Source: an uncultured Planctomycetales bacterium | GTDB lineage: Bacteria; Planctomycetota; Planctomycetia; Isosphaerales; Isosphaeraceae | Direction of reading: 5' to 3' | Assembly (NCBI GenBank): GCA_903926465.1 | Contig: CAIYJE010000020.1 | Coordinates: forward strand, 1 to 64,000 | Length of the DNA stretch: 64,000 bases | Part shown: one piece after another, positions 1 to 64,000 of the stretch | Position numbering within the stretch: the first letter of the stretch is position 1 | How the letters are laid out: each line of letters opens with the position of its first letter | The notes under the pieces: generated by a model | What the model saw: the letters and a program-made list of their open reading frames with translations, nothing else | Database searches by the model: none | Told to the model about the DNA's origin: nothing | Position numbers and translations under genes: made by a program

Positions 1-132
1 CCACGCCGCAACCGGATCAATCCACGTGTGATTAAGCGAAAGATATCGAAATGGAACAAGAAGCGTCCAGTGCACCTACGACAGCCGCCCCTGAAGAAAA
101 CCTTTAGAGAGACTATAGTTATGACTCATTAA
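1..132 (+). CDS. Transposase, C-terminal fragment (cut by window edge)
   Basis: Frame 1 is open from base 1 to a TAA at 130-132 and gives a very basic tail of 43 residues, including NPRVIKRKISKWNKKRP and ending TIVMTH. Basic tails of the form NPRVVKRKM-S-[FW]-x-x-KRP are typical of the C-termini of IS4-type DDE transposases in planctomycetes, as I remember them. The catalytic part lies outside the window, so family and intactness cannot be judged. Just downstream, AACCTGGGG (148-156) and CCCCAGG (199-205) form an inverted pair, but I could not identify a convincing terminal inverted repeat or target duplication. Confidence 0.6.
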   Translation, partial: PRRNRINPRVIKRKISKWNKKRPVHLRQPPLKKTFRETIVMTH

Positions 133-345
133 ACGGTATTGAGTATTAACCTGGGGCTACAAACAATTCATATCAATACTCTTTGATCGCAAAGCCAACC
201 CCAGGTCAAGAGCGGTTCTCATGTCTTGAGCGGGAAGCTCATGGACGGAATGGACCGGAAGAAAATAAACCTGGTGTCCGTAGCCCCAAAGTTACCTTCG
301 GAGCAACCCGTCACTGACGTTCCGGGCTCTGATCAAAGACATCCA

Positions 346-1491
346 TCACCGCTGATAGATCGGCAAATATCGATATTCAACGGCCAGGGCCAGAACCCCC
401 ATCGCTGTGCAATAATTGCGGCCGCCCGTGCGGTCGTTGCCGTCATTCGAGAGCCAGCTTCCATCGGCTTCCTGATGTTCCAGCAAGATCGCCACCAACC
501 GTGGGTAATAATCGCGAAAGTACTTGTCACCCACCTGAAACAAGGCCTGGGGAACGTAATAGACCTCATAGAAGAAATAGGCGTTGGTCCAGTTGGGGGC
601 GTTGGCCGGCTTCACCAAAAACTCGGCACCGGCGATTGCCTGCGGCGTCTGATGACTGCCACACAGTTCCAGCGCCAGGGTGCCGGTCCCCGTCCTGGGG
701 TTATTGGGGGAACCACCCGGCTGATAGCCAAACCCGCCCGCCGGATGCGCGCATCGGATGATATAAGCGACTGCTCGATCAATTGATTCGGCCGGTACGG
801 CGCAGCCTGCGCTCCGGGCCGCACGCAGGGCCATCACCTGCCAGCCAGACACGCTCAGGTCACTATCACGAGAATCCGGCTGGTACCGCCAGCCGCCGGT
901 CTGGTCCTCGTTCTTGGACTGGGCCTGCGCCCGCAAGATCACGGCAATGGCCCGCGAGAGCGCCTCACGAACCTTAAACGCGAACTCGGGGTCCGGGATC
1001 AAGCCCACCACTTCCGCCAGCATCAACGTGGCAATGCCATGACAGTACATCGGGCCGTTCACCGTGTTGGTGGCCAGCAGGCCGTTGGCTTGCTGATGCT
1101 CTACCACATAGCGAACCCCTTTTTCGATCGATTCCCGGTACGGGCCTGGATCGCCTGGCAGGTGGCCACACGCCAGGAACGCCATCACGCTCAGCGAGGT
1201 GATCGACGCGGCCTCCTGACCGTTTCCCAGGGTCCAGGCACCACTGGGGCGCTGAGCGTTTTTGAGGTAATCCAGCCCGCGCCGGATCGACTTGTCGGCG
1301 TCGGGATTGGCAGGCCGCTGAGCATCGTCGGGCGGCAAGTCCTGGGCACGGCCTGGCCGCGCGATCGAGACAATCGCCAGCAACACGCACAGTATCGAAA
1401 CCCAGTGGTAGCGCATCCTCGGCTCAACTCCCATCCGCGTTCGGCCGGCCAAATTCAAAAGTCTCGGCCTGGTGGTTTTGGTGTCACTCAC
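346..1491 (-). CDS. Secreted prenyltransferase/squalene-cyclase repeat protein
   Basis: Last gene of the moxR operon. It carries alpha/alpha-toroid repeats of the terpene cyclase/prenyltransferase family: IRRGLDYLKNAQRPSGAW, GVRYVVEHQQANG, AVAYIIRCAHPAGGFGYQPG and LLEHQEADGSW, spread over most of the protein. The DxDD motif of squalene-hopene cyclase is absent, so a cyclase reaction is not supported; a toroid binding or scaffold role is more likely. The frame opens with an ATG at 1491 that overlaps the TGA of the upstream gene (ATGA), but a typical signal peptide starts at a second ATG at 1416 (MRYHWVSILCVLLAIVSIA, cleavage near GRAQ). Either start is possible and the 1416 start gives 356 aa. 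Position at the end of a MoxR/VWA operon is common in planctomycetes; the function there is unknown to me. Confidence 0.8.
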   Translation of the reverse strand: MSDTKTTRPRLLNLAGRTRMGVEPRMRYHWVSILCVLLAIVSIARPGRAQDLPPDDAQRPANPDADKSIRRGLDYLKNAQRPSGAWTLGNGQEAASITSLSVMAFLACGHLPGDPGPYRESIEKGVRYVVEHQQANGLLATNTVNGPMYCHGIATLMLAEVVGLIPDPEFAFKVREALSRAIAVILRAQAQSKNEDQTGGWRYQPDSRDSDLSVSGWQVMALRAARSAGCAVPAESIDRAVAYIIRCAHPAGGFGYQPGGSPNNPRTGTGTLALELCGSHQTPQAIAGAEFLVKPANAPNWTNAYFFYEVYYVPQALFQVGDKYFRDYYPRLVAILLEHQEADGSWLSNDGNDRTGGRNYCTAMGVLALAVEYRYLPIYQR

Positions 1492-4400
1492 GGGTTCGCG
1501 CCTGGAACAACGTCGGTGGGCGCTCCACCAATTTCACGGAAGTACAGCTGGATCAGGCGGGCGTAGTCATCGCGATAGCGGCCCTGGCTCATTTGCAGAA
1601 TCTCGTTCTTGAGGTGGCCGGGCAATTCGCCCCAGCGCCGGCCAGATCTGGCGAGCTGGGCCGGATCGAGCGCACCAAGGTGAGAGGCCACCTCCTGACC
1701 CTCCGAACTTTCAGGGGTCGCCCCTTGCGCCTCTGGAGGCGTGGCCCCCTTCTGGGAACGTTGCTCCCTGAGGCTCTGGGCCAGCCGCTCGCCCGCCTGG
1801 GTGTTGGAGGCCGCGGCCCTCAGTCCCTGCGCCGCCTGACGCATGGCCTCAGACGCAGTCTTGGTGGCGGCCTCGGAGTTCTTTCCAGGATTCTGGCCGC
1901 GGGCGGCCTGCTGGGCTTTGTCCAGTTCCTGGGCCGCCTGGTTCTGGGCCTCGCGTGCGCTGGCCAGGGCATCGCGATTGGCTTCTCCGTCCGCTTCCTG
2001 CCCGGCCCCATCACCGCGCGCCTGGGCGTCGGCGGGAATGTCTTTGCGAAGCGCGGAGGCCAGATCCGAGGCCTGGCGCGCAGCGTTCTCAAGGTGATCG
2101 GCCGCCTGACGCTGAGAGTCACGCGCCGAGGGCAACCGCCCCTGCGCCAGATGCTCCAGGCTTTGATTCATGGCGTTGGTGGCTTGCTGCTGTAGGGTAT
2201 TGGCTGCCGCCTGGGCCGGCCCCTGCGCTGCCTGGCTCAGGCCTTGCTGGCCCAGTTGCTGGCGGAGCGAGTCCAGGCTGCCGGCCAGTTCGGCGGCCGC
2301 TTCTCGGAGTGCCTCTTGTGGCTTCATCTCCGAGCCCAGCACGGCTTGAAGCTGCTCGCTGATCCGCCGCTGCCGCATGGCCAGGTCTCGCGCGGCCTCT
2401 CGGTGAGCATCGGCCAGCCCGAGTTCTGGATCTTGGGGCTGGGTCTGGCCAAGTAACGGCGCGGGCAGATTTTCAGCCCCTGCACCACCATTCTGGGCCT
2501 GGGGGTTTTCAGGCGGTTGATTCCCCTGCCCCGCATCCAGGGCCTGAGCCAGCTCGCCCAAGGCCTTGGCCGCTTGCCGACGTGCTTCGGTCAACGGTCT
2601 GGAACTCTCGGCGGGCGAGCTTGGCGAGGCGACCCGATCATTGAGGGCGGCCGCCTGCTTCACCCCCTGCTCGGCCTGCGACCGTGCAGAGGTGGCACTG
2701 GCATCGGGGTCGGCCGGCTTGGTGAGCCTTGTCAGATCGGCGGCAATGGCATACTGCTGCTTGGCCTGGCCCACGGCGTCTGGCACTTTCAAGGGGGCCG
2801 TAAGCGCTTCTTGGGCCCTCGCCAGTGCGGCCGCCTGTTCGCTGGCCGGTAAGGTGTCGGCTAGCCGTCGGGCCAGGGTTTCGGCTGCCTGAGCCGCCGC
2901 TTTCAGGTTGTGAGCGCGTGCTTCAGCTGCAGCCTCCAGTGGAGGCTGATCGTTCCCTTTGGCGGCTTCGGCCGCCTCGTTGGCTTTGACCAGATCATTG
3001 GCCGCCTGCTCGGCCAGGCGGACCGCCTCGGCCTGAAAGGTCGGGGCGTCGGGCACGTTCAAAGTTCGCAGCGCGGCCGCTGCCTGCCTCAGAATCTGGT
3101 ACTCCTGATCAGGAGACATCTTCAGTTCCAGCATCGCCTTCAGTTCGGCCGCCAGTTCCTGGGCCCGCTGATCGGGCGACGACCGCCCGTCAAGTGCCTG
3201 CTGAAGCCGATCCACCGAGGTGCGGGCATCGGCCGGGCTCAGATCCAGCCGCCTACGCAACTGATCAACCTGGGCAAGCTGCTCTGCCACCTCGCCCGTA
3301 GGCGGCGCACTGGCGGCCACTGAGAACGCCCATTCGCTCGTACCATTGCCACAGGCAACCACAAGCTGGTTCGGGCCTTCCAGGAAGGTCACATTGACCT
3401 GATCCTGGCCGGCTTGCCAGCCTCGCGGGCCGCCAAACTCAAAAACCTTGATGCCGTTCAGCCAGACTATGATCGAATCATCACAACCAATGCTAAGCTG
3501 GCCAGGACCGCCAGCCCCGCCCGAGACCTCGGTCACGCCAAAGGCGGTGCTGTTGTCGGTGGAACCCGCATCGGCCAGAAGCTGCTTGAGATCCACCTTC
3601 CCCTGCGCACCAGACGGTACCGGCAGCCAGGTGACAGGCTTCTTGTTGCGTGCCGGAATGGCAGCTTTGAAGTCGACCGCTTCGGTGACAGAAAACGGTG
3701 CCGGAGTGTTGCGGTCGAACGGGCCCAGCAGCCGCCAGTCAGCGGCCGGTTCGGCCTGCTGGGCGGCATCGGCCTCAGAGGGGACAGCCTTCTGGACCTC
3801 CTTGAGGAGCGCGGCCAAAGATTCGGCCCGATGCTGCGCGGTTACGCGCTGGGGCTCGGCCGTGCCCACGGTATCTACTCCGGCCAGCGTCTTGGCGGCT
3901 TGTTCGGCTTGCTGGGCCAGCGGTTCCAGCTTGCCGGCCAGTTCGCGGGCCGCCTTGGCGGGGGTTTGCTTGTTGCTGGCGGCGGCCGCGGCGGTTTCTC
4001 GCAAGTGCCCTTCCACCGCACGGGTCACCTCTTCCAGCTTCTGACGCGCCTCCTGGATTTGCTTTTGCGCCTGTTGACGGCGCTGCCAGGCCTCTGGAAG
4101 TTCGTTGGCCAGCCGCTGGAGCGCCTCTTTGGCTTCCTGGGCTCGGGCCACCTGCGCCTGGTCGGGCTTGCCACGCACGGCTTCGAGCGCCTTGGAGGTG
4201 GCCTCCCTGGCCTGCTCCAGGACCGCTTTCTGGGGTTCGGGGGCCACCAGGGCGGCGGCCATCTGTGCGACCGCTTCCTGACGCTGGATCAGGCTCTCGA
4301 TCGTTTTGGCCTGCACGGCCTGCTTTTCGGGCGTGTCTGCCGCTTCCTTCAGCGCAGCGGTCAAACGCTGGGCCACCTCGTCCTGGCGCTGGGCCAGGCG

Positions 4401-7094
4401 GCGCGCCAGGGCCTTGGGATCGCCCCGCACATCGTCCATATCGCGGGTGAGCCGGGTCAGTTCGCCCTGCGCCTGCTCAATTCGCTGTCGAGCCGGTTCC
4501 AGGTCGCCCCGTTCCAGGGGATCAATCGGCTGAGTGAGCGTTTCCAGGTTAATCTTGCCGCGACCGTTCTCTTGAAGCGGGCCGTCGACGTCCAGAGCCA
4601 GCTTGCGAGCATCATTGGCCAGCTCATCCTGATCTTTGGCAATCTCGCGCAAGAGAGCCTGCCGCACCGGAGATTCGGCCGTTTCTCGCTCCTGGACCCG
4701 CTGCCGTTCCGCCAGTTCTCGCGCGGCCCTGGCCAGCTCATCGGCCTGTTCCACCTGCTTGGCCAGCATGTCGGCCTTCAGTTCGGGCGATCGTCGCACA
4801 ATGTCATCCACCTGCTGGCGGAGCGCATCCTGATCTCGCTTGAGCGCTTCCAGGTCGGCCGGATCTCGCTGGGCGTCGGCCATTTGTTCGGCCCGCCTGG
4901 CCAGGTCTTCCTGAGACTCGGCCAGTTGCTGAAGTTTGCGGCGGTCTTCATCTTCCTTGGCCAGCTCATCAAACTTCTTGATCAGTTCCGCCAGCCTGGT
5001 TTCCATCGCTCCAATTCGCGCATCGGCCAGCCGCAGGTTGGCCAGCCGTTTCGCGGCTTCCTTCTCTTCGGCGGCGCGGCCAATCACCTCCCGAGCGCCG
5101 GCGGCCTCCACATCCGCAAGCTGCTGGGCCGGTTTGGACAGAATCGCAAAACGACCGGCATCGGCCAGCTCACCGGCAAGCTCGTTCAAAAGCTTGATCT
5201 GTTGATCCGACTCCCGAATTCGATCACCGAGCCCGCTGGCATGTTGCGCTTCCCACTGGCCGTTGCCCCGCAAGGCGGCATCGGCCACGTACCGAAGCTG
5301 AACAGTGGCCTGATGGTGGGCATTCACCAGAGTTTTGAGCTGTTCCAGCCGGGCCCGAAGGTTCTCACGCTCGGCGCGGCCCTGACGCTCAGCAAACGAG
5401 TCGGCCTGATCTCGAACAATCACCCGGCGTGGTTTGGTACGGGTTTTGTGCGGCCCCCTGGGCGGCGGGTAATTATCAGTAGCCTCAATCGCGTACGCCA
5501 CCACATCGCCCGGTCGCAACCCCAGGGTCTTGAGCGGTAACGCAACCTGCCCACGGGCCAGCGGCGTTCCCAGGTCCGAAAGTGAGGCCACAATCTCACC
5601 CTGGTCGGGCCGAGAGGCACCCTCCACGCCATGGGAATCCAGGCCCGAACGATTAACCACATATCGCAACGACACATCCGACACCGCCACGTCGTCGCTG
5701 GCCGCCACCTCGATCAAGATCACATCGTCGCCACGCACCTCAAGCGCATCGTCGGTACCACCAATCGCCAGTTCCGGCGGCATGTCCGGCACCACAATCA
5801 ACCGCCTTGGTGCCTCTGGGCGATGGTTCACCAGGTGGTGCTCATCTTCCAGCAGAATGCGATACGTGCCGCTGCGCTCAGCGCGAATCGTTCCGGCCCA
5901 GGCTGTGCCTGTGGACTTCAGCTCCACCACCACCTCGCGATCGGCTTCCACGGGGACGGGGACCGGCGTTTCTCGACCCTCGGTCAACACCCCAGCCGCC
6001 TCGGGTGCAGCCGGCCAGGAGACGGCCACCCGGGTCATTGGCCGGTTCGGAGTCACAGTCAGCAAGACCTCGCTCCCCTCCCAGGCCGAGATCCGGTCGG
6101 CGTCACGCACCTGGGCGGCAGGAAAGCGGGTGTATTCGGGCGGCTGCACCCGGGCCACAAGCTGTTGCACGGCCGGGGGATCAACCACGGTAACCTTGTG
6201 CCAGCGTGAATGGTCTGCGCCACTCACCACGCGATACTCAAGCGTGTTTTCCACCGCCTTGATCGATCCTGAGAACTGCCGCTCTTCTGCCGAAGCAGGA
6301 ATTGCCGCCGCACGCGTGGCCAAAGCCTGAAGGTTCTGGCGATGCGGCCTGCCATCTTCACCGGTCCATTCCAGGGCCACCGTCTCTGGCAGGCTACCCG
6401 CCAGGGCAAACCGGCGACGCACGTCCACCTTCAGTTCCAGGTCATCGCCACTGGCCGCCACCACGTCGCCCGGCTGAACCAGAATCTCAAGCCGGCCCAC
6501 ATGGGCGGTCTCGGTCCAGGGCTGGAAAAAGCGACGAGCCAGCTTGGCAAACGGATCGGGCTGAATGAGCGGCGGCAGAGCCAGAGCCGCCACCGCTGCC
6601 AGCCCGGCGGTCAGCCATCGGCGCGGGACCACCGACGAAAGGCCACGCGTGAGATCCAGCGACCGCACGCGACCAACCGTGTCGTCGGCCAGGGCGGTGA
6701 TCAGGGCCTGGGAACCATGGGCGCGGGTGTTGGGGTTCAGCAGCCCCACCGTGCTGCTAATGCGTTCGGCCAGGTCGGGGTGCCCCACCTCGGCCAGAGC
6801 CGCCAGATCTTGCCAGCCCAAACGCTTGGCAAGCACCTGGAAGACACCCACCACCAGACCATAGCCGGCCAGGCCAAGCCAGCCCAGCCAAAGCACCCAG
6901 CGAAACCAGGCCGGCAACGGCAGCCAGAAGTCCAGCGCCATCGCCAGCAGGGCAAACCCAACCAGGGCCACCAGCAACCGGCCCAGCCCACGCATGGCGC
7001 CCAGCCGCTTCCAACGCTGGCCGACCTTCCGCAGGCCACGTTCCAGAGGCTCCGGCAGGGGAGCACCAAATCGCATTGCGATGGCCATGGCCAA
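1488..7094 (-). CDS. Giant membrane-anchored coiled-coil protein (DUF4175-like), 1868 aa
   Basis: Two adjacent membrane segments lie at about residues 40-90, a third near 165-180. Beta-rich extracytoplasmic-looking modules follow to about residue 560 (repeated short strands, VVDPPAVQQL and RRLIVVPDMPPELAIGG). From about residue 570 the protein is an Ala/Gln/Glu/Leu-rich coiled coil, interrupted at about 1105-1260 by a glycine- and aromatic-rich globular segment with DWRLLGPFD, CDDSIIVWLNGIKVFE and GPNQLVVACGNG. That segment looks like a beta-sandwich carbohydrate-binding-type or PA14-like fold. The coiled coil then resumes to the end. The gene starts 66 nt after the second VWA gene and overlaps the next gene by ATGA. 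By context it is a large periplasmic partner of the MoxR-VWA chaperone-like system. The name DUF4175 is a topology-based analogy. Confidence 0.75.
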   Translation of the reverse strand: MAMAIAMRFGAPLPEPLERGLRKVGQRWKRLGAMRGLGRLLVALVGFALLAMALDFWLPLPAWFRWVLWLGWLGLAGYGLVVGVFQVLAKRLGWQDLAALAEVGHPDLAERISSTVGLLNPNTRAHGSQALITALADDTVGRVRSLDLTRGLSSVVPRRWLTAGLAAVAALALPPLIQPDPFAKLARRFFQPWTETAHVGRLEILVQPGDVVAASGDDLELKVDVRRRFALAGSLPETVALEWTGEDGRPHRQNLQALATRAAAIPASAEERQFSGSIKAVENTLEYRVVSGADHSRWHKVTVVDPPAVQQLVARVQPPEYTRFPAAQVRDADRISAWEGSEVLLTVTPNRPMTRVAVSWPAAPEAAGVLTEGRETPVPVPVEADREVVVELKSTGTAWAGTIRAERSGTYRILLEDEHHLVNHRPEAPRRLIVVPDMPPELAIGGTDDALEVRGDDVILIEVAASDDVAVSDVSLRYVVNRSGLDSHGVEGASRPDQGEIVASLSDLGTPLARGQVALPLKTLGLRPGDVVAYAIEATDNYPPPRGPHKTRTKPRRVIVRDQADSFAERQGRAERENLRARLEQLKTLVNAHHQATVQLRYVADAALRGNGQWEAQHASGLGDRIRESDQQIKLLNELAGELADAGRFAILSKPAQQLADVEAAGAREVIGRAAEEKEAAKRLANLRLADARIGAMETRLAELIKKFDELAKEDEDRRKLQQLAESQEDLARRAEQMADAQRDPADLEALKRDQDALRQQVDDIVRRSPELKADMLAKQVEQADELARAARELAERQRVQERETAESPVRQALLREIAKDQDELANDARKLALDVDGPLQENGRGKINLETLTQPIDPLERGDLEPARQRIEQAQGELTRLTRDMDDVRGDPKALARRLAQRQDEVAQRLTAALKEAADTPEKQAVQAKTIESLIQRQEAVAQMAAALVAPEPQKAVLEQAREATSKALEAVRGKPDQAQVARAQEAKEALQRLANELPEAWQRRQQAQKQIQEARQKLEEVTRAVEGHLRETAAAAASNKQTPAKAARELAGKLEPLAQQAEQAAKTLAGVDTVGTAEPQRVTAQHRAESLAALLKEVQKAVPSEADAAQQAEPAADWRLLGPFDRNTPAPFSVTEAVDFKAAIPARNKKPVTWLPVPSGAQGKVDLKQLLADAGSTDNSTAFGVTEVSGGAGGPGQLSIGCDDSIIVWLNGIKVFEFGGPRGWQAGQDQVNVTFLEGPNQLVVACGNGTSEWAFSVAASAPPTGEVAEQLAQVDQLRRRLDLSPADARTSVDRLQQALDGRSSPDQRAQELAAELKAMLELKMSPDQEYQILRQAAAALRTLNVPDAPTFQAEAVRLAEQAANDLVKANEAAEAAKGNDQPPLEAAAEARAHNLKAAAQAAETLARRLADTLPASEQAAALARAQEALTAPLKVPDAVGQAKQQYAIAADLTRLTKPADPDASATSARSQAEQGVKQAAALNDRVASPSSPAESSRPLTEARRQAAKALGELAQALDAGQGNQPPENPQAQNGGAGAENLPAPLLGQTQPQDPELGLADAHREAARDLAMRQRRISEQLQAVLGSEMKPQEALREAAAELAGSLDSLRQQLGQQGLSQAAQGPAQAAANTLQQQATNAMNQSLEHLAQGRLPSARDSQRQAADHLENAARQASDLASALRKDIPADAQARGDGAGQEADGEANRDALASAREAQNQAAQELDKAQQAARGQNPGKNSEAATKTASEAMRQAAQGLRAAASNTQAGERLAQSLREQRSQKGATPPEAQGATPESSEGQEVASHLGALDPAQLARSGRRWGELPGHLKNEILQMSQGRYRDDYARLIQLYFREIGGAPTDVVPGANP

Positions 7095-7160
7095 GAACTC
7101 CCTGGAATCACCAACCTGAAATCAACAGAAAACCGATTTTGGGACAGGCCGACCACACGA

Positions 7161-9620
7161 TCAAGGTAAACCGGCCCGTTTCCGCAAGATCCACTCACCG
7201 GCCAGCAACGCAAAGAACAGCGCCAGCGTGATTGGCCGATCCCAGAGCGAACTCGATTCGACCCGGGTCCGAGGTTTGTTCTGAGCCTGAATTCTGGGCA
7301 GTAACTGCGAGGCCTCGAAGTCACTGAACACCACCCCGCTGGTGGCCTGGGCCAGGCTTTCCAGCGGCTCGCGAGCGGCCGCCAGCTCAACCAGTTCCAA
7401 ACTCCCACCATTGATAATTTCAAAGGGGGCCAGGTCGGTGGGCGCACCTTCCACCTGAGGTGCCTCCAGCTTCACCACGTAGAATCCGGCCGGCAGCGGC
7501 GGTGCCGCCGCCTCGAACACACGCGGCTGAAGTAACGCAGGCCGCAGCGGAACCACAGCCACAGGCTCGCCATCTGGAACCGCCCTGGCACTTTCGGCCC
7601 CCTCGGCGGCCGCCACACTGGCCCTGTAAATCCGGGCGGCCACCAAGAGGCCTGGCCCCACCCCGGTCGCTTCCTCAGAGAACCGCGCCCTGAGCATTAG
7701 CGATTGCCCCTCGTTCACCCTGGAACGCACAGGCCCAAACCGCGCCACCGAATTACCGGCCGTCAGCTTCCCCTGCGCGGCCCAGCGCAACGCCTGACCC
7801 CAGAACCGGTGGTGATACACGTCGCCCGCTCGTAAACGCCAGCGCCAGGTGCCATCGGTCCCCACCAAGAGCACCTGACCCAGCCCATAAGGCATGGCCA
7901 CCACCGTAGCCGACGCCTCGGGATTCACTCCGGCCCCTTCCGCCCGAATCAGCGGGGTGGCAGCCGGTTTGGGCCGACCGGCCAGCACCCAGGGCAGCGC
8001 CGGCAAATTCTCCCAGACTGCGCGGCTGCGATCGGCCTCGGCCGCAAACCGGAGCATCGGCCAGCTCTCCTGAGTCTCCACCACGGGCCGCACTCGCACG
8101 CCGGCCGGCAAACTGGGCCGCGCAGCATCCCGGACCTCCGGATCCACGGGCACCACAATAGGGTCTTGCACCGGCAGCAATTTCTTGGCGGTCTCATTGC
8201 GCCAGGATAGCGGAAAGCTGGCAGGCCCCGCGCTCACAAGCAAGGTCCCGCCACGCTGATCGACAAATCGTTCGAGCCGCTCCCAGGCCTCGGCTGGCCA
8301 GTCGGCCGGCGTGATATCGCCCAGAATGATCGCGTCATACCCGTTCAGCGGGTCAGGGCCATCGGTCACCGGCTCCGGCAGGCTGGTGGCGTAGGTCGGC
8401 ACGCTCCCCTCCGGACTCGGCGGCTGGCGGAACACAACCGCATCCAGCGAAACCTGAGGATCGCGTGCCAGCGCATTCCGGATGTACTGGAACTCCCAGC
8501 GCGGCGTGCCATCAATCAGCAGCACCTTGGTCGTGTCATCGGTCACGTCAATCGCTACCGTCCGGCGATTGTTATCCGGCCGGATGTCGTCGGCCGCCGG
8601 CTCCACGGCCAGCGTTAGCGGTTGTAAACCGGTCTGATCCAGCGGCACCCGGAACCGAGCACGTGGCCGCTCTCCATCGGCCAAGGCGCGCACCGTTTGG
8701 CGGAGCGGATCTTTGCCGGGCCGTTCCAGAATCACCGGAACCTCGGTGCCGGCCGGCTGGCCGTCTAGCTTCACCGTAACCTCCACATCCACCACATCCC
8801 CTTTGGCCACCCGCTCTGGAAGCCTGACCGAAGCAATTGCCGAGTCGGCAGGCGGAATGGTCGAGCCCACGGCCACACTCCAGACCGGTACCCCGCGCGC
8901 CGCCAGGCGGTTGACCGTGGCGGCCCGCTCTGGAGTTTCAACGGCGGTCTGGCGGCCGTCTGTCAGCATCACCAGACCCAGCATCGGCGCGGCCTCGGAA
9001 CCTTCATCACGCAGCGTTTGCTCAAGAACCGGCTGCCAGTCCGTAGACTGGAACGCGGGATCACTGCCGGCAACCGGTTCCGCCAGTCTGGCGGCCAGCG
9101 CTTCCACCGAAACGCCGGTCAGCGGCTGGCGGGCAAACCCCACCACGTCCACATCGGCTTGCGCCTGAAGCCCCTTTAACCAAGGGCCGGTGAGCAACCG
9201 CCGCACCACCTCACGCCGCTGGAGTGTGCGGACATCGGTTTCGGCGGGCACGCCCAGCTCGGTCCTGAGCGCCTGCTGTTCCTGCGCAGTACGACCAGGA
9301 TCGGCCGTGCTCATACTCTCGGAAAGGTCAATTCCCAGGACCACGCGACCACGAACCTGCTCACGGAATGAGCGGACCGCAATGGGCTCAAACAACGCGA
9401 AAATCAACGACAGCGCCGCCAGGGTCCGAAGCGCCAGCAGAGTTAACCCCAGCCGCCTAGAAACCAAGGCCCGCTCGTAGCGATAAAGCAAAAGTAGCAG
9501 TGCCAGGGCCGCAGCCCCCAGCAATAGCCAGAACCAGCCCAGCGAACCGCCCGTCAGAACCAGACGCCGACCACCACCCAGGGGGATCGCCGTTTCCGCC
9601 AGCAGCAGGAGGCCTTTCAT
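7161..9620 (-). CDS. VWA domain membrane protein with glutamine-amidotransferase-like domain
   Basis: 819 aa from an ATG at 9620, which overlaps the previous stop (ATGA); GGGAGA lies just upstream. The N-terminus has two membrane helices (about 28-48 and 60-85), then a von Willebrand A domain with a complete MIDAS start, GIDLSESMS. This is followed by a beta-rich region and a class I glutamine amidotransferase-like domain beginning near TTKVLLIDGTPRWEFQYIRN, which lacks the catalytic Cys-His-Glu triad as usual in this family. A C-terminal helix, ITLALFFALLAGEWILRKR, anchors the protein again. It belongs with the MoxR ATPase and the BatA-like protein, and VWA proteins are the usual MoxR clients. 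Mg-dependent protein binding at the cytoplasmic membrane is the inferred role. Confidence 0.85.
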   Translation of the reverse strand: MKGLLLLAETAIPLGGGRRLVLTGGSLGWFWLLLGAAALALLLLLYRYERALVSRRLGLTLLALRTLAALSLIFALFEPIAVRSFREQVRGRVVLGIDLSESMSTADPGRTAQEQQALRTELGVPAETDVRTLQRREVVRRLLTGPWLKGLQAQADVDVVGFARQPLTGVSVEALAARLAEPVAGSDPAFQSTDWQPVLEQTLRDEGSEAAPMLGLVMLTDGRQTAVETPERAATVNRLAARGVPVWSVAVGSTIPPADSAIASVRLPERVAKGDVVDVEVTVKLDGQPAGTEVPVILERPGKDPLRQTVRALADGERPRARFRVPLDQTGLQPLTLAVEPAADDIRPDNNRRTVAIDVTDDTTKVLLIDGTPRWEFQYIRNALARDPQVSLDAVVFRQPPSPEGSVPTYATSLPEPVTDGPDPLNGYDAIILGDITPADWPAEAWERLERFVDQRGGTLLVSAGPASFPLSWRNETAKKLLPVQDPIVVPVDPEVRDAARPSLPAGVRVRPVVETQESWPMLRFAAEADRSRAVWENLPALPWVLAGRPKPAATPLIRAEGAGVNPEASATVVAMPYGLGQVLLVGTDGTWRWRLRAGDVYHHRFWGQALRWAAQGKLTAGNSVARFGPVRSRVNEGQSLMLRARFSEEATGVGPGLLVAARIYRASVAAAEGAESARAVPDGEPVAVVPLRPALLQPRVFEAAAPPLPAGFYVVKLEAPQVEGAPTDLAPFEIINGGSLELVELAAAREPLESLAQATSGVVFSDFEASQLLPRIQAQNKPRTRVESSSLWDRPITLALFFALLAGEWILRKRAGLP

Positions 9621-11923
9621 GATCGGTCTCCCGCCACCGTGATGCCCCGACTTAACGCCAGCCGCCGGGTGGCCAGCACTTCCAGACACAGCCCAAGCAA
9701 GGCCAGCAAAACCAGCCAGCGCCAGATTGGCCGGGTACCGCCACCGGGCACCGACAGAATCTGACCGGCCAGCGCCTCGGGATTAGACTCCACATGCATC
9801 GGCCAGCCGTCCGCCAACCGGGCCGACTCGGCCTCGTCCAGCCTGCCTGGCTCGGCTTCATGGGCATCGGACCCCACCTGCACATACACCGGGCCAGGTC
9901 GATTGACCGTGGCCGGCAGCTCAATCTGATAAATTCCAGGCTCGGCACTGTCACGGAACCGGACCTCACTGCCCGCCCCACGGCTCAGCCACTCACCGGC
10001 AGTTGCAAGGCCATCGGGGGTGCGAACGGTTACCGCACTGGTGGCGCTGGCCGCCGCCTCCGCCAGCTCCACCCGAATCGCCTCACCAGGCTGGAACACG
10101 CGGGTGGCCGATCCTGGCTCGGCCAGATGGAAAATCAGAGTGTGCAGCCAGGGAACAAAGTCGGGATTGGCCGGCAGCGTTCCCCCACGCGCATCGAGCG
10201 TGCCGGCCAGCATCGCCACCCGACCATGCCCCAGCCCTTTCTCGATCAGCCAGGGGTCGCCGGTATCCAGCCTGGCCAGCACCACCGCATCCGTCACCGG
10301 CTCAAGCTGGCGGTACCAGAACAGCCCCGCGCGGGCCAGCGGCGGATCGTCTCCCGATCCAAACGCCGGCATCACCGAACCGGAAAAGCTGCGAGGATCC
10401 AGATGGGCCACCACCTCCGGATTGCCGCGCCTCAAGGCAAGCTGACCCTTGGACGGACCGATTGAGGCCGGCAGCCAACCAGTTTTCTTCAAGAGCTCTT
10501 CATCACCATAAAACTTGGGGTCGAGCGATTCGCCGGGCACAATCAAGAGCCCGCCGCCAGCCGCCAGCACCTTCTCTACAGCCTCACGCTGGGGCGTATC
10601 CAGGCGGGTGGCCGCCGCCAGCACAATCACCCGCGCGTCCCCCACCGTCTCTGCACTCAGCCGCGGCAGCGGTACCGTTTTGGCCCGGACCGCCGGCGCC
10701 GCATCCTCGGCCGGTGTTAACGCGGCGCGGAGGAAGTCGGTCGGGCCCTGGAACGCCCCCTGGCCAGGCATGCCATCCACCAGCAGCACCGGCAGCCCCT
10801 CGGCCGCTTCCACCGTGGTTTCAGACTGATCATTGGCCGCCAGCGTGTCTTCGGCCGATCGCAACCGCACACTCAGGCGATGCGAGCCCGGGGTTTTCAG
10901 GACGGTCTCGAACCGGAGCGGCACCTGCCCCTGCGCGGGGATGGGACCAACCCGCTGCACCGAACCTGGTACCGGCACCTGATCCACAAACAGCTCGGCC
11001 ATTCGCTCGGTGTCGGCATTCCCCAGATTCTTGACCGAGGTCCGGATTGAGAGCGGCAGCCCGGCAGGGACCAAGCCGCGATCCAGAACTAACGGGCTAA
11101 GCCCAGCATCACCCGTCTGAGCGTCGGTCGGCTCACCGAGCATGGCCACCCAGATCTCGGGTACCGGTCGCCCTGCACTTTTGGCCGAGGAATAAAGGTC
11201 ATGCAGCAGCGCCCAGCGGGTCGATTCGCCAGGCCGCCAGGCCGACCGCCGGCCGTCACTCACCACCACCACATCGCGTCTGGCGTTCCGGCCCCCCTCA
11301 AGGATGTGGAACGACTCGGACAGCGCGGCCGCAAGATCAGACCCACCCCGAGGCAGTGGAGCTTTCTCCAGGGCCTCATCCACCAGACCCCGGTCATAAT
11401 TCAGGCGATCCAGCAGCGGGCGCACCAGCTCGCGGGCATCGAGCACGGCCACGGCGCTCCCCTCGGGAAGCTGTTTCACCAGCGATCGAGACCAATCAAT
11501 GGCCCGCTGACGGGGCGTGGTATCGCCCACCTGCCGGCCCATGCTCTCTGACCCATCCAGCACCAGCACCAGATCTCGGGGCTCACCAGAGGCCATTCCC
11601 GTACCGGCCGCCGGTGCCGAAAGGGGCGCGGCTGCCCCTGGATTGGATGGGCCCAGCAACGGCCGCGCGGCGGCCAGGGCCACCAGCCCCAGCAGGCCCA
11701 TGCGGCCCGCCATCAAGAGCCACTCACTCCACTGAAACTTGCGCTGGGCACGCCGGCCCAGCTCCAGAAACTGCATTGCCCCCCAGTCCATGACCGTGGT
11801 GCGTCGGCGGCTGAGCAGGTGGATGGCCACCGGAATGGCCATGGCCGCCAGCGCCCAGAGCATGGCCGGCGCAGCCAGGCCGCCAGTCCAGCCCAGCAGT
11901 GAAAAGCCCAGAGGCAGGCTCAT
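9617..11923 (-). CDS. BatA-type N-terminal domain / VWA domain membrane protein
   Basis: 768 aa from an ATG at 11923 with a strong AGGAGAGG upstream and an ATGA overlap with the DUF58 gene. The N-terminus is the BatA leader: a membrane helix then AIPVAIHLLSRRRTTVMDWGA and FLELGRRAQRKFQ, and a second helix near LLMAGRMGLLGLVALAAARP. The VWA domain follows with MIDAS LVLDGSESMG. Mid-protein beta domains and an amidotransferase-like segment (LPVLLVDGMPGQGAFQG) precede the C-terminal helix WRWLVLLALLGLCLEVLATRR. The same architecture as the next gene suggests ancient duplication of a VWA partner within the operon. The name BatA-like refers to the leader, not to proven aerotolerance function. Confidence 0.88.
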   Translation of the reverse strand: MSLPLGFSLLGWTGGLAAPAMLWALAAMAIPVAIHLLSRRRTTVMDWGAMQFLELGRRAQRKFQWSEWLLMAGRMGLLGLVALAAARPLLGPSNPGAAAPLSAPAAGTGMASGEPRDLVLVLDGSESMGRQVGDTTPRQRAIDWSRSLVKQLPEGSAVAVLDARELVRPLLDRLNYDRGLVDEALEKAPLPRGGSDLAAALSESFHILEGGRNARRDVVVVSDGRRSAWRPGESTRWALLHDLYSSAKSAGRPVPEIWVAMLGEPTDAQTGDAGLSPLVLDRGLVPAGLPLSIRTSVKNLGNADTERMAELFVDQVPVPGSVQRVGPIPAQGQVPLRFETVLKTPGSHRLSVRLRSAEDTLAANDQSETTVEAAEGLPVLLVDGMPGQGAFQGPTDFLRAALTPAEDAAPAVRAKTVPLPRLSAETVGDARVIVLAAATRLDTPQREAVEKVLAAGGGLLIVPGESLDPKFYGDEELLKKTGWLPASIGPSKGQLALRRGNPEVVAHLDPRSFSGSVMPAFGSGDDPPLARAGLFWYRQLEPVTDAVVLARLDTGDPWLIEKGLGHGRVAMLAGTLDARGGTLPANPDFVPWLHTLIFHLAEPGSATRVFQPGEAIRVELAEAAASATSAVTVRTPDGLATAGEWLSRGAGSEVRFRDSAEPGIYQIELPATVNRPGPVYVQVGSDAHEAEPGRLDEAESARLADGWPMHVESNPEALAGQILSVPGGGTRPIWRWLVLLALLGLCLEVLATRRLALSRGITVAGDRS

Positions 11924-12855
11924 ACGCGTGCCTCTCCTGAACGAGATCCACCGGCCCGCGCGGCCAGATAATTCAGCAGCACCTGATCGGGTGGAACGGC
12001 CGTTGAGACCCGGTGGTAATCCGCACGCATGGCTCTTAGCTGCTCCGCCAGCCCCCGGCAATGCGCCTGAAACTTCTCAAGATAAGTCTTCCGGACGGCC
12101 GCGGGATCAAGCCGCACCAGGTCATCGCCCCGCTCCAGGTTCCGAAACTGCACCGGACTGCGGAACGGAAACTCTTCCTCTTCAGGCGCCAGCACCTGCA
12201 AAAACAGCACCTCATGCTTGCGATGCCGTAGGTGCCGCAACGCCGACACCAGATTCTCCAGGTTGTCAAAACCATCGGAAAGGATGATCACAAACCCCCG
12301 GCGCTGGATTCGACCGGCCATCTTGTGCAACACCTGACTGAGAGGCGTTTCACCCCCCACCTCGGCCCGCTCCAGCGTGTTGCACAGCACCGAAAAATGG
12401 CCAGGGGCGGTTCGCGGCGGAACTAACGAACGAACCTCAGTATCAAACGTTGCCAGGCCAACCGCATCTCGCTGCTTGATCATCATATAAGCCAGTGCCG
12501 CGGCAAGCTGCCGGGCATGTTCCAGCTTGGAGGCCGTTCGGCCCGCGTACCCCATGCTGCCCGAGGTATCTACCACCAGGTAGGCCCTCAGATTCGTTTC
12601 CTCTTCGAACTCTTTCACAAAGTAACGATCGGTCTTGCCGTAAGCCCGCCAGTCAATATGGCGAATCTCATCACCAGGCCCGTACTGACGGTGCTCTGCG
12701 AACTCGACCGAAAACCCCTTGAAGGGGCTTTTGTGCAGACCCGACATCACCCCTTCCACCACCAGCCTGGAAAGCAGTTCCAGTCGACCGTAACGCGCCA
12801 GCGTTGAGGGATCGAACGGGCTGTTGCCAGGGGCAGGCCGGCTGTTGGTGTCCAT
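11920..12855 (-). CDS. DUF58 domain protein (MoxR-associated)
   Basis: 311 aa. It has the DUF58 core GxxxEFAEHRQYGPGDEIRHIDW followed by a VWA-like MIDAS VVDTSGSMGYAG at about residues 93-104. No membrane helix is visible, so the product is cytoplasmic. It lies between moxR (120-bp gap) and the BatA-like gene (ATGA overlap), the classic MoxR-DUF58-VWA order. The usual family length is 290-320 aa, so it looks complete. Confidence 0.93.
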   Translation of the reverse strand: MDTNSRPAPGNSPFDPSTLARYGRLELLSRLVVEGVMSGLHKSPFKGFSVEFAEHRQYGPGDEIRHIDWRAYGKTDRYFVKEFEEETNLRAYLVVDTSGSMGYAGRTASKLEHARQLAAALAYMMIKQRDAVGLATFDTEVRSLVPPRTAPGHFSVLCNTLERAEVGGETPLSQVLHKMAGRIQRRGFVIILSDGFDNLENLVSALRHLRHRKHEVLFLQVLAPEEEEFPFRSPVQFRNLERGDDLVRLDPAAVRKTYLEKFQAHCRGLAEQLRAMRADYHRVSTAVPPDQVLLNYLAARAGGSRSGEARV

Positions 12856-12975
12856 CCAGAGTCAATTCCAGGGGATGCAAAGGGGTGTCAAGAATCTCAA
12901 CGGCTGAGGCTCGGGCCCGGTTTTCAACGGCCGGTTGGCGGCCCTGGCGTTTTTGGGGGAAACAAACACGCCGGA

Positions 12976-14031
12976 TCAGGCCCCGCCGGCAGCCCCCACC
13001 AGCTTGGCAGCGGCCCGCTCTGGCGGCGCCGCCACCACGCTGATCAGGTGCTTGACCACGGCATCGGAGTCGATTCCCTCGGCCTCGGCATGGAACGTGG
13101 TCACAATGCGGTGCCGCAACACCGGCTTGGCCACATGCCGCACATCGGCCACGGTGGCGTGCATCCGACCCTCCAGCAAGGCCCGGGTTTTGGCACAAAG
13201 AATGAGCGCCTGCCCCGCGCGAGGGCCCGCCCCCCAGTCGACATGCTTGCGCACAAATTCATCGGCCTCTGGCTGGCCAGGCCGGCTGGCCCGGACCAGG
13301 TCACGCGTATATTCAAACACATGATCACTCACCGGAACGCGCCGGACCAGGTGCTGAATCGCCAGAATTTGCTCGGCCGAAAGCACGATCTGCGGCGTAG
13401 GACCGGTTTCACCGGTGGTCGCCTTCAGGATCGAAAGTTCTTCCGCAGGCGTGGGGTACGGCACCCGCACGTTGAGCATGAACCGGTCGAGCTGAGCCTC
13501 TGGCAAGGGATACGTGCCCTCTTGCTCGATGGGGTTCTGCGTGGCCAGCACAAAGAACGGGTCTGGCAGCGGATAGGTGCGCCCGCCGGCCGTCACATGC
13601 CGCTCTTGCATGGCCTCCAGAAGCGCGGCCTGAGTTTTAGGCGGAGTTCGATTGATTTCATCGGCCAGCACCATATTGGAAAAGATCGGGCCCGCAATAA
13701 ATGTAAATGTGCGGCGGCCGGTCTCGGGATCATCTTGCAGGATGTCGGTACCGGTGATGTCTGAGGGCATCATGTCGGGCGTGAACTGGATCCGCCGGAA
13801 CGAGAGGCTCAGAATTTTGGCAACCGTGCTCACCAGCAAGGTTTTGGCCAAGCCCGGCACCCCCACCAGCAGCACGTGGCCCCGAGCGAACAACCCCATG
13901 AGCAATTGCTCGACAACCTCGTCCTGACCAACGATCACCTTGCCGATCTCGGTTCGAAGCCGGCGCTGGTCGTCCACCAGCGCGGCAATTGCCGCAAGAT
14001 CATTCTGGCTGGCCGAAGACGACGTGGACAT
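12976..14031 (-). CDS. moxR: MoxR family AAA+ ATPase
   Basis: 351 aa, first gene of the operon, with AGGAG 8 nt before the ATG. AAA_3 core: Walker A GVPGLAKT, Walker B VLADEINR, followed by TPPKTQAALLEAMQE (the MoxR signature), sensor 1 FVLATQNPIEQEGTYPLPEA and the arginine finger region QLDRFM. The C-terminal lid domain has DWGAGPRAGQALI, also typical. MoxR ATPases act as chaperones that remodel VWA-domain proteins; here three candidate clients follow directly. No clear promoter was recognised in the 600 bp upstream. Confidence 0.95.
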   Translation of the reverse strand: MSTSSSASQNDLAAIAALVDDQRRLRTEIGKVIVGQDEVVEQLLMGLFARGHVLLVGVPGLAKTLLVSTVAKILSLSFRRIQFTPDMMPSDITGTDILQDDPETGRRTFTFIAGPIFSNMVLADEINRTPPKTQAALLEAMQERHVTAGGRTYPLPDPFFVLATQNPIEQEGTYPLPEAQLDRFMLNVRVPYPTPAEELSILKATTGETGPTPQIVLSAEQILAIQHLVRRVPVSDHVFEYTRDLVRASRPGQPEADEFVRKHVDWGAGPRAGQALILCAKTRALLEGRMHATVADVRHVAKPVLRHRIVTTFHAEAEGIDSDAVVKHLISVVAAPPERAAAKLVGAAGGA

Positions 14032-14629
14032 GAAAGGCTCCTCGGTGAATACCGGTCGGAAAACGGTCCCCGGTTCAAGCCAGGAAGCCGCAAACCCAGG
14101 CTGGTTTCAACGTTGCGTGGCGTGCGAGGTGTCGGCAGGAAGGCGACGAAGAATTCAGGCGGAGACGAGCAAGCAAATCCAAATCAAGCGGGAGGATAAA
14201 GAATACCGTCAATGCAGGGTGAGCGAAAGGAACCGGTTATTCCTCCCGGACAAGCCGCCGGTTCCCCAGCCAAACCGAGGTTCAGCCTGCACCACCCCTG
14301 GGACCACCAGCACCCGATGACCGGATGGCTGTTCCCTATTGAGCGATCAACCTGCGGAATTGGTGCGGGATTTGCGAAAATCCTTCCTCCACCGGTGGCT
14401 CCAGACGAAACCATTCTGGCTCCAGCATAGCGATTCCAGGCTCCAACTCAAAGCGGGACAGGCAACCGCGTGGCTTTGAGAACACCTCCCTGCCCCAGCC
14501 CATCACGATCCCAGGTTCCCGGCCGCATCAAACTTGACTTTATGACTGATTAGCCATATAGTTAACACTAAACCCACCCAGTGACCAACCAACGTGCTGG
14601 AACCGGCCATGCCAAGAAGGGGCAAAACT
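14032..14629. other. Intergenic region upstream of moxR, no gene seen
   Basis: About 600 bp between the divergent moxR start and the small plus-strand gene at 14630. Short reading frames exist on both strands, but none has a good Shine-Dalgarno site together with protein-like composition. It must hold the moxR operon promoter (minus) and that of the small gene (plus); I could not single out either. Confidence 0.5.
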
Positions 14630-14836
14630 ATGGACGTCTTGCTTCCGATCGGGGTGCTTGTCTTCTGGATCGTCTTGAATCTCTGGATTCTGCCCAAGCT
14701 TGGGGTACCCACGTGAATGAGCGGTTCGTGTGCGGTGTCACCGCACCCCGACGCTGTGAACAAGCCCGAGCTTGACCGTTCTGAATCGGCATCGAAACCT
14801 GTGGATCCGAAACAGCCTTCAATACCCGAACCCTGA
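14630..14836 (+). CDS. Small membrane protein with in-frame TGA: candidate selenoprotein
   Basis: ATG at 14630 sits 7 nt after AAGGGG. The first 28 codons encode a single hydrophobic helix and a short tail (MDVLLPIGVLVFWIVLNLW, then ILPKLGVPT). TGA follows at 14714-14716, and the same frame stays open for 39 more codons, starting MSGSCAVSP and ending IPEP before a second TGA at 14834-14836. I recall small planctomycete and proteobacterial proteins ending their helix in PKLGVPTC-MSG-C, so the TGA falls where a cysteine is expected. A bulged stem-loop starts 4 nt after the TGA (14720-14755). Its apical stem is GTGCGGT/ACCGCAC with loop GTC, placing a loop G 20 nt past the TGA, as bacterial SECIS elements require. 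Read with Sec, the protein has 68 residues and a U-x4-C pair. The alternative is a gene broken by a Cys-to-stop mutation. No sel genes are in the window. Confidence 0.5.
14720..14755 (+). promoter_or_regulatory. Possible bacterial SECIS stem-loop
   Basis: Starting 4 nt after the in-frame TGA (14714-14716): AGCG (14720-14723) pairs CGCT (14752-14755), TCG (14726-14728) pairs CGA (14749-14751), and GTGCGGT (14730-14736) pairs ACCGCAC (14740-14746). The apical loop is GTC, the left strand has a GU bulge, and a single U sits opposite CC. A G at the start of a small apical loop and bulged U residues are features I recall for SelB-dependent SECIS hairpins. Pairing was done by eye; no folding energy was computed. 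Confidence 0.4.
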
Positions 14837-14964
14837 AAACGCGAATACCACGTATCAAAGAATTGCCCGACGATTGGGTTATTTTTTGACACGTGTTGTA
14901 ATGTTCAAGGCTTGTTGGAATTGCAACTTCCGCTTGCGTTTCGATTGAGCCGGACGTGCCCCGG

Positions 14965-15396
14965 TTATTGCCCAAGATCACGGACAAAGCCGGCTCCCAC
15001 CAGGTCCTTATAGCCGGGCTTGAGCGGACGGGCGTCATAACCGAGTTTCTTGAGGGCATCGGCCCCCGGCAGGGAACGGCTTCCGGCTGCGCAGTGACAG
15101 TACACCAGGGAGCCCTTGGGAAGAGCCTTGGCCAGCTTGGCCTGCTCGGCTTCGGGAACGCCATCACGCTCCCACACCTGCAAATCGCTGAGCGGCAGAA
15201 ACACGGCATCCTTCAGGTGGCCCTGATCCCACTCACGCCGTTCGCGAACATCCACGAGCACCGCTTTCTTTGCCTCGACCTTGGTTTTGATCGTTTCCAG
15301 CGAATCGGTTGTGTATTCCACGTCGGCCCTCGAAAAGTTGGAAAGGATTGCCAGCACAACGGCCAGCATCATCATGGTGGTGGTGGTTGTTCTCAT
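14965..15396 (-). CDS. Periplasmic rhodanese-like sulfurtransferase
   Basis: 143 aa with an N-terminal signal peptide (MMMLAVVLAILSNFSRA, cleavage near residue 24). A single rhodanese domain follows: VLVDVRERREWDQGHLKDA, then the active-site loop around Cys102 (CAAGSR), and LKPGYKDLVGAGF at the end. The intact cysteine loop indicates sulfur transfer, here outside the cytoplasm. It is on the same strand as the YgaP-like gene 224 bp upstream and next to the ArsR-type regulator, so a shared role in sulfide or persulfide handling is likely. Single-domain rhodaneses are usually 100-140 aa, so the length fits. Confidence 0.88.
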   Translation of the reverse strand: MRTTTTTMMMLAVVLAILSNFSRADVEYTTDSLETIKTKVEAKKAVLVDVRERREWDQGHLKDAVFLPLSDLQVWERDGVPEAEQAKLAKALPKGSLVYCHCAAGSRSLPGADALKKLGYDARPLKPGYKDLVGAGFVRDLGQ

Positions 15397-15620
15397 CGCT
15401 TGACACGCTCCTCAATAAAGTGAAAACCGGGGTTCGATCACGCGATCGACGGGTCGGTTTTCTGGTCAAATCCTGGGTTCGGTTCAAGCGGCTCACGTTG
15501 GGGTTGCACCTGCGGGCCAGCCGCCTTGGCTGTCTTTGGGGCGGGTGGTTTCGATAGGCAACCAAGCGTGCACCGCTGTCGTGGGCTGGCGGACCCCGGC
15601 TGGTCCGCCTTTGGGGTTTT

Positions 15621-16202
15621 TCAGTTCACGGAGCAGGTTGGCGCGTGGTTTCCCGCACGGTTCCAGGGCATCTTGGCCATGGTCCAGGCCAGCGGGCAGC
15701 AATCTGTGAGCCCCGCGTAAACCAGGCCCGCGCCACAAAACGCCGATAAGCCATAAAACCAGGGGTTCACCAGCGCGCCCAGAAGCACGCCCAGCAAGAC
15801 CAGAACGCCAATGGCGGTCCGCACCTGGCGGTCTAGCGGCATGACCGAACGACCGCGTTCTACGGGCAAGCCGGCCTGCTCCCAGGCCAGCGTGCCACCC
15901 TCAACATTCACCACCCGATCACCAAACCCCGCAGCCTCGAACGCTGAGCAGGCCTTGGCCGACCGGCTTCCAGAACGGCAGATCACGTAAAGTGGTTCAG
16001 CCTGGTTGGGGCGCGCCGCCATGATGGCCCGGGGATCAAGCGAATCCAGCGGCTGACTTTGGGCGAGCGGGATGTGGACCGATCGAAACTCGGCCGGGGT
16101 CCGCACGTCAATCACCTCAACCGAATCACCACGCTTGGCCAGCTCATGAAGCTGGCTTGGGGTGATACTTCTTCTGGCTCCAGGATGACCGCTCATGTCC
16201 AC
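15621..16202 (-). CDS. YgaP-like membrane rhodanese (rhodanese + DUF2892)
   Basis: 193 aa. Rhodanese domain at about residues 12-115 with VEVIDVRTPAEFRSVHIP and the active-site loop CRSGSRS (Cys75). It is followed by a DUF2892 membrane part: TAIGVLVLLGVLLGALV, a second hydrophobic stretch, and the signature CCPLAWTMAKMPWN. This is the E. coli YgaP architecture, a membrane sulfurtransferase implicated in thiosulfate/thiocyanate or persulfide metabolism. ATG codons at 16202 and 16196 are both possible starts. The gene is divergent from the ArsR-type regulator at 16500, matching the ygaVP arrangement. Confidence 0.9.
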   Translation of the reverse strand: MDMSGHPGARRSITPSQLHELAKRGDSVEVIDVRTPAEFRSVHIPLAQSQPLDSLDPRAIMAARPNQAEPLYVICRSGSRSAKACSAFEAAGFGDRVVNVEGGTLAWEQAGLPVERGRSVMPLDRQVRTAIGVLVLLGVLLGALVNPWFYGLSAFCGAGLVYAGLTDCCPLAWTMAKMPWNRAGNHAPTCSVN

Positions 16203-16414
16203 GCTCCAACCTTCCTGAAATGGAACCCAGGGCCTGACTTTGGCAGTTGAGCTTTAGAAGCCGATGCCGCACTTCTCAAATAGCCAGATGCCTGGGATTT
16301 GAAGTGGCGGATTCTGAGGTTTTCCGTTGGAAAACCCCAACGTCAGAAAGGCCTAACGAACGAGAAACAGAGCCCTGCGCTCCCAGCGAAATGCTGGCCT
16401 GAAACACCAAACTC

Positions 16415-16443
16415 TTGGACTCTCTGGCCGGCAATGCTACAAT
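16415..16443 (+). promoter_or_regulatory. Sigma70-type promoter of the ArsR-family regulator
   Basis: TTGGAC (16415-16420), a 17-nt spacer, then TACAAT (16438-16443), 57 nt before the regulator start. Both hexamers are close to consensus. AT-rich sequence follows (16454-16481), where an ArsR-type operator would commonly lie, but I see no clean palindrome. Confidence 0.55.
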
Positions 16444-16499
16444 TCTCTCAACTACACAACTATTTTAGCATACAGTCGCAAGGCGAAAGAAGCAACCTG

Positions 16500-16850
16500 A
16501 TGCAAGCGACACTTCCCGACCAGTTTCTGGACAAGGTTGCCGAGAAGTTCCGAATGCTGGGCGATCCGACCCGGCTCTCCATTCTGCGCAGCCTGATGGC
16601 CGGAGAGCGGAACGTGAGCACGGTGGTGACGGAAACCGGCCAGAGCCAGGCGAACGTCTCCAAGCACCTGAAGATGCTGGCCGAGGCTGGCATGGTCCAG
16701 CGCCGCAAGGAGGGGCTTCAGGTCTTTTACCAGGTCAGTGACCCGCTGATTGAAAAACTCTGCATGCTGGTTTGCGGATCAATTCTTGAAGAAGCCCAGT
16801 CGCAGGTGGAAAAAAACCGCGAACTGCTGAAGTCTTGGAAAGGCCGCTGA
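16500..16850 (+). CDS. ArsR/SmtB-family transcriptional regulator
   Basis: 116 aa from an ATG at 16500; longer upstream frame has no signal for initiation. The winged helix-turn-helix is clear: FRMLGDPTRLSILRSLMAGE, then recognition helix TGQSQANVSKHLKMLAEAG and wing RRKEGLQVFYQVSD. The C-terminal helix has a Cys pair (CMLVC) in place of the distant Cys pair used by BigR/SqrR/YgaV sulfide sensors. There is no N-terminal Cys and no ELCVCDL metal motif. Divergence from two rhodaneses suggests sensing of reactive sulfur or a thiophilic metal and repression of that pair; this is inference from context. Confidence 0.9.
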   Translation: MQATLPDQFLDKVAEKFRMLGDPTRLSILRSLMAGERNVSTVVTETGQSQANVSKHLKMLAEAGMVQRRKEGLQVFYQVSDPLIEKLCMLVCGSILEEAQSQVEKNRELLKSWKGR

Positions 16851-16947
16851 GGCTTTGGGGAAGTGACGATTGTTGTAGAGGGGGAGGCATTCGGCGAACG
16901 TACCGCCCGAGTTCTTCTTCGTCCCCCCCGTCATCCGGTTGCGGAGT

Positions 16948-17030
16948 GCTTGCTCTTGTCCTACAGAGCCGCGAACGGAAGTGAGCGACCAGCTCAGCAA
17001 GACGCTTCGGGGTCATGAACACCAGGTTGA
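16948..17030 (+). repeat. 83-bp degenerate repeat, copy 1 (direct)
   Basis: First of three related units. It differs from copy 2 at only two positions and is separated from it by 14 bp. The minus strand of each direct copy is open and reads FNLVFMTPKRLAELVAHFRS, so the unit may derive from a coding element. Spacing and copy number do not fit a CRISPR. Confidence 0.85.
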
Positions 17031-17044
17031 ACGCCGTTGCCAAC

Positions 17045-17127
17045 GCTTGCTCTCGTCCTACAGAGCCGCGAACGGAAGTGAGCGACCAGCTCAGCAAGAC
17101 GCTTCGGGGTCATGAACACCAGATTGA
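17045..17127 (+). repeat. 83-bp degenerate repeat, copy 2 (direct)
   Basis: Same orientation as copy 1, period 97 bp, two substitutions (positions equivalent to 16957 and 17025). The near identity implies a recent tandem duplication. Confidence 0.85.
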
Positions 17128-17174
17128 TCAGCGTTCGCAATGGTGTTTCGACCTGACTCGAAATCGCATTGGCC

Positions 17175-17258
17175 ATGAACCTGGTGTTTACGGCCCCGAC
17201 ATCATAATGAGAGTTGGTCGCTCACTCACGTTCGCGGCTCTGAAGGACGAAGACACTT
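17175..17258 (-). repeat. 83-bp repeat, copy 3 (inverted, diverged)
   Basis: Reverse complement of the unit, full length but about 75% identical by eye. It shares AACCTGGTGTT near its start and GGTCGCTCACT and GTTCGCGGCTCTG near its end. Its coding-like frame contains stops, so it is an older copy. Confidence 0.7.
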
Positions 17259-17735
17259 TGCGGTGGTGGTTTCCCCGGGTAAGGAGCAATTCGAGCGACT
17301 CAAACGCTGGCTTACGACTTCCAGTGCTCAGGTTGGGAAATAGGGACAGGCACCTCGAAGAGTTGAAGCCAGCCCCCATTTCCTTCATCTGGTTCGCCAT
17401 CCAGGTGCACACATACAATTTTATCGACACGTATGATCAACTCTCAATCCCTGACAAACACCCAGATTCAGGCGACAGCAACGACCACAGGAAATTGGCA
17501 GAGTCGGATCACGCTCAGTGAGAAGGCGAAGCAGGCCCGACTCAAAGTCTGCCGCGCTTGCCCCCAGGTCCATCCCCACCAACCAGCAACGTGGCGCCCG
17601 CCTGCAGGAGCCACATGAACCTCAAGGCCTGTCTGGGCAGGTCCTCGAATTGCCAGGAACAATGAAGGAAGGAGTGACCTGCCCTGCTGAGTGATCACCT
17701 GTTGCCGTTCCTAGACCAGGCTCCGGCTTCACGGT
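17259..17735. other. Non-coding stretch with one dispersed-repeat candidate
   Basis: No convincing gene. The segment around 17594-17644 (CGCCTGCAGGAGCCACATGA followed by ACCTCAAGGCC) resembles 55593-55642 (CGCCTGCGGGTGCTACGTGA followed by GCCTGAAGACC) over about 50 bp. GGGCAGGTC (17634-17642) and GACCTGCCC (17677-17685) form an inverted pair. Confidence 0.45.
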
Positions 17736-20700
17736 TCAGATCACCGGGGGCTTCGGGTCTTTGGGGTGAATGAGCCAGTAGCTGACCGGGATCACAAACA
17801 GAGTGAAGATAGTTGATGCGAACAGCCCGAAGATCAGCGACCAGGCCAAGCCCGAGAAGATCGGGTCGAGCACAATCGGAATACTGGAGAGCATGGCCGC
17901 GCCGGCGGTCAGTAAAATCGGCCGCATGCGCACCACTCGGCTTTCCATGATGGCATCAAACAGCGGACGCCCCTTCTTGACCGACTGGCCAATGAAGTCG
18001 ACCAGAATAATCGCATCGCGAGTGACAATACCTGAGAGCGCGATCATTCCAATCATAGCTGTGGCCGTGAATAAGACTGGGTCGGTGTAACCGCCAATCA
18101 CCTGACCAGAGACATGATTCAAGAGCCAGAAGCCCGGCATCACACCCAAAATGGTGAGCGGGATCGCCAGCATGACAACCAGCGGGATCAGGAACGAGCC
18201 GGTTTGCATGACCAGAATGACATATATCATCACCATGGCCGCGGCAAACGCCAGGCCCAGATCACGGAACACGTCCAGCGTGATCTTCCACTCCCCTTCC
18301 CCGCTGAAGCCAACCTGAATTCCTTCAGGAACCGACCAGGGCAAGCCGCCGCCATTGAGAATGAACGTGCGTTCGTTGAGCGGGCGTGGCTGGCCGGTCA
18401 ACACCCAGCCGCCGTCTGCTGATTTCTGAACCGGCTGGCCCTGGGGGGGCGGTGTTGCGTTTGGTTGGCGGTCAAACAAAACGTCCAGCACGCACTCGGC
18501 CGGCGTCCGGCCCAGCGTTTCTCCGGTCACGTACACCACGCGTTCGAGATTCTTGTGGTAAATCGTCTGGTCCACACGCGCGGTCTCCCAGCGACCAAGT
18601 TCTGAGATTGGTGTGAACTGACCGGTGCGCCCTTTGACGCGAATGGCAGACAGGTCTTGGGGACTGGAGCGGATGGCACGCGGCAAGCGCAACTCAATTC
18701 GCAAGGGATTGCGTTCCCCCTCTAGCCGCACCGTGCCCGCATCGCCCCCAGCCAGCACCAGGCGCAGTGTGCGGGCAATGTCCTCGACCGATACGCCGTT
18801 GAGCGCGGCCTTCTCTTGATCGGTCACAAACACCAGTTTCTGGGCAGGTGATTCCACCGTGTCGTCGACCTCGGCCACACCGGGCTCAAGGCGAAGCCGG
18901 TGGCCCACCGTATCCGCGGCATGGATCAGGTCTTCATACGAGTTTTCCGCACGACCGGAAACCTCGGCCACCAGTGACGAGAGTACCGGCGGGCCCGGCG
19001 GCAACTCCACAACCTTGAGCCGGGCCTGGTGTTTGTTCGCCAGGGCGGTCAGGCTGTCATGAATCCGCAGGGCAATTCCGTGGCTCTGGGTGGTGCGATG
19101 CTTCTTGCCCACCAGGTTCACCCGAAGTTCGGCGTTGTGCGGCTGCTGGCGCAGGTAGTAGTGCCGTACCAGGCCGTTGAAGTCGATCGGGCTGGCCAGG
19201 CCGACGTAACTCACATAGTCGGTAACCTCGGGAATCTGAGCCACGGCGGCCTCGAATTCGCCCAGGGCGGCATTGGTTCGTTCGAGCGTGGTCCCCTCCT
19301 CGAAGTCCAGCACCAGCAGCAGCTCGTTCTTGTTGTCGAACGGGAGCATTTTCAAGGGCACCACGCGCATGGCCGCCAGGCCGGCCGCGGCGGCCGTGAG
19401 CAGGGCAATGACCAGAAGAAATGAGATTGCCGCCAGCCTGGAGCTGATCAAGGGGGCCATCAGCGGGCGAAACAGCTTATACAGAAAGGTCTGGCGAATG
19501 GCCTCGAAGTCATCCTCGTCACCATGGCCGTGCCCGTGCCCGGCGGCCGCTTCCTGATTGAACTTCTTGTGCAAGAACTGATAAGCGAGCCACGGGGTAA
19601 TGGTGAAGGCCACCACCATAGACATCAGCATGGCCACGGGCACGTTGAGGGCCATGGGTGCCATGTAGGGGCCCATCATGCCGGTGATGAAGAACATGGG
19701 CAAAAAGCTCACGATGACCGCCAGCGTGGCACTGATCAAGGGGGGCCGAATTTCGGCCACCGCTTCCAGCACAATGTCGCGGGTGGCTCGGCCACGCATG
19801 GCGAAGTGCCTGGCAATATTCTCGACATCGACAATCGGATCGTCGACCAGCAGGCCCAGAGACAGGATTAAGGCAAACAGAGTGACCCGGTTGATGGTGT
19901 AGCCAAACAGCAGGTTCACGCCGAGCGTCAATCCGAACACCACCGGCACGGCCACGGCCACAATAATCGCCTCTCGCCAGCCCAGGCTCAGCGTGAGCAG
20001 CGCAATAACAATGGCAATGGCAACCCAAAGGCCTTCCACAAGCTCGTTCACCTTGTCGTCGGCGGTTAGCCCCGAGTTCCGCGTGATCACAAGGTCCATA
20101 TCGGTGGGAATCACGTCCTGGCGCAAGGCCTCGGCAGCCTTCAGCACCGACTCGGCCACCGCCACCGCATTGGTCCCCTTCTGCTTGGAAACGGCCAGGG
20201 TGACGGCCGGTTGCGCGCCGGCAGTCGGCCTTGGCTCCGCCTCTTGGTCGTGATCATGTTCGTTCGCGATGTCAGGCCGGCCAACTTCGGTGCCAGGGAA
20301 ACCGAGAGGGGCGTGGAACCCGCGGGCGGGCCCCCACCCGTGGCGCAGGTAGGTGGTTACTTCGGCGGGCCCGTCGGTCACGGTGGCCACGTCTTTCAGG
20401 AACACGGGGCGGCCATTGAACACGCCCACCACCAGTTCTGGCAATCGCTCGGGCCGATCGGCGGCCACACCCCCTTCGACCTTGTACAGGGTGTCATTGC
20501 GCGTGAATTCGCCGGCCGGGTGGGTGATGTTGGCCCCCCGGAGCGTGGCCTGGATTTCAAGCGGGCTCAGGGCGTAGGCCTGAAGCCGTTCGGGATCGAG
20601 GTCAATCCGAACGGTCCGGGGTTCGCCTCCTACCACATAGGCCCTGGATACCCCCGGTAGTGCCGAGAGTCGCTGAACCGCTTCTTCGCCCACCCGCCGC

Positions 20701-21224
20701 AGAGAGTAGGAATCGGTGTGGTCACCGGCCAGGGTCAGCGTTACCACGGGTACGTCGTCAATTTCCACCGGCTTCACCACCCAGCTTGCCACGGCCGGCG
20801 GGATGATATCTTGGCTCTCATTGATCATCTTGAACAGCTTGACCAGGCTGCGCTCACGATCTTGTCCCACGTAGAACCGAACCGTGATCACCGCCTGATT
20901 GGGCCTTGACATGCTGTAGACATATTCTACGCCGTCGATCTGATAGAGAATCCGCTCCAGGGGGTTGGCCACCAGTTGTTCAACCTGGGCTGCGGAGTAG
21001 CCGGGGGCGTTCACCATCACGTCGGCCAGCGGCACCACAATTTGTGGGTCTTCTTCACGCGCTGTCAGAAAAAGGGCCGCCAGCCCAATCAGCACCGAGA
21101 CCACAATCAGAATGATTGAGAAGTTGTTATCCAGAAAGATATGAACAATACCGTTCAGCAGGTCATGTTTTTTGGGCTCAACCGTGGAGCCAGCGGCCTG
21201 CGAGGTGATTTCATGATGGCTCAT
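17736..21224 (-). CDS. RND-family efflux permease (HAE1-like)
   Basis: 1162 aa, inner-membrane proton-driven efflux subunit. It starts with a cytosolic stretch and first helix (FSIILIVVSVLIGLAALFL), then porter domain motifs (ADVMVNAPGYSAAQVEQLVANPLE, split across the domain start). The TM4 region GLLVDDPIVDVENIARHF has the paired aspartates used for proton relay in AcrB-type pumps. The family is usually 1020-1050 aa; the excess includes two charged His-rich loops. One is in the first porter half (NEHDHDQEAEPRPT), one in the cytoplasmic loop (GHGHGHGDEDDFEAI). ATGA overlap with the adaptor gene shows coupling. No outer-membrane factor gene follows. Substrate is unknown; the His-rich loops may bind metal. 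Confidence 0.92.
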   Translation of the reverse strand: MSHHEITSQAAGSTVEPKKHDLLNGIVHIFLDNNFSIILIVVSVLIGLAALFLTAREEDPQIVVPLADVMVNAPGYSAAQVEQLVANPLERILYQIDGVEYVYSMSRPNQAVITVRFYVGQDRERSLVKLFKMINESQDIIPPAVASWVVKPVEIDDVPVVTLTLAGDHTDSYSLRRVGEEAVQRLSALPGVSRAYVVGGEPRTVRIDLDPERLQAYALSPLEIQATLRGANITHPAGEFTRNDTLYKVEGGVAADRPERLPELVVGVFNGRPVFLKDVATVTDGPAEVTTYLRHGWGPARGFHAPLGFPGTEVGRPDIANEHDHDQEAEPRPTAGAQPAVTLAVSKQKGTNAVAVAESVLKAAEALRQDVIPTDMDLVITRNSGLTADDKVNELVEGLWVAIAIVIALLTLSLGWREAIIVAVAVPVVFGLTLGVNLLFGYTINRVTLFALILSLGLLVDDPIVDVENIARHFAMRGRATRDIVLEAVAEIRPPLISATLAVIVSFLPMFFITGMMGPYMAPMALNVPVAMLMSMVVAFTITPWLAYQFLHKKFNQEAAAGHGHGHGDEDDFEAIRQTFLYKLFRPLMAPLISSRLAAISFLLVIALLTAAAAGLAAMRVVPLKMLPFDNKNELLLVLDFEEGTTLERTNAALGEFEAAVAQIPEVTDYVSYVGLASPIDFNGLVRHYYLRQQPHNAELRVNLVGKKHRTTQSHGIALRIHDSLTALANKHQARLKVVELPPGPPVLSSLVAEVSGRAENSYEDLIHAADTVGHRLRLEPGVAEVDDTVESPAQKLVFVTDQEKAALNGVSVEDIARTLRLVLAGGDAGTVRLEGERNPLRIELRLPRAIRSSPQDLSAIRVKGRTGQFTPISELGRWETARVDQTIYHKNLERVVYVTGETLGRTPAECVLDVLFDRQPNATPPPQGQPVQKSADGGWVLTGQPRPLNERTFILNGGGLPWSVPEGIQVGFSGEGEWKITLDVFRDLGLAFAAAMVMIYVILVMQTGSFLIPLVVMLAIPLTILGVMPGFWLLNHVSGQVIGGYTDPVLFTATAMIGMIALSGIVTRDAIILVDFIGQSVKKGRPLFDAIMESRVVRMRPILLTAGAAMLSSIPIVLDPIFSGLAWSLIFGLFASTIFTLFVIPVSYWLIHPKDPKPPVI

Positions 21225-22363
21225 GACTGGCCCCCGGGCTTGCGTTCCGTGGACGGCTTGTTTAGAAGCACATGGTCGTCTGGGCTCAGGCCAGAGAGCA
21301 CTTCACGCCCTTCTTGCAAGCGGCGTCCCAGTTGCACGGAACGGCGACGGATCCGGCCGTTTTCCACCACGTCCACTTCATCAAGCTGCCCAATTTTGCG
21401 GATGGCGTCGGTAGGCACCACCAGCACCTCTTCCTCTTCGAGCGGGATAAAGATGCGGCCGAACATGCCACTGTAGATATTGGGGGGACAGGGGCCGGTC
21501 ACCTTCACCTGAAACGACCGGCTTTCGGCCTGTGCCTCGGGCACAATTTCGCTCACCGTTGCGCGACAGGTGTAGCCAAAGGTGTCAATTTGGGCGGTCA
21601 GTTCCTGGCCCACCTGAAGCTTCAATGCCAGGGTTTCTCGAACCGTGGCCACCAGTTGCATGCGGCTGGGGTCATACATGCTTACCAGCGGCTGGCCCTG
21701 GCTCACAGTATCGCCCACGTTCACTTTCTTATCCACAATACGGCCCGAAAGCGGAGCCCGCACGGTGGCATAATCTTCCAGGATGCGGGTTTCCTCCACC
21801 GCCCGCTGAGAGCGATCGAGTTCGGCCTTGGCCGTGGTCAGGGCCGTGTTGGCCAGATCCAGGTCGCTCTGGGTAATCGACTCACGCGCCCGCAGCCGGG
21901 CGGCCCGGCCCTGTTCCAGCACCGCCTGATCATATTTGGCTCTGGCAGATTTTTCAGTGGCCTGAGCCTGTTCAAACTTGGACTGGAGATCGGCCTTGTC
22001 CAGCACCACCAGCACGTCGCCCTGTTTCACATCCTGGCCAGCTTTCACCCGCACCTCTTCAACCCTGGCCAGAATCTTGGACGCCACCACCGCCTCATAG
22101 ACTGCGCGAATGCTTCCCACCGCCGACTCCTCACGCGGCCGCCGGATCAATTTCACCACCCCCTGGGCAGGCTCAGCCCCAGCGAACGCGGCCAGTTCTG
22201 AGCTTGGCTTCGCCCGTGGCAGGATCTTGGGCTCAAAATAACCCGCCAGCACCAGCATCAGTGCCACAATTCCGGCGGCAAAAAACGCGGTGAGCGCCAG
22301 CGTGAGCACGCCTCGCAACACCGCACGCGAAGGCCGGGGCTTGAACTCGGTCGCCAAGACCAT
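21221..22363 (-). CDS. RND efflux periplasmic adaptor (HlyD/MFP family)
   Basis: 380 aa from an ATG at 22363 preceded by AGGAAGGGA; the longer frame to 22447 lacks a ribosome site. N-terminal membrane anchor (LTLALTAFFAAGIVALMLVLA), lipoyl half-motifs (VKAGQDVKQGDVLVVLDKAD and VRAPLSGRIVDKKVNVGDTV), a coiled-coil hairpin between them, then beta-barrel and membrane-proximal domains. It links the permease to an outer-membrane channel. Transcribed ahead of the permease from the promoter at 22475-22503. Confidence 0.92.
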   Translation of the reverse strand: MVLATEFKPRPSRAVLRGVLTLALTAFFAAGIVALMLVLAGYFEPKILPRAKPSSELAAFAGAEPAQGVVKLIRRPREESAVGSIRAVYEAVVASKILARVEEVRVKAGQDVKQGDVLVVLDKADLQSKFEQAQATEKSARAKYDQAVLEQGRAARLRARESITQSDLDLANTALTTAKAELDRSQRAVEETRILEDYATVRAPLSGRIVDKKVNVGDTVSQGQPLVSMYDPSRMQLVATVRETLALKLQVGQELTAQIDTFGYTCRATVSEIVPEAQAESRSFQVKVTGPCPPNIYSGMFGRIFIPLEEEEVLVVPTDAIRKIGQLDEVDVVENGRIRRRSVQLGRRLQEGREVLSGLSPDDHVLLNKPSTERKPGGQS

Positions 22364-22474
22364 TGAGATTCCCTTCCTGAACCGGCGCTGCCACCGGAGG
22401 ATAATCGCTGGATAACCGTCACTACCCACCCGCCTTAGGGTTCCCACGGAACGGGGAACTCAAGACTAAATACT

Positions 22475-22503
22475 ACTATATTCCAAAACAGTTATCTTGT
22501 CAA
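22475..22503 (-). promoter_or_regulatory. Near-consensus sigma70 promoter of the RND operon
   Basis: On the minus strand: TTGACA (22503-22498), exactly 17 nt, TATAGT (22480-22475), about 110 nt before the adaptor start. Such a strong site usually needs a repressor; no regulator gene is adjacent and no clear operator palindrome is visible. Confidence 0.7.
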
Positions 22504-22708
22504 GCGTGGCGGTGGTCTCGGGTCAGGAACCCGGGCCTGGCCAAGGAGCACCAGCGGGGCTGACCGGTTACAGATGGCGCAATCTCAGCCGTGGAACCGA
22601 ACCACAGGGCCGCTTCCACGCCTGTATAAATCCCTACGTGGCCGGCCCACTCTCCCAGGAGGGAGTGGCCCAGCAGAACGATCCCGGACGCGCTGGTGGG
22701 GATGGCCC

Positions 22709-22963
22709 TTACTTGGCGCTATCGCGGATCAATCCACGCCATTCGCAAATATTGCAAATGTATTTCTGACAAGAAATCTTCCAGGTCAGCATTTCCTCCA
22801 GACCATTGCGATGAACGACCTGAAGATGCGTATCCTTCAGACAATACGGGCAGCAGTACTTGGAGTGCAGCAACGACGTGTAGGGGATCGCTGAATAGAT
22901 CTGGTACATGAACCGGGTCTTGATCTTGATGGTACGCCGACGGCTGCGAGTTTTCGAAGGCAT
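22709..22963 (-). CDS. Small zinc-ribbon protein, 84 aa
   Basis: Frame from ATG 22963 begins with a basic segment (MPSKTRSRRRTIKIKTRF) and contains two CxxC knuckles, CCPYC near residue 40 and CNICEWRG near the C-terminus, about 30 residues apart: a zinc-ribbon layout. An upstream in-frame TTG is possible but has no better ribosome site. The basic N-terminus suggests nucleic-acid binding. I do not recognise a named family. It stands alone between the efflux operon and the ExbD genes. Confidence 0.55.
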   Translation of the reverse strand: MPSKTRSRRRTIKIKTRFMYQIYSAIPYTSLLHSKYCCPYCLKDTHLQVVHRNGLEEMLTWKISCQKYICNICEWRGLIRDSAK

Positions 22964-23204
22964 CGCGTAGTTCCACAAGTCTTTGACAAATCGAAGCTTG
23001 TCCAGAATCCTTCGGTCACCGCGATGTTTTTATCCTACATTGCAAATGTCCGACCTATGAATTTCAACACTCCGAGATGGCGGTGTCAAGCTGCTGTAAT
23101 TTTTTGTTGAACATGAGCAACATTGTCGCTTCCCAAGAAACCCGCAGGTCACTCGATTCCACTCCGGGCGATGGCGTGTCAAATCAGCGAGTTCGGTGCA
23201 GAAA

Positions 23205-24272
23205 TCACTCTTCCGCCATCAGCTTGCCCACCTTGATGGTCAGGCCGATCTCGTTGGCCGCATCATAGGCGGCCACCACGTGTTTATGGGCGGTGGCCGT
23301 ATCGGCCATGATCAGCATGGTGAGCCGGCCGGTCTCGTCCCGGGCCTTGCGGAGTTCGGGAATCATATTTTCAGGGGCCACCGGCTTGTGATCGACCTGA
23401 ACCTGACCAAGCTTGTCGATCTCGACCAGGATATTTTCGTTGGAGAGGTCTTCGACGGTGCGGGCCACCGCCTGTTCGGCCGATTTCTCTTTGTCGGGGT
23501 TGGGCGTGGGGATCTCCATGCTTTTGAAGAACACCGAGGCGGCCGTGACAATAAAGAACATGATCAACTGAAACGCCACGTCGGCCATGGCCGCCAGGTC
23601 GAGATCTTCTTCCTTCTCTTTGCCGCCCCGGGGAGCCAGGGTAAACCCGGCCGCTTCGGCATCTTCGGTCAGGGGATCTTCGTTCTCGTCATCCCAGTCT
23701 TCCACAGCAACCGCTTCCGCGGCCGCAACCGGTGCCGGCCTGGACGACGTGCCACCACCTGGAGGCCGAGCAGCTTCTGCGGGCTTGGCCCCGGCTGGTG
23801 GCGGTTCTGCAGGGCGCTTGCGAGGTTTGGGTGACGCGTTCTCGCGGGCCATTTCCTCGGTCAACTCGCGCAGTTCGCTGCGATCTTGATTGGTGATGGG
23901 CACCCGGGTGGGGTTGGCCGGCGCAAAGGATTGAGCCTCGTCGAGATCATCGAGCAAGACGGCCGTGGGAATGTCACGGGGCGGCGGCTGGAGATCTGAG
24001 GCGGGCGGCTTTCGGTCGGACCTGGCAGCAGCAGCCATCAGGGCCGGAATCTCGGCAATCCGCTTCCAGCCCTCACTGGAGCCGCTGGGGCGAGCCAGGT
24101 CATCTTGCCTGAGTTCACCCCGAGAAATGGCGGCGCGCACATCGTCGGCGGTAAAACCTCGCTGCGCTTCCAGCCGATCGGTGTGGAAAACATCCCAGAT
24201 GTCCAAGGGGCGGCTAACCTCCCAATCCCAGACGTTCCGCCAGGTCAGGGAACTCCCCCGCCCGTTCTGCAC
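23205..24272 (-). CDS. ExbD/TolR-like protein with N-terminal GYF-like domain
   Basis: 355 aa. Residues about 20-80 (GFTADDVRAAISRGELRQDD ... GWKRIAEIPAL) match the GYF-2/DUF4339 pattern often fused to planctomycete membrane proteins. A Pro/Ala-rich linker follows, then the ExbD part: AAMADVAFQLIMFFIVTAAS as the single helix with the critical Asp before it, and a periplasmic domain ending IGLTIKVGKLMAEE. ExbD works with ExbB as a proton-driven motor. The long frame needs a GTG at 24272, while the ATGA overlap used elsewhere in this genome (ATG 24276) opens a different frame that stops after 20 codons. The true N-terminus is therefore uncertain. Confidence 0.82.
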   Translation of the reverse strand: MQNGRGSSLTWRNVWDWEVSRPLDIWDVFHTDRLEAQRGFTADDVRAAISRGELRQDDLARPSGSSEGWKRIAEIPALMAAAARSDRKPPASDLQPPPRDIPTAVLLDDLDEAQSFAPANPTRVPITNQDRSELRELTEEMARENASPKPRKRPAEPPPAGAKPAEAARPPGGGTSSRPAPVAAAEAVAVEDWDDENEDPLTEDAEAAGFTLAPRGGKEKEEDLDLAAMADVAFQLIMFFIVTAASVFFKSMEIPTPNPDKEKSAEQAVARTVEDLSNENILVEIDKLGQVQVDHKPVAPENMIPELRKARDETGRLTMLIMADTATAHKHVVAAYDAANEIGLTIKVGKLMAEE

Positions 24273-24719
24273 TCATCTCAATTCCTCAACACCCACGTGA
24301 ATTGAGATCCCCTCCACCTTGGCAGCGGCCCCCGCCACCCGTAACACCTCGCCGTGCGGCACCTCGCCATCGGCCTGAATCACCACCCGGCGCTTGCCGC
24401 CGGCCACGGCCTCTTCCACCTTCTGCTGGATCTGGTCCGAATCTGCAAGCTGCTTGTCGGCGTCGAGCTTGGTCCCCAGATAAACCCCAGCGGCCCCGCC
24501 TGCGGATTCGGGGGGGGCAACCGTCAAAACGATTGAGTCTGACTCTTCAACTCCCACGCCGTGCTTGGCGGCCGGCATGTTGACCGCCGATTCCATGGAG
24601 ACCTGATAGGTCAGCAGCAGAAACGTCAATAACTGAAAGATGACGTCGACCATGGCCGTAAGGTCCAGATGGTCGTCGCCAGACTGTCCCAGGTCGCGGA
24701 GTTGTTGTTGCAGCAGCAT
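24273..24719 (-). CDS. exbD: ExbD/TolR biopolymer transport protein
   Basis: 148 aa, standard length. Short cytosolic N-terminus, helix LDLTAMVDVIFQLLTFLLLT with the conserved Asp of the TolR/ExbD proton path, then a periplasmic domain ending EGISIHVGVEELR. It lies 34 nt after the ExbB-like gene and directly before the second ExbD. Two different ExbD-type subunits with one ExbB suggest a heteromeric motor. Confidence 0.9.
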   Translation of the reverse strand: MLLQQQLRDLGQSGDDHLDLTAMVDVIFQLLTFLLLTYQVSMESAVNMPAAKHGVGVEESDSIVLTVAPPESAGGAAGVYLGTKLDADKQLADSDQIQQKVEEAVAGGKRRVVIQADGEVPHGEVLRVAGAAAKVEGISIHVGVEELR

Positions 24720-24753
24720 GGTACGTCAAGCTCACAGGCGCTTGGGCTCAGGC

Positions 24754-25485
24754 TTAGCGGGGCAAAACGACGCGAGAACGCGAGGCGGGCGTTCGGGGCC
24801 CGGTCTCTTGCTGCTCAAGAATCTCAAGAAAGTCTGAGAGATGGCGTTCGGTCCGGTCTCTCAGGTGACGCAGCTTGGCCTGGGCGTCATTGGCCAGGAT
24901 CATCATCGGATTGGAGATGATGAGGCCGGCAGCGGTGGTCCAAAGGCCGATACTGATCGACTGGGCCAGGGCCGAGGGATCAGGCTTGCCACCCGAACCC
25001 ATGCGGGCGAAGGCCGCAATCATCCCCATGACCGTTCCCAGCAGCCCGAGCAACGGGCCCATGCGTGCGGCCGTGGCCAGCGATGCCAGCCGGTTCTCAA
25101 GGCCGCTGATCACCTCGGTATGAAAATCGAGAACCAGCAATTGCTTGATCTTGCCCAGCCCCTTGGCACGATTATGCAGGGCCACCGCCATGAGCTGGGC
25201 CAAGGCCGTATGCCAGTGGGTGGGGTTCTGGCAGAGTTCAATGGCCCCTTGCGGATTGTTCTTCACAAGCTGGTCACGGACCTGACCAATAAGCGCTTCG
25301 GCTTCTTTGTTGGTCAGGCTTCGCTTGGCCAGCGTGCGATACAACAAAATGGCGTTATACACAGCCCAGACCGCCAGGATGGCGATCGAGATGTAAATCA
25401 CAATGCCCAGATTTTCGATCAGGGCTGGAATGTCCACTCCGCCCCCGCCTTGTTCGACCGGGGCCGGACTCGTGCTCGTCTGCAT
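24754..25485 (-). CDS. exbB: MotA/TolQ/ExbB proton channel protein
   Basis: 243 aa from an ATG at 25485; the frame runs further to 25680 but that extension looks non-coding. Three membrane helices: IVIYISIAILAVWAVYNAILL, ATAARMGPLLGLLGTVMGMI and ISIGLWTTAAGLIISNPMMI. The MotA_ExbB signature GLLGTVMGMIAAF is intact. Forms the stator with the two ExbD-type proteins downstream, energising outer-membrane transport or envelope upkeep. No TonB or receptor gene is nearby. Confidence 0.9.
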   Translation of the reverse strand: MQTSTSPAPVEQGGGGVDIPALIENLGIVIYISIAILAVWAVYNAILLYRTLAKRSLTNKEAEALIGQVRDQLVKNNPQGAIELCQNPTHWHTALAQLMAVALHNRAKGLGKIKQLLVLDFHTEVISGLENRLASLATAARMGPLLGLLGTVMGMIAAFARMGSGGKPDPSALAQSISIGLWTTAAGLIISNPMMILANDAQAKLRHLRDRTERHLSDFLEILEQQETGPRTPASRSRVVLPR

Positions 25486-26025
25486 CCAGAGATCTCGCGA
25501 GGGTGCCAGGAGGCCCTGAGTGGGGACCCGGGGAAGTGAATCCGGTGGGGGTGGACCGCTCCGGTCGGAACGACCCAGGCCAGAATCGGTGGCTGGGTCG
25601 GATACCAGTTTCCGATACAAGGCTATCTCGCATTCATTCTGACGGCCCACGGCCCGGCTGGCAAGGGACAGAAGTTGCAACCCGCCTGAAGTTGATTGGT
25701 TGCGATTGTGGCGGGTCCGAATTCACATCCCCAAAATGCCAGACTCGGCACCAACTTGCCACCGGACGCCAAATCTGGACCAGATCTGCGTGGTCCACAC
25801 ATCGCCGAACCTGGATGGGGTCCAGACCGTACGAGCGATGCGGCGTATCCCCTGGATTGGCTGGATCTCTTGGCTTGGCGATCGGTCTCTGGGCATACTG
25901 GAAAAAATCACCCAGACGGCTATTCCAGAACTGGGGTAACTTGCCGCTGGCAGTCAGGGTGGCTTGTCCCCCGTTTGGCATTCCATTCTCAGCCTGGGCC
26001 GACTCCCCAAGATGCGGAGACTCTC
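25486..26025. other. Divergent intergenic region, no gene seen
   Basis: About 540 bp between the ExbB start (minus) and the TIGR03032-type gene (plus). Frames on both strands run through it because GC is high, but they lack initiation sites and domain similarity. It should contain both promoters; none is obvious. Confidence 0.5.
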
Positions 26026-27093
26026 TTGGAATCCTCCCCTGCTCCGGCCGACCAACCCTGGCTGGAGGTATCCTGCTCACGCCACCTGACCGGTTGGCTG
26101 GAAGAACATCAGGTCAGTCTGGGCTGCTCCACCTACCATACTGGGAAGATCTTTCTGCTGGGCCGCAAACCGGATGGCCAGCTCGACGTGTTTGAACGAA
26201 CCTTCAGCCGCTGTATGGGCCTGTGCGTAGACGGCCAGGATCTCTGGATGAGCACCGAGTTCCAGATCTGGAAGCTCACCAACCTGTTACCGGCCGGCGA
26301 GCTTTACCGCGGCTATGATCGGCTTTACGTGCCCATGCTGGGGGAAACCACGGGCGATATCGACGTCCATGACATGGTGGTCGAGTCCACCGGGCGGCTG
26401 GTCTACGTGGCAACCATGTTCAATTGCCTGGCCACCAAGGCCGACCGGGCACACTTCACACCGCTCTGGCGCCCGCCGTTTCTGAGCCAACTGGTGGCCG
26501 AAGACCGCTGCCACCTGAACGGCCTGGCCCTGGAAAATGGCCGCTGCAAGTATGTGACGGCAGTCAGTACCTCCGACGTGGTCGATGGCTGGCGAGACCG
26601 GCGCCGAGACGGCGGCGTGGTCATAGAGGTTCCCTCTGGGCAAATCCTCACCTCCGGGCTGTCGATGCCCCACTCGCCCCGCGTTTACCGAGATACGCTT
26701 TGGGTGCTCAACTCCGGAACCGGCTACCTGGGTAAAATTGATCGCCAGACCGGCGCGTTTGAACCGGTGGTTTTCTGCCCAGGCTATCTCCGCGGCCTGG
26801 CGTTTGTGGGAGATTATGCCGTGGTTGGAACGTCCCGACCCCGCCATGACAAAACCTTTGGCGGCCTGGCCGTGGATGAAGAGCTTCGCAAACGGGGCGC
26901 AGAGGCCCGCTGTGGCCTTTTGATCATCCACCTGGGTACCGGCACAATTACCCACTGGGTCCGATTTGAGGGGATGGTCAGCGAACTCTATGATGTGGTT
27001 GTCCTGCCCGGCGTGATCCGCCCGATGGCCTTCGGCTTCAAGACCGACGAGATCCGGCGCAACATTGTGCCGGCCCCCGCAGGCGTGCTGTGA
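26026..27093 (+). CDS. TIGR03032/DUF4915-family beta-propeller-like protein
   Basis: 355 aa from a TTG at 26026 with GGAG 6 nt upstream; no ATG is available at a sensible place. Family hallmarks: GCSTYHTGKIFLLG near the start, FERTFSRCMGLCV, YVPMLGETTGDIDVHDMVVE, FNCLATK, EDRCHLNGLALENG, MPHSPRVY and LWVLNSGTGYLGKID. These proteins are predicted beta-propellers of unknown function, sometimes found near surface-polysaccharide or repeat-protein genes. The C-terminal FGFKTDEIRRNIVPA also fits. Confidence is high for family, low for role. Confidence 0.85.
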   Translation: MESSPAPADQPWLEVSCSRHLTGWLEEHQVSLGCSTYHTGKIFLLGRKPDGQLDVFERTFSRCMGLCVDGQDLWMSTEFQIWKLTNLLPAGELYRGYDRLYVPMLGETTGDIDVHDMVVESTGRLVYVATMFNCLATKADRAHFTPLWRPPFLSQLVAEDRCHLNGLALENGRCKYVTAVSTSDVVDGWRDRRRDGGVVIEVPSGQILTSGLSMPHSPRVYRDTLWVLNSGTGYLGKIDRQTGAFEPVVFCPGYLRGLAFVGDYAVVGTSRPRHDKTFGGLAVDEELRKRGAEARCGLLIIHLGTGTITHWVRFEGMVSELYDVVVLPGVIRPMAFGFKTDEIRRNIVPAPAGVL

Positions 27094-27149
27094 TGGCTCG
27101 TGGCTTGATCCGCTCCTGAAGCATCTGAAACCCCTGGGAATGTCAGCCA

Positions 27150-28409
27150 ATGGTGCGATTGCCCCGCGGGGTGTTCTGGGGAGCGGCCGGACTCTGGACC
27201 GTTCTGGGTGCGGTCGGCCTTTGGTCAGCCAGTCGGATGATTCTGACCCTGATTCGATACCCCAGCACCGCCACCCTCTGGACCACTGACTTGCCCCTGG
27301 ACCAGTTCCAGCCCAGGCCGATGCTCAGGGTGCTGGAACACCGGCTCACGCAGGCCAGGTTCCCGGCCGTGGATGTTCATGTTCACCCGCGAATCAGGCT
27401 AGAGAATTCGCCAGAGCGGCTGGACGAATTCGTGAAGTTGATGGATGCACAGAACATCGCGGTGTGTGCCAGCCTGGATGGCGGGCTGGGAAAACAGTTT
27501 GACGACCACCGCGAGCTGCTTTGGGCCAAATACCAAGACCGGTTCGTGATCTTTGCCAACATTGACTGGCGTGGCGCTGGAGCGGGCGTCGATCCCGCCA
27601 CCTGGGATTGCCAGCGCCCAGACTTCGGCCCGCGCATGGCCAGCGCCCTTGCCGAGGCCAAGGCCAAGGGCGCAAGCGGCCTCAAGATCTTCAAGGACCT
27701 GGGACTGACCTACAAGAATCCTGACGGCTCGCGGATTCGGGTGGACGACCCGCGCTGGGACCCAATCTGGGAGGCGTGCGGCAGGCTGGAACTGCCCGTA
27801 CTCATCCACACGGCCGACCCCAAGGCCTTCTTTCTACCGATCGATGCCACGAATGAACGCTGGGAAGAACTCAGACGCCACCCGAACTGGAGCTTCCATG
27901 GGCCGGGCTTCCCCAGCTACGAGGAATTGATCGATCAGTTCCTGACTGTCGTCAAACGGCACCCGGAAACTCAGTTCATTGGTGCGCACGTTGCCTCGAA
28001 CGCCGAGGACCTGGCCACCGTCGGCCAGTGGCTAGACACCTATCCCAATCTGCATGTCGATATCGCCGCGCGAATTTCTGAGCTGGGCCGCCAGCCAATC
28101 ACGGCCCGTGCGTTTTTTCTCAGATACGCAAACCGGATCCTGTTCGCCACCGACGGCCCACGCGTGGCCGAACGGCTCCAGTACCACTGGAGATTTCTTG
28201 AGACCCAAGACGAATACTTTCCGTACGCTGAGAACCCGTTCCCTCCCCAGGGATTCTGGAGAATCTACGGCCTTGGCTTACCCGACGACGTCTTGCGCCA
28301 GGTCTATTCGGAAAACGCCGAGCGCCTGATCAGCGGTATCAAACCGAGGCTCCAAGCCTACACCCAGCGCAGCTCTGAACCTGGAGCAACCGGCCATTCA
28401 AAACCATAA
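27150..28409 (+). CDS. Membrane-anchored amidohydrolase (amidohydrolase_2-like)
   Basis: 419 aa. N-terminal hydrophobic helix (GVFWGAAGLWTVLGAVGLW) then a TIM-barrel metal-dependent hydrolase. Visible metal and catalytic motifs: DVHVHP (strand 1), GASGLKIFKDLGL (strand 4 region with Lys), PVLIHTADP (strand 5 His), FIGAHVAS (strand 6 His) and ILFATDGP (strand 8 Asp). This is the ACMSD-like amidohydrolase_2 layout. The substrate is unknown. It follows the previous gene by 56 nt and may share its transcript. Confidence 0.85.
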   Translation: MVRLPRGVFWGAAGLWTVLGAVGLWSASRMILTLIRYPSTATLWTTDLPLDQFQPRPMLRVLEHRLTQARFPAVDVHVHPRIRLENSPERLDEFVKLMDAQNIAVCASLDGGLGKQFDDHRELLWAKYQDRFVIFANIDWRGAGAGVDPATWDCQRPDFGPRMASALAEAKAKGASGLKIFKDLGLTYKNPDGSRIRVDDPRWDPIWEACGRLELPVLIHTADPKAFFLPIDATNERWEELRRHPNWSFHGPGFPSYEELIDQFLTVVKRHPETQFIGAHVASNAEDLATVGQWLDTYPNLHVDIAARISELGRQPITARAFFLRYANRILFATDGPRVAERLQYHWRFLETQDEYFPYAENPFPPQGFWRIYGLGLPDDVLRQVYSENAERLISGIKPRLQAYTQRSSEPGATGHSKP

Positions 28410-28719
28410 CAGACCCTACAGTGTCGATTCTCTCAGCCTATCCAGGCACATGGCAGCATGGGCGTTAATCGCTTGGGATCAAGGATGGGGGACGAGCTGA
28501 GACCGATCTCATTGCGATCTCTTTGGCGATTTGCAAAACTATTCAGGATTCCACCGAAGGTGATGAGCCACTTCAAGCTTTCTTGACACGTCCGCGCCCG
28601 ACCAGCTCTACCCCGAACTCGCGACTGTTGCCGACAACGCTGAAATCCGATGGCCCGCGATCCTGCTCCGGCGCTGCCAGCATGCCTTGCAATGGAACGC
28701 ATGCCAAGGAGGCACGACT
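28410..28719. other. Intergenic, nothing recognised
   Basis: 310 bp between two plus-strand genes. Only antisense and short frames. The Shine-Dalgarno site of the next gene, AAGGAGG, is at 28706-28712. Confidence 0.6.
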
Positions 28720-30810
28720 TTGAAGCCAACGACAGTGAGACGGCACTTGAGTACCGACTCCCCACGAACGATCAGGCTGGGCATTGTGGGCTGCGGCGAA
28801 GTGATGCGCGCCAAGCACTTGCCCGCGTTGACAAAACACGCGGGGGTCGAGATTACGGTGGCCGCTGACGTCGATCTGGACCGCTGTCGCCAGCTCGCCG
28901 CCCAATTTGCCATTCCCCGGACCTGCACAACCATCGAGGAACTGCTCCAGACCCCAGACCTGGATGCGGTGGCCGTCTGTACGCCCCCTGCAACCCATGC
29001 CGAGTTGGCGATTGCCGCGCTGCGGGCGGGCAAGCATGTGTGGGTGGACAAGCCGCTGGCGCTGAACGAGGACGACTGCCGGCGATTGATGGAAGAGGCG
29101 GCCCGCGCGGGGACCATCGCCATGACCGGTTTTCATATGCGGTTCCATCGCCTGATCGCCCAGGCCCGGGCCACGATCCGCAGGGGTGAACTGGGACGCA
29201 TTCAGTCGGTCAGGCTTGTCTGGCATGGACCACGTTCAGATACGAACATTCCCGCATGGAAGACCCACCGTATCACAGGCGGTGGCGCACTTGTGGAGAT
29301 TGCACCCCACCATCTTGACCTGCTCCGGTTTTTACTCGGGTGCGAGCTGGCCGAGATCTTCGCTTTCAGCAATACCGACGTACGAGACGACGAGAACGCG
29401 GTGATCAGCGCCAGAATGAGCAACGGCGTGTTGGTCAGCGGAGAGTTTTCCGAGCGAGCCGCACACGAGATGCAGATCATCATCTCCGGCAGTGCCGCCC
29501 TGCTGACGGTGGACTGTTTGAAATTCGAGGGGTTCCAGATCCGGGCTATCAAGCAACGTCCGGGTTCGCCGGCAACCCGCATCCGCGAGGGCTGGCACTT
29601 TCTTCGCAGCCTTCCTTCGGGTATTGGCATCATGCGCCGGGGCGGTGACTATCACAATTCGTTCACCTATGCCTGGAACGCCTTCTTTCAGGCGATCCGT
29701 ACTGGCAACACCCAGGCACTGCCCACACTCCACGATGGCTTACGCACCACCCAGGCCGTGTGCGCTGCTTTGAAGTCACTGGAACAGAAATGCGCCGTCC
29801 CCATCGCCCTAATGCTAGAAGCCGCGCACGTACCGGACACGCGCAACGTGCCCGAGGTTAACGCCGAGATCAACCGGCCGATTTTTTCGGTGGTCACCCC
29901 CACATTCAACCGCCCCGATCAATTGAAGAATCTGCTCGATCAACTGGCCCGGCAGCAGTTGCCAGGCCCTGCCTTGGAAGTGATCGTGGTGGATGACGGT
30001 GGAAGTGAACCGCTGGAACCGATCATCGCACCGCTGCGAGATCGACTGAATATTCGCCTGATCCGTCAGGCCAACGCAGGCTGCGCTGCGGCTCGGCAAT
30101 TGGGGATTGAGGCCGCCCGAGGGTTATTCTTGGCGTTCACCGATGATGACTGCCGTCCCAGCCCAGACTGGCTCAGCCAGTTACACGCAACCCTGGTACG
30201 CCATCCAGGCAGCGCTGTGGCCGGGCCAACCCTGAATGCCTTGACAACCGATTTGCGGGCCGAGACTACCCAGTTGATTGTCAACTGGTTCGTGCGTGAG
30301 CAAACCGACGCCGAGGGACGGCTCTCGTACGGGCCAACCTGCAATCTCGCGTTCCCGGCCGAGCCATTCCGTCAGGTGGGTGGACTCGACAAGAACTGGC
30401 GGATTGCCGGCGGCGAGGATCGCGACCTGTGTGCACGCTGGCTCGGGGCCGGCCAGACCATGATCTATCAGCCTCAGGCTCAGGTCTTGCATTACCATGC
30501 GTTGACCCTGCGTCAGTTCCTACGCCAGCATTTCCAGTACGGCCGGGGCGCGCACAAGTTCCGACAAGGCCTTCGTCCCGGCGATCGTCCGGTCCGCGCC
30601 CGCGCCAGTCTCTCCAGTTACTTCAGACTGATGGGGCTGCCCTGGAGGCAATTCCGCGGACTGACCGCGTGGAAAGTTTCAGGCTACCTGGTTTTGGCCC
30701 AGATGGCCACCGGTGCGGGAATGCTCAGCGAACGATTTCGCCCCGACCGCGCTACCAGGGCCTTGAACTCGTTGCAGCCTGGCTTGCTGGGACAAGAGGC
30801 ACTCAAATGA
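28720..30810 (+). CDS. Gfo/Idh/MocA oxidoreductase fused to family 2 glycosyltransferase
   Basis: 696 aa from a TTG at 28720, chosen because a perfect AAGGAGG lies 7 nt upstream; the ATG at 28687 has none. Residues about 19-345 are a Gfo/Idh/MocA enzyme: Rossmann GIVGCGEVMRAKHLPAL, substrate-loop VDKPLAL with the catalytic Lys, and the C-terminal sheet domain with GGGALVEIAPHHLDLLRFLL. Residues about 387-600 are a GT2 domain: FSVVTPTFNRPDQLKNLL, EVIVVDDGG, and FTDDDCRPSPDWLS carrying the DxD-type metal site, followed by GGEDRDLCARW. The two domains would act on a sugar nucleotide and a glycan. The next gene overlaps by ATGA. Confidence 0.88.
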   Translation: MKPTTVRRHLSTDSPRTIRLGIVGCGEVMRAKHLPALTKHAGVEITVAADVDLDRCRQLAAQFAIPRTCTTIEELLQTPDLDAVAVCTPPATHAELAIAALRAGKHVWVDKPLALNEDDCRRLMEEAARAGTIAMTGFHMRFHRLIAQARATIRRGELGRIQSVRLVWHGPRSDTNIPAWKTHRITGGGALVEIAPHHLDLLRFLLGCELAEIFAFSNTDVRDDENAVISARMSNGVLVSGEFSERAAHEMQIIISGSAALLTVDCLKFEGFQIRAIKQRPGSPATRIREGWHFLRSLPSGIGIMRRGGDYHNSFTYAWNAFFQAIRTGNTQALPTLHDGLRTTQAVCAALKSLEQKCAVPIALMLEAAHVPDTRNVPEVNAEINRPIFSVVTPTFNRPDQLKNLLDQLARQQLPGPALEVIVVDDGGSEPLEPIIAPLRDRLNIRLIRQANAGCAAARQLGIEAARGLFLAFTDDDCRPSPDWLSQLHATLVRHPGSAVAGPTLNALTTDLRAETTQLIVNWFVREQTDAEGRLSYGPTCNLAFPAEPFRQVGGLDKNWRIAGGEDRDLCARWLGAGQTMIYQPQAQVLHYHALTLRQFLRQHFQYGRGAHKFRQGLRPGDRPVRARASLSSYFRLMGLPWRQFRGLTAWKVSGYLVLAQMATGAGMLSERFRPDRATRALNSLQPGLLGQEALK

Positions 30811-32378
30811 GCCAGGGACTCGCCGGTCGCTCGTTTGATTATGTGATCATTGGCGGTGGCCCGGCCGGCTGCGTACTGGCGGCCCGATTGTCGGAGCGCT
30901 CGGATCTCTCGGTGCTCCTGCTTGAGGCGGGTGGCCCTTACCAGCGTATTCTTTCCATTCCCCTGGTCGGAATGCGGAAGATCCATACTCTTTCCTGGAA
31001 GTACCAGACCAGCCCCCAATCTCACCTTGGCTCACGGCGACTCGCGTTGCCCTTCGGTAAGCTGATCGGGGGATCGTCTTCGATCAATGCCATGATGTAT
31101 GTGCGTGGAACGCCAGCCGCGTACGATCGCTGGGCCGAACTGGGAAATCCTGGCTGGGGGTTCAGCGATCTCCTGCCCTATTTTCGGAAGTCTGAGCGAT
31201 TCGAGGATGGGGCGTCGGCATATCACGGTGATCGTGGCCCAATTTATGTGTCTCACCCGCGTTTCCGTGCGCCGTTTTCAAGCGCCTTCGTCGCGGCCTG
31301 CCTGGAGATTGGCATTCCAGGCACCGATGACTTCAATGGCAGTGCCCCCGAAGGGGCCGGCTTCTATGATGTCATGCAAAATCGCGGGGTTCGCTCAGCC
31401 GCGGCCAAGGCTTATCTGGGGCCAGCCAAACACCGTGCCAATTTGCGCATCATGCCCCACGCCAACGTGCAGCGGATCCTGATCAATCACGGCTGCGCCA
31501 CCGGTGTTGAGTTCCTTGATGCGCACGGTCAAACCCAACGTGTTTCCGCGGACCGCGAAGTGATCTTATCGGCGGGGAGCCTGAATTCTCCCAAGCTGCT
31601 GATGCTCTCTGGGATTGGCCCGGCCGATCCGCTTCAGGCCCTTGGCATTCCCTGCATGCTGGATCTGCCGGGCGTTGGGGCCAACCTTCAAGATCACCCT
31701 CGTGTGCCCGTGCTTTATGAAACCAGCCAGCGCTCGCCCGGTGCTAAGCTCCACTGGCCGGGTGCGGTGGCCCGGTATGCGTTCAACCGGACGGGCGTGC
31801 TGGCGTCCAACTGCTGTGAATCCGGCGCACTCGTGCGATCCCATGCGGGGGTCCCCATTCCCGATCTCCAGTTTGTCACGCATTTTCAGTCTCACCAGTA
31901 TCCCGGTGTGGTCGACCTACAATTCAATCTTGCACACGTACATAGCCGGGGTCGGGTCAGCTTGACCTCGGCCGATCCCCAAACGGCACCCAGGATTGAC
32001 CCCAACTTTCTTTCCGATCCGGCAGACGTGCTCGCGGCCATTGCCGGCATTCGGCTGGCTCGAAAGATCGCTGCCACATCAAGGCTTCAGGCGTTCCCGC
32101 TAACCCGCGAGATTCTCCCCGGCGCAGATCTTCAATCCGATGCCCAGCTTCATGCCTACTGCCAGTCCATGGCGGAAACCAGCTATCACACCATCGGCAC
32201 CTGCAGCATGGGCACCGACGCCATGGCCGTGGTCGATCCCAATCTCCGGGTTCACGGCCTGAATCAACTCCGCGTGGTGGATGCGTCTGTCATGCCCGAA
32301 CTCCCCAACGGAAACACCTGCGCTCCTACCTACATGATTGCCGAGAAAGCCGCCGATCTGATCTTGGCTCATACCTGA
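30807..32378 (+). CDS. GMC-family FAD oxidoreductase (choline dehydrogenase-like)
   Basis: 523 aa from the ATG within ATGA at 30807. FAD-binding Rossmann motif YVIIGGGPAGCVLAARLSE with LLLEAGG; GMC signature 1 GGSSSINAMMYVRG; signature 2 SAGSLNSPKLLMLSGIGP; active-site His in SYHTIGTCSMG near residue 459; and the second catalytic Asn in PNGNTCAPTYM. All family motifs are present, so it should be active on an alcohol. Translational coupling to the oxidoreductase-GT2 fusion suggests the substrate is a sugar or a sugar-linked alcohol. Confidence 0.92.
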   Translation: MSQGLAGRSFDYVIIGGGPAGCVLAARLSERSDLSVLLLEAGGPYQRILSIPLVGMRKIHTLSWKYQTSPQSHLGSRRLALPFGKLIGGSSSINAMMYVRGTPAAYDRWAELGNPGWGFSDLLPYFRKSERFEDGASAYHGDRGPIYVSHPRFRAPFSSAFVAACLEIGIPGTDDFNGSAPEGAGFYDVMQNRGVRSAAAKAYLGPAKHRANLRIMPHANVQRILINHGCATGVEFLDAHGQTQRVSADREVILSAGSLNSPKLLMLSGIGPADPLQALGIPCMLDLPGVGANLQDHPRVPVLYETSQRSPGAKLHWPGAVARYAFNRTGVLASNCCESGALVRSHAGVPIPDLQFVTHFQSHQYPGVVDLQFNLAHVHSRGRVSLTSADPQTAPRIDPNFLSDPADVLAAIAGIRLARKIAATSRLQAFPLTREILPGADLQSDAQLHAYCQSMAETSYHTIGTCSMGTDAMAVVDPNLRVHGLNQLRVVDASVMPELPNGNTCAPTYMIAEKAADLILAHT

Positions 32379-32514
32379 GCGGGCGACGCTTGCAAATTGG
32401 ACCTCCTGGCCCGGACCATGGACGAACTGCGGCCGGATTTCTGCGATACTGGAAGCCAGCGATGCCCATGCGGTATCTGTCACCACGTTGATTTCCCAGG
32501 AACGACCGCCTTTT

Positions 32515-33261
32515 ATGTCCTACGCTTTTCGATCTCGCGCGCCGATGCTGGCCTTTGTGTTCCTGGGCTTCACACTCACGCCACCGCTCAGGGCCATCTG
32601 GACGTTACCACCTGATGACCGGGCAACCGAAGTGACCGCCATCGATATTTGTATCGAACCCGGCCAGCTTCTGGTGCAACACGCGATGAACGCCAATGCC
32701 CGGCTGCGGGCGGAATTTCCAGACGGCTTCTCGCTCGATCAAAACCATACGCCTCACATCACGCTGCTGCAACGGTACGTGAAAACCAGCCAGCTTGAAC
32801 AGGTTTATCAGGCCGTGGAAAAGGTTCTGGCATCTGAACAGCCCCAGAACTGGAAGCTCAACGCCTTCAAGTACGATTATGTTGCCTGGGGCAACCAGGG
32901 ACTGGCGGCGATCGTTGTGGAACAGACGGATGAACTGCTGCGCTGCCAGAGCAAATTGATTGACGCGGTGATGCCCTTCACCGTGAGCACGGGCACGGCC
33001 GCCGCCTTTGTGACCACGCCGCAAGATCCGGAGATCGACCAGCCCACCATCGACTACGTGGCCAGCTTTGTGCCCAAGGCCACGATCACCAAATACCGCC
33101 CGCATGTCACCATTGGGGTGGCTTCCGAAGCGTACGTCAACCAGATGAACGCCCAGCCCTTTGAGCGCTTCAGCTCCGGTCCCCGATGCGTGTCGGTTTT
33201 CCACCTCGGGAATTTCGGAACCGCTCGAACGAAACTCAAGAGCTGGAATATCGCGCCGTGA
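32515..33261 (+). CDS. Secreted 2H phosphoesterase (2'-5' RNA ligase-like)
   Basis: 248 aa from ATG 32515. Two HxT-type motifs define the 2H superfamily: HTPHITLLQ (first) and RPHVTIGVA (second), about 115 residues apart, as in LigT/CPDase enzymes. A hydrophobic N-terminus (MLAFVFLGFTLTPPLRA) looks like a signal peptide, which is unusual for this mainly cytosolic superfamily. Possible reactions are cyclic phosphodiester hydrolysis on RNA or nucleotides; substrate unknown. An in-frame TTG start at 32488 is possible. Confidence 0.82.
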   Translation: MSYAFRSRAPMLAFVFLGFTLTPPLRAIWTLPPDDRATEVTAIDICIEPGQLLVQHAMNANARLRAEFPDGFSLDQNHTPHITLLQRYVKTSQLEQVYQAVEKVLASEQPQNWKLNAFKYDYVAWGNQGLAAIVVEQTDELLRCQSKLIDAVMPFTVSTGTAAAFVTTPQDPEIDQPTIDYVASFVPKATITKYRPHVTIGVASEAYVNQMNAQPFERFSSGPRCVSVFHLGNFGTARTKLKSWNIAP

Positions 33262-33572
33262 GCCGCCTGGGGAAATTCTCGACCGAACTGGTGATTCCAG
33301 CAATCGCCTTGGGAGTTCCTTGCAGTCAGACACGCGGTTTTTATAGCTCAGCTCCCAACGAACTCGGACCGGTTCCCGCCCGCTCAAACCGCTTGGTCCA
33401 GCATAACCATGGCTGAGCACCCACCAGAATTCGGGTGACGCCCAGCCCACATAAACCTTAAACTGAAAGTCAAGCCGCCCCTCTCTCCAAGCTGATCCTT
33501 CTGAGGAACTCTTGCTCTCCCAACGCGGTCGTTCTTTCTGGTTCATCCACCCCGTGATTGGAAATAGCCCTC

Positions 33573-36149
33573 ATGAGTGTTCGGGTGTATCGCAGCGGTA
33601 CCAAGACCGTGGTGGAACTCAGCGGGCGGCTTGGGGCCAACTTACCGCCCGAGATCGAGGATGACCTGCTCGCCTTGGTCCAGCCAGGCAGCGAACTTGA
33701 GGTCGACGCCTCGCAGCTGGGAGACCTGACGGCGGGCGGCCTGCGCACCCTGCTTCTGCTTCATCGCCGGATCTTGCAGGTGGGCGGCCGGGTCAGCGTG
33801 CTCGGGGCATCTCGCCAGGCCTATGACGTGCTTGAGGCGATCGGCTTCCTGCACATGGCCCAGCGCGAACAAGAGCGGCTCGGCCCCACGCCCGGAAGCC
33901 CCGGCCCAAGACGTATCGACATCTACCCCACCCACCAGCACGGAACCTTTCATCTGGGTCAGGGGTTTCCACTGCCTTATGGTTCACTTTGCTTGCCCGG
34001 CAGCAACAGCGTGAACTTCTCGGTCTTTTCCAGATATGCAGATAATTGCACACTGGTCTTGTTTGAACGGGGCTCCAAGCAGCCCATGGTTGAGATTCCG
34101 TTCCCGCCCGAGTTTCGGATTGGCCACGTCTTCACCATGATCGTCTTCGGGCTCGATCCCGACCGGATTGAGTACGGCTTTCGAATCGAGGGCCCGTTTG
34201 CGCCCGAGTTGGGAATGCGGTTTGATCACTCCCAGATCTTGCTCGACCCGTTTGCACATGCCGTGGGCGGCCGCGATGTTTGGGGCAGTCTTCCCGACAG
34301 CCACGAATCGTTCCCATTCCGCGCACGGCTTGCGCCCGATGACTTCGATTGGGAAGACGATCGGCATCCCGCCATTCCCACCGAAGATCTGATCATCTAC
34401 GAGATGCACGTGCGGGGCTTTACCCGCCACGAATCGTCTGGGGTCAAATACCCAGGGACCTTCGCGGCCATCCGCGAGAAAATCCCTTACCTCAAGCGGC
34501 TCGGTGTCAACTGTATTGAACTGATGCCGATCTTTGAATTTGATGAGTTTGAGAACTCCCGGGTGGATCCCAAAACCGGGACCCAGCTCATGAACTACTG
34601 GGGCTATAGCACTTTAGGGTTCTTTGCCCCCAAGGCCGGCTTTGCCGCCACCGGGCGGTTCGGGTTGCAAACCGATGAACTCAAGGCGCTGGTCAAGGAA
34701 CTGCACCGCAACGGAATCGAAGTGATTCTGGATGTGGTCTTCAACCATACGGCCGAGGGGAATGAGCACGGCCCCACCATCAGCTTCCGTGGGCTCGACA
34801 ACAAGACCTATTACATGCTGACGCCCGACGGGCATTACCTGAACTTTTCAGGGTGCGGCAACACCCTGAACTGCAACCACCCGGTGGTGCGCGACATGGT
34901 GGTGGATTGCCTGCGTTACTGGGTGGCCCAGTATCACATTGATGGGTTCCGGTTCGATCTGGCAAGCATTCTTGGGCGTGATGTCAACGGCATTCCGCTC
35001 CATAATCCCCCGTTGCTGGAAACACTGGCGCACGACCCCATTTTGGCCAATTGCAAGCTTATTGCCGAAGCCTGGGATGCGGCCGGTTTGTACCAGGTTG
35101 GAAACTTCCCCAGCTACGGACGCTGGGCCGAGTGGAATGGTCAGTACCGGGACTGCGTTCGGAAGTTTCTCAAGGGAGACGCCGGCCAGGTGCGAGACAT
35201 GGCCCACCGGTTGATGGGCTCGCCCGACCTGTATGCCGATCGGGGTCCCTCGGCCTCGGTCAACTTTGTCACCTGCCATGACGGCTTCACACTCAAAGAT
35301 CTGGTGAGCTACGACCTCAAACACAACGAAGCCAATGGCGAGGACAACCGCGACGGCGGCAATGACAATGAGAGCTGGAACTGCGGCGCCGAGGGGCCAA
35401 CCAGCAACCCCGAAATCCAGGCACTTCGGCTACGCCAGCAGAAGAATGCGTTGACCATTCTCATGGTCAGCCAGGGAGTGCCGATGATTCTGATGGGGGA
35501 TGAGTTCGGACGCACTCAAAGAGGCAACAACAACGCCTATTGCCATGACAACGACCTTTCCTGGGTAGACTGGGGCCTGCAGGAACAGAACGCCGATTTT
35601 GCGAGATTTAGCCAGGCGATCATCGCCTTCCGGAAGCGACACCCGGCCCTGCGTTATCCGCTGCATCCTGGTGACCGGGGAACCGGACGGTACCTGGAGG
35701 CAACCTGGCATGGGCCGGTGGCCTGGCAGCCTGACTGGTCGCATGATAGCCGGACGCTGGCCTTCATGCTCAGGGGGGCCGAAGATGAGCCAACTCATGA
35801 AGATGTCTTGTTTGTGGCGTTGAACAGCCACTGGACCACTCAGAGCTTTGGCGTGCCCACCCCGCCGCCTGGAAAGCGCTGGCATGTGGCGGTGAATACC
35901 GGCCTGGAAGCCCCCCACGATATCTGGCCTGAGGGGGAGGAACCTGTGCTGTCCGACCCTCGCTACATCTTGGTCCGTGATCGTTCGGTCATGGTGCTGA
36001 TTGCGCGACCGACGCCCAGCATTGTTCCAGCGGGCCGTTCGACCCTGGAACGCGAAACCAGCGGTGGCATTTCAGCCGGGCGCAGTCCACTGGCGCTGGG
36101 CGAGCTTTCCAGACGCGGCATGGTTCCAGAAGATGTGCACCTGAATTGA
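33573..36149 (+). CDS. glgX: STAS domain fused to glycogen debranching enzyme GlgX
   Basis: 858 aa from ATG 33573. Residues 1-105 form a STAS (anti-sigma-antagonist type) domain: VVELSGRLG, ELEVDASQLGDLTAGGLRTL, GGRVSVLGASRQAYDVLEAI and GFLHMA. After a linker, CBM48 (about 135-235) and a GH13 isoamylase/GlgX domain follow. Catalytic motifs: DVVFNHTAEG near 387, GFRFDLASIL with the nucleophile Asp near 460, IAEAWD with the acid Glu near 498, and FVTCHDGFTL near 566. GlgX trims alpha-1,6 branches during glycogen breakdown. The STAS phosphoserine position appears to be Ala (LTAGGL). An added STAS domain on a debranching enzyme is not normal for the family, whose usual length is 650-720 aa. Confidence 0.93.
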   Translation: MSVRVYRSGTKTVVELSGRLGANLPPEIEDDLLALVQPGSELEVDASQLGDLTAGGLRTLLLLHRRILQVGGRVSVLGASRQAYDVLEAIGFLHMAQREQERLGPTPGSPGPRRIDIYPTHQHGTFHLGQGFPLPYGSLCLPGSNSVNFSVFSRYADNCTLVLFERGSKQPMVEIPFPPEFRIGHVFTMIVFGLDPDRIEYGFRIEGPFAPELGMRFDHSQILLDPFAHAVGGRDVWGSLPDSHESFPFRARLAPDDFDWEDDRHPAIPTEDLIIYEMHVRGFTRHESSGVKYPGTFAAIREKIPYLKRLGVNCIELMPIFEFDEFENSRVDPKTGTQLMNYWGYSTLGFFAPKAGFAATGRFGLQTDELKALVKELHRNGIEVILDVVFNHTAEGNEHGPTISFRGLDNKTYYMLTPDGHYLNFSGCGNTLNCNHPVVRDMVVDCLRYWVAQYHIDGFRFDLASILGRDVNGIPLHNPPLLETLAHDPILANCKLIAEAWDAAGLYQVGNFPSYGRWAEWNGQYRDCVRKFLKGDAGQVRDMAHRLMGSPDLYADRGPSASVNFVTCHDGFTLKDLVSYDLKHNEANGEDNRDGGNDNESWNCGAEGPTSNPEIQALRLRQQKNALTILMVSQGVPMILMGDEFGRTQRGNNNAYCHDNDLSWVDWGLQEQNADFARFSQAIIAFRKRHPALRYPLHPGDRGTGRYLEATWHGPVAWQPDWSHDSRTLAFMLRGAEDEPTHEDVLFVALNSHWTTQSFGVPTPPPGKRWHVAVNTGLEAPHDIWPEGEEPVLSDPRYILVRDRSVMVLIARPTPSIVPAGRSTLERETSGGISAGRSPLALGELSRRGMVPEDVHLN

Positions 36150-36242
36150 GTGCTGGTGGATCCGCCACCACGCTTGGTATTCTGCCGCGTCTCTCATTTC
36201 GGCCGGCCGGAATGAGAGCCCCCCTGGCGGCGTGCTCTTGCT

Positions 36243-37721
36243 TCAAGGCTGGGCCGGTTGAGCTGGAACCCGGCTTTGATGCTCGTGGGCAATTTCATCA
36301 AACCCCAGGGCAGAGTACGCCTTGGCAAGGTCGCTATGAAGATTGGCATTCCCCGGCGCCGCTGCCAGGGCGGCTTCCAGATCCGCCACGGCTTCCTTCC
36401 ATCGCTGCAAATGCAAGAGAATCCGCCCCCGGGTACCCAGATAATTCCGCACGATCGGAGGCTTTTCCAGGGCCAGATTGATCAAATCCAGACCTCGGGC
36501 CAGGTCCGCCGGATCGGAACTCTCTGACAACGCCCAGGCCAGGTTGTTCAGAACCCCCTTGAACTGAGGGGCCAGGGCATACGCCCGCTCCCAATGCATC
36601 CGCGCCTCGGGCTTGTGGTCTTGCTGCCAGGCATCCACGCCCAGCAAGAAGTGCGCACTGGCCGGCGCGGTTCCGTCGGCCAGCAACCGGGTCAACGCCT
36701 CACGCGTCTGAACCGCGTCATTGCCGCCAGCTTTCAAAATTTCCAGGAACCGATCAATGAGTGCCGTGTTATCTGGCTCATGAGACAGGCCCCGTTCCAG
36801 CAAGGAAAGCCTGCCACCGATCGGAGTTTTCCCGTCTTTGGTGAGTTGATCGGCCCAGGTCAGGTAGACGGCGGCCAGAGCGCGTTGCAAACGCGGAGAA
36901 TTCTCGCGTGCGACCCCCTGAGTCAGCATGGTCACCGCACGCTCATAGTCACGCAGGAAGAGCGCGGCATCGGCGGAAAGCAAGCGTGCATTGAGATCGT
37001 CTGGCCGCCGGCTCGAACGGTCGCTGAACAGTTTCAGGGCCTCTCTCGCCTGATTCAAGGCCTGAGATTCATCTCCGTCTGCACGACTCAAGGCCGCCAC
37101 CTGCAATAAAAGTTCCGGCCGCTCTTTGACGGCGACCAGAAGTGCCGCCTTGGCCAGACTGTTGCGGCCGGTTCGGGCATAAAGCTGGCCAAGCATCGCA
37201 TGGGCGGCAGTGGAGGTTGGCATGCTGGCCACGGCTTGCCTGAGATGGGCCTCGGCTTCCTGCTGGTCACTGGCGGATTGGTCAGCCCGGGCTAGCAACC
37301 AGCTTGCCATGGTCAGTTGAGCCGGGCCCGATCCGGGCTCTCCAACCGGAGCCAGCGGCGCAATCAATCCCAGGGCGCGGTCATGATGACCCATCAATTC
37401 ATGAACTTGCCCAAGCTTGAAGGTCAGTTCATCGGTGGCCGTTCCCTGAGAAAGAACCCGTTCCAGAGCAACTCGGGCCCGATCATAGTCTTTGGACTGG
37501 ACACCAAGATCCGCGGCGGCCAGATACTGTACTACCATCCCTTCACGGTGCATGATCACCGAGAATCCGGCAATACAAGCCAAGGCCACCACCAGAACGC
37601 AGGGCAAGCCCAGAAGAATCAACCGGAGATTTTGCGTGAACCACACGTAGAGGGCCGGCGGCTCCAGCGGACCGCTGGATTTTTCAAGGTGCGCCGGAGA
37701 ACTCGGTTCAGGGCTGCTCAT
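36243..37721 (-). CDS. Membrane-anchored TPR protein
   Basis: 492 aa. One N-terminal helix (LILLGLPCVLVVALACIAGF) then repeated TPR-like units through most of the protein, e.g. AAHAMLGQLYARTGRNSLAK, ALAAVYLTWADQL, GVLNNLAWALSES and NANLHSDLAKAYSALGF. It is the third gene after the PEP-CTERM and exosortase-like genes; its start overlaps the exosortase 3' end by 14 nt. TPR proteins commonly accompany exosortase/EPS loci, where they assist assembly or export. No enzymatic motif is visible. Confidence 0.8.
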   Translation of the reverse strand: MSSPEPSSPAHLEKSSGPLEPPALYVWFTQNLRLILLGLPCVLVVALACIAGFSVIMHREGMVVQYLAAADLGVQSKDYDRARVALERVLSQGTATDELTFKLGQVHELMGHHDRALGLIAPLAPVGEPGSGPAQLTMASWLLARADQSASDQQEAEAHLRQAVASMPTSTAAHAMLGQLYARTGRNSLAKAALLVAVKERPELLLQVAALSRADGDESQALNQAREALKLFSDRSSRRPDDLNARLLSADAALFLRDYERAVTMLTQGVARENSPRLQRALAAVYLTWADQLTKDGKTPIGGRLSLLERGLSHEPDNTALIDRFLEILKAGGNDAVQTREALTRLLADGTAPASAHFLLGVDAWQQDHKPEARMHWERAYALAPQFKGVLNNLAWALSESSDPADLARGLDLINLALEKPPIVRNYLGTRGRILLHLQRWKEAVADLEAALAAAPGNANLHSDLAKAYSALGFDEIAHEHQSRVPAQPAQP

Positions 37722-39507
37722 GACTTGGGTTCTCTCCTGGGCTTAGAACCAAAGCCTGGATCTCCTGAGAAGAGTGGTCCAGAAATCGACGGATCTGATT
37801 CCGTTCGGTGGAAGAGATTGGCCTTGGCCCCTCAACAAATAATTCCACAACGCAGCCAGAACTGCTCTGGCTCCAGAACCATTCACGCGCCGTCGAACGC
37901 CAGAGCGTGAGCCAATTCTGAAGTAACAATGGCAGCTCATCCCAGACCGTTCGCGCGGGCCTGACGGGTACTGGCAGGGCCTCACCGCTGACGTTGAATT
38001 CCCGGAAAAGCAGGATCGCATGACGTCCCGACGGCATCATGAACTGGGCCTCCACAAACGGTCCACGGGAACCGGTGAGGATCGCCCGGCTCTGGAGCCG
38101 CCAGCCCTGATTCTCATAAAAAGTCGACCGCTCCCTCCAGCCCTGGAACGGGTAGTCGATCGTAGCCACGGCCTGATGAGGGCCCATTCGGTAGGTCCAC
38201 GAATCTGAGAACTCCAGAGCTTCAGAATCTCGGCCTGGGCCATGGTGTTCACGGGCGTAGCTGGACGCTGTGAACAATCCAAGGTTCACAGGTAAAGTCT
38301 TACTGGAAACCCCGCGTTGAATCCGAGCGACGAGCGAGGGAGACTCGGTGTAGCCTCGCTTCACCCAGGGCCAGAGCCAACCGATTTGTAGCATCGCGAG
38401 CAGTCCGAACGCGATGGCAACCCACCAACTAGATAACGCGGTGCGTCTGAAGAGCGCCAGTTGCGTTGGTCTCTGATGAGGCTTGGAATCCGCAGCCAGG
38501 TCCGGCGGAACGTTGGAGGCATCGGCCATCCAGAGCGTTGGTTCTAGACCGGCTTCCAACCTTCGGATTTCCTTCCACTCCACAACCCAGTTCTGAAAAT
38601 AGCCACCAACCCAGCTCCAGGCCCGTGACACGAGTGGGGCAAACAACCGATAGAGCGCATCCGTACTAATCACCAAACCAGCCGCCAGCGCCAGCAAGAC
38701 CGCACCCAGAATTTCGGGACGCCACCCCACCGTCAGATCCAGCTTCAATCGGCTGTAGGCTAGCCCGATCAGAACAATCCGAAGCAGTTCCGCGCCAAAA
38801 AACCAGAAGAATGCCCAGGGAAGCAGAACCACCAGCGCGAGCACCGAGCGCTGCAACCACAGCAGAAGAAACAGCGTGGTTGAAAGCAGGAACGGAAGTG
38901 AGCCGAGGCCGGGCCAGTAGGGCTCAACCACCAGTGATTTGCCACTGACCTCGATCTGATGTCCCAACCGAAGGTGGATCACTCCCAGCCAGTCCAGGAT
39001 CGCGCTACTCTGGCGAGTGGCCAGCGAGTCAAGCTTCGGAATCCAGGATACCTGGAGCCCCAACGCGATCAGGGCACTGATACCAAGGAAGATCCACGCC
39101 GCGCGGAGATGCCTGAAAAGCCAGTTCCCACCCCTGGCGTAGGCGAACGTTGTGCACAAAGTCAGGCCCGCCACTGCCCCCAGCGCAGGCGAAACCAGCA
39201 GGCCAGCCACCCCCTGCAACATCCAGGAGATCGCCAGCCATACCCAGACTATCCACGTGGTCCCAGGCTCCAGCGGCCCAAGAGTACGGGTCTGCTTCCA
39301 GGCCAAGGCCACGCTTCCGAGACACACGATCAGCGGCCAGGGCGGCAACCACCAAGACCACAGGCCACTGAGCTGAAAAAGCAGCAGTGGCGTATAAGCC
39401 GCAGCCACCACCAAGACCAACAGCCAGCCGGGGACTGCACGGCCAACGGCACGGTGTAAGTGACCAGACCGACCATCGGTAACCACGTCAGCGTCTGCAC
39501 GGATCAT
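37708..39507 (-). CDS. Exosortase U-like membrane protein lacking catalytic Cys and His
   Basis: 599 aa. About eight membrane helices to residue 290, then a linker, another helix (SWWVAIAFGLLAMLQIGWLW) and a C-terminal EpsI-like domain with ATIDYPFQGWRE. Exosortases carry Cys in VEEACSG, Arg in N-x-x-R-I and His in a later G-x-x-HELLG. Here the first motif reads VEPYWPGLGSL (Trp198 at the Cys position), the Arg is kept (ELLRIV, Arg243), and the third reads GWRPEILG (Pro264 at the His position). The rest aligns well with what I recall of XrtU (LDWLGVIHLRLGHQIEVSG). The frame is intact over 599 codons. ATGA overlap joins it to the PEP-CTERM gene. Either a non-catalytic paralogue or an enzyme losing function. 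Confidence 0.8.
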   Translation of the reverse strand: MIRADADVVTDGRSGHLHRAVGRAVPGWLLVLVVAAAYTPLLLFQLSGLWSWWLPPWPLIVCLGSVALAWKQTRTLGPLEPGTTWIVWVWLAISWMLQGVAGLLVSPALGAVAGLTLCTTFAYARGGNWLFRHLRAAWIFLGISALIALGLQVSWIPKLDSLATRQSSAILDWLGVIHLRLGHQIEVSGKSLVVEPYWPGLGSLPFLLSTTLFLLLWLQRSVLALVVLLPWAFFWFFGAELLRIVLIGLAYSRLKLDLTVGWRPEILGAVLLALAAGLVISTDALYRLFAPLVSRAWSWVGGYFQNWVVEWKEIRRLEAGLEPTLWMADASNVPPDLAADSKPHQRPTQLALFRRTALSSWWVAIAFGLLAMLQIGWLWPWVKRGYTESPSLVARIQRGVSSKTLPVNLGLFTASSYAREHHGPGRDSEALEFSDSWTYRMGPHQAVATIDYPFQGWRERSTFYENQGWRLQSRAILTGSRGPFVEAQFMMPSGRHAILLFREFNVSGEALPVPVRPARTVWDELPLLLQNWLTLWRSTAREWFWSQSSSGCVVELFVEGPRPISSTERNQIRRFLDHSSQEIQALVLSPGENPSHEQP

Positions 39508-40247
39508 CTGCAGAGAACAGGCTCGGAGGAGTGAAGGACCGTGTGCCGCTTCTGACGTCGATGAACCAGTACGCCGGCACAGATCACAAAACCTCCCAAA
39601 AGCACCGTCGAAGGTTCAGGAACCGCCGTGATTGTTCCGGCACTTGAACTGTAAGCCACGGCCAGCGGAGTGGTGTAATCAATGCCGCCGTTTCCGTCCG
39701 GGCCATATGTGGTGAGCGAAGTATTTGAGTTAAAATCAGCGCCGGAAACGGGACTCACTGACGTGGTGTAAACGCCCGTAGCACTGGAACTCATGGAAAA
39801 CGTGACGTGGGCCAGAGCGTAGGTCTCTCCGGGAGCAATCGCTTGATAGGCAAGCTGATACCCAGATCCATTGGTCGCATAGTAAGAGTCGGAGACGATC
39901 CAATCTTGATCCGTGACATTCGACGCCACAAAACCCGAGACAGCATTGTTTGGGAAGATGTAGCCCAAGCCAGTGGTGGTACTGGTATCGGCCGCGGTGA
40001 ACGTGATATGAGGACTGGAAACGATGAACTCTACGCTGAACGCGTAGATATTTTCCGTGGACGAGCCTGTATTCTCAACCACAATATCGAACGCGCTGGT
40101 ACCACCCGGGGTGTTGGTGGAATCCTCGATCTTCACGGTTAGATCACTCTTGCCGGACGACGCAGTGGTAAGACCGATCAGCACCGCAGCGATCGCCAGA
40201 AAAAAGTTTGAGCGGAGCAGTTTTGGATTTCGAAAGCGAAGGCTCAT
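39504..40247 (-). CDS. PEP-CTERM sorting-domain protein
   Basis: 247 aa. Signal peptide (SNFFLAIAAVLIGLTTASS), a Ser/Thr-rich beta-sandwich-like middle (cohesin-like DLTVKIEDSTNTPGG, then DIVVENTGS), and the C-terminal sorting signal VPEPSTVLLGGFVICAGVLV followed by HRRQKRH. The tail after the basic cluster is about 12 residues longer than usual. PEP-CTERM proteins are cut and anchored by exosortases; the adjacent exosortase-like protein lacks its Cys and His, so processing may depend on another enzyme. Function of the mature protein is unknown. Confidence 0.85.
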   Translation of the reverse strand: MSLRFRNPKLLRSNFFLAIAAVLIGLTTASSGKSDLTVKIEDSTNTPGGTSAFDIVVENTGSSTENIYAFSVEFIVSSPHITFTAADTSTTTGLGYIFPNNAVSGFVASNVTDQDWIVSDSYYATNGSGYQLAYQAIAPGETYALAHVTFSMSSSATGVYTTSVSPVSGADFNSNTSLTTYGPDGNGGIDYTTPLAVAYSSSAGTITAVPEPSTVLLGGFVICAGVLVHRRQKRHTVLHSSEPVLCR

Positions 40248-40425
40248 GATGGGTTTCTCTGAGGATCAACTATCAGCCGAGGAAGCCCAGATGAGCAACG
40301 GGCCGAGGAACAGAAACGAGATCAAAAACGGCCTTTAACTCACGCGTGCGGTGAGAATCTGCAATTCCGAGACGCCGATATTCCGGTGGCCCTCGGTATC
40401 GTCACACCTTACCGCCCAAGGTGGG

Positions 40426-40456
40426 ATTATACCAATAAGTCTACCCTGGCTGACAA
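40426..40456 (-). promoter_or_regulatory. Possible promoter of the PEP-CTERM operon
   Basis: On the minus strand a perfect TATAAT (40431-40426) follows TTGTCA (40456-40451) with a 19-nt spacer, longer than ideal. It would give a leader of about 170 nt before the gene at 40247. Confidence 0.4.
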
Positions 40457-40585
40457 TACGCGAATTGAGATTATTCGTGGCCACGTCACCCTTTACTTTG
40501 TCTGGTGGGCCCTTTCCCAGGCGGGTGAAACCAGTAGCGTTGGCTTTGGCCGAGCTTTGCTCGCCCCTGTCCGTGACCAGACTCC

Positions 40586-41167
40586 TCAATTGAAGCTGGG
40601 ATCAAGTGGCAGGTTCTTGAGGCCAGTGATCCGTCTCAGGTCGGCGCTTCGGATGTATTGCATGACCAGGCTCCACATCTCGTCGTCGCCCATCTCCTCG
40701 TCTATGAAAACCAGCTTGGCGGTGGCGGGCAGGACCAGCCACGACTCTTCGACCATCTCACGTTCCAACTGTCCAGGGCCCCACCCCGCGTAGTTGGCCA
40801 CCACCATGCTGGGCTCTGGCTGCTGGCGCAGTAATTCCTGAACCTTGTTGGCCTCAATGCTGCTGTAGACTTCGCCAAAAACGTGCTGGTCGGCCAGATC
40901 CGAGTCACCATGAAGCACCACCAAGGGGCCAGTGACCGGGCCTCCGATGTGGATCGGCTTCTCCCAGTCGAGCGGTTCGTTGAGCACCTGTTCGGCCACG
41001 TCCCGAATGGTCGCTTCGGTTGAGCGGTTCAGGACCAGCCCCATGGCCCCCTCGGCCGAATGCTCGCACATCAGAATGACCGTGCGCGAAAAGAAGGGGG
41101 CCTCAAGACTGGGCGACGCGACCAGAAGATGGCCTTTGAGGGAGTTCATAAGGTTCGGGCAGTCCAT
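40586..41167 (-). CDS. YqgE/AlgH family protein (DUF179)
   Basis: 193 aa from ATG 41167 (or 187 from ATG 41149; both lack a strong Shine-Dalgarno site). Family motifs: LKGHLLVASPSLEAPFFSRT, VILMCEHSAEGAMGLVLNRS, PIHIGGPV and NYAGWGPGQLEREM, then SWLVLPA. Length is normal for UPF0301. The biochemical role of this widespread cytosolic family is not settled. Confidence 0.92.
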   Translation of the reverse strand: MDCPNLMNSLKGHLLVASPSLEAPFFSRTVILMCEHSAEGAMGLVLNRSTEATIRDVAEQVLNEPLDWEKPIHIGGPVTGPLVVLHGDSDLADQHVFGEVYSSIEANKVQELLRQQPEPSMVVANYAGWGPGQLEREMVEESWLVLPATAKLVFIDEEMGDDEMWSLVMQYIRSADLRRITGLKNLPLDPSFN

Positions 41168-41522
41168 AAAGAATTCAGGCTGCTCATCCGGCAGCGGGTG
41201 TTCCACGCGTTTCTGCGGCCTGATACCAGCACAGCCAAAGTATTTTAACGCACCTCCTTTGTGTCCGGAAACCGCGAGCCACGTCAACCGCCCAAGAAAT
41301 CTCGAAAAAGGAATGGACCAAGGGCCCAAAATCACCGAACTCGTCCATGGCTCGCCCGGCTTCCAAGACGTCCACCGGTCCCAGCCGGGGCCAGACTATC
41401 CCCAACCGCCTCGGCAGCCACGCACCACCTTGCGGCCGTGGCTTCGGCATGTCACAATACCGGCATGGGATCTGATTCGTGTCAAGGATCTCCCAGACAC
41501 ACAGCCTGAGTGTCAAGCCCTC
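41168..41522. other. Divergent intergenic region
   Basis: About 355 bp between the YqgE gene (minus) and the REC-HATPase gene (plus). Reading frames extend into it on both strands but carry no domain signal. No promoter was recognised. Confidence 0.5.
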
Positions 41523-42392
41523 ATGCCGCGTACTGTGTTGATCGTCGATGATGAGCGCGACGCCAACGAAATCCTCGCCAGCCTGGTTCAGGCCCGAGGA
41601 TTCCAGGCCGTTCAGTTATTTGAAGGCCAGCATGTCGTTGATACGGTTCGCCGGACGACCCCCGAGATTATCCTGCTCGACCTGATGCTGCCCGATGTGG
41701 ACGGTTACACCGTCTGCGAACAGCTCAAACGCAATCGCGAGACCAACCTCATCCCTGTGATCATGGTCACAGCGCTGGGTGGCACCAGCCATCGCACCCA
41801 GGGTGTGAGCGTCGGGGCCAATGTCTACGTGACCAAGCCGTTCCTACCCGAGCACCTGTTCAAAGCCATGGATCAGGCTTTGGCCTGGCGCAAGGAACAT
41901 GAGGCGCATGGCACAACCGGTGAGATCCAGTTCAACATTCGTGGTGAAATGGAATACCTTCACCAGGCGAACGACATGCTCACCGACCTGTATACCCACA
42001 CCCCTCTGACCGAACGCCAGATCCGAGATCTTCGGCAGGCGGTCATGGAAATGGGCGGAAATGCTATCGAGTGGGGCCACCGCCGGAACGCCGAACTCCC
42101 GCTCCGGATCACCTACAGCATCAATTCCACAGGGATTACCCTGTTGATTCAGGACCAAGGGCCCGGCTTCAATCCCGGCCAGATCCCCCACGCGGCCAAC
42201 GACGAAGACCCCATTGCCCACCTGGAAATCCGGACCAATCTGGGGCTTCGTGAAGGCGGCTTTGGCATCATGCTCGCACGGGGGCTTGTAGACGAATTTC
42301 GCTATAATGACCTCGGAAATGAGGTCACACTCATTAAACGCTTCGAAAAGACAGCCGACCATACCCCCAGGCCAGTGCCCGCCAAACCCTGA
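41523..42392 (+). CDS. Response regulator receiver fused to RsbW-like ATPase
   Basis: 289 aa from ATG 41523. REC domain: VLIVDDERDANEIL with acidic pocket, phosphoacceptor Asp53 in LLDLMLPD, VTALGG and VTKPF with the conserved Lys. After a helical linker, a HATPase_c_2 domain of the RsbW/SpoIIAB type: RQAVMEMGGNAIEWGHRRN (N box), LLIQDQGPGFNP (G1 box), and LREGGFGIMLARGLVDE (G2). There is no His phosphorylation domain. Such proteins act as switch kinases/anti-sigma-type regulators acting on STAS-domain partners. A STAS domain is present on GlgX about 5 kb away; any link is inference. Confidence 0.9.
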   Translation: MPRTVLIVDDERDANEILASLVQARGFQAVQLFEGQHVVDTVRRTTPEIILLDLMLPDVDGYTVCEQLKRNRETNLIPVIMVTALGGTSHRTQGVSVGANVYVTKPFLPEHLFKAMDQALAWRKEHEAHGTTGEIQFNIRGEMEYLHQANDMLTDLYTHTPLTERQIRDLRQAVMEMGGNAIEWGHRRNAELPLRITYSINSTGITLLIQDQGPGFNPGQIPHAANDEDPIAHLEIRTNLGLREGGFGIMLARGLVDEFRYNDLGNEVTLIKRFEKTADHTPRPVPAKP

Positions 42393-42516
42393 ACCGGTCA
42401 GCATTGGCTCTGGATTGCCAGCCCGGCTTGAACGGCCGGTCCAAATCCCGGATGGGACCTGGGGTTGCATCTGGCCGGGCTCCAAATTTGATATTTGAAA
42501 TCAACGTTTAGTAATT

Positions 42517-42560
42517 GACGCATCCGTGGTAGATCCCTACGGTGTAAGTACCGATGCGTC
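42517..42560 (+). promoter_or_regulatory. Inverted repeat in the leader of the thioredoxin-like gene
   Basis: GACGCATC (42517-42524) and GATGCGTC (42553-42560) pair perfectly, with a weaker inner hairpin CCG-TAG/CTA-CGG around 42525-42543. TTGACG (42515-42520) and TACGGT (42538-42543), 17 nt apart, overlap it and could be a promoter, so the repeat could be an operator or a leader structure. Confidence 0.35.
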
Positions 42561-42658
42561 TTCAATCAAGGCGCATCTCGGTTCACCCAAGCGGACCCGA
42601 CGCGGAACCGCCACATTCCGGTCGCCTGCTTCATTCGATTCGCAAGGAGTTTGAACTG

Positions 42659-43741
42659 ATGCGACGACTGTTTGGCCCGGCCTGGGCCGCACTGGCGATT
42701 GCCGGCGTACTGACGGGCACCGCCTTGGCCCAAGGTGAAAAACGCAACGCCGAGGTGATTCTCAAGGAAATCGCGGCGATCAAGATGCCCGAGATCCCGG
42801 CCAATCGCCAGGATCGCGCGGCCGTGCAGGAATACATTCAGAAACAGACCGAAGCGGTTCAAAAGAAATCCGACCTGGCCCTTGAGCTTTTCAAGGTTGA
42901 CCCGGAATCCGCGGAGCTCCCCACGCTGATGTCGGCCCGCTGGATGGCCATTCCGCCGTTCGGCCCCCAGGCCGACGCGATGGCCAAAGAAATCGGACAG
43001 GTCCTGGCCAGCTCCAAGAACGAGAAGCTGAAGGTTGAGGCTCAGTTCGCCAAGGCGCTGGTGGCACTCCGCAAATCGCAGGGCAAGACCGACGACGCCA
43101 TGCCGGCCATTGAAGAGTTCCTCAAGGCCGCCCCCAAAGATCCCCGCGCCGGCCAGATGCTGTATGCCATGGCCAGCATGACCGAAGACAAGACCAAGAA
43201 AACCGCACTCGAAGATCGCCTGCTGAAAGATTTCCCGGATAGCCAGTTTGGCGCCATGCTCAAAGGGCAGCGGAAACAGCGCGAAGCCGTAGGCAAGCCG
43301 TTCGACCTGCCTGAGTTCAAAGACGCCATCAGCGGCGAGACTTACTCCATGGCCAGCCTCAAGGGCAAGGTCGTTGTGATCGACTTCTGGGCCACCTGGT
43401 GCGGCCCTTGTGTGGCCGAAATGCCCACCATGAAAAAGCTCTACGCCGAGTACAAGCCCAAGGGGGTTGAGTTCGTGGGCGTGAGCCTGGACCAGCCCGA
43501 AGACGCCGGCGGCCTCACCGCGCTCAAGGACTTCGTCAAGAGCAAGGAAATTGGCTGGCCCCAGTATTACCAGGGCAAGGGCTGGGAGAGCGAATTCTCT
43601 GGCAGCTGGGGCGTGAACGCCATCCCCTGCGTGTTCATTGTGGACCAGGAAGGCAACCTGCACTCCACCGAGGCACGCGGCAAGCTGGAAACCCTGATCC
43701 CCGAATTGCTCGAAAAGAAAACAGGCGCCGGCGGTCAGTAA
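42659..43741 (+). CDS. Secreted TlpA/ResA-like thioredoxin-fold protein
   Basis: 360 aa from ATG 42659, 9 nt after AAGGAG. Signal peptide (FGPAWAALAIAGVLTGTALA). A helical region with TPR-like character to about residue 210, then a TlpA-type thioredoxin domain: GKVVVIDFWATWCGPCVAEM with the CGPC pair, and the cis-Pro region GVNAIPCVFIVDQEG. It probably reduces or isomerises disulfides in the periplasm. Note the additional Cys next to the cis-Pro (IPCVFI), seen in some family members. A strong terminator follows. Confidence 0.92.
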   Translation: MRRLFGPAWAALAIAGVLTGTALAQGEKRNAEVILKEIAAIKMPEIPANRQDRAAVQEYIQKQTEAVQKKSDLALELFKVDPESAELPTLMSARWMAIPPFGPQADAMAKEIGQVLASSKNEKLKVEAQFAKALVALRKSQGKTDDAMPAIEEFLKAAPKDPRAGQMLYAMASMTEDKTKKTALEDRLLKDFPDSQFGAMLKGQRKQREAVGKPFDLPEFKDAISGETYSMASLKGKVVVIDFWATWCGPCVAEMPTMKKLYAEYKPKGVEFVGVSLDQPEDAGGLTALKDFVKSKEIGWPQYYQGKGWESEFSGSWGVNAIPCVFIVDQEGNLHSTEARGKLETLIPELLEKKTGAGGQ

Positions 43742-43771
43742 CCACCGCTCGGTCCCTGAAGGCTCAAGCAC

Positions 43772-43817
43772 AAACCACCGATCTTCTGGTTCATCCGGGA
43801 GATCGGTGGTTTTTTTT
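43772..43817 (+). terminator. Rho-independent terminator
   Basis: AAACCACCGATCT (43772-43784) pairs perfectly with AGATCGGTGGTTT (43800-43812) around a 15-nt loop; the T run extends to 43817. It ends the thioredoxin-like gene. The opposite-strand gene ending at 43845 may use the same hairpin. Confidence 0.93.
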
Positions 43818-43844
43818 ATGTCCCATGTCCGCAAATTGGCCCAC

Positions 43845-44456
43845 TCAGGGCTGGCGAACTTTGCGCTGGGGCTGAACGCTCAAACGCCGGGCGCGGCGCC
43901 CAGGGGCCCCGGCCCTGACCACTTCTGCTGGCTCCGGTTGTTGCTGGGTCATGGACGGAGCCTGCTCCTGGTTCGGCTGGCTCGCCTGAACATACGCCTG
44001 ACTCAGGGGATCGGGGTTTGACCCGGCAAACCGATTCTCAGGGTTTCCCAGATTGGCTTGCGGTCCGAGCGCGCCTGAGCCCATTATCCGGAAGCCACCA
44101 CCGCCGCCAAGGACTCCGCCGCCTGCTCTCCCGCCAAAGCCGCCCCCAAACCCACCGAATCCACCACCCCCACCCACGGCCGCCGGCACCACCACCGTGT
44201 TGAACCCTTCCACGGCATTGAAGTACGGGTTCACTCCCAGGCGGACATAGCGACGATCGGCCGAGACCACCGGCGTGACGTTCAAAGCGGCACCATCCAG
44301 CACACTGCCAATCGTGGGCTGAAACGCCACCGCACCAGGCGGGCCAAATTGCGCCTGCGCCGGCTGAGAGATCCACAGACTGCCAATAACCACGGCCAGG
44401 CCCGTGGCATGTCTGACCCTGAAGCGAGCCGGCACCAGGTGACAAAGCCAGACCAT
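43845..44456 (-). CDS. Secreted glycine-rich protein
   Basis: 203 aa from ATG 44456, which has GGAG 8 nt upstream; longer starts at 44477 and 44645 are possible. Signal peptide ends at QPAQA. The mature part has a conserved-looking planctomycete segment, VTPVVSADRRYVRLGVNPYF, of the kind found in proteins near secretin or surface genes. A Gly-rich low-complexity region and a Gln/Pro/Arg-rich tail follow. No known enzymatic domain. Cell-surface or periplasmic location is inferred. Confidence 0.65.
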   Translation of the reverse strand: MVWLCHLVPARFRVRHATGLAVVIGSLWISQPAQAQFGPPGAVAFQPTIGSVLDGAALNVTPVVSADRRYVRLGVNPYFNAVEGFNTVVVPAAVGGGGGFGGFGGGFGGRAGGGVLGGGGGFRIMGSGALGPQANLGNPENRFAGSNPDPLSQAYVQASQPNQEQAPSMTQQQPEPAEVVRAGAPGRRARRLSVQPQRKVRQP

Positions 44457-44737
44457 CGCCCACACTCCAATCGCCATTGACGGAAGGAAACGGGACACGC
44501 TCAGGATCTCGACGAGTGTATTATCTACCCGCAACGTCCCGGCGAATAGCCAGAGATCCAGGCGTTCATGGCGATTTTCTGTCCGCCAGGGCCAGCCCAG
44601 CGACTGGTCCCGATGGCAAGTCCCTGTCAAACTGAACATTGGCACGCACTCTCAGGCCCCTGGTCGGCTTGCCGAACCTGGCCAGGCCAGTGGCTGAACC
44701 GTCACGCCTTTCCCCACCTCTCCGGAGCCCGCCTTCC

Positions 44738-45124
44738 ATGCAACTTCTGACCGTGCAGGGCCAGACCTACAACCTGGCTCAACTCGTTCGCTACAGCCTG
44801 CGCACCGGTCAACGCGAAGTGGGGGCCAAAACCAACCGGCTTGACCCGCTGCCACTGTTTGCTGAATTCCGGTTCGCTGAGCTGTTCTTTTCAGACGGAT
44901 CCAAGGTGGAACTGGATGGCGTACAAACCGAGGCCTTCCTGAAATATCTCGAAAAACAGAGTGAGCGGCTTGACCTCGACCAGGTGGAAACCCGGGCCGT
45001 GGGCAGGGTGCTGGTCCACGATACCGCCGAAGGGGGCGATATCGTGCTCCCACCCGAGGCCAAGTCGAGCGACGAAAGCGGACACCCGCCGTTCGAACCC
45101 GGCGTGTTTCCACCGCTTTGGTAA
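44738..45124 (+). CDS. Hypothetical protein, 128 aa
   Basis: Soluble acidic protein with no signal peptide or helix. It begins MQLLTVQGQTYNLAQLVRYS and contains ELFFSDGSKVELDGVQTEAF and RAVGRVLVHDTAEGG. CGGAG lies about 12 nt before the ATG. The codon pattern is like its neighbours, and the overlapping minus-strand frame is less convincing. I do not recognise a family. Confidence 0.6.
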   Translation: MQLLTVQGQTYNLAQLVRYSLRTGQREVGAKTNRLDPLPLFAEFRFAELFFSDGSKVELDGVQTEAFLKYLEKQSERLDLDQVETRAVGRVLVHDTAEGGDIVLPPEAKSSDESGHPPFEPGVFPPLW

Positions 45125-45243
45125 TCCAGACCAGGAAAACGCAGAGCGAATTGGATTGTGAAGCCGATGATCTGATCGAATCCGCCTGGACCCACTTATA
45201 AACTTGCTCAAACTGACCCCAACTTTGGGTGCGTGGGGGCTCT

Positions 45244-46983
45244 TCAAGGGGTCGGGTTGGTCGAAGCGGAGAGGTCGATGGCCACACGGGCGCGAACAAT
45301 ATAACCGGATGCTGCAGGTGCAGCGGCTGAGGAACGTTCACGTAGCGGAATGGCGCCGTTATAAAAATTGGGTCGCGTGGTCCAGGGAAGCCAGTGTCTG
45401 GTCGAGACGGCCTCCACCAGTTGCAAACGACCATCTTCCTGGGCCAGAGCGAGACCAGGATCGGCTTCTTTCAGGTCTTGAGGAGAAGTGTAGATTAACC
45501 AATCCCCAGCCTGAAGTACGGTTTGATGGGGTTGAACGGGCGTGAATCCCAAACGCCGACCCTGGTCCGCGAGTTCGCCCCAGGACCGGGCGATAAAAAA
45601 GATCGGGTTCGATTTTGGGTCGGTTTTCGACAGCATCTGCACCCGTTTGCCCGCGAGCAAAGCGATCTGAGTGTCAACCAACTCTGTGACAATGAACAGC
45701 CCACCCACGATAAGACTCAAGACAAACACAGGCGCAAACGCCAGAGACTCGCTTACCGATGCATTCATTCGCCGCTCAGCCAGGCGTGCGAGTAACAGCG
45801 TGAGTACAGCCACGGTGATCGGCAGGCGTCGAACCGCCCCGTACGGAGATAGTACGATGCAGGAACCAATTTCAATCGCAAGCCAGACGATCAGACACCA
45901 TGTCAACCGATCGCCGATTGACACCCGGAACCACGGCACTACCGCAGCAACGGTAAGGCCGATGATGACAGGACCGATCCAGCCGGCGGTCACGTCCCAG
46001 AGACTCAGCCTCACTCCAGTTCGCCAGACAACCGGGAACATCTGAGCATTGTCGAGACCGCCCAACGGCAGCAAACAAACACCGACCAAGAGGGTCAGAC
46101 CCAACACCATGCGACGGCCTGCACCGAGCGCCATGGCACCCAATGGCACCAGCGCCGGGGCAACCACGCCACCGGTGCGGAGCAAATCCTTGATCATCAG
46201 CAAAGCATGGTTGCCACCGCCGCCAGGATGACGCGACAGGACCGTAAACAGGAACTGACTGGTTCCATAGCGATGGTGCACCCAGGCCTCCCAGATCACG
46301 AACATCACCACGGCAACAGCCGCACTGACCAGACCCTGGCGCCAGCGACCAGCCACCGCCGCCACAACGGTCAGTGTAAACGGGAGCGCAAGCATGGTGT
46401 ATTTGGTTTCGAGTGCCAGACCGGCCAGAAGACCAGTTCCGACCACAGTCATCCAGTCCTGCAGCCGCCAGCTCCTCAGGCCACCAGCAGCACCACTGCG
46501 GGTGTTCAGCAACACCGCCAAGGCCGCCATGGCAAGCGATTGCGCAGGCAGATCTTGCATCAAATTGAAGCTTGCCAGTACCGGAGCACCGGTCATCACC
46601 ATCCAAAACACGGCCGCCGTGTGTCCCGGCGTCATCTGCTTTGCAAGGCTCCAGACGCTTGAGCCAAGTAGTAAAGCAAACGGAGACATCCAGAGTTTGA
46701 GCGCCCAAACACAATCCCCCACCACTGCCATGCCGGCCGCCAGCCAGGAGGGCAAGACAGGCGGTGAAACATTTTCAATTGCCGGCACCACTTGGTAGGC
46801 ATAGACAGTGGTGCCACCATAAGGATCGAGCGGGTGTGCCGCGATGCGTCGGGCATGATCAAGGTAAGAGGGATCATCACAGACGGCTGGCTTGAGGCTA
46901 TTCAAGCCGGTGATCAGCAGTGCCACCGCGACCACATGCACGATGGGCCAACGAGCGAACTTGGTGAGGGCGTCAGTGGTCAT
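45244..46983 (-). CDS. Polytopic glycosyltransferase (GT39/ArnT-like)
   Basis: 579 aa, about ten or more membrane helices. The first loop has AVCDDPSYLDHARRIAAHP, matching the acidic D-[DE] motif of GT-C enzymes that use polyprenyl-phosphate sugars. The long C-terminal loop (LVDTQIALLAGKRVQMLSKT, LIYTSPQDL) is extracytoplasmic. It would transfer sugars from a lipid carrier to surface glycans or proteins. It starts in an ATGA overlap with the ASRT-like gene and ends the minus-strand sugar cluster. Confidence 0.82.
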   Translation of the reverse strand: MTTDALTKFARWPIVHVVAVALLITGLNSLKPAVCDDPSYLDHARRIAAHPLDPYGGTTVYAYQVVPAIENVSPPVLPSWLAAGMAVVGDCVWALKLWMSPFALLLGSSVWSLAKQMTPGHTAAVFWMVMTGAPVLASFNLMQDLPAQSLAMAALAVLLNTRSGAAGGLRSWRLQDWMTVVGTGLLAGLALETKYTMLALPFTLTVVAAVAGRWRQGLVSAAVAVVMFVIWEAWVHHRYGTSQFLFTVLSRHPGGGGNHALLMIKDLLRTGGVVAPALVPLGAMALGAGRRMVLGLTLLVGVCLLPLGGLDNAQMFPVVWRTGVRLSLWDVTAGWIGPVIIGLTVAAVVPWFRVSIGDRLTWCLIVWLAIEIGSCIVLSPYGAVRRLPITVAVLTLLLARLAERRMNASVSESLAFAPVFVLSLIVGGLFIVTELVDTQIALLAGKRVQMLSKTDPKSNPIFFIARSWGELADQGRRLGFTPVQPHQTVLQAGDWLIYTSPQDLKEADPGLALAQEDGRLQLVEAVSTRHWLPWTTRPNFYNGAIPLRERSSAAAPAASGYIVRARVAIDLSASTNPTP

Positions 46984-47456
46984 CGATCATTCGCCGGTGG
47001 TTGGCCACCCGGTTTTGGTCCAGCTTCAGGCTGTCGAACACTGGGAGTCTCGGCCGCCACGGCCGGTATGGTCCAGAACGTCATGAGCTCTCTGGAGTCG
47101 TACCAGTAGACATGCCGACGCCAGTTCGCAACCACCGGCACACTGCTGGTCAAGGTCTCGCCATGGTGACGGTTGAGCGTTACGAGCGGATCAATATGCA
47201 GGCGATTGGCCCGGCGCGGGGCGACCTTCCAGCAATGCTCTCGTCTGCCTTTCGCCTCATAAAGACCGAGGTTTAAATCCACTTCTTGATCTGTGGGATT
47301 CACAACCACTAACCACTCTGATTCGCGAATCCAGAGTTTCTCCTGATCGTCCATCACAATGCCATCCGCAATGTGCCACTGGGTCGCAAGCTGCCGAACG
47401 GCCAGGTAAGAGGCCGCAGCTTCACGAATCCCACGTGAGGAGATTGTGGTCAACAA
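46980..47456 (-). CDS. ASRT-like (sensory rhodopsin transducer-type) domain protein, probably truncated
   Basis: 158 aa as an open frame, with only a TTG available as start at the 5' end. The central part, WIRESEWLVVVNPTDQEVDL, followed by NRLHIDPL and SSVPVVANWRRHVYW, has the strand order and Arg/His pattern of the Anabaena sensory rhodopsin transducer-like family, small beta-sandwich ligand-binding proteins. The N-terminus overlaps the end of the broken FAD oxidoreductase in another frame. It may be the surviving C-terminal half of a longer protein brought here by a deletion. Stop overlaps the GT39 start. Confidence 0.45.
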   Translation of the reverse strand: MLTTISSRGIREAAASYLAVRQLATQWHIADGIVMDDQEKLWIRESEWLVVVNPTDQEVDLNLGLYEAKGRREHCWKVAPRRANRLHIDPLVTLNRHHGETLTSSVPVVANWRRHVYWYDSRELMTFWTIPAVAAETPSVRQPEAGPKPGGQPPANDR

Positions 47457-47795
47457 AGCCCAGGGCCGGAAACCTCAGGAATTCCCAGGCGTTCGACACC
47501 GAATGAAGCGCACCGTCAGCGAATACGCCCGTGCGCGTCGATTGCCACTGCATCTGAGCCTTTAGCTCAAGTTCCTCAAGCAAACCGAGCAAGCAGGAAT
47601 CAGAGAGCAACGTCACATGGTAATGCTTATCCCAGGTGAGATCGCCAATCTGCCAACCGGACGCCAGTCCGCCGGCAGTAGCATCGCCTTCAAATACGGT
47701 CACACGGCGCCCGGCACATGCAAGCCGCCAGCAAGAGTGAGCCCGAGCATGCCACCACTAACAATCGCCCACTGGTCTGTGTGCGGCTCTGGCAT
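47422..47795 (-). pseudogene. FAD-dependent amine-oxidase-like oxidoreductase, frameshifted N-terminal remnant
   Basis: From ATG 47795 the frame reads MPEPHTDQWAIVSGGMLGLT, the start of a GxGxxG-type FAD-binding fold, and hits TGA at 47700-47702. A different frame then continues RRVTVFEGDATAGGLAS, WQIGDLTWDKHYHVTLL and SNAWEFLRFPALGFVD to a stop at 47422. Joined, they match the first 125 residues or so of NAD(P)/FAD oxidoreductases often found in surface-sugar clusters (about 430 aa). So there is one frameshift near 47710 and loss of roughly the last two thirds. Confidence 0.7.
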
Positions 47796-47798
47796 GGG

Positions 47799-48443
47799 CT
47801 AAACCTCACCCAGTGGCGAAGCCGGTGGAGTAAGTTCGATAACCTCATTCGACTCTATTTTGTATTTCAAACCGCAGGCAGCGCATGTGATCTCAGAGTG
47901 CGAGACCGGGCGGTCCGCGTTCAAACGCTCAAGCAGATCACCACACCGACAGACGCAGCCAACAAGGCGTGCCGGATTACCCGAAACCAGGTGAAACGGG
48001 CGAACGCTTCGGGTGACTACGGTACCCATGCCAATCATGGACCAGCGGCCAATTTCAAGCCCACCCCGAACCGTTGCATTGGCTCCAATAGTGGCTCCGG
48101 CTCCCACCCGTGTGGTCAAAGTCCGTTCAGTCGGGGAGGAATCTCGCAATCGCGAGAGATCGGGGGTGGTGGCACGCGGGAAAAGCTCGTTGGTGAACAC
48201 CACGCCAATTGCCAACATCACGCCGTCTTCAATTTCCACTCCCGCACAAACACTGACGAACGGCCCTATTTTGCAGCGATTCCCGATTCTTACATCGTAG
48301 GCTATGGAAGCTTTACCTCCCACGATGCATTCAGCACCCAGGCAGGCATGGTGACGAATGTGGGCGTGATCCCAAATGGCCGTACCTGCACCAAGCTCGA
48401 CCCCTTCCTCGATCATGGCCGTCGGATGAATTCGGACGTTCAT
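47799..48443 (-). CDS. Hexapeptide-repeat acetyltransferase (WbpD/WlbB-like)
   Basis: 214 aa. Left-handed beta-helix repeats from the N-terminus: IHPTAMIEEGVELGAGTAIW, HHACLGAECIVGG, NRCKIGPFVSVCAGVEIEDG and GAGATIGANATVRGGLEIGR. The insertion VFTNELFPRA is typical of sugar-nucleotide N-acetyltransferases. A C-terminal zinc-ribbon-like tail carries CRCG and CAACG. By position with a Gfo/Idh dehydrogenase and a DegT aminotransferase it should acetylate the 3-amino group of a UDP-sugar, as WbpD does. The product name is by analogy. Confidence 0.85.
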   Translation of the reverse strand: MNVRIHPTAMIEEGVELGAGTAIWDHAHIRHHACLGAECIVGGKASIAYDVRIGNRCKIGPFVSVCAGVEIEDGVMLAIGVVFTNELFPRATTPDLSRLRDSSPTERTLTTRVGAGATIGANATVRGGLEIGRWSMIGMGTVVTRSVRPFHLVSGNPARLVGCVCRCGDLLERLNADRPVSHSEITCAACGLKYKIESNEVIELTPPASPLGEV

Positions 48444-48447
48444 GAGC

Positions 48448-49443
48448 TTACTCCACTCCTACCGAGGTCCAGCGGCGGTGCAAAATCGAGTCATAGGCCG
48501 CATCGATCACCGCAACCGATGCCAAGGCATCATCAGCCGTGACATGCAGCGGTTCAACACCGGCTATCGCCCGCGCAAAGTTCACCAACTGGGCACGAAA
48601 CGCAGCCACTTTGTCATAGCCAGAGCCAAGGGATACGGCATCTCCGCCGCCGAACAGCCGATAAGATGAGCCCTTCCAGCCAATCGAAAGCATTCCATCG
48701 CGGCCGTGCACGCGTACGAAATAGTCAACAGGCTGCGCCATCGACCACGATAGTTCCACACGCGCCAGAACCCCTGCGGTGTTGCGAGCCAGCACCTGCA
48801 CGGTCTCTTCCACATCCAACCCTTGAACCTGCGGTGCTACCGACGCGACAACCTCAGCAACTGGGCCGAGCAGGTATCGCATCAGGTCCGCCGCATGGGG
48901 CCCATTATCGATCAGCACGCCACCACCACTGATTCGTCGATCACTGTTCCAGCGGTTGCGCATCTCAAGCGAAGCGGTGAACACATTCTCATAGAGAATA
49001 ATCGGGCCCAAGAGGCCAGAATCGATCACATCGCGGGCACGGACCACATCGGCTACAAAGCGGAACTTTGAAGCCATGGTCAGGACCCGCCCCCAGTCGT
49101 GGGCTGCAGCCAGCATTCGCCTGGCCTCAACCAGGTTCACAGCCCAGGGTTTTTCGCACAATACATGTAAACCCGCGGCAAGTAACTGACAAACCACGTC
49201 CGCATGAGCGACTGGAGGGATACAGACGAGTGCGGCGTCCAGTTCCACACTGGCGAGCATGGTGTTCAGATCGGCGAACGCCAAGCAACCGGCCTGGTCG
49301 GCCACGGTTCGGGCTGCCTCGAACCTCGTATCAGCGACAGCGACCACACGCACTTCTGCACATCCAGCCAGCGCCTGAACATGCGTGTGAGCAATCGCAC
49401 CAGCACCCACCAGACCGAGCCGAAGCACCGGGACAGCACTCAT
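48448..49443 (-). CDS. Gfo/Idh/MocA sugar dehydrogenase (WbpB/WlbA-like)
   Basis: 331 aa. Rossmann motif RLGLVGAGAIAHTHVQAL, the catalytic Lys in HVLCEKPWAV, and GGGVLIDNGPHAADLMRYLL in the second domain with the His of the active site. Normal family length. ATG within an ATGA overlap with the aminotransferase; the acetyltransferase follows after 4 nt. The trio dehydrogenase-aminotransferase-acetyltransferase matches the route to 3-acetamido UDP-sugars in O-antigens. Confidence 0.88.
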   Translation of the reverse strand: MSAVPVLRLGLVGAGAIAHTHVQALAGCAEVRVVAVADTRFEAARTVADQAGCLAFADLNTMLASVELDAALVCIPPVAHADVVCQLLAAGLHVLCEKPWAVNLVEARRMLAAAHDWGRVLTMASKFRFVADVVRARDVIDSGLLGPIILYENVFTASLEMRNRWNSDRRISGGGVLIDNGPHAADLMRYLLGPVAEVVASVAPQVQGLDVEETVQVLARNTAGVLARVELSWSMAQPVDYFVRVHGRDGMLSIGWKGSSYRLFGGGDAVSLGSGYDKVAAFRAQLVNFARAIAGVEPLHVTADDALASVAVIDAAYDSILHRRWTSVGVE

Positions 49444-50676
49444 GCCTGGTTACTCCGCAACTGATCAACAGACTCACGGATCGCCTCACCCATGGCGTCA
49501 ATGTGCGCCGTGGTGAAACGTTCATTGAAAGGCAAAACCAAAATTCGCTCCAAACCATCAAACACACCGGGGAAGCGATCGGCTCGATAATCAACAGCCT
49601 CGGGTCTGGCCAGCGTGAACGGCCAGCGACTATCTCCAAAAGTGCGCTGCTCGCGAAAGACCTCGCATACAAAGGCGGGCTTCTGGATGTATCGTGGCGC
49701 CGACATAATGCCATATCGTTTCAAGATCGCGGCCAGCGCTATCGCACCGCCTGGTATCACCGCCGGATCGACATTGAGGCAATACCGCCAGTACACATGC
49801 TGGCTGTCTGACAAGACGACCGGGGTTTGAATCCCTTCAATCTGGCTCAGGAGGCTGGTCAACTGCCCCGCTCGGACCATGCGTGTGCGAACCACGTCTT
49901 CAAGTTTTTCAAGCTGCGCCAGTGCGACCGCGCCCTGCAACTCTGACAACGGTAATTAAGTGCCAGAAACGTATGATCGGGGTTGGGATCGCCATTTCCC
50001 CAGGCCTTATTCACGAACAGGGTCATGCGACGGGCCAACGCCGGGTCGTTGGTGGTCACTAACCCCCCTTCGCCCGAGGTGATATGTTTCCCCTGTTGCA
50101 TGGAAAAGCAACCGATCTGGCCAATCGACCCCACAAACGAACCGCCTGACTTCGCCAAAAACGCCTGCGCACAATCTTCAATCACTGGAATCGCATGCTG
50201 ATTCGCCAATGCCATGATGGCAGGCATATCACAAGGTTTTCCAAAGAGATGTGTCACAATGATACCGCGGGTGCGCGGACTGAGCCTGGCGGCAATCGTC
50301 TCTGCCGTGAGGTTACAGCTTGCGGCGTCGACATCTGCAAATACGGGGATGGCGCCTTGATAGAGGATCGGGGAAAGCGCACCCATGTCGGTAATGGGAG
50401 TGGTTATAAACTCATCGCCTGTTTGCGGGTTGAAGGCAGCGATGGCGCAGTGAATCGCCGCCGTGCCACTTGAGCAGGCCAGTGCGTGCTTCACACCCAG
50501 CAGGGAGGCGAACCGATCTTGAAGTTCCCGGGTAAAACGCCCCTTGGTGGCAGTGAGTGTGCCCGTGGCAATGGCGGCTGCCACAGCACGAATCTCAGCA
50601 TCGCCAAGGGTCCGGCCGGGCAGTCCTGATCGGACGGAAGTTCAATCTTTGCAGCGTCAAGAGTACCGGTTGCCAT
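49440..50676 (-). pseudogene. DegT/DnrJ/EryC1/StrS aminotransferase with two frameshifts
   Basis: The PLP aminotransferase core is obvious: ALACSSGTAAIHCAIAAF, PVIEDCAQAF and FSMQQGKHITSGEGGLVTT with the Schiff-base Lys. But the reading frame breaks twice. Near 50635-50640, MATGTLDAAKIELP (from ATG 50676) must shift to reach SVRSGLPGRTLGDAEIRAV. At 49948/49949, FLALNYR shifts into SELQGAVALAQLEKLEDVV. There, restoring one A (CGT-ATG-TCA instead of CGT-TGT-CA) recreates the family's NYRMSELQGA. Total length without shifts would be about 410 aa, normal. Either a real pseudogene or two assembly errors; neighbouring decay favours the first. Confidence 0.82.
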
Positions 50677-50718
50677 GTTCAGAGTGCTCGCGCTTCTAAA
50701 AGTTGGATATGGAACCAC

Positions 50719-51468
50719 TTATGATTGCAGGGCCCGCCGTAACCGTCGTCCCCAGCGAAAAACATCGACGATCTGGCCAGGGATGCGCTGCCAGGCCAGA
50801 CGCACGCCACGGTTACCGGTCGACTCTCGCCAGGCCAACCGCGCGGGGATTTCGACCACGTTCCAGTGTGCGGCAAAGGCCGCCTGGAGTATTTCCAGAT
50901 TAATCTCAACTCCATCGCATTGGAGATCGAGTTGAGCAAGTGATAGGCCACGATAACCGCGAACCATGCCCGTGAAGGTATGGAACTGACCTCCCGTGGT
51001 AAACCGGAGCCAGAAATTGGCCACACGACTCAAAAGTCGACGCCCGGCAGGCACGCCCAAGACCACCCCACCAGGTGCATAGGCAGAGGTCAGCGCAACA
51101 TCAGCCCCCGTGTTCACCGCTTCGACCAGTGGGTCCAAGTGATCTGGTGCATAGCTCAGATCTGCGTCCAGCGTTACCACAATATCTGCGTGGGCATGCG
51201 CAAAACCGGTCCGCAACGCCGCACCAAGACCGCGATTCATGGGATGATGGAGCACATTCATACGCGGGTCATCGCGCATCAAGGCGTCTGCAAGCTCGCC
51301 AGTGGTGTCGACACTGCCGTCATTCACAATGATAAATCGCCAATCTGAAATACCAGGCATCGTGGAAACGTAATTTCGAAGTTCGGCAAGGTTCGCCTGC
51401 AGAACGGTCGCCTCATTATGCGCCGGTATTACGATATCGAGAGTCACCCAAGGTTTAGGGCCAGCCAT
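50719..51468 (-). CDS. Family 2 glycosyltransferase (dolichyl-phosphate mannose synthase-like)
   Basis: 249 aa from ATG 51468. GT-A fold motifs: LDIVIPAHNEATVLQANLAE, FIIVNDGSVDTT, HHPMNRGLGAALRTGF and VVTLDADLSYAPDHL with the DxD metal site. No membrane helices at the C-terminus, so it resembles soluble DPM1-type enzymes that load a sugar onto polyprenyl phosphate. That product would feed the GT39 enzyme at the other end of the cluster. Confidence 0.88.
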   Translation of the reverse strand: MAGPKPWVTLDIVIPAHNEATVLQANLAELRNYVSTMPGISDWRFIIVNDGSVDTTGELADALMRDDPRMNVLHHPMNRGLGAALRTGFAHAHADIVVTLDADLSYAPDHLDPLVEAVNTGADVALTSAYAPGGVVLGVPAGRRLLSRVANFWLRFTTGGQFHTFTGMVRGYRGLSLAQLDLQCDGVEINLEILQAAFAAHWNVVEIPARLAWRESTGNRGVRLAWQRIPGQIVDVFRWGRRLRRALQS

Positions 51469-51850
51469 GGACCTACAACGATTCGGCGTGATCATGACCG
51501 CGAATTCCAGACTCTCGTGAAACTCGGCCTACAAAACTACTCGAAGTCAAACTTATCAGACCAATGCCGCTTCTAGAGCATTGGTAAAAACATACAACAC
51601 TCCCCAGCCAGCCTTGCGTTCCGGCGTTGATTTCGTTGACTACGAATGGACATCCCTGGTCCCCGCCCCAATCACGTACTGCCACGCTCACCCCAGCCCG
51701 CCATCGGAAGCATGGGAGCCTGAAGATCCTGATCTCCCGAATCCAAAACTGAACGCCGTCGGCCCTATGTTTACCAAAAACCCATGCATCCCAGGCTGAA
51801 CGGCTATCGACCTACACCCGAACAGGAACAGCGAAACGAACCAAACGCAC
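51469..51850. other. Intergenic, no gene seen
   Basis: About 380 bp between the GT2 start and the enolase terminator hairpin. AT content is higher than in the flanks around 51540-51600. It should hold the promoter for the sugar cluster (minus strand); no clear hexamers were found. Confidence 0.5.
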
Positions 51851-51886
51851 AGAGGGCGGCCCCGCACGTTTGCGGGACCGCCCTCT
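51851..51886 (-). terminator. Strong hairpin after enolase
   Basis: AGAGGGCGG (51851-51859) pairs with CCGCCCTCT (51878-51886), and an inner CCCGCA/TGCGGG stem closes a 4-nt loop. It lies 33 nt beyond the enolase stop. The T run is weak (GTGCGTTTGG), so it may act as a terminator or an mRNA 3' end stabiliser. Confidence 0.65.
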
Positions 51887-51918
51887 GGTATGCAAACTGG
51901 ATTCCAGGGACCTGGTTC

Positions 51919-53988
<2,070 letters not shown>

Positions 53989-54795
53989 TTATCGGCTCAA
54001 AGCCGGGTCGCCTTGACCCCCGGAACCGATCGGCGCGTTTTCGTTCGGTTGCGGAACGGCCAGCAACGGAATCACGTATTTCTTCAAGAAAAATGGGCTA
54101 TCGCAGCCCAGATGCCCCCCCAGATAGCCCGTTGCGGCCATCCGCCACCGCCAGCGCACCTGACACAACCGATCATGCGGGCTTGGCCCGTTCCCGGCCG
54201 GCTTCGACCCCCGGGGCCACCGGAACCCCGTCAGCCCGGCCGATACCGAATGCACCCGGTCTATCGTGCCAAAGATCAACGTGCCCGCCCCCAGCAAAAA
54301 GAGGTCGAACGGAGACCAGAACACGGTCAACATTCCATCCACAGCCGCCAGGGCTGAATCCAGGTCATAGTGACGAGACAGTGCCGGCGCCAGTAACACG
54401 GCCCCCTGCACCACCCCTGCCGGCAGCCGCTCCAGAGTTCGCACCACCACCCCCGTACCGCCCGACTTACCCACCAGGTACACCGGCACCTCTGGCCGTT
54501 CCGCCCGGAACGCCTGAATTTGGTCCGCCAGGCGAATGGCCCAGGCCTCCACATTGGCCGTGTTGGTCAGATCTTTGTGCCAACGCCCAAACCCATGACA
54601 CCACCGCACCACCTCCACCCGGTGGCCCCGAGCCACACGCCCGGCCATCACCTGCAAACTCACGCCGCACAGGTCCAGGCCGCCAATCCCATCGGCCACC
54701 AGCACCAGCGCCGACGCCTGGGAACGCGCAGGCGGCTCTGGCGTGGGACCGAACGCGAACCGGAACAGCCCACGCAACGCGGTTGTGAGAATCAT
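53989..54795 (-). CDS. Alpha/beta hydrolase-like protein
   Basis: 268 aa from ATG 54795, which has GGAG 8 nt upstream. ALVLVADGIGGLDLCG at the first strand and a nucleophile elbow VGKSGGTGVV (GxSxG) indicate the alpha/beta hydrolase fold; APALSRHYDLDSALAAVDG follows. The catalytic acid and His are not certain, though HDRLCQVRW (after GNGPSPHDR) is a candidate. Substrate unknown. It follows the small gene at 54832 by 36 nt and is probably co-transcribed. Confidence 0.75.
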   Translation of the reverse strand: MILTTALRGLFRFAFGPTPEPPARSQASALVLVADGIGGLDLCGVSLQVMAGRVARGHRVEVVRWCHGFGRWHKDLTNTANVEAWAIRLADQIQAFRAERPEVPVYLVGKSGGTGVVVRTLERLPAGVVQGAVLLAPALSRHYDLDSALAAVDGMLTVFWSPFDLFLLGAGTLIFGTIDRVHSVSAGLTGFRWPRGSKPAGNGPSPHDRLCQVRWRWRMAATGYLGGHLGCDSPFFLKKYVIPLLAVPQPNENAPIGSGGQGDPALSR

Positions 54796-54831
54796 CTTGA
54801 GCACTCCGCGCACGGAAGGATGTACCGCAGA

Positions 54832-55098
54832 TCAGTAGCTTACGATCAACGCCTGGAACCCGTAAATGAAGGTCTGGGCGAACGGCAGCTTGAAGATCAC
54901 CTGCTGGAACCCCAGCCTGATCACCCCGATTGGCGGCAGTTCGCTGGTGACCGTGGCGTGGGTGGGTGGCCGCTGGGGAGTGATTTTTGAGCCCTGCTGA
55001 TGGCATTCCAGCACAACAACCCGGGGCTGCCCAGGCTGCGAGTCGTGCAACAATCCGTGCCTATCCCAGAGCCCGGTCTCCTCTGCTCCTTGTGTCAT
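54832..55098 (-). CDS. Hypothetical small protein, 88 aa
   Basis: Starts at ATG 55098 with GGAG 6 nt upstream. The sequence looks protein-like (GLWDRHGLLHDSQPGQPRVV and VLECHQQGSKITPQRPPTHA) and ends with a hydrophobic stretch. No family recognised. Its Shine-Dalgarno site lies beside the loop and its ATG in one arm of a perfect 17-bp inverted repeat (55091-55130), so translation is likely controlled by RNA structure. Confidence 0.5.
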   Translation of the reverse strand: MTQGAEETGLWDRHGLLHDSQPGQPRVVVLECHQQGSKITPQRPPTHATVTSELPPIGVIRLGFQQVIFKLPFAQTFIYGFQALIVSY

Positions 55099-55130
55099 GG
55101 ATGACTCCAAGAAGAGTCATCCATGACACA
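55091..55130. repeat. Perfect 17-bp inverted repeat over a start codon
   Basis: TGTGTCATGGATGACTC (55091-55107) and GAGTCATCCATGACACA (55114-55130) are exact reverse complements with a 6-nt loop (CAAGAA). On the minus strand the downstream arm contains the ATG of the 88-aa gene. It could be a translational switch, a protein-binding operator or a terminator for an upstream transcript; there is no T run. Confidence 0.9.
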
Positions 55131-55959
55131 TCCGGAACGCTTCGCGGGCTTCGAAACATGTATAGAACAACGAGTGGTGATGCCTGGCATGTTGACGCCA
55201 ACGAGCCTTTCCTGCTCTCCGTTGGCCGCGATGTTCAACCTGCAGTCGACTCTGTTCAATTGCTACATCGAACGGGAGGCATCGGATCGGGAATCGCAGG
55301 GCTATGTACCACGCAGACCGTCGCTGCCCACACGATCACGATTCATGAGTGACAACCCGTTGGCCACACTTCGCGACCTGGCCCAGGCCGACCCCGAGAA
55401 ATGGGGCCCGCCCTGGCAGAGCATGAGCGCCAACTCCACGGCCTGCCGCCGCTGTGGAAGCAGGCGGTGAATCTCACCATGTCCGTGGTAAGCCACATGG
55501 CCGAAGGATTGCCACCCGTGAGTGAAGAAGTGCGGATAAAAGGCTTGAGGTTTGTCGTTGCTGTCCCAGATTCAAACCCTACCAAGGGCGATGCGCCGCC
55601 TGCGGGTGCTACGTGAGCCTGAAGACCCAGATGGGAGGTTCCATGACATGTCCGGAGGGACGGTGGAAAAACTAAACTTGCGTACATAGCTTCAGTCGCA
55701 CGGCAAGATCAATAAGTTCCGAGTTAGCTCAGCCTCAGGAACGGTCGACGACATGATTACGCGTAGCATCAACCACAGGCAATACTGTCGGACTTGCCAC
55801 AGATGCCGATCCGTCGCAAAATCCTTCAAGAAAGTTGAAGGTTCGCGTCATACGATCCCCTGCCTGGATTGCCTAGTTCCTCAAAACAATGAGCGATGCC
55901 TCCAAAACCTCCAAGTTTCTGACTTCGGCTGGGCGATTGACCTTGGTAGGATTAGATTT
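55131..55959. other. Non-coding stretch with repeat traces
   Basis: No convincing gene in about 830 bp. CCATGACACATCCGGA (55121-55136) recurs as CCATGACATGTCCGGA (55641-55656), and 55593-55642 resembles 17594-17644. Base composition is less GC-rich than in genes. It may be old mobile-element debris. Confidence 0.45.
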
Positions 55960-56208
55960 ATGGCCACCATCACGCTACCGTCGATGAATGAACTGCTCAG
56001 GCCGCTCGGCCAGAACCTTACGCCAGACTACGCGCGTACGTTGATCGGGTTGAAGGCCGACGCCAACGACCAGAAGCGAATGGCCACACTCGCGGCTAAA
56101 GCGAATGAGGGCACGCTGAGAGCCACAGAGAAGGAGGAGTACCACTCCTACGTCCTTGCGGGCAGCATGATTGCCTATCTGCAAGCACAGGCCCGCCTTG
56201 AGTCATGA
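55960..56208 (+). CDS. Small conserved protein usually paired with HNH nuclease, 82 aa
   Basis: ATG 55960 with TAGGA 9 nt upstream. Pattern LPSMNELLRPLGQNLTPDYA, then LAAKANEGTLRATEKEEYHS and a C-terminal helix GSMIAYLQAQARLES. I recognise this as the small soluble helical protein that precedes an HNH endonuclease gene in many planctomycetes and cyanobacteria; a toxin-antitoxin-like role is possible but not shown. Here the nuclease partner directly downstream is destroyed. Confidence 0.7.
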   Translation: MATITLPSMNELLRPLGQNLTPDYARTLIGLKADANDQKRMATLAAKANEGTLRATEKEEYHSYVLAGSMIAYLQAQARLES

Positions 56209-56390
56209 CGACGGCTGCGAATACTGTTTGATGCACGAGGACCCAACAGTGGACGCGGCAATCCGCGTGGACGGGTGCTTCTCTCGTTGGGCGCACGCAG
56301 GTTGGCCGGGCCACTGCGCATGCCCTTGACATGAACGCCGCGCATCGGCTTGCGCTCCGAATTCTTCTCATTCAAATTGGCATATCCCCC
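56207..56390 (+). pseudogene. HNH endonuclease remnant with core deleted
   Basis: Frame from 56207 reads DDGCEYCLMHED, the N-terminal CxxC zinc knuckle of HNH nucleases. After a shift, the segment from 56292 reads RTQVGRATAHALDMNAAHRL then ALRILLIQIG, the family C-terminus. The middle, with the His-Asn-His catalytic part, is missing and the frames do not match. An intact gene would be about 150-170 aa. Confidence 0.65.
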
Positions 56391-56651
56391 CCAAAGACAA
56401 GTAATCTCCTCCGTAAGCCAAGGCTTCTGACTATTTCAAATTACCCAGCTACTTTTTCGATCTCCGCGACGAGATCACCGAAGAGCTTGAGGCTGACGAA
56501 GCAATTGCACGTCCCTCGAATCCTCAGTCACTGAAGCCTCAAACCCGCCTTCCGCAATCCTGGGGGTTCTGGTATCCCAGGCAATTCAGGCGGCTCACTC
56601 GCGTGCGCGAGTTTTAGAGGCCGACCTGGTCTGAGCGTTAGAGATCAACGC
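56391..56651 (+). other. Possible further gene debris
   Basis: A frame at 56452-56616 reads FFDLRDEITEELEADEAIAR and ends LTRVREF at a TAG. It looks protein-like but has no start; I cannot assign it. No promoter for the lipoprotein gene was found. Confidence 0.3.
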
Positions 56652-57050
56652 ATGCGGTACGCCCGAACCTGGCTCTTGATCGTGGTTTGCGGGCCCTTGC
56701 TCGCCGGGCTCTCGGGCTGTGGCCTGGCCCGAACAACCTACAAGACCACGAAGTTCGTGAATAACACCACAACCGACCTCACCCGGCTGGCCGTCAAGTC
56801 AACCAGGGCCGTGGGCCGAGCCACCGTGAAAGTGGTCACCTGGCCAGTACGGGCGATCCGGGGCGGCCCGGGGTCGTCGGCCGATCCCCTGGCCAACCAC
56901 CCGATTGAGCCCACCGGGCCCGAACCGGTAATTGAAGGGGCCATCCCCAGCGAGTCGGAAGATCACGCCATGGCCAGCCGTCAGGACCTGGACGCCAGCG
57001 CTACCCGGGTGGTGGCCACCGAGTCCGACGATGCCGCCAGCATGCGCTGA
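56652..57050 (+). CDS. Small lipoprotein, 132 aa
   Basis: N-terminal lipoprotein signal: TWLLIVVCGPLLAGLSGCG with lipobox L-S-G-C. The rest is Thr/Val/Arg-rich with repeated K-x-T/V patterns (TTYKTTKFVNNTTTDLT, AVKSTRAVGRATVKVV) and a Pro/Glu-rich tail. No domain recognised. Predicted to be anchored in a membrane facing the periplasm. Confidence 0.75.
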   Translation: MRYARTWLLIVVCGPLLAGLSGCGLARTTYKTTKFVNNTTTDLTRLAVKSTRAVGRATVKVVTWPVRAIRGGPGSSADPLANHPIEPTGPEPVIEGAIPSESEDHAMASRQDLDASATRVVATESDDAASMR

Positions 57051-57243
57051 CGGCTGCCCGGCCGATCCCTGGAAACAATTGCCAGGATCACGCCGGTACA
57101 CCTGGCTCGTCCCGGGCCGATTCCTGGGTTATGATTACCAGACTCGCACGCCGTGGTTTTGAGAATTGCGGCCAGGGCTCCCTGCCCTGGCCTGGGTCGT
57201 TTGTTGCCCCGCTCCGCATTTGAACTCTACTGGAGAACCGCCG

Positions 57244-58143
57244 ATGTCTGCGCTCAACCGTCGCGATTTTCTGGCCGCATCGGCGGCCGCCTCCGCATCC
57301 GCTAGCCTGGTGGCCAGCTCGGCTAAAGCCGCCACGCGTCATGGTCTGCCAACCTCGGCCACCGATACCCGCACCCTGGGCCAGAGCGGCGTCAAGGTCT
57401 CGCTGGTGGGCATGGGCACCGGCAGCGTGGGCTCTGAGCAGTCCAGCAACCAGCTCCGGCTCGGCCTCAAAGAGTTCACCCGCGTGGTCCGTCACGCCCT
57501 GGACCACGGCGTCACCCTGTTCGACGTGGCCGACCAGTACGGCTCGCACGTTTTCCTGCGCGAGGCTCTGAAAGGGGTCCCCCGCGACAAGTACCAGATT
57601 CAGACCAAGACCCACGCCCGCGATGAGCGGATTGCCAAGAGCCACCTGGAACGGTATCGGCTCGAACTCGGCGTCGAGTACATCGACATCATGCTGCTAC
57701 ACTGCATGACCGAAGGTGACTGGGTGGCCAAGCACACCGGCGCCATGAATTACCTGCGCAAGGCCAAGGAACAGGGGATGATCCGGACCCACGGCACCAG
57801 TTGCCACGGCATGACCTCGCTCCGCACCATCGCCAAAGAGCCGTTCGTTGAGGTTGACCTGGCCCGCATCAACCCCTTCGGCCTCCAGATGGACGACCAG
57901 AACCCCGACGAGGTTGCCAGCCAGCTCCAGGAAATGCACGACGCCGGCAAGGGCGTGGTCGGCATGAAGATCCTGGGCGAAGGCCAGATCAAGACCCCCG
58001 AGAAGATCGACCAGAGCCTGAGCTTTGTGCTGGGCCTGGGCACCGTGGATGCCTTCATCGTGGGCTTTGAGTCCACCGACCAGGTCGATGACCTGCTCAA
58101 GCGGGTCGATGGTGCCATCACCGGCCTCAAGGGCAAAGCCTGA
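57244..58143 (+). CDS. Tat-exported aldo/keto reductase
   Basis: 299 aa from ATG 57244 with GGAG 8 nt upstream. The N-terminus has a twin-arginine signal, NRRDFLAASAAAS, with Ala-rich h-region. AKR fold: RTLGQSGVKVSLVGMGTGSV, catalytic Asp and Tyr in LFDVADQYGS, Lys in QTKTHA, His in IDIMLLHCM. The usual second half with GTSCHGM and FIVGFESTDQVDDLL follows. Secreted aldo/keto reductases with Tat signals are common in planctomycetes. Substrate unknown. The AhpD-like gene follows after 138 nt. Confidence 0.9.
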   Translation: MSALNRRDFLAASAAASASASLVASSAKAATRHGLPTSATDTRTLGQSGVKVSLVGMGTGSVGSEQSSNQLRLGLKEFTRVVRHALDHGVTLFDVADQYGSHVFLREALKGVPRDKYQIQTKTHARDERIAKSHLERYRLELGVEYIDIMLLHCMTEGDWVAKHTGAMNYLRKAKEQGMIRTHGTSCHGMTSLRTIAKEPFVEVDLARINPFGLQMDDQNPDEVASQLQEMHDAGKGVVGMKILGEGQIKTPEKIDQSLSFVLGLGTVDAFIVGFESTDQVDDLLKRVDGAITGLKGKA

Positions 58144-58281
58144 TCCGCTAATCGTCTGCCGCCCTGGCGACACACATACCCAAATACGGTCGGTGTTCGA
58201 GACACACGGTTCTCGACATCGGCCGTTTTCATGCGCACTTCGTATGCAAACATCCTTGCTTTCACAACAGGAGCTCAAACC

Positions 58282-58710
58282 ATGTCCGATCGCGTTGCCA
58301 CCGTCCGCCCCGTGGAAGAGTTGGAAGCGACCGGCATTGTCGCCCAGGTGTTTGACGACATTCGCCGGGTGAAGAAGCTCGACCGCGTGCCCAACTTCTG
58401 GCGAGTACTGGCCACCAACCCCGCCCAGCTTGAACTGACCTGGACCCGGCTGAAGGCGATCATGCACCCGGAGGCCGACGGAAGGACCGGCCAGCTTGAC
58501 CCCCTGACGCGCGAGATCATCGCCATCGCCGTCTCGGCCACGAACGGCTGCGGCTACTGCATCAATTCTCACACCACGGCGGCGTTCAAGCTGGGCCTGA
58601 CCCAGGAAGCGCTCGGCGAACTGCTGGCCGTGGTCGCCCTGTTCAACGGCACCAACGCCCTGGCCGAAGGGTATCAGATCACCCCCGACGTGCTGCCGCC
58701 GCTTGAGTGA
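58282..58710 (+). CDS. AhpD/carboxymuconolactone decarboxylase family protein
   Basis: 142 aa from ATG 58282 with AGGAG upstream. Helical family with the redox motif GCGYCINSHTTAA (CxxC...H), as in AhpD, which supports a peroxidase or thiol-disulfide role rather than decarboxylation. VPNFWRVLATNPAQLELTW near the N-terminus and ELLAVVALFNGTNALAEGY near the end match uncharacterised peroxidase-related members. Length is normal. Confidence 0.9.
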   Translation: MSDRVATVRPVEELEATGIVAQVFDDIRRVKKLDRVPNFWRVLATNPAQLELTWTRLKAIMHPEADGRTGQLDPLTREIIAIAVSATNGCGYCINSHTTAAFKLGLTQEALGELLAVVALFNGTNALAEGYQITPDVLPPLE

Positions 58711-58870
58711 CCGGCCAGAGAATCTCCAGGGGCAACCATGAAGTTTCTCGGGACTCGCAGCGACGCGTACAGTCACAGGTCAGGCGTGCCAAGACACGCC
58801 TGACCTGGATTCAAAAACCGTGATCATTCCCGATGCAGAAGTCATGCGACCGGCTCGGCAGTCGATTCGC

Positions 58871-59569
58871 TCAGGAACAGAAAGCGTTGGCGATCTTGCT
58901 GGCCGCACGAAACCGCCGGCGGGCAATGACGGGACCAGCAACCCCTGTCACCACGAGCGCCAAGACAAGCGTGGATGGCTCGGGCACCGCCTGACCGGTG
59001 ACCGAGAATGCAAAATCGAGCGGGTATGAACTTCGGGCACCAAAGCAATCCTGATAAACCAGGTTGTCTCCACTTGCTGAAGTGCCTCACCCCCACTGCG
59101 GGGGATAGTCCATGTTGGCAACAACCGACATCCAGTACTGGATCCCGGCCCCCAAGGTCACGAACGGACCGGTAGCCGAGTAGGAGTGAACGTTCTTCTA
59201 AGCAAGATTGCCCGGATGGTTGAATTGTCCCAGGAAGGTCTCATTCGCGTTGCCGCTGATTGAGGTGCTGGAGATCAACGATCCTGGCTCGTTCAAGGAA
59301 TCACGGTAGAAGTTGATCGTCCACCCTGTGATGTTGCCTGCGGCAATCGTGCCACTGGGGTCCGCAGAGTCGAAGTAGACCCAGCTCAGGCTCTCTATCG
59401 ACGTGCTGGACGGAAGCGTGAAGTTATCGTAGGCAATCATGTAGTTATCGTAGGCAGGATCGGTCTCATTCTGGCTACCGATCGCGCGGCTCGTATTGTT
59501 GAAGGCCTGACTATATTGCACCAGACCCGCACGAACTGACGTGGCCGCCCAGAAGCCTACAAGGCCCAC
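58871..59569 (-). pseudogene. PEP-CTERM protein broken by in-frame stops
   Basis: One continuous frame on the minus strand runs from about 59569 to TGA at 58873-58871. It begins inside a signal peptide (LVGFWAATSVRAG), continues with LVQYSQAFNNTSRAIGSQNE, and ends with the sorting signal AVPEPSTLVLALVVTGVAGP then VIARRRFRAA. It is cut by TAG at 59200-59198 (after HPGNLA) and TGA at 59089-59087 (after YPPQWG, where Trp is likely). No ATG is present in frame at the 5' end. So three separate lesions: start loss and two nonsense codons. Confidence 0.85.
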
Positions 59570-60163
59570 GGCAAAACGCGGAGAAAATCAACGATCTCTA
59601 GTTTCTCACGTACTTCTCCTTGCATCAACGAGAATGGCGAAAGTGGGCCATCAAACCCTGGTAGGTTCACAAGCCGACCCACCGAATGCCCCAAGCGATC
59701 AGGGGTTCCAGCCAGTCGCCCAGCTTGAAACGTCGACCGCGTTTTTGGGTCACAGAACTAGTACAGGAGAACGGCCGCGTCTTTTGGCCTAAAATTCGTT
59801 TTTTTTACGAAGCCCGCGACAAAACGGAAGCGATTTCACGCAACCTCTCTTTGATAAAGACGTATCGCCGAGTTCGGCGAACGAACAGTTTCCGCGCTCG
59901 GCCCAGCCCATTCGCCCATCGCCACCGAGATTCGGGCGTTCATGCGCGCGGGCCGGATCACGGCTTCGACGTATTGCTTCCCTTATTAATTTAGCCACCA
60001 GGCCGGCCATACAAGGCCGTCTCTCATATTCTTTCACTTGCGCCCCAAAATCTGGGCCTGAGTGACTGTATGAAATACAGCAACGGCAAACCTGACCATG
60101 TTGGGATTCGCTGGCAAAGCAAACGTGCGTTAAGCGGCTCGATTCGAGCCAAGGGTTCAGGCC
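59570..60163. other. Intergenic, no gene seen
   Basis: About 590 bp. A short hairpin with TTCGT/ACGAA flanking a T run is at about 59796-59811. Several short frames have no supporting features. The DUF1559 promoter must be here, unidentified. Confidence 0.5.
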
Positions 60164-61156
60164 ATGAATTGTCGTGTCCCGATCTCGACACTGCCTCAGA
60201 GTTCCGGGAATCGGCGTGCCGGCTTCACGCTGATCGAAATCTTGGTGGTGATCAGCATTATTGGACTTCTGGTGGCCCTGCTGCTGCCGGCGGTCCAGGC
60301 TGCGCGTGAAGCGTCAAGGCGGATTCAGTGCACCAACAATCTCCGTCAGATTGGGCTCGGGATGCTCAATTACCATGACCAGATTGGAACACTGCCGCCG
60401 GGCTGCAAGGGCTGGGGCTGGGGGACCTGGCAGATGTTCGTACTTCCTTACGTTGACCAGACCCCCTTGTATAACTCCTACAACCAGCTTGGTGACGTAC
60501 TGAACGACGTGACACTCGATTCGCTGCTGCTGTATCAGGGTCAGGCAAATTTCACAACAACGAGCCAGCGTGTGGCGGTATTCACCTGCCCCACTGATAC
60601 GCCGAACCGACCGGTGAATCAGATCACCTCACACAACTACGGTTGCAACTGGGGAAATACGGATATCTTCGCGGACCCCAATTTGAACGGCGTGGTCTTT
60701 GGGGGTGCGCCGTTCGGAGACATTGGGGCCAATCCCAAAAAACCTCGATCGGGAACACCGACCGTCAGTCTGTCGTCGATCAGGGACGGGACCAGCAATA
60801 CGCTGCTCGCCGCCGAGTTGATCCAGGGAGAGGGGGCAGATCTTCGGGGCTTCACCTGGTACGGGCCGCAAGCAGGATTCACCTCCTTCCTGGGTCCGAA
60901 TAGCAAGGACGCCGATGTCTTGTCGGAAGCAGCCCATTGTGTTTATCCGCATGGCAGCAATCCACCGTGCAGGCACAGCACGCCTGAAAACAAGCTGTCG
61001 AATGTCATGGCGGCGCGGAGCCGGCATACCGGTGGTGTCAATTCCGTCATGGCCGATGGCAGCGTGCACTTTGTCAAGGATCAGGTGAGCCTGAATGTCT
61101 GGCGGTCGCTCAGTACGACGAGAGGTGGAGAAATCCTCTCTGCGGACGCCTATTGA
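60164..61156 (+). CDS. DUF1559 protein with type IV pilin-like N-terminus
   Basis: 330 aa. N-terminal prepilin motif with cleavage before Phe: [20 protein letters not shown], then [20 protein letters not shown], the standard DUF1559 start. The C-terminal hallmark [20 protein letters not shown] is present. These proteins are hugely expanded in planctomycetes and probably form pseudopilin-type surface components; the function is unknown. The first codons ([16 protein letters not shown]) are a leader before the cleavage site. It stands 140 nt ahead of the PgaC-like gene. Confidence 0.93.
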
Positions 61157-61295
61157 AGCGGTTGAAACTGAGTGTCAAAACGCGAACGGTTTTCCTGGTG
61201 ATCGCGTGTGGTCTCACGGTTTCGTGGCGCGGGTACTCATCAGGATTCGCCTTCCCATCCCACGCTGAAACTGACCCGGAAAGGAATAACGGCTG

Positions 61296-62735
61296 ATGTC
61301 AACGATCAAGAACCCCAAGGTCAGTGATCCGCCACCGAATGGTGCCACCTCACCCAAAGCCGGACCCTTGCGAACACCGCTTCCCCCGTTGCGTCCCGCC
61401 GTTCGTTCGGCCCCGTTAACTCGGCCGCGTTTTATCGGGATCAGCGTGTTGATTATCGGCGTTTCGCTTCTGATCGGGTTGCTGCTGCCCGTTCTGATGC
61501 GTCGGTTCATTCACATGGACTTGGCGATGGCCACCTGGGGCGCGTTGACTTTCTGGCTACGTTATCTGCTCATCGTCGGCTACTGGGTCTTTATCTTCAC
61601 GGCGGTCATGCCCACACTGTTATTTGCCGCTTGGAGTTATGCGGGCAGTCCGGTTCGGCGGGTGTGGCGACCTCAGAATCAGCATTTGCCTTTCGTTTCG
61701 ATCTTGATTCCAGCTTTTAACGAGCAGGATCTGATTGTGGATGCGATCCGGGGGGCACTGGCACAAGATTATCCCGATTTCGAAGTGATCGTGATTGACG
61801 ATGGCTCGACGGATCTGACGGCCAAACTGGCGGCCGGAACGGCGGCACGGGTCATCCGGCATGCCAAGAACCAGGGCAAGGCCGCGGCGTTGAACTCGGG
61901 CCTGGCGGTGGCGCGGGGCGAGGTCATCGTTACCAATGACGCCGATGGCAACCTGGATCCCAAGGCGCTCAAGCACCTGGTTGCGCCCTTGTATACGCCT
62001 GGTGTGGGGGCGGTTGCGGGGCAGGTTCGACTGTTTCATCCGGATACCCTCATTCGTCGCTTTCAGTCACTCGAATATGCGTACAGCCAGGGCCTTGTGA
62101 AGCAGGCGCAGTACGCCACAACCGGGACCGTCTTGATCGCGCCCGGGCCGGTCAGCGCGTTCCGGGTCGACCTGCTGCGCGCGATGAATGGATTTCCGTC
62201 CGACACCTTGACAGAAGACTTCGACCTGTCACTTCAAATTCTTGCACGCGAGATTCAGGTGGCCTACGAACCGAGGGCCCTCGCGTACACCGAGGCACCT
62301 CGGACCGATTCCGAGCTGCATAGGCAGCGGATTCGCTGGGGGCGGGGCGGTCTTCAGACTTTCTCCAAGCATCGAAGACTGCTGGGAAACCGCCGGTTTG
62401 GATTGCTGGGGCTGTTCTGGTTGCCCTATACGTTTCTCTCCTGGTACGCCACGATTCCGCTGACCCTGCTCAGCCTGGTACTGTTGCTCTTTCTGGCCCT
62501 GAGTTCAAAAGAACCCGCACGTTTTCTGGCCGTACTCGCCCTCTTCTCCACGCCCGTGCTGGTTATGGAATTTGCCCGAGTCACCTTCGGCGTCCTACTT
62601 TCGGCCAGACGTGACCTCTGGCTGCTTGGCTATGCGCCGCTCTTTCTCATTTATCAAAAAATCCGTCTCGATTGGTTTGCGCTCCAGTCGCTTTACCATG
62701 AGTGGCGAAATCGCCCCAGGACCTGGAATGCTTGA
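61296..62735 (+). CDS. PgaC/IcaA-like membrane glycosyltransferase (GT2)
   Basis: 479 aa. Two N-terminal helices (GISVLIIGVSLLIGLLLPVL; LLIVGYWVFIFTAVMPTLL), a processive GT2 domain with LIPAFNEQDLI, VIDDGSTDLTA, TNDADGNLDPKAL, TEDFDLSLQ and QRIRWGRGG (the QxxRW-type motif), then several C-terminal helices. This is the layout of poly-beta-1,6-GlcNAc or related exopolysaccharide synthases. It overlaps a PgaB-like deacetylase gene by 8 nt, supporting a poly-GlcNAc-type product. Confidence 0.88.
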   Translation: MSTIKNPKVSDPPPNGATSPKAGPLRTPLPPLRPAVRSAPLTRPRFIGISVLIIGVSLLIGLLLPVLMRRFIHMDLAMATWGALTFWLRYLLIVGYWVFIFTAVMPTLLFAAWSYAGSPVRRVWRPQNQHLPFVSILIPAFNEQDLIVDAIRGALAQDYPDFEVIVIDDGSTDLTAKLAAGTAARVIRHAKNQGKAAALNSGLAVARGEVIVTNDADGNLDPKALKHLVAPLYTPGVGAVAGQVRLFHPDTLIRRFQSLEYAYSQGLVKQAQYATTGTVLIAPGPVSAFRVDLLRAMNGFPSDTLTEDFDLSLQILAREIQVAYEPRALAYTEAPRTDSELHRQRIRWGRGGLQTFSKHRRLLGNRRFGLLGLFWLPYTFLSWYATIPLTLLSLVLLLFLALSSKEPARFLAVLALFSTPVLVMEFARVTFGVLLSARRDLWLLGYAPLFLIYQKIRLDWFALQSLYHEWRNRPRTWNA

Positions 62736-64000
62736 GCACAAGACTGTCTGGATTCTTGCGCTAACGTTGCTCATTTCAGGTCATGCCTGGGGTGAAGAAC
62801 CTCTGGTCAGGCGCGCGGCACCGATCCTTTTGACATTCGACATCGAACTTGAATCCGATATCGAGTTCTTCCGCGAACTTGACCCGCCCGCGCCTTGCAC
62901 CCTGTTCGTGACCGGCAGGTTTGCGGAAACCTACCCTGATGTCGTCAGGAAATGGTCCGAGCAGCATGAGATCGCCTGCCACACCATGACTCATCCCCAT
63001 CTGACGGAACTGGACAGGGATCAGCAATTCCAGGAAATCCACGATTCCGCGGAAGCGATCTACAAGGCCACCGGCACGTACCCGATCGGGTTTCGCGCGC
63101 CCTATCTGGAGTCAAACGCCGACACCCATGAGATCCTGTCCGAACTTGGTTTTCGTTATCAATCGTCGACCTGTGAGATCAATCATCGAGACTCGTCCGA
63201 TGAAGCGCTCCTGGAATTTCCGATCTCGGACAGCACCTACAAAGACCGGATCGAGGTTGCCAGTGATTACAACATGTACACAGGCGGCCAGCTTGATGAT
63301 GACGAGACTCTGGAATTCCTGGTCAAGCTCTACAACGAACGCAGGCTCACTGGCCGGCCGTTAGTCGTATTGTTGCATCCCCACCAGGCCATTAAACATG
63401 CCTCGGTACTGAAACGATTGATCACGTATGCGCAGAAGGGGGCGGCGAACTTCACCTGTTTTCGAGACTGGCTGGCCGATGCGGACTCGGTGCCCGTCCA
63501 ACGACGCGCGGCCTGGGTCAGTCGAGATGCCTTCGTCTATGAACCGACGGATCTGGTGAGGTTCGCGGGCAAACTCGGCCTGACCGACCTGATCGTCAAC
63601 GCTTATGACCCCGCGGAAGGAGCGTTGTTTGGCGAGGGTCGGCCCAGCAATACCTTTTTCACAGGCATGGTCGATGCGGGTAAAAAAGCCGGCATCAAGA
63701 TCCATGCCTGGGTGCCTCTCTGTTTCGACCCGTACCGGCTGAAATCCCACCCGGAATGGGGCATGGTTGACCCCAGCGGCAAACGCTCGACGGAATGGAT
63801 CTGTCCGACCAATCAGGACTGGCGGAAAGAGCTTGTGGACACGCTCTCGGAGCTCATGGGCCATTACGCCATCGACGGACTTCAATTCGACTATCTTCGC
63901 TTTCCGAATGCCGATGTTTGCCGCTGTTCCACCTGCCTGCAAGAACTCTCACGCCGGTCCGGAACGAACTGGCGGCTCGACCAACCCTTAGTCGAAAACT
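62728..64000 (+). CDS. PgaB-like protein: polysaccharide deacetylase plus glycoside-hydrolase-like domain (partial)
   Basis: At least 424 aa, running off the window end. ATG 62728 overlaps the GT2 stop by 8 nt. Signal peptide (VWILALTLLISGHAWG). NodB-type deacetylase: LLTFDIELESD (metal Asp region), CHTMTHPHLTELD with the HxxxH ligands, FRAPYLESN, and LLHPHQAIKH. A second TIM-barrel-like domain follows, with AAWVSRDAFVYEPTDLVRFA, KIHAWVPLCFDPYRL and YAIDGLQFDYLRFPN. Deacetylase plus GH-like domain is the PgaB arrangement, which partly deacetylates poly-GlcNAc for export. Confidence 0.87.
   Translation, partial: MLEHKTVWILALTLLISGHAWGEEPLVRRAAPILLTFDIELESDIEFFRELDPPAPCTLFVTGRFAETYPDVVRKWSEQHEIACHTMTHPHLTELDRDQQFQEIHDSAEAIYKATGTYPIGFRAPYLESNADTHEILSELGFRYQSSTCEINHRDSSDEALLEFPISDSTYKDRIEVASDYNMYTGGQLDDDETLEFLVKLYNERRLTGRPLVVLLHPHQAIKHASVLKRLITYAQKGAANFTCFRDWLADADSVPVQRRAAWVSRDAFVYEPTDLVRFAGKLGLTDLIVNAYDPAEGALFGEGRPSNTFFTGMVDAGKKAGIKIHAWVPLCFDPYRLKSHPEWGMVDPSGKRSTEWICPTNQDWRKELVDTLSELMGHYAIDGLQFDYLRFPNADVCRCSTCLQELSRRSGTNWRLDQPLVEN

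Follow-up and report, generated by a model that had tools for sequence, protein, structure and literature searches.

An open reading frame at positions 14630-14836 of the DNA analysed here, a stretch of 64,000 nucleotides from an uncultured Planctomycetales bacterium (the window), raises the question of whether its internal TGA ends a short peptide or is read as selenocysteine. The ATG at 14630 is followed by 28 codons, an in-frame TGA at 14714-14716 (codon 29), 39 further codons and a TGA stop at 14834-14836, exactly as laid out in a preliminary description that had proposed a new small membrane selenoprotein preceded by a Shine-Dalgarno site. The promoter-like and terminator-like elements flanking the frame (Table 1) make the 68-codon ORF look like a complete single-gene unit. 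The promoter, with identical hexamers and the exact 17-nt spacer, was found in 15 of 25 family loci, 89-130 nt 5' of the start, against a background of 24 in 982 windows when spacers of 16-18 nt were allowed. An alternative start at 14609 (MPRRGKT-) was considered less likely, as the inner ATG follows the Shine-Dalgarno sequence and the codons upstream are the purine-rich site itself. An antisense ORF at 14503-14892 was rejected because the variation by codon position agreed with the sense frame. Standard annotation drops such a gene, since the internal stop makes the ORF look 28 codons long.

Table 1. Features of the candidate selenoprotein gene and its neighbourhood in the window
Feature	Positions	Strand	Basis and remarks
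Promoter, sigma70-like, TTGACT-17-TATAGT	14534-14562	+	Sequence; common to other family loci
Shine-Dalgarno AAGGGG	14617-14622	+	Sequence; 7 nt 5' of ATG; similarly placed purine-rich stretch in most relatives
Candidate selenoprotein ORF, 68 residues with Sec29	14630-14836	+	Helix predicted at residues 4-23; U29-x4-C34; tail unconserved
In-frame TGA, probably read as selenocysteine	14714-14716	+	TGA or Cys codon there in homologues; state tracks SelB and tRNA-Sec
Putative SECIS hairpin, 7 bp, apical loop GTC (14737-14739)	14730-14746	+	Covariation; depressed synonymous change; loss in most Cys forms
Hairpin resembling an intrinsic terminator, then T-run	14865-14879	+	Just past the second stop
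Rhodanese, convergent, apparent signal peptide, 143 aa	14965-15396	-	PF00581, E 1.7e-12
Rhodanese with YgaP-like membrane domain, 193 aa	15621-16202	-	PF00581 and PF11127 above cut-off
ArsR-family regulator, start 16500 estimated	16500-16850	+	NF033788, 84.2 bits (cut-off 55)

The hairpin with a GTC loop whose G lies 20 nt from the TGA, also pointed out beforehand, was indeed present. Of the 2178 TGAs on both strands of the window, 54 (2.5%) are followed at a suitable spacing by a simple hairpin that is just as stable, and the fold z-score of the hairpin was only -1.67. The hairpin of the window alone is thus weak evidence, and the verdict rests on the comparison with relatives.

Homologues were searched for with a query carrying Cys at position 29. 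Among 45 genomes of the same family (Isosphaeraceae), 30 gave a match, one of which (L046 in genome G007) was spurious, leaving 29. The intact TGA form was read in 22 of these genomes, only TGC forms were present in five (L018, L032, L037, L038 and L042), and the copies in G006 (L045) and G031 were decayed. In G031, one broken copy (L020) carries another stop and the sole TGG at codon 29, and a second copy (L085) is degenerate. Phylum-wide, matches were detected in 41 of 392 genomes, with TGA or TGC/TGT at codon 29 in the loci read, so that the expectation of relatives with Cys in place of the TGA was borne out at exactly this codon. A Verrucomicrobiales genome also carries a Cys form. More than one match was found in five of the 45 genomes, and a Cys paralogue stands beside the TGA form in some SelB-positive genomes, for example in G017 (L092, contig C11), where the two lie at 4012-4135 and 14491-14596, approximately 10 kb apart.

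Several further loci were inspected individually. L084 and L085 (G031) and L105 (G006) were decayed, with TGG plus an upstream stop, a degenerate motif and loss of the Cys, in genomes that lack the Sec machinery; L084 still has neighbours of the ArsR, DsrE and rhodanese types. Weak TGA-bearing matches in Verrucomicrobiota (L127 and L128, LPSMGVETU and LPAMGVGTU) lack the second Cys and show another TGA soon after, and may either belong to a divergent branch or be fortuitous. The long frames upstream of the gene in L135, L136 and L137 were judged to be open by chance, the DNA being GC-rich, and not to represent fusion partners, and no plasmid copies of the gene were found.

The aligned members share the motif W-x-LP-x2-G-x3-[U/C]-x4-C, with W19, L21, P22, G25, U/C29 and C34 invariant in the 26-member alignment, and the TGA therein was aligned to Cys or TGA with conserved flanks on both sides. 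It is highly improbable that the frame is an ordinary 28-residue membrane peptide ending at the TGA, followed by a frame and a hairpin arising by chance: the 2.5% frequency of comparable hairpins and the unconstrained C-terminal tail past codon 40 would fit such a peptide, but Cys34 is invariant, pN/pS was 0.40 in codons 30-34, Cys codons replace the TGA in genomes without Sec machinery and a conserved TAA or TAG never occupies this position, so that the comparison already refutes it. Reading of the TGA as Trp was also rejected, since every intact relative without the TGA has Cys there and the source genome is equipped with the Sec machinery.

The complete set of selA, selB, selC and selD was identified in the source genome. 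The tRNA-Sec was detected by ARAGORN and by Rfam (64.3 bits), SelB scored 353 bits and SelA 508 bits, with selA adjoining selB, and SelD was found with the active site CAG-U-AGKLSP and an in-frame TGA of its own, an internal positive control. Within the same family, SelB was found in 21 of the 22 genomes that carry an intact TGA form and in none of the seven with only Cys or decayed copies (Fisher p = 5e-6), and in the wider set tRNA-Sec was found in 25 of 29 TGA-form genomes and in none of the 15 whose copies are all Cys forms or decayed (Fisher p = 1.7e-8), both p-values being indicative because the tests count related genomes as independent. The TGA-form genome without detected SelB (G020) possesses tRNA-Sec and is 89% complete, and the four TGA-form genomes of the phylum without detected tRNA-Sec are assemblies of 59-80% completeness. 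Several of the Cys-form genomes without tRNA-Sec are single contigs of 99-100% completeness. In one genus (g18), two genomes (G033 and G034) have the TGA form and the machinery, while in two others (G035 and G036; 64% and 77% complete) the Cys form was present and the machinery was not found. Overall, the TGA form was restricted to Sec-using genomes. Against this distribution it is hardly credible that the gene is a pseudogene or that a Cys gene with a nonsense mutation (TGC or TGT to TGA) is being read through. TGC is one step from TGA, and G006 and G031 do hold decayed copies, but these are confined to genomes without SelB and tRNA-Sec, and most TGA copies are otherwise intact, under purifying selection and spread over many genera.

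The hairpin was then compared among the relatives. In the 22 aligned TGA forms, 93.5% of the cells in the 7-bp stem were paired, a share that dropped to 88.0% in shuffled data and did not exceed 57.8% when the register was slid, and two-sided changes, mostly from U-A to C-G, were observed in three stem pairs. The synonymous difference was 0.23 in the hairpin codons versus 0.64-0.77 in the preceding codons. The structure directly 3' of the TGA, with a G in its small apical loop, was conserved in the TGA forms, including the distant L055, L067 and L078, in which the hairpin is kept though the sequence and the encoded residues differ; a few distant TGA forms have a poor hairpin, with a 5-nt loop in L041 and weak structures in L056, L072 and L082. 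The hairpin was lost in most Cys forms, and the median best hairpin energy was -9.7 kcal/mol for the TGA forms versus -2.3 kcal/mol for the Cys forms (p = 3e-5). One Cys form (L018, also L047; Planctomycetales bacterium 71-10, G032:C121), in a genome without SelB or tRNA-Sec, retains the hairpin unchanged, which we interpret as a fossil SECIS left by a recent Sec-to-Cys change.

Given the TGA/Cys exchange, the co-occurrence with the Sec trait, the covariation of the hairpin, the synonymous constraint, the purifying selection 5' of the hairpin, the fossil in L018 and the position of the terminator, we estimate a probability of about 0.93 that the ORF truly encodes a bacterial selenoprotein, a reading that is nearly as well supported as sequence comparison permits. 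The UGA at codon 29 would be decoded as selenocysteine by means of SelB, tRNA-Sec and the downstream SECIS hairpin; the machinery was found, and the recoding itself is what we infer from the comparison. The three circumstances named in the preliminary description as speaking against its proposal, which were absence of selA/B/C, lack of homologues with Cys or Sec at this codon and lack of conservation past the TGA, were all examined and none was encountered, supporting the selenoprotein interpretation.

The predicted product is a 68-residue single-pass membrane protein with the U29-x4-C34 pair just past the helix, in agreement with the U-x4-C beside a membrane helix proposed earlier. In the AlphaFold model of the conserved 42 residues, residues 4-23 form a single helix, followed by a short tail of low confidence. 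The C-terminus with the Sec residue probably lies on the cytoplasmic side, as suggested by Arg/Lys after the helix and the positive-inside rule. No meaningful structural relatives were found among solved structures, and Pfam and NCBIfam 20.0 gave no meaningful match for any of the 26 aligned members.

A catalogue of May 2026 lists 119 prokaryotic selenoprotein families, among which there is no single-helix protein with U-x4-C (PMC13188914), and the new protein matched neither the family models nor the listed motifs. The claim that the family is absent from the standard lists therefore held, and the family appears to be new as far as checked; an earlier mention among the candidates of a 2016 study that reported selenoproteins in two planctomycetes is possible (PMC4807772). 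The novelty lies in the protein family, as SelB-dependent recoding is a known, standard mechanism: the in-frame TGA, the downstream hairpin with a loop G, the Sec/Cys exchange and the dependence on selABCD are shared with the catalogued selenoproteins. The YeeE/YedE thiosulfate transporter (PF04143, GUxSG) is likewise a membrane selenoprotein handling sulfur, but it is a large multi-helix transporter, whereas the new family has one helix and no sequence similarity to it.

As described beforehand, the neighbours in the window are two rhodaneses and a regulator, recognised by PF00581 and as ArsR-family, respectively. The regulator carries a C-x3-C (LCMLVC) near its C-terminus that is common to most of its neighbourhood relatives in the alignment. 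Genes similar to the nearer rhodanese adjoin the homologue in L093, L094 and L100. In 41 regions, 16 of 19 members of the rhodanese cluster and 14 of 18 ArsR genes lay within 2 kb of the gene and almost none past 4 kb, two of the 14 being chance ORFs by alignment. Other close neighbours encode MBL-rhodanese (persulfide-dioxygenase-like), DsrE, TauE-like permease, Sulf_transp (YeeE/YedE; directly upstream of the homologue in L108) and SQR-type pyridine nucleotide-disulfide oxidoreductases, where TauE-like and SQR-type are our own reading of the sequences. This conserved linkage with sulfur genes was seen in part of the family only, as many loci outside the close group have unrelated neighbours and no nearby sulfur genes. 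In several loci the ArsR gene is divergent from the promoter with the 17-nt spacer, which makes control by ArsR plausible; a search for an operator in the spacer gave only a weak dyad. The window further contains two direct 96-nt copies (93% identical, 97 nt apart) at 16948-17140, just 3' of the ArsR gene, and a large efflux gene of RND type with the gene next to it at 17736-22447, which several other genomes likewise carry at 4-8 kb from the selenoprotein gene. An Rfam match at 16638-16743 was regarded as chance.

Among known systems, the Tso neighbourhood (TsoA, B, C, R, X and Y; NF045694, NF045695, NF045707, NF045708, NF045809 and NF047643) comes closest in its setting; genes for an ArsR regulator, a rhodanese and a selenoprotein likewise occur together there, and TsoB is listed with a U-x4-U motif (PMC13188914). 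With the TsoR model (cut-off 115) the ArsR of the window reached 45.4, and with the TsoB model (cut-off 805) the rhodanese reached 23. A relation to TsoB was not supported: none of 294 genomes from the phylum contained a TsoB above the cut-off. The sulfide/persulfide operons of BigR type and cst type and E. coli ygaVP share with these loci the ArsR repressor and the rhodanese, which is YgaP-like in the window, as well as genes for MBL-rhodanese, TauE-like permease and SQR-like proteins. We know of no small selenoprotein in any of them. The regulator of the window differs from BigR, whose operon is described in PMC5823870, by its score of 42.8 bits against the BigR cut-off of 155 and by the C-x3-C near the C-terminus.

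On the basis of the gene neighbourhood, we propose a role in sulfane-sulfur (persulfide/polysulfide) chemistry for the membrane-anchored selenol/thiol pair, a proposal whose chances we consider evenly balanced. The gene would belong to a set for sulfane sulfur, probably under a thiol ArsR repressor. Sec29 would take up sulfur as a Se-S adduct, and Cys34 would resolve the adduct, or the sulfur would pass to rhodanese, DsrE or persulfide dioxygenase. As many distant loci lack sulfur genes, the role is the least certain part of the interpretation.

Two other roles for a true selenoprotein were weighed. It is distinctly unlikely that the U-C pair binds a metal or metalloid and that the regulator senses metals. 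ArsR-family regulators are frequently metal sensors, and RND efflux genes occur 2-8 kb away in 10 regions. Metal-ligand roles have also been assigned to some transporter-linked selenoproteins (PMC13188914); the nearest neighbours are nevertheless rhodanese genes and not RND genes, and the DsrE, MBL-rhodanese, TauE and Sulf_transp genes favour sulfur. A general thiol/peroxide reductase or redox sensor at the membrane is also unlikely, although most known selenoproteins are oxidoreductases (PMC13188914), the U/C pair would suit such a function and the next genes in L114 match AhpC-TSA/redoxin, because one helix with a short low-confidence tail provides no thioredoxin-like fold and the recurrent neighbours are sulfur genes.

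The finding adds a family to the approximately 119 catalogued prokaryotic ones, in a phylum with few described. It also offers an unusually clean natural experiment, in which TGA, Cys, fossil-SECIS Cys and decayed copies track whether the Sec machinery is present or lost, partly within single genera. For the sulfane-sulfur role, a tentative form is that of a dedicated carrier, in which the Sec-x4-Cys pair, anchored by its single helix and controlled by a sulfur-sensing ArsR repressor, would link sulfur import or sulfide oxidation at the membrane to the rhodaneses. If true, this would be a selenium-based membrane sulfur relay. The family also suggests that selenium and the chemistry of sulfane sulfur may be connected at the membrane, which can be put to the test.
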